From Deltaproteobacteria bacterium (GTDB lineage Bacteria > Myxococcota_A > Polyangia > Polyangiales > JADJMO01), in contig JANYDK010000070.1 in NCBI GenBank assembly GCA_025363655.1, positions 1 to 35,416 of the forward strand: a stretch of 35,416 nt of DNA, in the 5' to 3' direction. Below are positions 1 to 35,416 of this stretch, in pieces. The number at the start of each line of letters is the position of its first letter. Within the stretch, counting starts at the first letter, position 1. Below the pieces are notes generated by a model. It did not search any database, was not told the origin of the DNA, and worked only from the letters and a program-made list of their open reading frames with translations. The position numbers were made by a program, and so were the translations under genes.

Positions 1-201
1 CGTGCGCTCTGCCGTCGTCAACGTGTCCGTCGGCTCCGTCGCAGCGTCTGCTTCCGCACGCTTCACCCACTCCCGCAGCGCGGTCTCCGTCAGGTCGAAC
101 TGCTTCGTCACCTCGGCGATCGTCTTGCCGCCGGGCCCGCAGAGGCGCACCGCATCGGCTTTTAACTGCGCCGTGAACTTCCGTCGCTTACGTTTGGTCA
201 T
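1..201 (-). CDS. IS3-family transposase OrfA (partial, runs off the left edge)
   Basis: The minus strand from an ATG at 201 encodes 67 codons that stay open to the window edge. The N-terminus begins MTKRKRRKFTAQLKADAVRL and continues with a helix-turn-helix in which TIAEVTKQFDLTETALREWVKRAE is recognisable in pieces. This is the signature of the IS3/IS911 OrfA family (HTH_Tnp_1), a small DNA-binding protein that binds the element's ends and is usually joined to the OrfB DDE integrase by programmed frameshifting. OrfB would lie beyond the left edge. A purine-rich stretch (AGAGGAAGTG) lies just upstream of the ATG. The full length is normally about 90-110 aa, so roughly the last third is missing here only because the window ends. 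Confidence 0.88.
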   Translation of the reverse strand, partial: MTKRKRRKFTAQLKADAVRLCGPGGKTIAEVTKQFDLTETALREWVKRAEADAATEPTDTLTTAERT

Positions 202-260
202 GGATCACTTCCTCTGGCGTATCACGCCTCACGGAGTGTCCACCAAACCGGGGGGTCTCC
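1..260 (-). mobile_element. End of an IS3-type insertion sequence
   Basis: The element includes the OrfA start and about 60 bp upstream of it. The stretch at 237-255 (tgtccaccaaaccgggggg on the + strand) is a plausible terminal inverted repeat for this IS group. The exact outer base cannot be fixed because the other end and the target duplication are outside the window. The neighbouring 483-aa frame continues into this repeat and takes its last residues from it, which supports an insertion at about 255-270. Confidence 0.55.
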
Positions 261-1680
261 GCTGCCCCCCGCGTAGATAGTCCGGCACGTCGCCGAGCGC
301 GGGGACGGTTTGATCCGACTCGTAGACACGAAGCCCCCAGGGATCGTTCGACGTTCGAGTGTGGAACTCACCGGGCGAAGGCAGCGCCTTCATTCGTTTC
401 TGGATGAACACCTTGCCGTTGTTGGCGTCGACCGTGATGTTGGAGTGCTCCAACATTTGGAGATCAGTGATCGGCCTCGCGAGCAACGTGGGAAATCCAG
501 TGCGGCCGGCGAACGACGCGAGCTCTTCGGGCGCACGCGCAAACAAGGCGCTCACCTGGCTCCCCCTGGGGACGGAGATCTCCCAACGCGCCTCGATTCG
601 CGCGAAGCATGGGGTGCTTCGCAGTGACCACATGTATCGGGCGATCGCGAAATTATCGCACAACCCTTTCCAATGCATTCGCAGGAGCGGCGTCGCGTAG
701 AGCACCTTGCCGTCTGCGCGGCGAGTGAGGATCAGACGCGCGATCCCCAGTGGAAAGAGGCGCTGCGCGCGATCGATTCCCGTTCCCAAGTCGCGTGAGG
801 GAAGGACGCCCATCCCCGAATACGCGGCGGCGCCCGTGTACTTTTGGCAGTACGGGTTGTCGAACGTGCCGCCGTCCACCGCGGTGACGTCGACCATGCG
901 TCTGGTCTCGCCCATGACGTCGCCGTCGATCCAGACGCCGCCGGTGTCGTAGAACTGCACGAGGTGCGGATTCTTGTGCGTGCGAAGCACGAACGCGATG
1001 TGGGATCCAGTCGAGTTCGCCGGCGGCGTGTTGAACTCGACGAGCGTTCCGGGCGACATGGCCGGACTTGCGTCGAGCGAGTTGGTGGCATCGAGGTCCG
1101 ACGAGCGATTCACCCACGAGCCGCTCGGCTTGGGATTCGGACCGCTGCGCCCCTTGAAGACCGGCAGACCCCTGCTCTCGCCGGCGCTCGCGCCGTCGGG
1201 CATGAACCCGCCTTGGACCTTCGTGCGAAAGTCTTCGAGATCGCACCCGCGCGTGATCAACGCGAACGTGCAGCTGTGTTGGCACTCGACGACGATCGGA
1301 TAGCTACCGCCATCGTCATACATCTTCGCGTAGAACGTGCCGTCCGAGAAATTCGTGCCGGAAGAGTAGGCGGTGCTCGGCAGCACGTACGGCAGACAGA
1401 GAAGCAGCTCGGTGACCGTTCGTGCCCAGAGCTCTTCCGAATCGTTCGGCACCACGCCGTTGCCATCGCGAGTGCGGAGGCCATCGGTGGTCATCCACGC
1501 CACGTTCAAGCTCGCGGCCGACAATCGACTCGCGACGTGGTTGAGGATTTTCAGGATCGCGGTCTTGTCGTCGTACGCCACACCGTTCTCATCGGCGTTG
1601 TCGGCCGCGACGAGCGCCTCGTTGATGGCGACGACGAGCCGCGGGACCTTTCTCACCAGATCGATGTCGGGAACGCTCAT
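229..1680 (-). CDS. Unknown 483-aa protein, 3' end probably replaced by IS sequence
   Basis: I do not recognise the family. The ATG at 1680 is preceded by a GAGG ribosome site about 10 bases upstream. The gene lies 10 bp after the stop of the 893-aa peptidoglycan-binding protein on the same strand, so the two probably form an operon. No signal peptide or membrane segment is visible. The middle (about residues 200-290) is rich in Gly, Asp and aromatic residues (SGSWVNRSSD, HIAFVLRTHKN, GGVWIDGDVMGE) and may be a beta-rich fold. The last residues (RRPPGLVDTP) are read from the IS terminal repeat, so the native C-terminus has been lost and an unknown length is missing. Association with a secretion or envelope machine is only guessed from the partner gene. 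Confidence 0.75.
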   Translation of the reverse strand: MSVPDIDLVRKVPRLVVAINEALVAADNADENGVAYDDKTAILKILNHVASRLSAASLNVAWMTTDGLRTRDGNGVVPNDSEELWARTVTELLLCLPYVLPSTAYSSGTNFSDGTFYAKMYDDGGSYPIVVECQHSCTFALITRGCDLEDFRTKVQGGFMPDGASAGESRGLPVFKGRSGPNPKPSGSWVNRSSDLDATNSLDASPAMSPGTLVEFNTPPANSTGSHIAFVLRTHKNPHLVQFYDTGGVWIDGDVMGETRRMVDVTAVDGGTFDNPYCQKYTGAAAYSGMGVLPSRDLGTGIDRAQRLFPLGIARLILTRRADGKVLYATPLLRMHWKGLCDNFAIARYMWSLRSTPCFARIEARWEISVPRGSQVSALFARAPEELASFAGRTGFPTLLARPITDLQMLEHSNITVDANNGKVFIQKRMKALPSPGEFHTRTSNDPWGLRVYESDQTVPALGDVPDYLRGGQRRPPGLVDTP

Positions 1681-1690
1681 GATGTGAACC

Positions 1691-4372
1691 TCAGAATCCT
1701 TCGTCGTTCACTGGAAAAAAGACGTGGAGCCGCTCCACGAGCTTCGCAACACCGCCGAGGAGCGTGGTGACTTCGAGGATCCCGTCGCCACCGATGACCT
1801 CGCAAGTGCACGACCACGCCCAGGGATTCTCGTACATGACTTCCGCGGGGATCTCGCGATCGTCGACGACGACGTAGCCGTTGCCCTCGAGGGTCACGAC
1901 CACGTCCTTCGCGGTGGGCGCATCGGCGGCGAGCAAGCGACGGACGCGAAAGCTGACCGGCGGAGCGTCCGCGGGGACGTGGCTGGTGCCGCGCAAGAGG
2001 CGGTAGGGCGTGAGGATGCGGTAGTTCATCGTCATGCGCGGCGGCGTCGGATAGAAATCGCAGAACCGATCGAACGCGGCACCATCGACCTCTCCGCGAC
2101 GGTCGCGCACCGAGGACGTGACATCCCCGCTTTGCGCGAGGAGCGAACGCTTGCCGATGACGATCGATGCTCCGCCCGGAGGGAGCGCCGGTTCGACGAT
2201 GCGCCCATCCTCACCCTCGACGGTTCGCGTTCCACCCCGTCGTGAGCCCCACGGCGAGAGCAAGACGTAGTGGCGCTTGGCGGCGGCGTACGCGTCGAAG
2301 CCTTCGACTTGATAGCGCACGCGCCCCTCGATCCGATCCCCGTACACGGACGGCACCTTCGTCTTCTCCTCCCTCCCCATCGCCTTCGCCACGAAGTGGA
2401 AGTTGCACGCCGCGAACTCCTCCCCCTCCTTCAACACCACCTGCGCCCCCACCCGCGACGGATGGAACCAATCGCTCCACGGCGCGCTCGCCTTCCCTCC
2501 CCTCGCGACCGCCATCTCCTTCCCGATCGACCCCACTCCGTCCTGGAACACCTCGAACTCCACCTCTTCCCCGTCCGAGAGATCCGGCGCGAGCAGCTGC
2601 ATCGCGATCGTCTTTCCGCGTGAGGTGGTCGGCTTCTCCCACTGCGCGCTCCACGGAAGCACCGACGGCGTGGGCGCGTTCGACGCCAACGGGCGATAGA
2701 CCAGAGTGTACTCGGTCGGATCGTACAGGCTGCACGTCGACTGATCGCACGCTCCGTCGTGCGTGCAGATCGCCTCGGTGCTCTCGCCGTTGCCGAAGAC
2801 GATCACTTCGACGCGGCGATGGAACGCGCGACGATGGCGTGCCTTCGCCGACGGATGCTGCACGTGATGCGCTCCGCAGGCCGCGAGCTTCGGCGCCGCC
2901 TTCAACACCTCGACGCGCGGCCCCGGCGTCGGCGGCTCCTCGCCGTCGATGATCATGTACTTGTGAAGGGCCTTCAGCGGCCCGACCCAGTCCTTGGGAA
3001 GGTTCACCTCCGCGTTCGTGCCGAAGTTGTTCCAGTGCGTGCCGTCGGGGCAGAGGTGCGGGTTCTGCGGGTTGAGCTCGGGGTAGAAGTTCTCGCTCCC
3101 CTTGGCTTCTTTCGCCAGCGTGATCGGCGCGAACGAATCGGTCGACTGCACCTTGATGTACGCCGGGCCGATCGGTCGACCTTCGGCCGTGGCCCCGCCG
3201 GTCGTCTCCTGCGCATCCATCGGCTCGCGCTGCACCACGCGCATCATGCAGACGACGAAGGCGCCCCACGTCGACTCGTCGACCACGCCGTCGTCGCGGA
3301 TCTCGTGGCCCCACGTTTGAGCCTTGAATTTCCTTTGAAAGCGCTGCACCGAGGCGGCGCGCGACGAGCTCGGGGCGCACGGCCACGCGTAGGTCGCGGC
3401 GACCCAGCTCAAGAAGTCCTCGACGTCGCGCAGGCCGTGCGTCGCGTTCGCGATCGACGCGAACCCGTCGCGATCGCCGGTGAGGAGCGCCCCGATGCAC
3501 GCCGCCCGCTTCTTCGACAGCGCGGGGTCGTCGTTCCCAGCGGCGTGACCGACGATGCGCGCGCGGTCGAGCGGCGTGTCGCGCAGGTGCTCGATGCACG
3601 AGCGCAAGGCGTCGACGCCGAGCACCGACTCGCTCTCTTCGAACGGCGGCGCGCCCGGCATGAAGACCGCGCTCTGCGGATTGAAATGCTCGAGCTCCAA
3701 CACCTCGGCGACAGCGCGCCGCAGTTGGAAGGACGTCGCCGCGCTCGCGGTCGAGGTCGTGGGGCAGCCATGCGAGCGAGGCCCGTTCGGGCGCACGAGG
3801 GCGGTCGCTCCCGGCACGTCGATCGGAGAGGCTGCCTCGTCGTCGAGCGGCGCAGCGGCGCGCGTCGCGAGGTTGGGAAAGCGAACTCTGCACGTCCCGT
3901 GGCGCAGCGCGCGGAGCGAGAGGGTCCCATCCGGCGTCAGCTTTCCCTTGCGCGGCTTCCCCTCCCCCGGCACGTCGATCTCGACATCGACGCCCCCCAT
4001 CGGACGCGCGGCCGAGTCGAAGAGCGCGATCGCGAGGTACGCGTCCTCGACCACGAGATCTTCGTCGGGGCCGAGCGCGGGCGGCCTCTGCGTCGGCGCC
4101 TCGACGGAGACGGCCTCGCGCTCGATCGTCGTAGCGATGACCGTGCCTTCGCGGACCGCGTGGATGAGCGCCTTGCGCTGCCCGTCGACCGTGCCCGTGC
4201 ACGCGAGCTGAAGCGTCTGGACCAACCAGGCGAGGTACCGAGTCTGCCCGCCGTCGATCGTCGCGAGGGCGAATTCGGCCTCCGCAGGGGCGATCGTCGT
4301 GCCCTCGAGTGGTCGACCGGCGCGCGCAAAGGCGAGCTGGCCGAGCAACGTGCGGATCTGTGGATGGGGCAT
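1691..4372 (-). CDS. Multidomain peptidoglycan-binding/OmpA-like envelope protein
   Basis: The protein has 893 aa; its ATG follows GGAG by 6 bases. An N-terminal part of about 200 residues of unknown fold contains an Ig/carboxypeptidase-regulatory-like strand region. Residues 225-300 resemble the first half of an OmpA C-terminal domain (ALRSCIEHLRDTPLDRARIV, then GHA and SKKRAACIGALL). Residues 340-372 resemble PG_binding_1 (VQRFQRKF, DGVVDESTWGAF). Residues 411-462 look like a LysM (LAKEAKGSENFYPELNPQNP ending LPKDW). Residues 515-527 (RAFHRRVEVIVFG) look like the NRRVE end of OmpA. The C-terminal third holds an Ig-like stretch (DGEEVEFEVFQDG) of a type seen in secretion-associated proteins. 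There is no obvious signal peptide, which is odd for an envelope protein and would fit export by a contractile machine, although no such genes are in view. The family assignment rests on motif recognition. Confidence 0.72.
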   Translation of the reverse strand: MPHPQIRTLLGQLAFARAGRPLEGTTIAPAEAEFALATIDGGQTRYLAWLVQTLQLACTGTVDGQRKALIHAVREGTVIATTIEREAVSVEAPTQRPPALGPDEDLVVEDAYLAIALFDSAARPMGGVDVEIDVPGEGKPRKGKLTPDGTLSLRALRHGTCRVRFPNLATRAAAPLDDEAASPIDVPGATALVRPNGPRSHGCPTTSTASAATSFQLRRAVAEVLELEHFNPQSAVFMPGAPPFEESESVLGVDALRSCIEHLRDTPLDRARIVGHAAGNDDPALSKKRAACIGALLTGDRDGFASIANATHGLRDVEDFLSWVAATYAWPCAPSSSRAASVQRFQRKFKAQTWGHEIRDDGVVDESTWGAFVVCMMRVVQREPMDAQETTGGATAEGRPIGPAYIKVQSTDSFAPITLAKEAKGSENFYPELNPQNPHLCPDGTHWNNFGTNAEVNLPKDWVGPLKALHKYMIIDGEEPPTPGPRVEVLKAAPKLAACGAHHVQHPSAKARHRRAFHRRVEVIVFGNGESTEAICTHDGACDQSTCSLYDPTEYTLVYRPLASNAPTPSVLPWSAQWEKPTTSRGKTIAMQLLAPDLSDGEEVEFEVFQDGVGSIGKEMAVARGGKASAPWSDWFHPSRVGAQVVLKEGEEFAACNFHFVAKAMGREEKTKVPSVYGDRIEGRVRYQVEGFDAYAAAKRHYVLLSPWGSRRGGTRTVEGEDGRIVEPALPPGGASIVIGKRSLLAQSGDVTSSVRDRRGEVDGAAFDRFCDFYPTPPRMTMNYRILTPYRLLRGTSHVPADAPPVSFRVRRLLAADAPTAKDVVVTLEGNGYVVVDDREIPAEVMYENPWAWSCTCEVIGGDGILEVTTLLGGVAKLVERLHVFFPVNDEGF

Positions 4373-4650
4373 GAGGGCTCCAGGTGCCTTCGTCGCCTCG
4401 AAGGGCGGCGAGGCGAGGGGTGTGATCAGGAGTCACGTCGAGCCCGCCGGCGTCCCAAACGAGGCATCGGAATCATGCGTGAGCTTGCCGCGGCGCACAG
4501 ATTGGGTGGCGACCAGTAGTGACGACGACCTGCGTGCGTTGCTCGACGAGATCGCCGTGCTCGATGCGATCGTGTCGGCCGAAGGTGACGGCACGAAGGG
4601 TCGAGGCGGCGACGAGGGATGAGCGACCGCGCGCCGACCGCGAGGACCTC
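4373..4650. other. Intergenic stretch with a weak small ORF
   Basis: A GTG-initiated frame at 4506-4622 (+) encodes 38 aa, including DDDLRALLDEIAVLDAIVSA. It overlaps an ATG at 4619 by ATGA, but that ATG reaches a stop after 11 codons. This may be the remnant of a small gene that preceded the ImmA/IrrE-type gene, or chance coding. The region 4373-4505, upstream of the 893-aa gene on the minus strand, must hold that operon's promoter; I could not identify clear -35/-10 boxes in it. Confidence 0.3.
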
Positions 4651-5297
4651 GTGAGCGTCGTCCGGAAGTCGGCGGCGGTGGTGGTCGAGGCAGCGAGTCA
4701 GCTGCTCGAGGAGCTGGCGATCGAGGCGCCCGAAGACATCGACGTGCCGCTGATCGCGGCGCACTGCGGACTGTTCACGTTTCCGGGGCGATTGGCGAAC
4801 GAGGAAGGACACCTGAGCTGGCGCACGTCTGGCTCGGACAGTCGGCTTTGTCGGATGCCGACGCCAAGCACATTCCGACCGAAGCAATGGAGCGCTGGTG
4901 CAATCGCGTTGCCGCCGAGTTGCTCGTCCCTCTTGCATTGATGAAGGAAGAGTACGCCCCGCGCGCCAAGCTTCAGGACGAGGTCGACCGCCTGGCGCGC
5001 CGATTCAAGGTGAGCACGCTGGTCATCCTGCGGCGCATGCATGATGCCGGAGGGCTCGATTCCGAGCGGTTCCGCGCGGAGTACGTGCGCGAGGTCGCGC
5101 GGCTCCAAGCGCTTCCGAAAGGCTCCGGGGGAAATTTTCATCTCACCCTGGCGACGCGAACGAGCAAGCGTTTCGCGCGGGCATTGCTCGTGAGCACGCT
5201 CGAAGGGCAGACGCTGCATCGCGACGCGTTCAGGCTATTGGGAATCTCGAAGCACGCGACATTCGAGGAGTTTGCGCGCAGCCTCGAGGTCGGCTGA
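4651..5297 (+). pseudogene. ImmA/IrrE-type metallopeptidase gene, frameshifted or internally deleted
   Basis: Two pieces in different frames together look like an ImmA/IrrE protein, a zinc peptidase often encoded as the antitoxin or regulator in toxin pairs. Piece A (about 4651-4825) reads SQLLEELAIEAPEDIDVPLI, then AAHCGLFTFPGRLANEEGHL, matching the segment N-terminal to the active site. Piece B, in another frame from about 4815, reads ELAHVWLGQSALSDADAKHI, then the usual RWCNRVAAELLVPL and the long C-terminal helical part ending SLEVG at 5297. The first His of HEXXH is missing in frame B (PELAH), and no upstream XRE helix-turn-helix is found, although partners of DUF4411 toxins often carry one. 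A roughly 25-residue gap between the pieces in family terms suggests a deletion joining the two parts. A shorter product could start at the TTG at 4848 but would lack the metal site. The gene overlaps the next one by TGATG. Confidence 0.7.
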
Positions 5298-5989
5298 TGG
5301 CCTACCTACTCGACTCGAACGTCTTCATTCAGGCGAAGAACCTCTACTACGGGCTCGACTACTGTCCGGCGTTCTGGGATTGGTTGGTCGCAGAGAACGC
5401 GAGCGGTCGCGTGTTCAGCATCGAGAAGGTCGGAGACGAGCTCGAGGCTGGGTCTGACGAGCTGGCGACATGGGCGGGCGCACGAGGAGATGGCTTCTTT
5501 CTCCGACCCACCAACACGGACATCGCCGCGCTCGGAGCAGTGGGCACCTGGGTGACGACCGGTCAACGATACGAGGCCGCAGCCGTCGGCACGTTTTTTC
5601 AGGTCGCCGACTACTACCTCATCGGATATGCGCTCGCGCGCCAACACGTCGTCGTCACGCACGAGATCCCGTCCACGTCGGCGAGGAAGATCAAGATCCC
5701 GAACGTGTGCGTCGGGTTGGGCATCAAGTTTCATGACGCTCGACCTCGGACCGCGCTACGCCTGTTGGCCTGCCCCTTCGGCGGCGTTCACCTGGGCCTC
5801 CTGCCAGTCCTTGTACGACACGGCTCGGCCTGCAAGTTTCCACGCGGAGCGGCCGTTCAACCCGGTGCCTGCCACGACTGCCGCCGAAGCCGACGGCGAG
5901 TCGAAGGCGTAGTCCTGCGCGAATTGCAACAGCGTCGACGATCCCTCGCGGCGGACGAGGACGCCCGTTTCGCGGAGCGTCCGGCGTAG
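5297..5989 (+). CDS. DUF4411 (PIN-like) toxin-family protein with aberrant C-terminus
   Basis: The N-terminus MAYLLDSNVFIQAKNLYYGL and the later LRPTNTDIAALG, AVGTFFQVADYYLIGYALAR, VTHEIPSTSARKIKIPNVC and LGIKF are typical of DUF4411, a PIN-domain-like family found downstream of ImmA/IrrE genes and predicted to be the RNase toxin. Acidic residues D7, E43 (EKVGDE) and D108 (VADYYL) fit a PIN active site. The ATG at 5297 overlaps the antitoxin stop (TGATG), so translation is probably coupled. Recognisable family sequence stops at about residue 146 (position 5735). The following 84 residues are Arg/Pro-rich and read antisense through a DUF4357 remnant, so only the last dozen or so native residues seem lost. 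With its partner gene broken, the toxin is expected to be inactive or silent; this is an inference. Confidence 0.8.
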   Translation: MAYLLDSNVFIQAKNLYYGLDYCPAFWDWLVAENASGRVFSIEKVGDELEAGSDELATWAGARGDGFFLRPTNTDIAALGAVGTWVTTGQRYEAAAVGTFFQVADYYLIGYALARQHVVVTHEIPSTSARKIKIPNVCVGLGIKFHDARPRTALRLLACPFGGVHLGLLPVLVRHGSACKFPRGAAVQPGACHDCRRSRRRVEGVVLRELQQRRRSLAADEDARFAERPA

Positions 5990-6070
5990 CGCGCGGGAAC
6001 CGTCGCTGAGCGAGTCCACTTCCTTCACGCGGGCGGTCGATCCGGCTCGGACGATGAACTGGCCGTCGTC
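5756..6070 (-). pseudogene. C-terminal fragment of a DUF4357 protein
   Basis: On the minus strand, about 104 codons end in a TAG at 5756. They contain GQFIVRAGSTARVKEVDSLS, then ALRRTLRETGVLV and QDYAFDSPSASAAVVAGTGL with NGRSAWKLAGRAVSY. The SPSASAAVV...NGRSAWK core is the DUF4357 signature, found at the C-terminus of GIY-YIG-type nuclease proteins and other defence-related proteins. No N-terminal domain or plausible start codon precedes it: at 6073 the sequence switches directly to the stop of the kelch gene on the same strand in another frame. It is therefore a 5'-truncated remnant. It meets the DUF4411 tail head-on, which suggests that a larger defence or integron-like cassette has been whittled down here. 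Confidence 0.72.
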
Positions 6071-6072
6071 GC

Positions 6073-7812
6073 TCAAGGACGAAAGCGAATCGCGTCGTCG
6101 AGTCCGCCGTAAATCAGCGCCTCCGTACCAGTCCAGACCACCCGCGCACCGAGTCGTCCAGCGAACGTGCCGGGCGGGCTCGTCATCGCGATCCAACTGC
6201 GCGTCACCGGATCGTAGCCGGCACCCGAGGCCGGCAGTGCGCCGGTGGTCGTCCTCCCGCCGAAGACGTAGAGGCGTCCAGCCGCCCACCATCCGAGCAT
6301 CTCGGTGCGCGCGGGGGTCGCGAGGATCGACGCCCCGGGGGTCGGGATGTCGGTCCAGGTGCTCGCCCCGTCGAAGAGCACGCCATCGCCGTAGGCCAAA
6401 CCGCCAGCCTCGTAGCCACCGCCGAAGAAGGCAGCGCTCGAGCCGTCGCTCACGGCATTGGCGGTCGAGTACATGCGCCCCGTCGTGATTGGCAAACCGG
6501 GAAGCATGCGCCAGGTGTCGGACTTCGGGTTGTACGCTGCTGCATCGGCGCAGACCGCCGCGGCGCAACCTCCGCCGCCGTAGATGACCATCTCTTTGCC
6601 GGTCCACACCGCGGCGACCTCGCTTCGTGCTTCGAGCGGTGAGGCCGCCAGCAATCGCCATTTGTCGGCGACCGGATCGTAGGCGGCGCCGTCCACTTGC
6701 TGAATGCCCGTGGAATTGGACCCGCCCCACACGAGCATCTCACCGGTGGTGGTCGACCAGACCGCGCCGAAGGTCGTGCGGCCGCCGATGGGAGGCGCGG
6801 CGCCGATTTTCTTCCACGTGCGCAAGGTCGCATCGAAGATCGCGCCGTCGGTGTAGCTCGTGGCGCCGCCGCCGGTGGCACCACCCCAGACGATCATCTT
6901 CGTCCCGGTCCAGACGGCGCCGTGCGCTTGCCGGACGCCGAGGCCAGCCGCCGGCAGCGCGCTCCACGCGTCGCTCTTCGGATCGTAGCTGGCGCCGTCA
7001 CCGCGATCTCCGATGGGGCTCTGGCCGCCCCACGCGAGCAGCTCCGTGCCCGTCCAGACGGCGCTGAAGAACGCTCGCGCGGTCACGCCGATGCTCGCGG
7101 ACGGAGCCATCGCGACCCACGTGCCTGCACCGCCGAGCGCGGTATCGGTGGGGGTGACGTCGACCTCGAGGACGTCGGCATCGCCCGAAGCGTCACGCAC
7201 TTCGGTGTCCCCGAGCGTGGCATCTCCCGAGTCGAACGCGTCCCGAACGTCGACGCCGGCGTCGCTCCCGCCCGAGGGCAAAAGGACGTGCTCGTCGCAA
7301 CCGTCACCGAAGCACGCGCCGAGGTCGGGGATCTTCGCCGAGACGCACGCCCCGCCGACGCACGTATCCGTTGGCTCGCACAGTACGTCGATGCACACGG
7401 CGCGCATCGCGATCGGTAGCCGCAAGCTCTGATGCTCGACGAAGCTGAGCGCGCGCCGGGCGACGATGCAGCCGCCCTTCGGCTTGACCAAGCAATCGGC
7501 GAGTGAATGACCTCCGACCGATGCCAAGATCTCGATGGCAATTTCGTCGTTGCGCGAGCCGCTGGGAATCACCACGAGGGAGCCGATGCGCCCGGTGTGT
7601 GCGTCGCAGGCGAGGGTTGTGGTCACTGGCGCGACGTCGTCGAGGTTCGGGCCCAGCGTTGCGATGCGAATCGCCGTGCCGCTCAAGTTGCCACTCCCCA
7701 CGCATGGGAGATCGGTGCTCAGCTCGAGGGTGATTTGCGTCGGGGCGCGGCAGGCGGCGACCGTAAGCGATGCGCTGGCGCAGAGCATGAGTTCCAAGAT
7801 CCTGCGAAGCAC
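6073..7812 (-). CDS. Kelch-repeat beta-propeller lipoprotein
   Basis: The start is taken as GTG 7812 or ATG 7788 because both lead straight into a lipoprotein signal ending LTVAAC. The open frame extends upstream to 7935, but that extension is Arg-rich and lacks signal features. After the lipid-anchored Cys there is a roughly 200-residue domain with several Cys pairs and an Asp-rich linker, then at least six kelch-type blades with repeated VWTGTELLAWGG, VWTGTKMIVWGG, GEMLVWGG, VWTGKEMVIYGG, RLYVFGG and VWTGTEALIYGG. Such propellers act as surface binding platforms; no catalytic residues are evident. The last blade ends IYGGLDDAIRFRP, so the propeller is complete although it abuts a gene fragment. 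Surface display is inferred from the lipobox, and the ligand is unknown. Confidence 0.85.
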   Translation of the reverse strand: MLRRILELMLCASASLTVAACRAPTQITLELSTDLPCVGSGNLSGTAIRIATLGPNLDDVAPVTTTLACDAHTGRIGSLVVIPSGSRNDEIAIEILASVGGHSLADCLVKPKGGCIVARRALSFVEHQSLRLPIAMRAVCIDVLCEPTDTCVGGACVSAKIPDLGACFGDGCDEHVLLPSGGSDAGVDVRDAFDSGDATLGDTEVRDASGDADVLEVDVTPTDTALGGAGTWVAMAPSASIGVTARAFFSAVWTGTELLAWGGQSPIGDRGDGASYDPKSDAWSALPAAGLGVRQAHGAVWTGTKMIVWGGATGGGATSYTDGAIFDATLRTWKKIGAAPPIGGRTTFGAVWSTTTGEMLVWGGSNSTGIQQVDGAAYDPVADKWRLLAASPLEARSEVAAVWTGKEMVIYGGGGCAAAVCADAAAYNPKSDTWRMLPGLPITTGRMYSTANAVSDGSSAAFFGGGYEAGGLAYGDGVLFDGASTWTDIPTPGASILATPARTEMLGWWAAGRLYVFGGRTTTGALPASGAGYDPVTRSWIAMTSPPGTFAGRLGARVVWTGTEALIYGGLDDAIRFRP

Positions 7813-8024
7813 GCCTTTTCGTAGCGCGAGTTCGCTGGATCTCCCAGCCCGATCGCGTCGGCCCCGAAGTGCGCGGAAAAAAAATCCGCAACTGCCCTCC
7901 CCCTCCTGCCGAACAGGGGTAGCGCCGCGACCCAACGCAACGGGTGACGGGCGGTAGGTCGCTTCCTGCGAACCTCCCGCTCCTCGCCGCCAAGCTGCGG
8001 GCGTCGTCGTTCGAGGACGTTTCC

Positions 8025-9167
8025 ATGGCCGCCCCTCTCACGCCCCAGCAGTCCGACCGAGCACGGCAAACTCTCAAAGACCTCATCCCGAAGTTGGGCA
8101 TTTCCCCGACGGCGACGGCGCTCGGCCTGCGCCCCGTCGACTTGATCTCGCTCAGCCGCGATCGTCAGGAGATCACCCCCGAGATCGCCCAGGGCGTCGC
8201 CGAGCTCGCGAAGGTCACGTTCGGTGAGCAGGTTCTGCCGCCGCTCGACGCAGCAGCCGTCGTCGCGTCCGCAGATCCATTGCCGAAGCGCGCCGACGCC
8301 ATCGAGCTGGCGCGCAAGGACGGCGCTCGAGAGGAAACGATTGCAGCGGTGCTGAGAAACCCTCCGCGGGGCTCCGAGAGTTGGTCGCGCTTCGATTGGC
8401 TGGTGGCCATCCACGACTTCGAGAAGACGCCGCCGCAGGCGAGCCGATCGCTGCCGCCCACTCCTTCGATGCTCTCGACTCCGCCCATGATCGCGCCGCT
8501 TTCTCTCGCGGCAACCCATTCGCAGTACCCCACCGCACCGGTCTCCGTCGCGCCGCCGATTCCCATGTCGTCTTCAGCGTCCGCGTCGTCGGCATCGCCG
8601 GCGGGTCCCTACGAATCGTCCCTCACCCTCTACGAGTTCGCGTCGCTGACCATGGGTCTCGAGCTCCTCCCGCATCGCACGGACGACGTCTATGCCTGCT
8701 TCAGCCTCACCTCCCCCGACCAGCGCGCGGAGGAGCACACGTATTGGAACGACTACCTCTCGAAGTCGCCGAAGGAACGACGCGCACTACCTGCGATGCG
8801 CGAACGGATGCGCATGCATTGGCAGCGGTTCGACGGGCAGTTGGCGAACCCCTCCGCGACGCTGCCGCCCATCTCCGAGCAGACGCCCCAGCCCGTCACC
8901 CCGCCGCTGCCGCTCGTCACCTACGCAGCCATCTGCGCCGAGCTCCGCCTGACGCCGCATCGCAGCGAAGATGTGTTCGCCTTCTACGGCCTGCCCGATC
9001 CCCAACTCCGCACGATCGTCGCGGAGTTTTGGGACCAACGTCGGCGCACGAGCCCGCAAGAAGATCAGGAGTTTCAGCGCCTCTTCTGGGAGAAGCACCA
9101 GCAGCTCGAGCAGCAGGCGATGCAGATGCAGACCTGGAGGCAATCGTCCGCGAAGCTCGCGGGCTGA
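8025..9167 (+). CDS. Unknown 380-aa protein with two copies of a helical repeat
   Basis: The ATG at 8025 is chosen because GAGGA lies 7 bases upstream; the frame is also open to 7944. The N-terminal roughly 120 residues are helical (QQSDRARQTLKDLIPKLGIS, DLISLSRDRQEITPEIAQGV). A Ser/Pro/Ala-rich linker follows at about residues 140-205. Two copies of one domain come next: the first includes TLYEFASLTMGLELLPHRTD then DVYACFSLTSPDQR, the second VTYAAICAELRLTPHRSEDV then FAFYGLPDPQLR, each followed by a charged helix (RERMRMHWQRF / FQRLFWEKHQQ). There is no signal peptide or membrane segment, so it is cytoplasmic. The PHR(T/S)(D/E)DV motif is the clearest shared feature. Function unknown. Confidence 0.8.
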   Translation: MAAPLTPQQSDRARQTLKDLIPKLGISPTATALGLRPVDLISLSRDRQEITPEIAQGVAELAKVTFGEQVLPPLDAAAVVASADPLPKRADAIELARKDGAREETIAAVLRNPPRGSESWSRFDWLVAIHDFEKTPPQASRSLPPTPSMLSTPPMIAPLSLAATHSQYPTAPVSVAPPIPMSSSASASSASPAGPYESSLTLYEFASLTMGLELLPHRTDDVYACFSLTSPDQRAEEHTYWNDYLSKSPKERRALPAMRERMRMHWQRFDGQLANPSATLPPISEQTPQPVTPPLPLVTYAAICAELRLTPHRSEDVFAFYGLPDPQLRTIVAEFWDQRRRTSPQEDQEFQRLFWEKHQQLEQQAMQMQTWRQSSAKLAG

Positions 9168-9178
9168 AGGACTCCCGA

Positions 9179-10351
9179 TTACTTCTTCGCCTTCGTCGCC
9201 TCGACCTGCTGAATCCAGGCCAATTCAGCCGCAAACGCCTTCTCGCGCGGCGCCGCGTTCATCACCGGGGCCGCGCCATCGGGACCCGCCACGCCGGAAG
9301 CGCCATTCGCCCCCGGTGCGCCGGGCGTTCCCGGTTTGCCCGAAGAGGGAAGCTGCGAACAGGGGACCTGTCCTTGCCCGCCGGCCGTCGTCGAGCTGCC
9401 AGGTGCGCCGCCCGCGCCGCCCTTGCCTCCGGGTCCACCTGGTCCGCCCGCGCCCGCGCCGCCACCAGGGCTGGCGAGACGAAGACGCGCCGTGAGCTTG
9501 TCGCGCGCGGCGTTGTCGACGAGCACGTTGATGGTGCCGCCCGGACCGCCGTTGCCGCCAGGAGCACCCGGCAAACCCGCGGTGCCGGGAGTACCGTCTT
9601 TGCCTGATTGGCAATCACCGGAGCCCGCTTCCCCCGCAAGGCCGTCTTTTCCAGGCACTCCCGGAAGGCCCGGCGCACCCGATTGGCCTCTAGCATAAAT
9701 GGTAATCGGGCTGTCGGCGTTGGGGCTGATGAGATATCGCGTCACCCCCAGGTTGGGCACGTCGACGCGAATGAGGGCAGCGTCGGCGTAGTAGGGAGTC
9801 GAGAGCGTGGTGATCGACACGTTCACCACCGGCCCCGGCCCGCCGCTCTGTCCGGGTGCCGCCGCCGCGTCGCCGCCGAACGACGTCGTCAGCATGCAGG
9901 TGTAGACCGGCTTCAGCGTCGAATCGCCGACGCTCGACTTGCCGACGCTGCTCTCGAGCCAACCATGCAGCGTCAGGCCCGACGCCGCCGTCTCTCGCGG
10001 ATCGGCCGACGGCATGAAGACGAATTCCTTCGCTTCGCCCTGCTGCGCCGCGTGATCGGCTTGGATGCGAATGAGCTGCGGATCGATGACCGAGTCGCTC
10101 TTGCCCTGACAACCGCTGTTCGGGTTGGTGTTGCTGCAAGAGGTGCCGTCGGCGAGGCGCGCCACCACCTCGACTTGGAAGGCGTCGCCGGGGCAGAAGA
10201 GCGGCTGACCCGAAGCCGGGTGCACCGCGACGTTGACGACGTTGCGCGGATCGATCTCGAGCTTCTTCGGCCCGCAACCGACGGCGAATGCCGCCACGCC
10301 GACCATCACCGAGATTGCAGAGACTGCCAAGAATGACTCTCGCTCGCGCAT
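9179..10351 (-). CDS. Collagen-like (Gly-X-Y) lipoprotein
   Basis: This 390-aa protein has a lipobox AVGC with the lipidated Cys at residue 26. Residues 30-220 form a beta-rich outer domain with paired Cys (SCSNTNPNSGCQG, YTCML). Two collagen-like Gly-X-Y tracts follow, at residues 222-272 (GAPGLPGVPGKDGLAG) and 294-360 (GGPGGPGGKGGAGG, GKPGTPGAPGANGASG), separated by a non-collagen insert (TINVLVDNAARDKLTARLRL). A short helical tail closes it. Bacterial collagen-like tracts form stalks in surface proteins; two Cys inside the tracts could crosslink chains. The ATG overlaps the stop of the upstream TSP3-OmpA gene (TGATG), so the two are translationally coupled and probably act at the same envelope site. 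Assignment is by composition and repeat. Confidence 0.88.
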   Translation of the reverse strand: MRERESFLAVSAISVMVGVAAFAVGCGPKKLEIDPRNVVNVAVHPASGQPLFCPGDAFQVEVVARLADGTSCSNTNPNSGCQGKSDSVIDPQLIRIQADHAAQQGEAKEFVFMPSADPRETAASGLTLHGWLESSVGKSSVGDSTLKPVYTCMLTTSFGGDAAAAPGQSGGPGPVVNVSITTLSTPYYADAALIRVDVPNLGVTRYLISPNADSPITIYARGQSGAPGLPGVPGKDGLAGEAGSGDCQSGKDGTPGTAGLPGAPGGNGGPGGTINVLVDNAARDKLTARLRLASPGGGAGAGGPGGPGGKGGAGGAPGSSTTAGGQGQVPCSQLPSSGKPGTPGAPGANGASGVAGPDGAAPVMNAAPREKAFAAELAWIQQVEATKAKK

Positions 10352-11406
10352 CAGACGCCTCCTCCCTTCGTCTCGATGGAGACGGGCTTCTTCTTCACCG
10401 GGTTGACCGACGCCACCTGCGCAGCCCAGCACCCTCGTTGCACTTTCTGCCAAACGCCATTGACCACGACGGCCTTGAAGAGCACGCGGCGGTTGCGCGG
10501 ATCGTCGACGCCGTCGCCGACGTTGACGGCAGGGCAGTATTTTCCGTATCCAATCGCGACGAGCCGTCCGCCGTCGATGCCGAAGCCTTGCAGCGTCTGG
10601 GCGACGGCGTGCGCGCGCTTGTCGGTGAGATCGAGGTTGTGCTGCGCGTCGCCCTTCTGCGAAGCGTGCCCTTCGATCTCGAGGCGGTTGATCTCGGGGT
10701 GCGCCTTCAACACCTCGGCCACCTGTCCGAGCGTGCCCTGCGCATTGCCGGCGAGCTTGGCAGAGTCGATCTCGAACTCGATGCGCATCGATTCGGGCAC
10801 GAAAATCATGCTCGATTGCGCGTCGTATTCGACCACCGTGCCCGGCACGCTGTCGGGACAACCGTCGTCGTCGCGATAACCGTTGTAGGTCTCTTGCTGC
10901 TGCGGGCACTGGTCGATGGCGTCGGCGACGCCATCCTTGTCGACGTCCGTTCCGGGGCAACCGTCGTTGGGATTGGGCGCCTGGTTGTCCTCGATGAGCC
11001 CGGGGCACTTGTCCTGCGCGTTGGCGACGCCGTCGTGATCGTCGTCGTCGGAGTTGGAGGGACAGCCGTCGCTCGGATCGGGCGGCTGACCATCTTCCTT
11101 CGCGTCGGGGCACTTGTCCTGCAGCCGGCCGATGCCGTCCATGTCCGGATCTTCGGCCGGGCAGCCGTCGTTCGCCTTCGGCGGGAGGCCATCTTCGGCG
11201 TCGTCGGGGCACGCATCATCGACGTCGGCGATGCCATCGACGTCCTTGTCGGCACCACGATCGGCGATCGCGTACGTCGGGCGCGGCGGCGGGCCACCGC
11301 AGGCGAAGACGTCGACGAGGAGGACGCCGATCGTGAGCGGCGTGCCGTAGCGAAGGAACGAACGGAGTGCGGAGCGAGGGGCCGGTCGCGCGAGCATGGG
11401 GCGCAT
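10351..11406 (-). CDS. OmpA-family lipoprotein with thrombospondin type-3 repeats
   Basis: The protein has 351 aa. A twin-Arg-containing N-terminus and hydrophobic stretch end at VFAC (Cys36). Residues 51-186 are Asp-rich calcium-binding TSP3 repeats (DKDVDGIADVDDACPDDAED, DPDMDGIGRLQDKCPDAKED, DHDGVANAQDKCP, DVDKDGVADAIDQCP). Residues 205-312 form an OmpA C-terminal peptidoglycan-binding domain (IEFEIDSAKLAG, LEIEGHASQKGD, DKRAHAVAQTL, LVAIGYGKYCP, NRRVLFK). A basic tail follows. The family links the outer membrane to the murein and often partners trimeric or secreted surface complexes. It is the first gene of a two-gene operon with the collagen-like lipoprotein and is divergent from the kynureninase-like gene across a 103-bp gap. 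Alternative start: ATG 11397. Confidence 0.92.
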   Translation of the reverse strand: MRPMLARPAPRSALRSFLRYGTPLTIGVLLVDVFACGGPPPRPTYAIADRGADKDVDGIADVDDACPDDAEDGLPPKANDGCPAEDPDMDGIGRLQDKCPDAKEDGQPPDPSDGCPSNSDDDDHDGVANAQDKCPGLIEDNQAPNPNDGCPGTDVDKDGVADAIDQCPQQQETYNGYRDDDGCPDSVPGTVVEYDAQSSMIFVPESMRIEFEIDSAKLAGNAQGTLGQVAEVLKAHPEINRLEIEGHASQKGDAQHNLDLTDKRAHAVAQTLQGFGIDGGRLVAIGYGKYCPAVNVGDGVDDPRNRRVLFKAVVVNGVWQKVQRGCWAAQVASVNPVKKKPVSIETKGGGV

Positions 11407-11509
11407 GCTACCCGTCGGACGACTTTGGGCGACAGAGAAAGCGCCGATGACGAGCCACCCGAAAAATTCGGCCTTTTCGGCGACGACGAGTGCGACGTAG
11501 AACCAAGCG

Positions 11510-12709
11510 ATGAGCTCGATCGACCCGGCCGCCCTCCGCCGACACTACCGCGCATTTCTCGGAGAGCCGCGTGAGCCGCACGAGGACGCCCGCATCCTCC
11601 TCACGGGCCACTCGCACCAGGCCTGGCCCGATGTCGCGCGCGAAGGACAACTGGCCGCCTTCGACGACGCCGCCCGCGAGGTCGACGACAAGTGGGGCCG
11701 CGCCTTCGCCATCGCCGACGAGCTCCGCACCACGATCGCAGGCCGCATCGGAGCGCACGCTGACGAAATCGCCCTCGCGGGATCGACCCACGAGCTGACG
11801 GCTCGCTTCCTCTCCGCGCTCGACCTCCGCCATCGCCCGCGCATCGTCACCACGGCCGGAGAGTTCCACTCGCTCCATCGACAGCTCGCGCGGCTCTCCG
11901 AAGAGAACGTCGAAGTACGCTGGATCGACGTCGCCAAGCGCGTCGACACCCTCGCCTCCCGCCTCGCCGACGCGCTCGACGAACGCACCAGCGCGGTCAT
12001 GGTTTCGAGCGTCCTCTTCGAGACCTCGAGCGTCCTCCCTCATTTGAGCGAATTGGTCGATCGCGCCCGCGCCCTCGGCGTCGCCGTGCTCGTCGACGCG
12101 TATCACGCGTTCACCGCGCTTCCCTTCACGATGCAGGAGATCGAGGGCAATCACTCCGACGTTTACCTCGTCGCCGGCGGTTACAAATACGCCCAATGGG
12201 GTGAAGGCAATTGCTTCCTTCGTGTTCCCCGAAGCAGCACACTTCGCCCCGTCTACACCGGTTGGTACAGCGATTTCGCGGGCCTCGGCGCGATGCGCGA
12301 AGGCGGACCCATCGCGTACGGCCCTCGCCCCGCCGATCGGTTCGCGGGGAGCACGTACGATCCGACGAGTCACTATCGGGCGTGCGCGGTGAATCGATTC
12401 TTCGCGGAACAAGGCCTCACCGTCGAGGCGCTGCGCGCATGCTCGCTCGCGCAAACGCAGTTGCTCATCGACGAGCTCGAGGGCGTGAAGGGAATGGAGC
12501 TCGTCACCCCGCGGGATGCGAAGGCGCGTGGGGGGTTCGTCGCACTACGGGTGAAGGATGCGGCGGGGTCGGTGAAGCGATTGAGGGAGAGAGGCGTGAT
12601 GGCGGATGCGCGGGGGGAGATCTTGCGGCTCGGGCCGGCGGCGTATTTGGGGGATGAGGAGTTGAGGAGAGGGGCAGCGGTGGTGAGAGAGATCGTTCGC
12701 GGCCTCTGA
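11510..12709 (+). CDS. Kynureninase-like PLP-dependent enzyme (class V aminotransferase fold)
   Basis: This 399-aa protein has the aspartate-aminotransferase class V fold. D196 in VLVDAYHAF should bind the pyridine nitrogen of PLP, H199 lies where kynureninases have their His, and K226 in AGGYKYAQWGEG should form the internal aldimine. The GSTHEL and GEFHSL segments match cofactor phosphate-binding parts, and GWYSDF is near the usual kynureninase GW motif. Kynureninase cleaves kynurenine to anthranilate and alanine in tryptophan breakdown, but no other pathway gene is nearby, and a cysteine desulfurase-like or other class V activity cannot be excluded. The start at ATG 11510 is the first in frame and has only a weak ribosome site. 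Confidence 0.8.
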   Translation: MSSIDPAALRRHYRAFLGEPREPHEDARILLTGHSHQAWPDVAREGQLAAFDDAAREVDDKWGRAFAIADELRTTIAGRIGAHADEIALAGSTHELTARFLSALDLRHRPRIVTTAGEFHSLHRQLARLSEENVEVRWIDVAKRVDTLASRLADALDERTSAVMVSSVLFETSSVLPHLSELVDRARALGVAVLVDAYHAFTALPFTMQEIEGNHSDVYLVAGGYKYAQWGEGNCFLRVPRSSTLRPVYTGWYSDFAGLGAMREGGPIAYGPRPADRFAGSTYDPTSHYRACAVNRFFAEQGLTVEALRACSLAQTQLLIDELEGVKGMELVTPRDAKARGGFVALRVKDAAGSVKRLRERGVMADARGEILRLGPAAYLGDEELRRGAAVVREIVRGL

Positions 12710-12876
12710 GCGCTGGCCCATGCGCGGGCGCAGTCCCGGCGAACTTTCCTCGATCACTCTGCCGCCCACCCGACATGGCGACCTGAACCCCGCTCTCCCG
12801 AGAGCGTTGCCACCGCTCGATCGTGCCGCGCCTGCGCGCGCGTGCATCGCGCGGTCATCGGTTCGCAAGGATCGTC

Positions 12877-14424
12877 ATGTCGATTCCGTACGACGCGTCG
12901 AGCGGGCCACCGCTCGGGCGCCTTGGCACCCGTGTGCGCGAGACGTTGCTCGCGCTCGTCCCAGCAGGGCTGACGGCGGTGATCGCGGCGAAGATCGCGC
13001 TGCGGCACGTCGCTTCGGTGAACAGCGACGAGCTCTATCTGACGGCGCTCTTTCGCGATATGCGCAATGGCACTCCGCTCGAATGGCATTTGACGCCGGC
13101 GCCCTACTTTTTTCCCGATTGGATTGCCTATGCCCTCTCCGGGGGATTCGGCGACGATCTGGGAAGAGTCTTCGCGGTCTACGCAGCGTTGATGACCCTG
13201 CTCTTCCTCTTCGGGTTCGGGCTCCTCGCGCGCACGCTCTCGGCGCCGAGCTGGCACGGCGTTCTCGTCGGCAGCGCCGTCTTCGCGGCGGTCGCGGCGT
13301 CCGACGGATCGGTGGCGAGGTTCTGGGTCGTTCCCACGTTTCACGGCGGCCTGCTGGCGATGCTCCCGACGGTGCTGGCGGTCTTCTTGGCCGAGCTCCG
13401 TGAGCCAAGGGCGCGCCGTCGGCGCCTCCTCGTGGGATTGACGACGCTGATCGCAGCGTCCGATTTGTTCGTCGTTCCACAGTTCATCTTGCCCGCCGCC
13501 GTGGTCGCGTTGGCGCATCGGCGGCGGCGGCTCGCGACCGAGATCGTGATGACGCCGATCGTGGGCAGCCTCTTCGTGCGAGTGATGGTCCGAGCGCTGT
13601 GGCACTGGCACATCCCTCCGGGGATATCGCTGCCGACGGCGCTGCGGCACGTCACCTCTTCGCGCTATTGGACTGATGCCGCCGACGCGTTCCTGCACTT
13701 GGTCACCGAACAGCCCTTCGCCTTCGTGCTCGCGCTCTCCGGCGTCGCCTATGCTGGATTCGTCGTCAGGCGCGCGAGAGAAGACGGTCACGGCGCGGCG
13801 ACGGCATTGGCCGAATTCCTCATCGCCTCGGCGATCGTCGGTCCGCTGATCGTGACCTTCGCCGGCCTCTACGACGCCCCCATCGCCAATCGTTACCTCT
13901 TGCCGGTGCTCGCGCTCCCACCCGCGTCGCTCTTGGCATTGCGCGCGAGCTGGCCCAAAAACGTGCTCCGCGGCGCTTGCGTCGTCGCGATCGTCGCCTG
14001 CGCGATGCTCTCGCGACGGAGCGACGCCAACCTCGGCACGCCCTACCCGGACGACGTCGCCTGCGTCGACGCACTGGCGACGAAGCATGGGTGGACACGC
14101 GGCTATTCGAGCTACTGGCTCGCCAAACGGTCGAGCCTCCTCTCGCACCGAGGTCTGACGGTACTCGCCGTCGACGACGAGCTACTGCCCTATGAGTGGA
14201 TCACCAATCGCGCTTGGTACGGCGGCGCCGCCATGCAATTCGCCTTGGCGAAAGACGGTGAGACGGCATACCTCGAGGGGTACGCGAAGAAGTGGCACGG
14301 AGTGATGGTGGGAAACTGCGGCGAGGTGGCGGTGTTCCAAATCGGAGACTCGAACGCGACCATCGACGCCAGTGCCGGTGCCGCCGCCCGCGCCCGTCAG
14401 CTCACAGCGGCAGCTGCTCGGTAA
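12877..14424 (+). CDS. Polytopic membrane protein, GT-C-like
   Basis: The ATG at 12877 has AAGGA 5 bases upstream, which decides the start over upstream codons in the open frame. The 515-aa product has roughly 9-11 hydrophobic segments (VFAVYAALMTLLFLFGFGLL, VLVGSAVFAAVAA, LLAMLPTVLAVFLAEL, FAFVLALSGVAYAGFVV, FLIASAIVGPLIVTFAGLY, VLRGACVVAIVACAML). It ends in a roughly 120-residue soluble domain with SSYWLAKRSSLLSHRGLTVL and a WYGG motif. An acidic pair after the first membrane segment (VNSDELYLTALF) resembles the metal-binding DD/DE loop of GT-C glycosyltransferases, so a lipid-sugar-dependent transferase is possible. I do not recognise the exact family. The last 23 bases overlap the convergent kinase gene. 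Confidence 0.75.
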   Translation: MSIPYDASSGPPLGRLGTRVRETLLALVPAGLTAVIAAKIALRHVASVNSDELYLTALFRDMRNGTPLEWHLTPAPYFFPDWIAYALSGGFGDDLGRVFAVYAALMTLLFLFGFGLLARTLSAPSWHGVLVGSAVFAAVAASDGSVARFWVVPTFHGGLLAMLPTVLAVFLAELREPRARRRRLLVGLTTLIAASDLFVVPQFILPAAVVALAHRRRRLATEIVMTPIVGSLFVRVMVRALWHWHIPPGISLPTALRHVTSSRYWTDAADAFLHLVTEQPFAFVLALSGVAYAGFVVRRAREDGHGAATALAEFLIASAIVGPLIVTFAGLYDAPIANRYLLPVLALPPASLLALRASWPKNVLRGACVVAIVACAMLSRRSDANLGTPYPDDVACVDALATKHGWTRGYSSYWLAKRSSLLSHRGLTVLAVDDELLPYEWITNRAWYGGAAMQFALAKDGETAYLEGYAKKWHGVMVGNCGEVAVFQIGDSNATIDASAGAAARARQLTAAAAR

Positions 14425-15910
14425 TCTTCCGCCGGCACGTCCCCGACTGGCAGTTGTTCGACGCGCACTCGCTGCCCACGTTGCACGAGTCGCCGTTGTC
14501 CTTCTTCTTCGAAGCAGGAGGCGGCGGTGGCGGCACGACGACGCTCGGTCCAGGACCGACGACGACCTTGCCGGGCGGCTTCCACGGCGTCTTCGGGGGC
14601 TTCGTCGACGGCGTGGGCGGCGGCGGGGTGACCTCGCTCGACGCAGCCGGCAGCGGCGGATCGGGATCGGGCGTCGGCGTCGCGGGCTCGTGCTTCACGA
14701 CGGGCTTCGGATCCGGCGGCGGCGTGGGATCGTTGTCGACGGTGTTCGCGGGATGCGGTTCGTCGAAGGGCTTCTTGCTCGAGGCGCCGAGCACTGCGAA
14801 GCCAGCGGCGCCGAGGACCACGACCGCCGCGAGTCCGATGCCGGCGTACATCCAACCCGACGAACGTCGCTCGAGCGCGGTGTGAGTCGCGCCGCCCGTC
14901 GAATAGAGCTGTTGCGGCGTTTGCCGAAGCACGCCGGTGACCGTTTGCAACGACGAGCCACCAGCCTCGAGCGTCGGCGGAACGACCGCGGTGCCATTGG
15001 CGTCGGCCGCACCGGTGAGAATCTCGGGCGTGAGCAGCACCGAGCCACCGAGGAAGGGCGTGAGCTCGTCGATGAGCGCGCGGCAGTTCGCGGTGCGGAA
15101 CTGCGGGTCACGCTGGAGCATGCGATGGACGATGCCCGAGAGCTCGGGCGACACCCACGGAGCGATGTCGCGCAGCGGCGTGATTTCGCGCGTGCAGATG
15201 GCGAGGATGAGCTCGCCGAGAGATTCGATCGACTTCCACGGCGTCTGCCCGGAGAGCGCCTCGTAGAAGCACATGCCGAGCGACCAGACGTCGCTGCGGA
15301 GGTCGACGGTGCGGAGACCGCGCGCCTGCTCGGGCGACATGTAGAGCGGCGTGCCGAGCATCGAACCGGTGCGCGTGAGCCCACCCGAGCTCGCTCCGAG
15401 CTGATCCATCGACTGCTTGGCGATGCCGAAGTCGAGGATCTTCACGACCAGGTCGCCCGGGCCGCGCATCGCCATGAAGATGTTGGCGGGCTTGATGTCA
15501 CGGTGGACGATGCCGGCGGCGTGGGCGGCGGCGAGACCTTCGGCCGCTTGGCTCATCACGCGGGCGGAAGCGAGCGGATTGAGCGCGCCGACGCGGGTGA
15601 TGGTGTGCTCGAGGTCTTCACCGCGGAGCATCTCCATGATGATGAAGGGGAGACCGGTCTGCGGATCGACGCCGGTGTCGTAGACCTCGACGATGTGCTC
15701 GCTCTCGATCGCCGCGCTCGCCTTCGCTTCGCGGAAGAAGCGCTGGATGAGCTGCTCGTCGTTGACCACGCCGAGGAGGAGTTTGACCGCGTAGCGCTTG
15801 CCGAGGTGGTTGCGTGCCTCGTAGACGGCACCCATCCCGCCCTTGCCGAGCAGACGCGTGACCTCGTAACGGTCGGCCAGGATGCGCCCTTCCATCACCA
15901 ACTCGCTCAT
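14402..15910 (-). CDS. Membrane-anchored Ser/Thr protein kinase with Cys-rich outer tail
   Basis: The ATG at 15910 is preferred to the GTG at 15925 because a GGGAGGAG ribosome site lies between them. The protein is 502 aa with a complete kinase domain at residues 10-290: Gly loop LGKGGMGAVYEA, K43 (YAVKLLL), HRDIKPAN (D138), DFG (160-162), SPEQARG (192-198). A juxtamembrane linker with many Thr/Ser leads to one membrane segment (353-375, MYAGIGLAAVVVLGAAGFAV). Outside are a Pro-rich stalk and a Cys-rich end (473-492, DSCNVGSECASNNCQSGTC). All catalytic residues are present, so it should be active; this is the Hanks-type (PknB-like) family. The C-x5-C-x4-C-x4-C spacing of its tail recurs in two lipoproteins at 32453-34431. 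Three phased repeats lie just upstream of the start. Confidence 0.93.
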   Translation of the reverse strand: MSELVMEGRILADRYEVTRLLGKGGMGAVYEARNHLGKRYAVKLLLGVVNDEQLIQRFFREAKASAAIESEHIVEVYDTGVDPQTGLPFIIMEMLRGEDLEHTITRVGALNPLASARVMSQAAEGLAAAHAAGIVHRDIKPANIFMAMRGPGDLVVKILDFGIAKQSMDQLGASSGGLTRTGSMLGTPLYMSPEQARGLRTVDLRSDVWSLGMCFYEALSGQTPWKSIESLGELILAICTREITPLRDIAPWVSPELSGIVHRMLQRDPQFRTANCRALIDELTPFLGGSVLLTPEILTGAADANGTAVVPPTLEAGGSSLQTVTGVLRQTPQQLYSTGGATHTALERRSSGWMYAGIGLAAVVVLGAAGFAVLGASSKKPFDEPHPANTVDNDPTPPPDPKPVVKHEPATPTPDPDPPLPAASSEVTPPPPTPSTKPPKTPWKPPGKVVVGPGPSVVVPPPPPPASKKKDNGDSCNVGSECASNNCQSGTCRRKITEQLPL

Positions 15911-15922
15911 GCTCGCTCCTCC

Positions 15923-15952
15923 CACGATCGCTTCACGATCGCCTCACGATCG
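15923..15952. promoter_or_regulatory. Three CACGATCG repeats phased at 11 bp upstream of the kinase gene
   Basis: The octamer CACGATCG occurs at 15923-15930, 15934-15941 and 15945-15952, exactly 11 bp apart, so all three lie on the same face of the helix. The core CGATCG is palindromic. They sit 13-42 bp upstream of the kinase ATG, in the probable leader or promoter region. This would suit cooperative binding of a regulator, or could be simple replication slippage. Confidence 0.4.
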
Positions 15953-16089
15953 ACCCTGTCGCGACGAGCCCGAAGACCCGATTCTGACGGACGCCCATTG
16001 GACGTTAGTTACGACCGAGACTTCAGTTGGATCTTGGCAAAAAGCGACATGTAGGTGTGATGAGACAAGAGATTGGGCGCCCGTGCGGC

Positions 16090-17976
16090 CTAAAGTGCCA
16101 AAACTCTTCGATAAAATGCAAGCTCGGCGTCGTGCGAATGACGGATGTTTTCCGCCTTTCGGAACCCATGCTGCTCACCTGGATAGGGGTGGTACTCGGC
16201 GTCGATGCCGCGAGCCTTGAGCGCGTCGGCCATCGCCTCGGTCTGGTTCGGGGGCACCGCCTTGTCCTCGAGCCCTTGGAAGAAGGCGATCGGCGCGACG
16301 ATGCGATCGACGTGGTGGAGCGGCGAGCGCTCGACGAACCGCGGTCGTTCGTCGGTGAAGGAGCCGATGAGGAACTCGTCGTACCGCGATTCGAATTTGT
16401 GGGTGTCGCGGATGAGCGCCTCGAGATCGCTGACGCCGTAGTGGCATCCACCCGCGCGAAAGACGTCGTGATGCGCCAGCGCCTGGAGCACGGTGTAACC
16501 GCCTGCGCTGCCGCCGCGAATGATCATCCGCTTTCCGTCGACGCGACCTTGCTCGGCGAGGAACGAGGCGCCGGCGACGCAGTCCTCGACGTCGATGACG
16601 CCCCACTCGCGCCGCAATCGTTCGCGATAGGCGCGGCCGTAGCCCGTCGAGCCACGGTAGTTGACGTCGAGCACCGCGAAGCCGCGATGGGTCCAGAACT
16701 GGACGCGCGGATTGAACGTCGCCGCGGTTCCACCGGTCGGTCCTCCATGAACGATGACGACCAGGGGCGGCTTGGTCCCCTCCGGCGCGACGAAGGCAGC
16801 GTTCTTCGGTGCGTAAAAATAGCCATGCGCGCGCTCTCCGCCGGCGGTCGGGAACTCGATGGCTTCGTGCGTGGAGACGTCGGCAGCGGGGAGAAGTCCG
16901 GCGAAGACGTCGCGAACGACCTGCCATTCGCCGCTCTTGGTGTCGAGCTCGCGGAGCTCGCTGCCGCTGCCCGACCAACCGAGCAGCACCGCGACCTTTC
17001 CCTCGGTGCAGGCGACGTCGCCGATGAAGACGAAGTCGTCACGGACGAGCTTGCCGTCGCCGCTCGCCACGTCGAGCCGGTGCAACTGCGATTGTCCACG
17101 AACCAACGGCGCACAGGCGAGCTCGTGCGCAGAGATGAAACCGAAGAGCCGCGTCCCGAGCTGCCAAAGGGGAGTACCGAGCTCGCCTGGCAGTTGGCCG
17201 ACCCGTTCGATGGTCGTCCCGGTGCCCTTCCAACGATGAAGCGCCCACGCGTCGTCGACCTCGAGGCTGAAGTAGAGGACGCCCTCGGCAGACCACGTCG
17301 GCTGAAAAGCTGCGCCGCCTTCTCCACCCGCGATGGGCGCCGCGTCGACGACGTTGCCGCGATCGTCGAGTCGCGCGCACCACACCGTCGCCGCATCCCA
17401 CGGCATCCGCGGATGATTCCACGACAGATACGCCAGACAACGTCCGTCCGGCGACAGCGCTGGGGCCGCGTAAAAATCAGCTCCCGAGACGATCTCCGTG
17501 ATCTCGCCCGTCCCCGACACCGACACCAAGGCGTTGCGCGGAAACCGTTCTTTGCCGTCGTGATGCTCGGCCACTGCGACGACACGCTCGCGCCGTCGAT
17601 CGACGAGCGGCTCGGCGAAGCGCCAGCCCGAGCCTGCAGCCGTCAGCCGCTTCGGCGTCGTCCCGCGCGCGACGTGATGAAGCGCCTGATCGTCATCGTG
17701 CACGAACCAGACGTCGTCCCCATCGACGACGTACGCACGCCCGCCATACTCGTGCACCCGCGTCCGGACGTTGAACGGAGCCGGCACCACATCCACCAGC
17801 TCGCCGTTCGCCTCGCGCCGCACGAGCACTTGGCGCCCGCCTTCGCTCGGCCTCGCCTCGATGAAATGGAGGAGGCCCCCCGCATACGTCGGCGCCCCCA
17901 AACGCAGACTCTTCTGCGCGATCACGTCCGCCTGCAACGACGATTCCCAAGTCCCGAAGCGAGCCACGGTAGACAT
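16090..17976 (-). CDS. S9-family (prolyl oligopeptidase-type) serine peptidase
   Basis: The protein is 628 aa, within the usual 600-700 for dipeptidyl/acylaminoacyl peptidases. The N-terminal half is a beta-propeller (repeats such as APALSPDGRCLAYLSWNHPR, FQPTWSAEGVLYFSLEVDD). The C-terminal half is an alpha/beta hydrolase with oxyanion-region HGGPTGG, nucleophile S490 in GGSAGGY, D571 in GLEDKAVPP and H603 in GEQHGFR, so the triad is complete. The segment VNYRGSTGYGRAYRERL is typical of the S9C group. No signal peptide is visible, so it is probably cytoplasmic, removing dipeptides or acyl-amino acids from short peptides. The start at ATG 17976 follows GGAGAGGATT at a usable distance. It is divergent from the small unknown gene at 18026. 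Confidence 0.93.
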   Translation of the reverse strand: MSTVARFGTWESSLQADVIAQKSLRLGAPTYAGGLLHFIEARPSEGGRQVLVRREANGELVDVVPAPFNVRTRVHEYGGRAYVVDGDDVWFVHDDDQALHHVARGTTPKRLTAAGSGWRFAEPLVDRRRERVVAVAEHHDGKERFPRNALVSVSGTGEITEIVSGADFYAAPALSPDGRCLAYLSWNHPRMPWDAATVWCARLDDRGNVVDAAPIAGGEGGAAFQPTWSAEGVLYFSLEVDDAWALHRWKGTGTTIERVGQLPGELGTPLWQLGTRLFGFISAHELACAPLVRGQSQLHRLDVASGDGKLVRDDFVFIGDVACTEGKVAVLLGWSGSGSELRELDTKSGEWQVVRDVFAGLLPAADVSTHEAIEFPTAGGERAHGYFYAPKNAAFVAPEGTKPPLVVIVHGGPTGGTAATFNPRVQFWTHRGFAVLDVNYRGSTGYGRAYRERLRREWGVIDVEDCVAGASFLAEQGRVDGKRMIIRGGSAGGYTVLQALAHHDVFRAGGCHYGVSDLEALIRDTHKFESRYDEFLIGSFTDERPRFVERSPLHHVDRIVAPIAFFQGLEDKAVPPNQTEAMADALKARGIDAEYHPYPGEQHGFRKAENIRHSHDAELAFYRRVLAL

Positions 17977-18025
17977 GGTGGGAATCCTCTCCTTTCACGG
18001 TTCGTGCGGAAAGCCTCCTACCGAC

Positions 18026-18511
18026 ATGACTCCGGCTGAAATCATCACCCGCGTCCAATTCCTCAGTCCCACGGCGTGGGACGGCTTTCGCGTCCGGATG
18101 ATCAAAGGTCGGAAGTTGCTGCTGCAAGGCACGCACGACCTCATCTACGACGACGCCTTGCTGTTCGTCTTGTTCACCAAGATCGAAGGCAAGTTGCCTT
18201 TCGACGAGGACGATCGAACCGACTACACGCGCCAGAATCTACGAATCGAGCTGATCGAAGAGCGACCGAACCTGAAGCTGCTCCTCCACTACACGCGCGA
18301 TCGCGCGATTCCGATGACGTGCGGGCGCATCTACTACTCGTCGACGATTCGCGAGCCGGAGACGCTCGAGGAAATCGTCGACCGCTGCCATTCGCTCGTC
18401 GACGACTACGACTACCGCGCCTACTTCAACGTCGAGGGGCCGCTCGGCGCGGAGGACATCGACCGACTCATCCGGGCGGACGCGCGCTACGTCGAGCGGC
18501 TCGCTCGGTAG
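18026..18511 (+). CDS. Unknown 161-aa soluble protein
   Basis: I do not recognise the family. The ATG at 18026 has GGAAAG upstream and gives the N-terminus MTPAEIITRVQFLSPTAWDG. The sequence mixes short helices and strands (RVRMIKGRKLLLQGTHDLIY, LRIELIEERPNLKLLLHYTR) and is rich in acidic and aromatic residues. There is no signal peptide or membrane segment. The composition and the final helix (GAEDIDRLIRADARYVERL) suggest a compact cytoplasmic domain. It ends at 18511, immediately adjacent to the stop codon of the convergent PrsW gene, with no base between them. It is divergent from the S9 peptidase across about 50 bp, so promoters probably overlap. Confidence 0.72.
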   Translation: MTPAEIITRVQFLSPTAWDGFRVRMIKGRKLLLQGTHDLIYDDALLFVLFTKIEGKLPFDEDDRTDYTRQNLRIELIEERPNLKLLLHYTRDRAIPMTCGRIYYSSTIREPETLEEIVDRCHSLVDDYDYRAYFNVEGPLGAEDIDRLIRADARYVERLAR

Positions 18512-19243
18512 TCACGCGTGGCCGACTTGCATCACCACCTCTGACGCGTCGTCGGCGGTGATGGCGCGTTTCACCAGCCTCTTGAGCGCGACCGCGCCGC
18601 CGATGACGATGAGGATCGGCACCGTCAGCAAGGCCAAACCGAGAAGGTCGTCCTTCATCTTGTGTGCGTTCATCGAGCAAAAGATCGCGCTGTCATAGGC
18701 GCCGTGGAGGAAGACGGCGATGAGGTAGCCGCCGACGAGCCCCGGGCCGGTGCGATCGAAGCGACGTTTGGCGGCGAAATAGCCCATGATTCCGCCGTAG
18801 ATCGCGTGTCCGGGGACGGCCAAGAGCGCGCGCAGGACGAAGATGACGAGGAAGGCGCCGAAGGACTTCTGCCCGAGGAGGTAGCCGACGTTCTCCACCA
18901 GCGCGAAGCCGAGGCCGGCGCGAACGCCGTAGGTGATGCCGTCCATCCGCTCGTCGAACTCGGGGCGACTCCACACGAAGGCGTAGACGCAGAGGAGCTT
19001 CGCCAGCTCTTCCACCATCGCGGCGACGACGAATCCTTGGAAGAGCCCGCCTCCGTAGCCACCTTGCGGACCGTAGTGCATGAGCACGATCTCGATCACC
19101 ACGCAGGGGATGAACGAGACGCCGCCGGCGATCGCGACCTTTCGCAGCGTCCGTCTCGGCTCGGGACGCTTGGCGTCGAGCTTGTCGAAGTACAACATCG
19201 CGAGCAGCGCCGGCAGTGCTCCGAGGAGCGAGAGATATCCCAT
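18512..19243 (-). CDS. PrsW-family intramembrane metalloprotease
   Basis: The protein is 243 aa from ATG 19243; a TTG at 19261 in frame would add six residues. It has about seven or eight hydrophobic segments. The family motifs are present: EELAK (residues 78-82), ENVGYL (117-122), PGHAIYGGIMGY (H146) and HGAYDS (H180). These provide the Glu and His residues proposed to bind the metal in the PrsW/CPBP/APH-1 superfamily. PrsW starts anti-sigma factor cleavage in Bacillus; the substrate here is unknown and no sigma/anti-sigma pair is in the window. It is divergent from the CNB-CPBP gene at 19432 across a roughly 190-bp gap, so two members of the same superfamily sit side by side. Confidence 0.9.
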   Translation of the reverse strand: MGYLSLLGALPALLAMLYFDKLDAKRPEPRRTLRKVAIAGGVSFIPCVVIEIVLMHYGPQGGYGGGLFQGFVVAAMVEELAKLLCVYAFVWSRPEFDERMDGITYGVRAGLGFALVENVGYLLGQKSFGAFLVIFVLRALLAVPGHAIYGGIMGYFAAKRRFDRTGPGLVGGYLIAVFLHGAYDSAIFCSMNAHKMKDDLLGLALLTVPILIVIGGAVALKRLVKRAITADDASEVVMQVGHA

Positions 19244-19431
19244 GGGGACTGGCCATAGCAATCGGGATGCCCGCTCTCGACGGGTGCCGATTGATTGCCG
19301 TGAGTCCCGTGGTGACCAATTTTGTGCCTATTTCGCTGCGCGGCGATGCGCCTACTTCGGAAGCGCCTGCGACACCGACCGAGTTGCAGGGGTGATGCAC
19401 GTGGCACCTCTCACAGCGCCCGCATGCCATC

Positions 19432-20547
19432 ATGCCGCCTCCCATGGTCTCCCTTCGTACGATCCCCCTCTTCACCGGTCTCACCGCCGAGGAGCTCGAT
19501 CGGCTTCACAAGCTCGGCGAAGAGCGCGTGTTCAAGGTCGATACGCCGCTCGTGCGCGAAGGCGAGACGGCGACCGAGCTGCTGATCCTTCTTTCGGGCA
19601 AGGCCGAGGTGAGGAAGCGGGAGGAAAATCGGCCGGAAATCGAGCACGTGATCGGGCAAATCGAAGCGGGCGAAGTGATCGGCGAAGTGGCGCTCTTCGA
19701 TGGCAAGCCGCGATCGGCGACGGTGGTGGCGATCGAAAAGTGCACGGCGTTCGTCCTCGCGCTGCCGCACCTGTCGGCCCAGCCGCGGCTCGTGGTCAAC
19801 GTCGCGCGCGCGCTGGCGACGCGGGTGCGTGATCACGGCGACGAGATGCGGGCGACGGCGCAGCAGCGTGCGGCGATGGGCGACCTCATCGTCAAGGTCA
19901 TCGTCCTCCTCTGCGGATACGCGCTCCTCGTCGCCGGACTGCCTTGGTTGCAAGCGCGGCTCCCCGGCAGCTCCTCGTACATCAGCTTGCCGGTGATCGC
20001 GCTCTTCGGGCTCGGGAGCTGGCAGTTCATCCGTCGCAGCGGGTTTCCGCTCGCCGACTTCGGGCTCGGCCGTCGTCACTTCTTCGGGTCGGTGATCGAA
20101 GCGATCGTGCTGACTCCGCCGTTCATGGCGGCGCTGGTGGGGCTCAAATGGGCGGTGATGCAGCTGCGTCCCGAGTGGCGAGCGCTGCCGGTGATCCAGT
20201 TCCCCGATCTCCGCGCGCAGCTCGCGTCGCAGAAGGTGCTCGAACTCTTCATCGTCTACGCGGTGTCGGCGTTCGTCCAGGAGCTGATCGTGCGCAGCGC
20301 GTTGCAGGCGAGCCTCGAGTCGTATCTCGTCGGGCGGCGGCGCATCGGCAAGGCGATCTTGGTGTCGGCGCTGATGTTCAGCGTCAACCACCTGCACCTG
20401 TCGTTTCTCTTCGCCATGCTCGCCTTCGTGCCTGGCCTCTTCTGGGGCTGGCTCTTCTCGCGCAAGCGCAACCTCGTCGGCGTCTGGGTGTCGCACGCGG
20501 TCGTCGGCGGCTTCGTCTTCTTCGTGCTGGGAATTTCCTTGCCGTGA
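19432..20547 (+). CDS. Cyclic-nucleotide-binding domain fused to a CPBP-type intramembrane protease domain
   Basis: The protein is 371 aa. Residues 10-125 form a cNMP-binding beta-barrel (PLFTGLTAEELDRLHKLGEE; phosphate cassette GEVIGEVALFDGKPRSATVV with R95). About six membrane segments follow from residue 150. The CPBP/Abi (Rce1-like) motifs are QELIVRSAL (283-291), FSVNHL (316-321) and SHAVVGG (354-360). In the family the first motif is EExxxR; here its first Glu is Gln283, which may impair or change activity. The fusion suggests membrane proteolysis or prenyl-protein-type processing gated by cAMP or cGMP. Starts possible at ATG 19432 or 19444; the latter leads directly into the CNB domain. 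Confidence 0.85.
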   Translation: MPPPMVSLRTIPLFTGLTAEELDRLHKLGEERVFKVDTPLVREGETATELLILLSGKAEVRKREENRPEIEHVIGQIEAGEVIGEVALFDGKPRSATVVAIEKCTAFVLALPHLSAQPRLVVNVARALATRVRDHGDEMRATAQQRAAMGDLIVKVIVLLCGYALLVAGLPWLQARLPGSSSYISLPVIALFGLGSWQFIRRSGFPLADFGLGRRHFFGSVIEAIVLTPPFMAALVGLKWAVMQLRPEWRALPVIQFPDLRAQLASQKVLELFIVYAVSAFVQELIVRSALQASLESYLVGRRRIGKAILVSALMFSVNHLHLSFLFAMLAFVPGLFWGWLFSRKRNLVGVWVSHAVVGGFVFFVLGISLP

Positions 20548-20551
20548 AGGC

Positions 20552-21532
20552 TCAGTGGGCGCGAGCGTGCAGCAGACGGACGTCTCGTGGGCCGAGGCCG
20601 AGCTCCCGCTCGAAGGCCCGTCGCATGCGTTCGGGCCCGTGAAATCCGCAGTCTGCGGCGATGCTCTTGACCGCGCGGTTCGTCGTCGCGAGGAGCGCGC
20701 GGGCCTCCTCGACACGTAGACGTTCGATGAGCTTGGCCGGCGTCAATTGCAGTTGCTCGAGGCAACGACGATGCAGCGTGCGTTGCGAGAGGGCAGCGAG
20801 CTTGGCGAGCTTCGGCACGTCGAGCTGACGGAGCCGCTTCCGAGCCGCAGCGATGGTGGTGCCGAGGGGATCGGACGTGTTGCTCTGCGCTACCAGCACG
20901 TCGCTCCACTGCGATTGGAAGCCCGGACGCCTTGCGTAGAGGACGAGCTGCGCGGCGATGCGATCGGCGAGGGCGGCGTCGCGATCGTCTTCGACCATCG
21001 CCAGCGCCATGTCGATGCCCGTGGTGACGCCCGCCGACGTCCAGAGCGAGCCGTCGCGCACGAAAATGGCGTTGCGATCGACCGCGATCGCCGGCCGAAA
21101 GTGCTGCAAACGCTCGCAAGCAGACCAATGCGTGGCGGCGCGTCGACCGTCGAGGAGCCCGAGGGCGGCGAGCACGAACGAGCCCGAGCACACCGAGCCG
21201 AGCCGACGGGTGACGCCGTGCGCGCGCAAGATCCAGCGGCCGAGACGAACGTCGGCGATGGCCCCGCGGATGGCGCGTTCGTCGCCGCCACTCACCAAGA
21301 CGGTGTCGATGCGCGCCGGCGGAATGCGCGCGAGGCGTACGGTGTCGAGCCGCAGGCCGCTGCTGGTGGTGATGAGCCCGCCCTCGGTGCTGGCGAGGGT
21401 GACCTCGTAGCCAGCGCCATGCGCGCGGGTGGTCTCCTCGGCGACTCGACCCACGGCGGCGAAGACCTCTGCGGGGCCCGTCACGTCGAGGGTCTGGGCT
21501 CCGGGAAAGGCGATCACGAGGACGCGACGCAT
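20552..21532 (-). CDS. GlxA-family transcriptional regulator (DJ-1/PfpI + AraC HTH)
   Basis: This 326-aa protein starts at ATG 21532 (MRRVLVIAFPGAQTLDVTGP), the usual N-terminus of the family; the frame is open further upstream. Residues 1-190 are a DJ-1/PfpI-like domain with the elbow Cys in GSVCSGSFVLAALGLLDGRR and the following ATHW. The C-terminal roughly 110 residues are an AraC-type double helix-turn-helix (LAKLAALSQRTLHRRCLEQL, IAADCGFHGPERMRRAFERE). Family members sense small nitrogen compounds or other metabolites through the first domain. It is divergent from the DJ-1-type enzyme gene at 21594 with 61 bp between the starts, so it probably controls that gene. Confidence 0.92.
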   Translation of the reverse strand: MRRVLVIAFPGAQTLDVTGPAEVFAAVGRVAEETTRAHGAGYEVTLASTEGGLITTSSGLRLDTVRLARIPPARIDTVLVSGGDERAIRGAIADVRLGRWILRAHGVTRRLGSVCSGSFVLAALGLLDGRRAATHWSACERLQHFRPAIAVDRNAIFVRDGSLWTSAGVTTGIDMALAMVEDDRDAALADRIAAQLVLYARRPGFQSQWSDVLVAQSNTSDPLGTTIAAARKRLRQLDVPKLAKLAALSQRTLHRRCLEQLQLTPAKLIERLRVEEARALLATTNRAVKSIAADCGFHGPERMRRAFERELGLGPRDVRLLHARAH

Positions 21533-21593
21533 TGGCAGATAATAGCTCTTCGTTGACAAACCTGCCACGCGGCGCAGCGCTAGCTTCGGGAGC
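21533..21593. promoter_or_regulatory. Divergent promoter/operator between the GlxA regulator and DJ-1 gene
   Basis: This 61-bp gap must hold both promoters. A TTGACA at 21553-21558 reads toward the DJ-1 gene, but no good -10 follows at 17 bp. On the minus strand TGGCAG-17 bp-TATTAT reads toward the regulator. TGGCAG (21533-21538) and CTGCCA (21562-21567) form an inverted repeat with a 23-bp spacer, a possible operator. All are weak by themselves. Confidence 0.35.
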
Positions 21594-22289
21594 ATGAACC
21601 TCGGAATGCTCCTCTATCCAGGCCTGACGCAGCTCGATCTCACCGGTCCCTACGAGGTGCTGAGCCGCGTTCCAGGCGCGCGCGTGCACCTCGTGTGGAA
21701 GAAGACGGGCGTCGTCGAAGCCGACTCCGGGCTCGGCATCGTCGCCACGACGAGCTTCGAGACGTGTCCGCCGCTCGACCTCGTCTTCGTCCCCGGAGGC
21801 TTCGGCCAGATGGCGCTGATGAACGACGCGATCGTCCTCGAGTTTCTTCGCACGCAAGGCGCCCGTGCTCGCTGGGTGACGTCGGTGTGCACCGGCGCGC
21901 TCTTGCTCGGCGCCGCCGGTCTCCTCGAAGGCTACGACGCGGCCACGCACTGGATGTACATGGAGCTCCTGCCCGCCTTCGGGGCGCGCCCGGTCGATCA
22001 GCGCGTGGTCGTCGATCGCAACCGCATCACCGCCGGCGGCGTGACGGCGGGCATCGACTTCGGACTCCGCGTGCTCGCCGAGCTCGGCGGCGAAGATCTC
22101 GCGAAGGGCGTGCAATTGGGGCTCGAATACGATCCGCATCCGCCCTTCGACTGTGGGCACCCGCGCGTCGCCGATCCTCGCATCGTCGCCGCCGTGCGCG
22201 CGCAGTTCGCGACGCGAATTTCTCAGCGGCAAGAGCAGGCACGCCTCGGTGTGCGTGCCGAGCTCACCACACCACCTTCCCCGGCATGA
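21594..22289 (+). CDS. DJ-1/PfpI-family protein, isonitrile hydratase-like
   Basis: This 231-aa protein starts MNLGMLLYPGLTQLDLTGPY. It is a single DJ-1/PfpI domain with the nucleophile Cys in SVCTGALLLGAAGLLEGYDA, a Glu near the N-terminus and ATHWMYMELL after the elbow. The pattern SVCTGALLLGAAGLL with GGVTAGIDFGLRVL is typical of isonitrile hydratase (InhA-type) and related proteins. This group hydrates isonitriles to formamides, but many relatives have unknown substrates. The adjacent divergent GlxA-type regulator has the same fold and probably recognises a related ligand. The last 26 bases overlap the 3' end of the convergent lipoprotein gene. Confidence 0.9.
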   Translation: MNLGMLLYPGLTQLDLTGPYEVLSRVPGARVHLVWKKTGVVEADSGLGIVATTSFETCPPLDLVFVPGGFGQMALMNDAIVLEFLRTQGARARWVTSVCTGALLLGAAGLLEGYDAATHWMYMELLPAFGARPVDQRVVVDRNRITAGGVTAGIDFGLRVLAELGGEDLAKGVQLGLEYDPHPPFDCGHPRVADPRIVAAVRAQFATRISQRQEQARLGVRAELTTPPSPA

Positions 22290-23274
22290 GCGGCCCCGCC
22301 TTCGGCGGCTTCGGCACCGGCGGCGGAGGCCAGGTCGCCGTCGGCTTCTCGCGCATCGCCGGGCGCGCATCGGGCGGCGGGACGAGCGCGGCGCTCAAGT
22401 CCTTCCAAGCGATTCCACCTTGGTCGGGCGCGTAATACGGGTTCTCGAAGGAGGTCGCACCGAGGTACCGCTCGCCGTAGACGTTCTGCTTGGCACCGCT
22501 CGACCAAATCGTCTCCAAATCGTACTTCTTGGTGTCGCCTTCGAGGAGCAGCTGGAGCGAGCCGACGTTGCGTCGATCGGTCGCTACCAAGTTCGTGAGC
22601 TCCATGGTCCCGTACGACCACTCCTCGATCATCGTCTCGTTGACGATCACGTACTCACGATAGCGTCGCGGATCGTCGGGCTTTCCCAAGCGCACGTGCA
22701 ACACCGCCGCGAGGCGCTCGGGATGGGCGCGCACGTCGGCCTCGAGCACCGCGTGTTGCGAACGATCGAGGAAGCGAATCGGCCCCGACGAGGTGACGCG
22801 CGCGAACACGGCTTCAGGCTTGAATTTCACCTCGATCAGGTGCGCGCCGTAGCGGACGTCGCCGAGCCCGAGCACCGTCGGCCAGCCGGCCGTCCAGGCG
22901 AAGCGAACGCGTTGGTAGTCGTCGCCGACGAGCAGGCGCGCGAACGGCTCGGGGTTGGCCCGGGCGTCGAGCTCGTACTCGGTGGTGCCCATCTGCGACA
23001 TCGCGCGCGAGAGGAGCTGCTTGGTCGGAACCGCTGCTCGAAGCTCGTCGATTTGATCGACCGTCGTCCACGTGTAGAGCGTCGACTTCGCGAAGTGCTG
23101 ATCGTCGACCTGCGCGGCGTCGAGCCACGCGAGGACGGCCGTCGCCGGACGGCTCTCCTTCGTCGCCGACGTTGCCGGATCGGCGGAGACCGGCGCGCCC
23201 TCTTTGCGTTTGCACGCCGGCACGATCAGCGGCGCGAGCGCTACCAGTCCGACGAGCAGATGAAGACGAGCCAT
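22264..23274 (-). CDS. Unknown lipoprotein, 336 aa
   Basis: The ATG at 23274 gives MARLHLLVGLVALAPLIVPA, ending in a lipobox (VPAC). The open frame continues 12 codons upstream without signal features. The mature part has no family I recognise. It contains LLSRAMSQMGTTEYELDARA, WTAGWPTVLGLGDVRYGAHL, then LDRSQHAVLEADVRAHPERL, and ends in a Pro-rich tail (PPPDARP, TWPPPPVPKPPKAG). The composition suggests a globular alpha/beta periplasmic or surface domain of about 260 residues. It lies just downstream of the pseudokinase gene on the same strand (28-bp gap) and may be co-transcribed with it. A role in the same envelope process is therefore possible but unproven. Confidence 0.78.
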   Translation of the reverse strand: MARLHLLVGLVALAPLIVPACKRKEGAPVSADPATSATKESRPATAVLAWLDAAQVDDQHFAKSTLYTWTTVDQIDELRAAVPTKQLLSRAMSQMGTTEYELDARANPEPFARLLVGDDYQRVRFAWTAGWPTVLGLGDVRYGAHLIEVKFKPEAVFARVTSSGPIRFLDRSQHAVLEADVRAHPERLAAVLHVRLGKPDDPRRYREYVIVNETMIEEWSYGTMELTNLVATDRRNVGSLQLLLEGDTKKYDLETIWSSGAKQNVYGERYLGATSFENPYYAPDQGGIAWKDLSAALVPPPDARPAMREKPTATWPPPPVPKPPKAGPLMPGKVVW

Positions 23275-23302
23275 GCGCGAGCTCGAGCATAGCTCGGTCT
23301 CG

Positions 23303-25144
23303 CTAGTCACATTTCTTCAGGAATTTCCCGCACGGCGGCTTCACGCTGGCCGACGGCTTGGGAGCGACGACGGGTGCGGCGACCAACGTGTAGACGCGCG
23401 TCATCGGCGTCTTCGCCTTGACGGTGAAGGTGTCGGTCGACGGCTTGTATCCGACCTTGGAGGCGACCACGGTGTGCGAACCGGGTGAGAGCATCGCGGC
23501 CTTGGTCGGATCGGCGAGCGACTTGCCGTCGACCGTCACCGCGTCGCACACCGGGTTGCACTGCACTGTGATTTCGACGCCGTCCTTCGGCGGAGGATCG
23601 ACGATGGCGGCAGAAGCGCTCGTCGCCGGGGCGTCGTCGTCCTTGCCCGGCTTCTTGTCGTCGTCTTTGGCCGGCTTCGCGTCGTCGTCCTTGCCCGGCT
23701 TCTTGTCGTCGTCTTTCGTCTTCTTCGACGACTCGGCCTTGTCGTCGTCTTTCGTCTTCTTCGACGACTCGTCCTTGTCGTCGTCTTTCTTGTCGCTCTT
23801 GTCGCTCTTGTCGCTCTTGTCGTTCTTGTCGTTGCTCGCGGTCGTGCTCTCGTCCTTCGGCTCGCCGCGGAGGAAGAGGAAATATGCAGCCGCGCCGCCG
23901 CCACCGAGGACGATGAGGAGGAGCACGATGATCAGCGGCGCCTTCGAGGACTTCGGCGGAGGCGGAGGCACCGAGACGGCGCCCATCGGCGGACCGGGCG
24001 GACCGGGCCTCATCGACGGCGGCGCCGCGGGCGGTGGCCAGTTCTGCGACGAGGGGATGATGGGGCCGGGAATGGCGGGGCCCGCGAGGTGCGCAGGCAC
24101 GCCCGGCACCGGCGGCATGCGACCGTCGTCTGCCGCCGGCAACGTCGCCTCGCCCACGAAGGGCGCCGCCTTCTTCATCTCGGCTTGCGGATCGGGCGCA
24201 TATTGGGTCGACTTGAATTTGTTCGCCGCCGGCTTCACCGGCTCCGGATCGGCCGCATATTGCGTCGATTTGAAGCGATTTCCCCCGGCCGCCGGCGCCG
24301 CGAGCTTCATCGGACCGGGCGGCTGACTGGGCGTGGCGATGGCGCGCTCGAAGGCCTCGGCGAAGGCGCTGACCGTCGTGAAGCGGAGCTGCGGCGAGAC
24401 GGCGAGCGCGCGCGCGAAGACCTCTTCGAGCCCACCAGGGAGCGTGACGCCGAGCTCGGACGCTCGTTGCAACGTCGAGCCCCGCTGCGTCTTCAGCTCT
24501 TGTTGAAATCGCGCGGCGTCGAGCCCTTGCGGGGTCAGCGAGCGCCAGAACGAGGCGCCGGTGAGCATGTAGAAGGCGACGAGCGCGGCGCCGAAGACGT
24601 CGGCGGTGGACCCGACCGGCGCGCCATCGACCTGCTCCGGCGCCATCCAAGGAGCCGCGTGCGCGAACGCTTCGTCGGTCGGCGCGGCCGCGCGCGCGAG
24701 GTTCATCCCGAAATCCATGAGGCGGACGACGCGCGGGCTCTCCCCGTCGACGAGGACGTTGGTCGGCTTGAGCGCGTGATGGAAGAGACCGACCGCGTGC
24801 GCGGCGTCGATCGAGCGTGCGAGGATCTTGAGCGTGCTACATGCCGAAGTCGGGTTGAGCCGCGGCACCGCGAAGTAGCCGACGCGATCGGTGGCGGTGA
24901 AGAGCGCATTGCCACGCGCGGTGTCGACGCCGGCGTCGATGACGTGGATCACCTGCTCGGGGGGTAACGTCGCCAGCTGCGCGTGCACCTTCTGCAGCGC
25001 CGCGGTGACGTCGGGACGCTGCCCGACCTCGGGCGCATAGAGCTTCAGGGCCACCTCGCGACCGGTGGAATCAGCGGCAAAATAGCTGGAAATCGCGCCA
25101 TCGTCGTGGAGCAAAGTCCGAATCTGGTACTTGCCGGCGACCAT
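23303..25144 (-). CDS. Predicted membrane-anchored pseudokinase with PEGA domain
   Basis: The protein is 613 aa from ATG 25144; a TTG at 25174, overlapping the stop of the upstream gene, is a possible earlier start. Residues 5-270 are a Hanks-type kinase fold. VALK (K34), DFG (144-146) and APE (168-170) are kept. The Gly loop is degraded (LLHDDGAISSYFAA) and the catalytic HRD is HHA (residues 122-124, FHHALKPTN), so the catalytic Asp is absent. Two direct peptide repeats (NRFKSTQYAADP, NKFKSTQYAPDP; 289-319) follow, then a Pro-rich linker, one membrane segment (403-425), a Lys/Asp-rich stretch (428-505) and a PEGA domain (523-590). It is probably a signalling scaffold or ligand receptor rather than an enzyme. 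Confidence 0.88.
   Translation of the reverse strand: MVAGKYQIRTLLHDDGAISSYFAADSTGREVALKLYAPEVGQRPDVTAALQKVHAQLATLPPEQVIHVIDAGVDTARGNALFTATDRVGYFAVPRLNPTSACSTLKILARSIDAAHAVGLFHHALKPTNVLVDGESPRVVRLMDFGMNLARAAAPTDEAFAHAAPWMAPEQVDGAPVGSTADVFGAALVAFYMLTGASFWRSLTPQGLDAARFQQELKTQRGSTLQRASELGVTLPGGLEEVFARALAVSPQLRFTTVSAFAEAFERAIATPSQPPGPMKLAAPAAGGNRFKSTQYAADPEPVKPAANKFKSTQYAPDPQAEMKKAAPFVGEATLPAADDGRMPPVPGVPAHLAGPAIPGPIIPSSQNWPPPAAPPSMRPGPPGPPMGAVSVPPPPPKSSKAPLIIVLLLIVLGGGGAAAYFLFLRGEPKDESTTASNDKNDKSDKSDKSDKKDDDKDESSKKTKDDDKAESSKKTKDDDKKPGKDDDAKPAKDDDKKPGKDDDAPATSASAAIVDPPPKDGVEITVQCNPVCDAVTVDGKSLADPTKAAMLSPGSHTVVASKVGYKPSTDTFTVKAKTPMTRVYTLVAAPVVAPKPSASVKPPCGKFLKKCD
23630..23835. repeat. Low-complexity Lys/Asp-coding repeat inside the pseudokinase gene
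   Basis: Imperfect copies of units such as GTCGTCGTCTTTC and CTTGTCGCT repeat along about 200 bp. They encode KKDDDKD, SKKTKDDDK and KPGKDDD blocks just outside the membrane segment. The length is likely to vary between strains through slippage. It is part of the coding sequence and keeps the frame throughout. Confidence 0.75.
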
Positions 25145-25170
25145 GTCGGAAGCGGCGAGGCGCGGCGCTT

Positions 25171-25890
25171 TCAAGGCTTCTTCTCTTCTTTTTTCTCGGC
25201 AGGCTTCTCGGCCGGGGCCGGCGCGATCGACTGGATGGCGGCGAGGATGGCGCCGTCGGCGTCGGTCTTGTCGTCGTCGTCGACGAAGCCGACCCCGATG
25301 ATCATGTCGACGTCGGTGAGGTGATCGACGAAGGCGAGGAGCGGCCCTTTCTTGGCGCCGCGCTGCGCACCTTCGACTTGATAGAGGTCGACCTCGTGGC
25401 CGCCGACCTTGATCACTTTGTCGGCTTTTTTCCAGGCGATTTTCTGTTTCGGCAGCTTGAGCGCGAGGCGCCCGGAGAGCGTCACCAGGGCGGCGTCGCA
25501 CGCGGCGTGGTTCTTCGCCACGTCTTTCGAGGCGGCGGTGCTGAAGGCGACGGCGAGCGCCGGACCCTCGTCGGTGAGCTGCGCGACGGTGGCCGCTTCT
25601 TCCTGCGCGTAGTGCCAAGTCGAAGGCGGCGTGAACACGAGCCCGGCCCCGTGCGCGATGCGCGCGGTGGTGCTCTTGTCGGCGACGCAGGCCTCGGCGA
25701 GCGCCTCACACTTCGGCGGAGGCGGAGGAGGCGGAGGCGGCAGGTCGATCGGCGCCGGCTTCGGCTTCGGACTGACGGTGGCGACCGGAGGCGGCGCGGG
25801 AGGAGGCGGCTTGCTGCCGCAACCCATCGTGAGCGCGACGGCGAAGAGCCCGGAAGTGGAGATTGCGGTGGAGATTGCGCGTGCGGACAT
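25171..25890 (-). CDS. Pro-rich lipoprotein, 239 aa
   Basis: The ATG at 25890 begins MSARAISTAISTSGLFAVAL and reaches a lipobox TMGC. A Pro-rich linker (KPPPPAPPP, LPPPPPPPPPK) follows. The mature domain contains two early Cys (KCEALAEACVADK), a strand-helix region (GAGLVFTPPSTWHYAQEEAA, HAACDAALVTLSGRLALKLP) and VGGHEVDLYQVEGAQRGAKK. The C-terminus is Lys/Glu/Pro-rich. No family is recognised; the WHYAQEEAATVAQLTDEG stretch resembles no catalytic motif. The gene ends 26 bp before the pseudokinase ATG and overlaps its alternative TTG start, so the two are probably one operon. The lipoprotein could be an extracytoplasmic partner of the pseudokinase. Confidence 0.8.
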   Translation of the reverse strand: MSARAISTAISTSGLFAVALTMGCGSKPPPPAPPPVATVSPKPKPAPIDLPPPPPPPPPKCEALAEACVADKSTTARIAHGAGLVFTPPSTWHYAQEEAATVAQLTDEGPALAVAFSTAASKDVAKNHAACDAALVTLSGRLALKLPKQKIAWKKADKVIKVGGHEVDLYQVEGAQRGAKKGPLLAFVDHLTDVDMIIGVGFVDDDDKTDADGAILAAIQSIAPAPAEKPAEKKEEKKP

Positions 25891-26033
25891 GGACCGACAC
25901 GAGGGTCATCGTGCTCGCGTCACGCCGCAACCGAGAACGGCAGAAAAGCGCCGCGGTCCAGACGAAATCGCCCGAAACATGCGCAAAATCATCGATTCCG
26001 ACGGCAGACGCGGGCGAGCGTACTCTCGTCACC

Positions 26034-27104
26034 ATGCGTCCTCACCTCTCTCGTCGTCACCTCTCTCCCTTCGCCCTCGCCGTCGTCGCGATCGCCAGCC
26101 TCCACTGCGGCGCCGGTGGTCTCTGCCCAGAGCTCAAGGGAGGCGGCGCGGCCTCAGCGCACTTCACGGACGAGGCCGAGGCCAACGTCACGCTCCGCGC
26201 CTTCATCGAAGCGTCTGGCGATCTCGCGGCGCTCGCGGACAAGGTCGAGGCCGAGGTGAGCAGCGCCTGTCTCGGCATGGGCCACGACCTCGGCGTCCCC
26301 GACGCGGAGATGAAGCCGAAGGACGGCGCCGGCGGAAAGGTCAGCGGCGCCTGCACGCCGGTGCACGCGAAGATCGACGCCATCCTCAAGGCCGCTGGTG
26401 TGGCGCGCTTGCAAGCGACGATCACCCCGCCGCAGTGCACGGTGAGCGCGAGCGCCGGCGCCGAGTGCAAGGGCCGTTGCGAGGTCACGGTCGACGACGG
26501 CTATCTCATCGCCCACTGCGAGCCAGGAAAGCTCTCGGGCACCTGCGAAGGCTCGTGCGAGGGCAAGTGCGAAGGCACGTGCAACGGCACTTGCGAGGGA
26601 AAGTGCTCGGCGACGAACGCCAAGGGCGAGTGCGCCGGAACCTGTGAAGGCACCTGCCGCGGCCACTGCGACGCCACCTGCCACGCGAGCTGCAAGGGCG
26701 AATGGAAGGCCCCGAAGTGCGCCGTCGAGGTCAAGCCGCCGAGCGCCAGCGCCGACTGTCAGGCCAGCTGCAAGGCCCACGCGGAGATGACGGCGCAGTG
26801 CACCGACGCGAGCGTGAAGGTGCACGTGTCGTCGAGCGCCGGTGAGCTGGCGAAGCTCGTCGCCACCTTCGAGGCGCACCTGCCGGTCCTCATCAAGGCA
26901 GAAATCGCCTATGGAAAGCGGCTCGCCGGCGACATCGCGGTGCTCGTGCACGTCGCCGAAAAGCTCCCCTCGGCGATGGCCAAGGCCGGCCTCCACGCCG
27001 CCGCCTGCGTGTCGGCCGCCGCGCAAGCGACCGTCCACGCCCAGGCGTCCATCCACGTCAGCGTCGAAGCCAGCGCCTCCGTCAGCGGCAAAGCGGGCGG
27101 TTGA
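26034..27104 (+). CDS. Cys-repeat (CxGxC) lipoprotein
   Basis: The ATG at 26034 starts MRPHLSRRHLSPFALAVVAI with a lipobox ending ASLHC. After a helical domain there is a Cys-rich run at about residues 170-225 with the repeat C-(E/N)-G-x-C: GTCEGSCEGKCEGTCNGTCE, then CAGTCEGTCRGHCDATCHAS. Further Cys pairs follow (KCAVEV, DCQASCKAHAEMTAQC). The final 110 residues are predicted helical, Ala/Val/His-rich and nearly Cys-free (VLVHVAEKLPSAMAKAG, HAQASIHVSVEASASVSG). The regular spacing suggests a disulfide-ladder or metal-binding rod on the cell surface. I know of no function. It is divergent from the Pro-rich lipoprotein gene across a 143-bp gap. Confidence 0.85.
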   Translation: MRPHLSRRHLSPFALAVVAIASLHCGAGGLCPELKGGGAASAHFTDEAEANVTLRAFIEASGDLAALADKVEAEVSSACLGMGHDLGVPDAEMKPKDGAGGKVSGACTPVHAKIDAILKAAGVARLQATITPPQCTVSASAGAECKGRCEVTVDDGYLIAHCEPGKLSGTCEGSCEGKCEGTCNGTCEGKCSATNAKGECAGTCEGTCRGHCDATCHASCKGEWKAPKCAVEVKPPSASADCQASCKAHAEMTAQCTDASVKVHVSSSAGELAKLVATFEAHLPVLIKAEIAYGKRLAGDIAVLVHVAEKLPSAMAKAGLHAAACVSAAAQATVHAQASIHVSVEASASVSGKAGG

Positions 27105-27117
27105 CGGGGTCGGATCA

Positions 27118-27900
27118 TCAATGCACTTTGGCGCTGCCGCCCGGGTACCAACCCCAGGTCAGACCGCCGCTGCACACCGTCGCCGTCGCTTCGTAGCGAA
27201 GGGTCAGCTTCCCCGCCGAGGGCGCGATCGATGCGAACGCGAACGACTTCACGACCGGCTTGTCTCCACCACCGCCATTCCAAGTGAACGTGCCGACGCT
27301 GGTGCCGTTGACCTTGACCGCCCACGTCAGCGCCTTGCCAGCGGCGCAACCAGAGGTGCCGTCGTACATCTTGAAGTCGATGTCGAGGCCGGTGATCGAG
27401 GTGCCGTAGGTGAATGCCTCTTCGACGTAGTCGCCGCTGACGTAGAAGAATTTGCTGCTCCCGCCGGTGCCGAGCGGACCATCGCCAGCGTAGGTTCCGT
27501 GCGTCGCTGAAACGGTCGACGGAAAGACGAACCCCGTCGGAGAAGCATCGACGCCGACGTCGCTCCCGCTGTCGGGCTTGCCGGTGTCGGTGCCAGTGTC
27601 AGTGCCCGTATCGGTGCCGGTGTCGGTCCCGCCGTCGTGCGTATCGGTGACCAACGCGTCGTCGGCATCGACGTGCACGTCGTCGAGGCCGCTGTCGGTC
27701 GTTGCGCCGTCGTGCGCGTCGCTGACCGAGGTGTCGACGACGCCTTCGTCGGTGCCGCCACCGTCGAGGCTCGCTTCGGCGATCGTGTCGTGCGCGCCGT
27801 CGACGACCGAGCCGTCGTGCCCCGACGAAAACGTGTCTTCGATCGCAGTGGCGCAGCCGAGACCAGAGACGACGAGCGCGACGAGCATCCACTTGCGCAT
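27118..27900 (-). CDS. Lipoprotein with Asp/Thr linker and beta-sandwich-like C-terminal domain
   Basis: The ATG at 27900 starts MRKWMLVALVVSGLGCATAI, a clear lipobox (GLGC); a GTG at 27909 would add three residues. Residues 20-120 are an Asp/Thr/Gly-rich linker, including four copies of TDTG. The C-terminal roughly 135 residues (GTYAGDGPLGTGG, FFYVSGDYVEEAFTYG, GLDIDFKMYDG, ALTWAVKVNGTSVGTFTW) look like a lectin- or CBM-type beta-sandwich with a Cys pair. The linker and layout resemble the lipoproteins at 27928, 29222 and 34509, so this is one of a group of surface display proteins. The stop lies 14 bp from the stop of the convergent Cys-repeat gene. No catalytic motif is visible. Confidence 0.82.
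   Translation of the reverse strand: MRKWMLVALVVSGLGCATAIEDTFSSGHDGSVVDGAHDTIAEASLDGGGTDEGVVDTSVSDAHDGATTDSGLDDVHVDADDALVTDTHDGGTDTGTDTGTDTGTDTGKPDSGSDVGVDASPTGFVFPSTVSATHGTYAGDGPLGTGGSSKFFYVSGDYVEEAFTYGTSITGLDIDFKMYDGTSGCAAGKALTWAVKVNGTSVGTFTWNGGGGDKPVVKSFAFASIAPSAGKLTLRYEATATVCSGGLTWGWYPGGSAKVH
27580..27634. repeat. 12-bp tandem repeat encoding TDTG units
   Basis: On the + strand a GTGTCGGTGCCA-like 12-mer repeats about four times with changes at third positions, coding DTGTDTGTDTGTDTG on the minus strand. It is in frame within the lipoprotein gene, so unit-number changes would only alter linker length. The substitutions show it is not a fresh expansion. Confidence 0.7.
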
Positions 27901-27927
27901 GACGCTCACGCTAGCCTTTTTCGAGGC

Positions 27928-28962
27928 TCAAGGTCCGAGCTTCGACTTGCACCAAGTACGGTCGTCGCAGTGCGGAAGGATGTCCGAAGTGCAGGGAGAT
28001 CCGGTGAGCGTCGTCGGAACGCGATAGAGCAGCGCGACCACGGCGGTCCCCGCATCGCGCACGCGGAGCGTGAAATCGAGCCCGATTTTGGTCCCCGAGG
28101 CCGGCAGCGGTTTGCCCGGAGCGAGCTCGTCCCAGGGAATTTTCGCCTCCACCTCGTACCCAGAGGCGACCAGTCGAGTGGCGTAGACCACCCCTGCCGA
28201 CGCCGGCCCCTTCTGCTTGCCGTCGTAGTCGACGAAGACGCGATCGGGGCTCGAATATCCAGGCGCCGGCATCACGTACGCGCTGGCCCCGAGGTCCGCC
28301 GAGACTCCGTCGTAGGCGCCGGTCAAGGTGTCGAAACCGGCGAGATAGGCGGTGAGCCCAGCTCCCTCGTGTGCCTTGCCCGTCGGCACCACGTGATGAA
28401 TCGGATCGGCGATGAACGCGTGCAGATGAAGCCCCGACGTCGCCGCCGTCGCCCCGACGAACCACGCCAAGCGAATGTCCGCCCGCGACGCACTCGCCCA
28501 CCCCGGCAGCGGATCCGGCTCCAGCCACTCGCTCGCGGCCGAATCGAACCGCAACGCCGACACCGAGCAGAGCTCGTCCCCCGCCCCGTCGATCACCATC
28601 GCTCCCCCGGGATGTGGAGGTACCGTCACGCAGAGGTTTTGCCCTGTTTTTCCCGAGGAACAGGAGGGAGCCACCGGCCCCGCATCGACGTCCGAAGGAG
28701 CATCGATGACATCGATCGCGGAGTCGAACGCATCGACCGACGAGTCGGTCACGTCACCAGCGCTGTCGAAGACATCGGTCGAAACCTCGGTCGAGGCGTC
28801 CGCGGAAGCATCTGCGCCGCCAATGTCCGCAATCGACGTGTCGCGATCACCACCTGTGTCGACCGCGCCTCCAGGAAAGTCGTAGTCGGGAAACGCGCAG
28901 CCCAAAGCCCCCGACGCTCCCAGCATCGCCAGCCAAACCATCGATTCGAGAAAGCGCGGCAA
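27928..28962 (-). CDS. Lipoprotein with CBM9-like domain
   Basis: A TTG at 28962 gives MPRFLESMVWLAMLGASGAL followed by a lipobox (ALGC); an ATG at 28941 would lack the positive N-region, so the TTG is preferred. An Asp/Ala/Ser-rich linker occupies residues 30-95 (DASADASTEVSTDVFDSAGD and similar). The C-terminal roughly 230 residues resemble the CBM9-like carbohydrate-binding fold found on secreted enzymes and envelope proteins (ADIRLAWFVGATAATSGLHL, AKIPWDELAPGKPLPASGTK, IGLDFTLRVRDAG), with a conserved Cys pair near the end. No hydrolase domain is attached, so a binding role is likely. It lies 27 bp upstream of the preceding lipoprotein gene on the same strand and may share its transcript. 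Confidence 0.82.
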   Translation of the reverse strand: MPRFLESMVWLAMLGASGALGCAFPDYDFPGGAVDTGGDRDTSIADIGGADASADASTEVSTDVFDSAGDVTDSSVDAFDSAIDVIDAPSDVDAGPVAPSCSSGKTGQNLCVTVPPHPGGAMVIDGAGDELCSVSALRFDSAASEWLEPDPLPGWASASRADIRLAWFVGATAATSGLHLHAFIADPIHHVVPTGKAHEGAGLTAYLAGFDTLTGAYDGVSADLGASAYVMPAPGYSSPDRVFVDYDGKQKGPASAGVVYATRLVASGYEVEAKIPWDELAPGKPLPASGTKIGLDFTLRVRDAGTAVVALLYRVPTTLTGSPCTSDILPHCDDRTWCKSKLGP

Positions 28963-29010
28963 GTCCGATCAACATGACGGGAAGAGTGCCTTGCACGCAA
29001 GTCGAAGGGT

Positions 29011-29048
29011 CCGCGCCCGCGCCCCGCGCCTGCGCCCGCGCCCGCACC
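29011..29048. repeat. GC-rich imperfect GCGCCC repeats in an intergenic region
   Basis: The stretch contains several imperfect copies of CGCGCCC/GCGCCC in a C-rich run. It lies in the gap between the divergent CBM9-like and fibro-slime lipoprotein genes (28963-29221), where both promoters must lie. I see no other clear promoter boxes there. The repeat could affect local DNA structure but has no proven role. Confidence 0.5.
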
Positions 29049-29221
29049 CTTCTCGCGCGGCGTAGCCACCACCCACCCAGGGGCCTCCACACCCCCGCCC
29101 CCTCCCTGCTGCCCACCGTCCTCACCACCAACGCGCCACTTCCACCCACGTTTTCCTGCTCTGACATACGCGTATGACGGACGCCTTCGGGCATGGCGCA
29201 CCCGCTGCAATCGAACGGTGC

Positions 29222-30082
29222 ATGCACACTCCTCGCGCGCTGATCTCGGCAGCTTCGGTTCTCACGTTGGTGCTCTCGCTCGGTTGCAGCAGTGAAGGTG
29301 GCGGTGGTGGCGCCGACCTCGACGCTGGGTCGGGCTCGTTCACGATCGACACCGGCAAGGGCTCGCCGAGCGAGGGTGACGGAAGCACGGCGTTTCAAGT
29401 CGATGGCACCGCGCCGCCGACGCCGGACAGCACCGGGAAGTGCGAGGCCAACCTCACTGGCACGGTGCGCGACTTCCGCTTCACGCACCCCGACTTCGAG
29501 CACTTCGAGGGCGACGGCGAGAAGGGCGTCGTCCTCGAGCTCCTCGGCAAAGACGAGAAGCCGGTATGGAACGACGCGATCTCGCACGCGTTCTACACCA
29601 ACAAATCGAATTTCGATCAGTGGTACCGCGACGTCTCGGGGACCAACCTCAACATCCCCGTGAAGCTCGATCTGGTGAAGGGCGCGGGCACCATTCTCAC
29701 CTACGATCGCCCCGAGTTCTTCCCCGCCGACGGCCTCGGCCTCGGTGACGAAGGTCGCACCGACGACGGCAAGCTCCACAACTTCGCCTTCACCTTCGAG
29801 CTCCACACGGAGTTCGCCTATCGCGGCGGCGAGGTCTTCACCTTCACCGGCGACGACGACCTCTGGGCCTTCGTCAACGGCCACCTCGTCATCGACCTCG
29901 GCGGCGTCCACTCCGCGCAGACCGCGAGCATCGACCTCGATTCGGTGGCGACGAAGATCGGATTGGAGAAGGGAAAGAACTATCCGATGGCTATTTTCCA
30001 GGCGGAGAGGCACACGACGGCGTCGCACTTTCGGATCGATACGTCGATCGTGTTCACCAACTGCGATCCGATCATTCGCTAG
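29222..30082 (+). CDS. Fibro-slime domain lipoprotein
   Basis: The ATG at 29222 ([20 protein letters not shown], then GCSS) gives a lipoprotein signal; the frame is open 16 codons upstream without signal features. The mature protein has a Gly/Asp/Ser linker, then a fibro-slime domain. Its key features are [20 protein letters not shown], the central [20 protein letters not shown] and [19 protein letters not shown], and a final strand ([14 protein letters not shown]). The fibro-slime domain was first described in slime-mould secreted proteins and also occurs in many Bacteroidetes and Myxococcota surface proteins; it is related to PA14-like beta-sandwiches and is thought to bind carbohydrates. 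The GDDD run may bind calcium. It is divergent from the CBM9-like gene. Confidence 0.9.
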
Positions 30083-30131
30083 CGCGGGCGGCGGCGCAGC
30101 CATCGGGCGCAGGCGCGGTATCCTCCCCGAA

Positions 30132-30446
30132 ATGCCTCGTCGCCTGACCCCCTTCGAGCGCGTGCATGCCCTGGTGAACCGCATCCCACGCGGACGCGTC
30201 GCGACCTACGGCCAGCTCTCCCGACTCATCGCCCGTCGACTCACTCCCGTCGGCATCGGTTGGGCACTTCGCGCTGCGCCGGAGGACGCGATCCCTTGGC
30301 ACCGCGTCGTCAACGCGCAGGGGCGGGTGTCGACGGATGACCAGAATCCCGGCCTCCAGCGCGCGATGTTGGAATCGGAAGGAGTGACCTTCGACGACGA
30401 GGGTGAGATCGATCTCGCGAAGTTTCAGTGGAAGCCGCGAAAATGA
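30132..30446 (+). CDS. Alkyltransferase-like protein (ATL), MGMT family
   Basis: The protein is 104 aa and consists of only the C-terminal DNA-binding domain of the methylguanine methyltransferase family. The active-site motif PCHRV is PWHRVV here (W56), the signature of alkyltransferase-like proteins. They bind O6-alkylguanine without transferring the alkyl group and flag it for nucleotide excision repair. IPRGRVATYGQLSRLI contains the helix-turn-helix region and VGIGWALRAAP the usual Arg-finger neighbourhood. The C-terminal part (STDDQNPGLQRAMLESEGVT) is typical. The start at ATG 30132 gives the normal family length. It stands alone, 49 bp after the fibro-slime gene, and could be read from its own promoter. 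Confidence 0.93.
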   Translation: MPRRLTPFERVHALVNRIPRGRVATYGQLSRLIARRLTPVGIGWALRAAPEDAIPWHRVVNAQGRVSTDDQNPGLQRAMLESEGVTFDDEGEIDLAKFQWKPRK

Positions 30447-30448
30447 GC

Positions 30449-30943
30449 CTAATCGCGCTCGAGCCTTGCGTGCACATGCTGCCTGAGGGACGTCGCGAGC
30501 TCTCCCCACCAGCGACCGATCGTGTCGGTGTACGCATGGCCGAGGAGGCCGTGACGTGCGGGATGATCGTCGCGAATCGTCGAGAGGCCACGGTGCTCGA
30601 CGGTGACGTTGGTGCCGTCGTTCATCGGCTCGAAGCGGACGTCGATTTCGTTGCGCTCGCCGGCGGCGAAATTGGGAAGGCGCCACTCGAAGACGAGCCG
30701 GGCACCGGGCTCCCAGACGAGAATTTTCCCGACTTCGAAGACACGATGAGAGTCATCGTATGCCTCGAAAAGTCTGCCACCGGTGCCGGGCTCGAAGCTG
30801 AGAATGCCTCGCCGTTTCCCACCGAATCGATACCGTGGACCGCGCTTCCACCAGAGGTCGGTCTCGGTGGTGAAGACTTCGAACGCGTCGGTGGGCGAGA
30901 CGGCGACGAAGGTGGTGACGCGGGCGCGATCGGGGGCGTTCAT
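30449..30943 (-). CDS. SRPBCC-domain (AHSA1-like) protein
   Basis: The ATG at 30943 overlaps the stop of the upstream ArsR gene (ATGA), which fixes this start. The protein is 164 aa and is an AHSA1-type START/SRPBCC domain: VSPTDAFEVFTTETDLWWKR, GTGGRLFEAYDDSHRVFEVG, PGARLVFEWRLPNFAAGERN, EHRGLSTIRDDHPARHGLLG. These small proteins bind hydrophobic ligands or act in stress responses, and are commonly encoded with an ArsR regulator, as here. It is last in the VOC-ArsR-SRPBCC operon and is convergent with the ATL gene, with stops 2 bp apart. Confidence 0.92.
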   Translation of the reverse strand: MNAPDRARVTTFVAVSPTDAFEVFTTETDLWWKRGPRYRFGGKRRGILSFEPGTGGRLFEAYDDSHRVFEVGKILVWEPGARLVFEWRLPNFAAGERNEIDVRFEPMNDGTNVTVEHRGLSTIRDDHPARHGLLGHAYTDTIGRWWGELATSLRQHVHARLERD

Positions 30944-31275
30944 GGGCGCTTCTTGCGCGTCTTTTCGGCGTGCTCCTTGAACGACGCGAGCTGACCTTCC
31001 CAATACGACTCGACCTCGTCGAGCCAGCCGCGCATCTGCGAAAATGGCTGTTTGCGAAGGCGATAGAGCTTCACTCGCGCGTCTTCGTCGACGCCGTCCT
31101 CATCGACGAGGCCCGACGTGCGAAGAACGCGGAGATGTCGGCTCATCGCCGGCGGGCTCATCCCGAGCTCGCCTGCCAGCTCGCCGGCGCGACGCGGCCC
31201 TTCGCGCAAGAGGTCGATGACGCCACGCCTCGTCGGGTCGGCGAGCGCGGCGAACGTACGGTCGATCGCGTTCAT
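30940..31275 (-). CDS. ArsR-family transcriptional regulator
   Basis: The protein is 111 aa and a winged helix-turn-helix of the ArsR type: NAIDRTFAALADPTRRGVID, LLREGPRRAGELAGELGMSP and PAMSRHLRVLRTSGLVDEDG, then a wing and a C-terminal amphipathic helix. It has no Cys cluster for metal sensing (only Asp/Glu acidic residues near the wing), so it probably senses a non-metal signal, as in many SRPBCC-linked members. It overlaps the SRPBCC start and begins 10 bp after the VOC stop, so the three form an operon. By family habit it would repress its own operon. The DNA ahead of the VOC start (31718-31804) holds the likely operator; I could not identify an inverted repeat there with confidence. Confidence 0.93.
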   Translation of the reverse strand: MNAIDRTFAALADPTRRGVIDLLREGPRRAGELAGELGMSPPAMSRHLRVLRTSGLVDEDGVDEDARVKLYRLRKQPFSQMRGWLDEVESYWEGQLASFKEHAEKTRKKRP

Positions 31276-31285
31276 CGGGGGGCGC

Positions 31286-31717
31286 TCACTTGGGATCGCG
31301 CATCCGCTGGGTGAACCACCAGTGGTGTCCCTCGAGATCGATCGCGCCGTAGAGACGGTCGGTCCAATACTCGGGGCCGTAGTCGTGATCGGCCGGCGGC
31401 TCGAAGATCTCGGCGCCCGCCGACTTGGCCTTCGCGCAGTGCGCGTCGACGTCGTCGACGAAGACGAGGAGCGCCTGGGTGCAGCCGCCGGCGCTGCGCG
31501 GGCTCTTGTAGAACGGACGACGTCCGGTGCTGCTGATCATCACCAAGGCGTCGCGGAAGACGAGCTCGGAGTGGACGATTTTTCCATCATCGCCCTCGAT
31601 TTTAAGGCGAATTTCGAAACCGAAGGCGCGACAGAGGAAGTCGATGGCGGCGGCGGCGTCGTCGTAGAAGAGCGACGACGAGAGACGGGGCCAACCTTCG
31701 GGAAGGGGCTTGGACAT
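31286..31717 (-). CDS. VOC-family (glyoxalase/bleomycin resistance-like) protein
   Basis: The protein is 143 aa from ATG 31717 (MSKPLPEGWPRLSSSLFYDD). Two beta-alpha-beta-beta-beta modules are visible: the first with AAAAIDFLCRAFGFEIRLKI and VHSELVFRDALVMISS, the second with TQALLVFVDDVDAHCAKAKS, GAEIFEPPADHDYGPEYWTD and LYGAIDLEGHHWWFTQRM. His and Glu residues at the usual metal positions are partly kept (HSEL, DLEGHHW). These proteins include glyoxalases, dioxygenases and resistance proteins; the YdhR/PhnB-like group is common in ArsR/SRPBCC operons. It is the first gene of that operon, with 10 bp to ArsR. The exact substrate cannot be deduced. Confidence 0.9.
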   Translation of the reverse strand: MSKPLPEGWPRLSSSLFYDDAAAAIDFLCRAFGFEIRLKIEGDDGKIVHSELVFRDALVMISSTGRRPFYKSPRSAGGCTQALLVFVDDVDAHCAKAKSAGAEIFEPPADHDYGPEYWTDRLYGAIDLEGHHWWFTQRMRDPK

Positions 31718-31804
31718 GCAGCGGGCTCCTCGGTATGCGCGCGGGACGAGCGCCCGCACTTGTTTGCCTGAAGGAGCAATGGTTAACGCAACAGACAACT
31801 ATCG

Positions 31805-32380
31805 TCAAGCCGCAGCGACGACGCGTGCTGGCGCCTTGGGCGCGTCCGGATGGAGTCGTCGCGTCCCCTCGGCGAGGCCATGGGCGGGAAGATCGAGGCG
31901 CGCGCGAAGCTCGCCAACGGTGAGGTCGAGAAGCGACTCGTAGCTCGCCTCGGCGCCGAAGAGCGAGCTCATCGGTGAGGGTGCAGCGCGGTAAGCGGCG
32001 AGCGTCCGACGTGGCGAGATGACCATGCCGAAGATCGCTCCGCCGAGAACGATGCCCCCGACGTAGAGCCCGAGCGCGCGCATGCCGGCCCGGCGCGCTT
32101 CCCACGCGGAGATTTCGCCTTCTCCGGGGAGATCGGTGCCGAAGCCGGTGGCGACGTGGTGGAGGTCGTGGAGCATGATCGCCCAGCGGTGACGCGCGGT
32201 GTTCGGCACCCAGAAGGGGAGTCCGAAGAACGAAGCGCGCGTCCACGCATCGCGATAGGCGGCGACGGTGAAGCCGTTCTCGGCCAAGTAGGCCTCGAGC
32301 GCCTCACGCACGCGCATCGACGGATGAACGGGGTGGTTGCGACAGGTGCACCCGAGCGAGCACGAAGGGGAAACCGACAT
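31805..32380 (-). CDS. Coq4-like protein with Cys-rich N-terminus
   Basis: The ATG at 32380 gives 191 aa beginning MSVSPSCSLGCTCRNHPVHP, with three Cys close together. The middle has HDLHHVATGFGTDLPGEGE (residues 71-89), close to the HDxxH...GE metal motif of Coq4, the quinone-biosynthesis hydroxylation/decarboxylation protein. A hydrophobic hairpin region (LGLYVGGIVLGGAIFGMVI) follows, which could be a membrane-associated helix. Homology outside the motif is not obvious, so only a Coq4-like fold is claimed. The Cys-rich N-terminus is unusual and might bind metal. It is upstream of, and divergent in regulation from, the VOC operon on the same strand; 87 bp separate them. Confidence 0.72.
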   Translation of the reverse strand: MSVSPSCSLGCTCRNHPVHPSMRVREALEAYLAENGFTVAAYRDAWTRASFFGLPFWVPNTARHRWAIMLHDLHHVATGFGTDLPGEGEISAWEARRAGMRALGLYVGGIVLGGAIFGMVISPRRTLAAYRAAPSPMSSLFGAEASYESLLDLTVGELRARLDLPAHGLAEGTRRLHPDAPKAPARVVAAA

Positions 32381-32452
32381 CGAGACACCTCCCTCGGAAC
32401 TCTCACTGGGGCCGAGATCGCAGGAATTCAAGCCCCGTTCACACCGGAAGGC

Positions 32453-33421
32453 CTACGATGAACCACAGAAGAGGAGGCTCGTGAGATCGGCGTTCTTCGC
32501 GCATTTGTTGTTGGTGCAGTTGCCGGTCGAGCACATCGTGAAGGTGGTGCAGGCGGAGCCTTCGGGCACCGTCGCCTTGCACGTCGCGCCGGAGCTGCCG
32601 CTGGAGGTGTCGCAGTAGGCGCCGGCCGCACAAGAGCCCGTGCAGGCCTCACCGATCGCGGGGAGCGCCTTGCAGGTCTTGCTGGTGAAGTCGCACTGCG
32701 AGCCCTTCTTGCACGCGTAGCTGCCGCCGGAGCCATCGCAGGCGCCGCCGATGTCGGCGATTTTCGTGCACTTCGGCGGCGGGGCGCCCGAGGTGAAGGA
32801 CTGCGCGCAGTAGAGGCTGTCCTTGGTGTCGCACGTCGTCAGCGTCGGCACCGGCTTGTCGGACGACATGTAGCTCGTGGAGTTGCCGTCGATGGTGGCG
32901 CCGCAACCATCGCCTTCTTTGCCGACGACCTGCACCTGACAGTACTTGGTCGTGCTCCCGCTCGTGAACATGGTCTGGCAGTGCACCTTGCCCGCGCTGC
33001 TCGCGGCGCACTCGCTGTCTTTCGTACACGGATCGCCGGGCTTGGCGGTGCCGGTGTTGCCGCCGCTGTTGAGGCCTTGGCACGAGGGCGTCTCGGCGGG
33101 GGTGCCGCCATTGGGGCAGAAATCAGGCTTGTTCTGGATGGCCCGGAGCTCGTTCAAACACTGATTGGCCTTCGCCGAATCGATGGGCCCGCTGGCGAGG
33201 GCGCCATAGATCGCGCGACACTGCACGCCCGAGGTCGGGAGGCCGGCCTTCGCGCAGCACGTCATGTAGATGTCGCAGAACTGCGCCGCGAAATCGGAGC
33301 TGCCCGAGCCGCTGCCGCTGCTGCAACCGCTGACCCCTGCGAGCAGCGGTGCGCCGACGACGGTGAAGCCGAAGAGGGTGAGGGACGCGAGAGAGCGGGA
33401 GCGATCAAGCAAAGTGCGCAT
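32453..33421 (-). CDS. Cys-rich lipoprotein, paralogue A of a tandem pair
   Basis: The ATG at 33421 is preceded by GGAGGAACC. The protein is 322 aa with a signal ending LAGVSGC. The N-terminal part of the mature protein (FAAQFCDIYMTCCAKAGLPT) has the CxxxxxCC pattern shared with its neighbour. It continues with many Cys pairs (CTKDSECAASSAG, CDGSGGSYACKKGSQCDFTS) and ends TMCSTGNCTNNKCAKN then LLFCGSS. Near the C-terminus the spacing C-x5-C-x4-C-x4-C equals that of the kinase tail at 14402. It resembles the Cys-rich secreted repeat proteins of Myxococcota (extracellular, disulfide-rich). A ligand or protease-inhibitor-like role is possible; function unknown. It probably arose by duplication with the gene at 33547. 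Confidence 0.87.
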   Translation of the reverse strand: MRTLLDRSRSLASLTLFGFTVVGAPLLAGVSGCSSGSGSGSSDFAAQFCDIYMTCCAKAGLPTSGVQCRAIYGALASGPIDSAKANQCLNELRAIQNKPDFCPNGGTPAETPSCQGLNSGGNTGTAKPGDPCTKDSECAASSAGKVHCQTMFTSGSTTKYCQVQVVGKEGDGCGATIDGNSTSYMSSDKPVPTLTTCDTKDSLYCAQSFTSGAPPPKCTKIADIGGACDGSGGSYACKKGSQCDFTSKTCKALPAIGEACTGSCAAGAYCDTSSGSSGATCKATVPEGSACTTFTMCSTGNCTNNKCAKNADLTSLLFCGSS

Positions 33422-33546
33422 GGTTCCTCCACGAAAGCGACCGACGTGCCAGACGAGAATACTCCCACAATCGACGCGACGTGACCGCGTCCGTGACGGC
33501 GCGTTGATGTGGGCGATCGACGACAGTCTCATTTCGTGGACCGCGG

Positions 33547-34431
33547 TCACTCGCCGCCGCAGAAGACCAGGATTTCCGGCTCGACGCAGGTGAGCTGATG
33601 GCATCGGTACGACGCACACATGACGTTCTGTGTGCACGCAGCGCCGGGTTCGAGGGTGACGCGACAGACGCCTCCATCGCAGAAGGCGCCGGCGACGCAG
33701 GGGTGCGCAGCGCAGGGCTCGCCGAGCTGGGCGACCGTGACGCAGACGTCGTTCACCAGATCGCACGCGAGACCCTCGTCGCATCCGTCGGACTGCGCGC
33801 AGGTCGAGCCCGAGGCGGCGCGCGGGGCGCAGGCCGGTCCGTCGTTCGCTCCTGCATCGCAGAAGAGACCGTCGCGATCGGCGCAGGTGTAGACGGTGGA
33901 TGCGTGCGTGTGACCGCGAGGCTGACGCGCGCCGCTGACGAACGAAGCGGCGCAGGGGGCCGAGCCGGCGACGCCGACGAGCTCGAGTCGACAGAGCCTT
34001 GCGCCATCGACCTCTCCGCAGCTCACGGGGCCGAGCGAGGACGACGCGCAGTCGGCGTCGAGGTCGCAAGCTTCGCCGAGCGTGAAGGTGCCGCGATTGG
34101 TTTGCGCACGAAAAACAGCGGTGCACGACGGCGCGAAGGTGAGCGGGCTCTGGCAGTATCCGACCTGCAGCCTCTGCTCTTCGAGCTCATAGAGACACGC
34201 GTCGGCCTTGCCTTGATCGAAGATGTGCGTGGCGTGCTCGGCGCCGAGTCGCCGTGCACATTGCGTGCGGTCGTCGGGGAGGCCGACGACGTCGCAGCAG
34301 TGCTGGAGCGCGCCGCAGTATTGGTAGAGAAACACGCCCGAGCCGCCGCTGGACCCGCCGCACGCCGACGCCGGCAGCAGCGCGGAGCCGCCGAGGGCGA
34401 CGACGAAGCAAAACCGGACGAGCCGCGACAT
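33547..34431 (-). CDS. Cys-rich lipoprotein, paralogue B of a tandem pair
   Basis: The protein is 294 aa starting MSRLVRFCFVVALGGSALLP with a lipobox ASAC. Its mature part begins FLYQYCGALQHCCDVVGLPD, matching paralogue A's FCDIYMTCCAKAGLP pattern, and ends PEILVFCGGE where A ends LLFCGSS. In between are Cys-rich repeats (CSQSDGCDEGLACD-like, GEPCAAHPCVAGAFCDGGVC, ACTQNVMCASYRCHQLTC). The last group again has C-x5-C-x4-C-x4-C. Overall identity to A looks low, so the duplication is old. The two genes are in the same orientation, 125 bp apart. It is divergent from the Cys-rich lipoprotein at 34509. Function unknown; surface display is inferred from the lipobox. Confidence 0.85.
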   Translation of the reverse strand: MSRLVRFCFVVALGGSALLPASACGGSSGGSGVFLYQYCGALQHCCDVVGLPDDRTQCARRLGAEHATHIFDQGKADACLYELEEQRLQVGYCQSPLTFAPSCTAVFRAQTNRGTFTLGEACDLDADCASSSLGPVSCGEVDGARLCRLELVGVAGSAPCAASFVSGARQPRGHTHASTVYTCADRDGLFCDAGANDGPACAPRAASGSTCAQSDGCDEGLACDLVNDVCVTVAQLGEPCAAHPCVAGAFCDGGVCRVTLEPGAACTQNVMCASYRCHQLTCVEPEILVFCGGE

Positions 34432-34508
34432 CGCCCCATTGTGCAGCGTTTTGACGAGAGATGGGGGCCTGCATGCACGTGCGCGGACCCCTGGGCTAGG
34501 CTGGTCGG

Positions 34509-35225
34509 GTGAAGATCCTGGTGGCGTCGATCGTCGTCGCGCTCGCGCTCCTCTCGGGGTGCGGGTTCGACGCCTCGGGCGCGGGCATCGGTCCCGACGG
34601 TCCCGTCGGTCCCATCGATGGAGGGCCGAGCGACGACACGACCTCTGGCAGCGATACCTCGAGCATCGACGGCGTCGCGGCGGACGCCATTTTTCCCGTC
34701 GACGACGTGCCCGCGACCGACACGCGCGTCCCCGGCGTCGACGGTTGCGTCGCCACCGACGTCGGCTGCACCTCGACGGGCAAGTGCCACAGCGGCGTCG
34801 TCAACTGCGACGGCACCTGCACCGCCGCGCCCGACCCGAAAGACTACGGGGCCACCTGCGACTCTCCGAAGCACTGCACCACCGGCACCGTGAAGTGTGA
34901 CGGCAGCTGCTCGGCGGTCGATCCGCCGACGGTCGACGTTCCGTGTGCTTCGCCGCTCGGGTGCAGCAAGGGAGTCATCGACTGCAGCGCGCGTTGCAAC
35001 GCCGCGCCCGATCCGAAAGAGGCCGGAAAACCCTGCCCCGTCCTCAAGTGCGCGACGCCTCCGAAATCCGACTGTGCGGGCGCGTGTCCTGCCAAAGACG
35101 TGAAGTCGGGGAGCCGATGTCGCTGCTGCATCTGCATCGACTTGTCGGTGAAGTCGGTGAACTACGACGACTGCGCCGAGTGCGCCGGCTGCCCCGGCGG
35201 CTGCACCGACACCATCTGCCTCTAG
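34509..35225 (+). CDS. Cys-rich repeat lipoprotein
   Basis: The start is a GTG at 34509 (read as Met), giving MKILVASIVVALALLSGCGF, a lipobox LSGC. The 238-aa protein has a Gly/Asp/Ser/Thr-rich linker (DDTTSGSDTSSIDG) and then about four repeats of a Cys module of about 30 residues: CHSGVVNCDGTCTAAPDPKD, CTTGTVKCDGSCSAVDPP, CSKGVIDCSARCNAAPDPKE and CATPPKSDCAGACPAKD. A terminal Cys cluster follows (SRCRCCICIDL, CAECAGCPGGCTDTICL). No family is recognised; the pattern suggests disulfide-bonded repeats exposed outside the cell. It is divergent from the tandem Cys-rich pair and may belong to the same surface set. An apparent hairpin lies just after the stop. Confidence 0.82.
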   Translation: MKILVASIVVALALLSGCGFDASGAGIGPDGPVGPIDGGPSDDTTSGSDTSSIDGVAADAIFPVDDVPATDTRVPGVDGCVATDVGCTSTGKCHSGVVNCDGTCTAAPDPKDYGATCDSPKHCTTGTVKCDGSCSAVDPPTVDVPCASPLGCSKGVIDCSARCNAAPDPKEAGKPCPVLKCATPPKSDCAGACPAKDVKSGSRCRCCICIDLSVKSVNYDDCAECAGCPGGCTDTICL

Positions 35226-35233
35226 TACCGCGT

Positions 35234-35251
35234 GCCACCCCTCACGGTGGC
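35234..35251. terminator. Possible hairpin terminator after the Cys-repeat gene
   Basis: GCCACC-CCTCAC-GGTGGC forms a 6-bp GC stem with a 6-base loop, 9 bases after the stop codon of the gene at 34509. There is no T-run after it, so if it ends transcription it would need Rho or act as a weak stop. Confidence 0.35.
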
Positions 35252-35347
35252 GCCGTCCCGCCCGCGGTGAATTGCGCTAAGGCGCCGCGCGGAAATAATC
35301 GCCCGGAAGAATGAATTTTCGGATGGCCCGCCTCGTTCCACGCTTCG

Positions 35348-35416
35348 ATGGAGAACGTGGACTCGATTCGTCGGAAGTTTCTCGCCCTCGGGCCGGTCAT
35401 GGACGAGCGCCTGATG
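35348..35416 (+). CDS. Probable ISAzo13-type transposase, first 23 codons (partial)
   Basis: From ATG 35348 the frame reads MENVDSIRRKFLALGPVMDE then RLM and runs off the window. The IRRKFLALGPVMDERL pattern matches the start of ISAzo13-family DDE transposases (often annotated as Rhodopirellula transposase), which typically begin with a helix containing IRxRFxxLxPxLxERxxR. Only 23 residues are visible, so this is a suggestion. The element's left end should lie between the stop of the Cys-repeat gene (35225) and this start; I cannot identify its terminal repeat with certainty. An alternative ATG at 35311 in another frame is open but shows no family resemblance. Confidence 0.6.
   Translation, partial: MENVDSIRRKFLALGPVMDERLM

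Follow-up and report, generated by a model that had tools for sequence, protein, structure and literature searches.

A conserved lipoprotein-pseudokinase gene pair forms a previously unnamed envelope module in Polyangiales

Bacterial pseudokinases are numerous, but for very few of them is a partner or a function known. Several described systems resemble parts of the family reported here. MviN of Mycobacterium tuberculosis, a member of ActPs3, shares with this family its place in the membrane, a pseudokinase domain on the cytoplasmic side that is directly followed by a candidate phospho-Thr tail, and a short activation segment, and the phosphorylated tail of its pseudokinase domain recruits FhaA (PMC12599244). 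ActPs3/MviN is defined by degradation of all three catalytic motifs (VALT, no HRD, no DFG; PMC12599244); MviN is without the Lys, HRD and DFG and fails to bind ATP, whereas the present family retains the Lys, the catalytic-loop Asn and DFG, and has a PEGA domain, a lipoprotein partner and a cysteine tail, all three of which MviN lacks. EssB/YukC likewise is a pseudokinase that crosses the membrane once, bears an outer domain and acts as a non-catalytic scaffold, but it is part of a secretion apparatus, has all three catalytic motifs degraded and lacks both PEGA and a lipoprotein partner (PMC12599244). PknB-type receptor kinases share the order of kinase domain, linker, one transmembrane (TM) helix and outer domain, and PknB is the best structural match; the family differs from them in having lost the catalytic Asp and the alpha-C Glu, and in carrying PEGA where they carry PASTA. 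Myxobacterial pseudokinases are not new as such, since Myxococcus xanthus is reported to have 11 among its 99 kinases (PMC6791715). The review of pseudokinase families mentions neither PEGA nor myxobacteria (PMC12599244), and the lineage-specific pseudokinase-lipoprotein pair described here was not found in the literature searched, most subscription journals lying outside its scope.

The pair reported here was found in a 35,416-nucleotide stretch of DNA (the window) from a soil myxobacterium. The minus strand between 22264 and 25890 holds three genes: one for a 239-aa lipoprotein (25171..25890), one for a pseudokinase-TM-PEGA protein recognised with Pfam and AlphaFold2 (23303..25174) and one, downstream on the same strand, for a 336-aa lipoprotein (22264..23274). 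The open reading frame list gives an over-long pseudokinase product of 771 aa; the most likely start, judged from alignment, is TTG at 25174 (LKAPRLAASDMVAGKY), yielding a 623-aa protein, because relatives begin at an aligned MTAPxLxPGxVVAGKY. With this start, the pseudokinase start codon lies over the lipoprotein stop in a TTGA (25171..25174, minus strand) that couples the two genes and recurs as a 4-bp overlap in most relatives. The overlap described in the first-pass annotation is thus real, while its extent is 4 bp from the revised start and not 448.

A search with the 239-aa lipoprotein gave strong matches in 29 of 145 genomes of the order Polyangiales, and in all 29 of these first loci the pseudokinase gene directly follows the lipoprotein gene. 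A profile search then found the lipoprotein in 47 of 184 Polyangiales genomes. The 18 newly found genomes served as a held-out set, in one of which the contig ends, leaving 17 loci; a kinase-fold gene follows the lipoprotein gene in every one of them. The two genes are therefore adjacent in 46/46 kinase-bearing loci (29 first and 17 held-out) from 46 Polyangiales genomes, as had been proposed for the upstream lipoprotein, and the pair is present in about a quarter of the Polyangiales genomes searched. Among the named carriers are Sorangium cellulosum, Polyangium and a Byssovorax MAG. Outside Polyangiales, a 284-genome sample of the phylum gave no strong match, only weak ones (E 5e-6 or worse) that mostly covered short N-terminal stretches. 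A divergent lipoprotein homologue (L189, G002:C1109:9500-16500; E 1.5e-11) lacks the Cx6C motif described below and has no kinase-fold neighbour.

Genes flanking the pair differ from lineage to lineage, which delimits the unit to these two genes; conserved operon neighbours, considered as a clue to function, fell into several contexts with none common to all genomes. An apparent Gld-type ABC transporter cluster, judged by eye, lies upstream of the pair in some genomes. Two further partners suggested by the first-pass annotation did not survive this comparison. The downstream 336-aa lipoprotein is outside the conserved module, as its homologues in genomes G002 and G004 lie elsewhere and it occurs at none of the 28 relatives' first-read pair loci (a paralogue is present in the window's own genome, at G000:C38:21550-22182). 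The active kinase at 14402 lies at a distance of 7.4 kb and shows no consistent linkage to the pair. Overall, the two genes make up a genuine envelope module that had no name before, and for which we infer a function below.

The pseudokinase domain spans about residues 14-284 (24323..25135, minus strand, as for all features of the pair below), and the AlphaFold2 model of the protein combines a confident kinase fold (pLDDT mostly >90; nearest solved folds PknB, PknA, PknI and PknF) with a disordered linker, a TM helix at 412-434 and a PEGA fold. Pfam finds Pkinase in 29/29 members, and the match to the window protein (4.2e-16) covers profile positions 95-259 only. The proposed pseudokinase-PEGA architecture is borne out by both methods and kept in relatives. 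Within the domain, VALK with the beta3 Lys44 (25043..25054), DFG (24707..24715), APE and HHALKPTN in place of HRDxKPxN (24758..24781) all stand where they had been placed, and Ala134 occupies the catalytic Asp position. The glycine loop is degenerate in the window copy (LLHDDGAIS, 25088..25114), where its loss is strongest; as a family trait this loss does not hold, with each of the first two glycines retained in 20/29 relatives. Beyond the losses named in the first-pass annotation, the window copy has a Val for the alpha-C Glu, a shortened activation segment and a rewritten P+1 part.

Across the family, the catalytic Asp is gone in 43 of 46 members with no fixed substitute (Ala in 29, Gly in 12, Ser in 2; Asp in 3), and the alpha-C Glu is likewise missing from 43 and kept by three. 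Nucleotide-binding positions are mostly retained: beta3 Lys or Arg in 43/46 (Lys 36, Arg 7), the catalytic-loop Asn (Asn139) in 45/46 and the DFG Asp (Asp154) in 43/46. The 30 best-scoring kinases of the window genome all keep both the catalytic Asp and the alpha-C Glu, so loss of the Asp is not the genomic background. With a kinase fold and at least one of the Lys, HRD Asp and DFG Asp missing, the domain has the makings of a Hanks-type pseudokinase, and from its sequence we predict that phosphotransfer has been lost. It is possible to imagine instead an unconventional enzyme, binding nucleotide through Lys44, Asn139 and Asp154 and moving phosphate, AMP or another group without the HRD Asp. 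The conservation of exactly these residues and the Asp retained in three members speak for this, as do SidJ and SelO, which illustrate that kinase folds without the Asp can have other activities and which count to some extent against a purely scaffolding role. The loss of the alpha-C Glu in 43/46, the short activation segment with its rewritten P+1 part and the replacement of Asp by Ala, Gly or Ser indifferently argue the other way, and we consider such an enzyme improbable.

The motif signatures of the pseudokinase families in the review (PMC12599244) do not fit the window protein. It retains VALK and DFG, which ActPs3/MviN does not. ActPs2 has the beta3 Lys changed to Arg, the HRD Asp to Asn, DFG deleted and a long activation-loop insert (PMC12599244), while here the Lys and DFG are kept, the Asp is replaced by Ala and the activation segment is short. 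HHA takes the place of the GLW that stands for HRD in the GLW family, Lys and DFG that of the beta3 Arg and DYD of the DYD family, and the TM helix sets the protein apart from DLHK and CP1, which have no transmembrane segment. Its score against NCBIfam NF033483 (PASTA receptor kinases) is 85 bits, below the cut-off of 450. The nearness of the fold to PknB, PknA, PknI and PknF does invite the reading that the domain allosterically regulates a specific active kinase, for instance in a PknB-like back-to-back dimer, and the large kinase complement of the window genome (at least 155 Pkinase matches) could include the partner. As no active kinase stands consistently beside the pair, the one in the window being 7.4 kb off and neighbours varying, we give this reading a very low probability.

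In a phylogenetic tree the family forms one side of a branch that separates it from the sampled active kinases (SH-aLRT 100); a first tree had taken in the kinase-less protein of locus L072, whose placement there is meaningless. Estimates of dN/dS for the kinase domain range from ~0.09 to 0.38 over six pairs and are below those of the PEGA part or the linker in most pairs, so that the domain is under purifying selection despite its missing catalytic residue. This constraint, together with Ala, Gly or Ser at the site in 43 members, excludes a pseudogene or a sequencing error. Orthologues with an intact HRD motif had been named as evidence against a pseudokinase: the great majority agree with the claim in lacking the Asp, and the three that do not are two members of one genus with HRDLKPQN (L184 in G408 and L185 in G411), which branch near the family base, and L058 with HLDLKPTN, which is nested inside the family. 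Loss of the Asp is consequently the family rule and not an invariant, and parsimony on the tree places two changes at the site. L184 and L185, which combine an ALK beta3 Lys and DFG with PPDA/PPDS instead of APE, are possibly active relatives.

A further conserved feature lies behind the kinase domain. The motif T-[MLIV]-x-[FLMIV] occurs within 50 residues after the domain in 34/45 members where shuffled sequences predict ~2.8; by set, it is present in 22/28 of the first loci (1.8 expected) and 12/17 of the held-out ones (1.0 expected), counts that are not all independent because close relatives are included. Behind active kinases of the window genome the same motif is at the expected level (3/30, with 2.8 expected). 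The window copy represents it weakly, because two FKSTQYAxDP repeats (24194..24274), with Thr304 and Thr323, stand instead as a divergent version just past the kinase domain in the same stretch. A second candidate site is Thr166 in the activation segment (PTDEAF, 24677..24679), whose counterpart in aligned active kinases is the activation-loop Thr; a Thr or Ser is retained here in 19/29 members (Thr in 16, Ser in 3).

The constant partner, whose gene adjoins that of the pseudokinase in all relatives that could be read, has a signal peptide ending in Cys24, a Pro-rich linker and a single folded domain (AlphaFold2 pLDDT 87). The residue after the lipoprotein Cys is variable (Asp in three members) and gives no clear sign of the target membrane. 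Neither Pfam nor PDB yielded a credible sequence match to the window lipoprotein. Its structural model (domain at 25216..25683), compared with Foldseek and VIA-align, matches PsbP, Apa, LpqN, Tsi3 and Mog1 with Z up to 9.9 and, in the best rows, rmsd of 3.1-4 A over 112-142 residues; VIA-align Z values are 9.7 for PsbP 2vu4, 8.9 for LpqN 6e5d and 7.8 for Mog1 1jhs. On this modelled structure the lipoprotein has a PsbP/Mog1/DcrB-like superfamily fold. LpqN and DcrB are likewise envelope lipoproteins. Although LpqN, DcrB, PsbP and Mog1 share the fold, no sequence similarity to them was detected, and two traits are peculiar to the lipoprotein of the pair, namely the gene pairing and a Cx6C motif with consensus CExLxExC. 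In the window this motif is CEALAEAC (25687..25710); Cys61 and Cys68 are both invariant among 29 aligned members, and all 18 held-out lipoproteins have Cx6C. On the other side of the pair, a divergently transcribed lipoprotein-like gene with tandem CEGTC/CEGKC repeats (26034-27104, plus strand) shares the pair's intergenic region.

Beyond the TM helix (23873..23941; AlphaFold2 and hydropathy), the pseudokinase protein continues in a Lys/Asp-rich stalk (23630..23857) that is disordered in the model and Pro/Ala-rich in relatives, its Lys/Asp composition not being conserved. The PEGA domain (aa 533-600, 23375..23578; pLDDT about 95) matches PF08308 above cut-off (23.6 bits against 20.8, E 5e-5), and PEGA is found at E <= 0.001 in 9/29 members. 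Its first strand contains CNPVC (Cys539 and Cys543, 23546..23560), a conserved CxPxC, and the protein closes with CGKFLKKC (Cys615 and Cys622, 23309..23332). This Cys pair ends every complete member, with a consensus of CGxFLxxC, typically CGKFLKRC. Strong full-length matches to a PEGA-tail profile came from 26 genomes, all 26 of which also encode the lipoprotein. The remaining PEGA proteins give weak matches, most of which leave out the tail. The AlphaFold2 model of the tail has low confidence and gives no information on its cysteines. The CExLxExC motif is acidic and the CGxFLxxC tail basic in most lineages, and we infer from these sequences that the two may be in contact.

One divergent second copy bears on which parts of the module belong together. 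At L072 in G138 (G138:C353:31000-44000, about 5860-7779 of the reverse strand), the lipoprotein gene is followed by a gene for a 397-aa protein that has the TM helix, a domain resembling PEGA and the cysteine tail of the family but no kinase domain, which identifies the link outside the cell, between the lipoprotein and the TM-PEGA-tail part, as the constant one. The kinase-less protein carries three copies of the Thr motif. Its cytoplasmic part contains two near-identical QGTMQLSxENMAEVQARIAAAIQQK repeats. That the outer part does without the kinase fold here favours a mainly structural tether, wherein the lipoprotein and the PEGA/cysteine tail would connect the membrane with the envelope, while the pseudokinase would be no more than a folded cytoplasmic anchor for another envelope machine, with no phospho-signal; EssB/YukC of type VII secretion is a precedent (PMC12599244). 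Such a tether does not sit well with a kinase domain that in most pairs is under tighter constraint than the rest of the protein and retains nucleotide-binding residues, nor with the strong enrichment of the Thr motif, and we think it unlikely, if by no means negligible.

We favour, at roughly even probability, a trans-envelope receptor made up of the two gene products, with the pseudokinase as its phospho-regulated scaffold; by analogy, the best reading is that this scaffold would work like mycobacterial MviN while standing outside the MviN family. The lipid-anchored PsbP/Mog1/LpqN-like lipoprotein would bind the periplasmic PEGA domain and cysteine tail of the single-pass protein and so form the sensor of a putative signal, with cysteines perhaps bonded within or between the partners. 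The cytoplasmic pseudokinase, presumably without phosphotransfer, would serve as a scaffold or docking platform. Another active Ser/Thr kinase of the cell would phosphorylate the juxta-kinase Thr motif, the activation-segment Thr or both, and the phospho-site, possibly with a nucleotide-bound fold, would be presented to a reader such as an FHA-domain protein. By-eye reading of the pair's neighbour families recognised no FHA gene. In a more specific version, to which we give a low probability, the acidic CExLxExC loop would pair across the periplasm with the mostly basic CGxFLxxC, possibly through a disulfide opened by redox or mechanical stress, upon which the nucleotide-bound pseudokinase would expose a phospho-Thr docking site.

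The family lends itself to direct comparison, as the obligatory lipoprotein partner, the kinase-less variant and the Asp-keeping relatives supply natural versions of one receptor in which the contribution of the pseudokinase can be tested, and the carriers Sorangium cellulosum and Polyangium are culturable. With at least 155 Pkinase and 35 PEGA matches, the window genome (G000) has a very large signalling repertoire. Elsewhere in the window, inspection by eye indicated a reading frame whose Gly-x-x repeats resemble collagen (9179-11212, minus strand; GAPGLPGVPGKDG), a fibro-slime-like protein (29174-30082, plus strand) and two DJ-1/PfpI-type genes in head-to-head arrangement (20552-21595, minus strand, and 21594-22289, plus strand), one of which has an AraC-like C-terminus.
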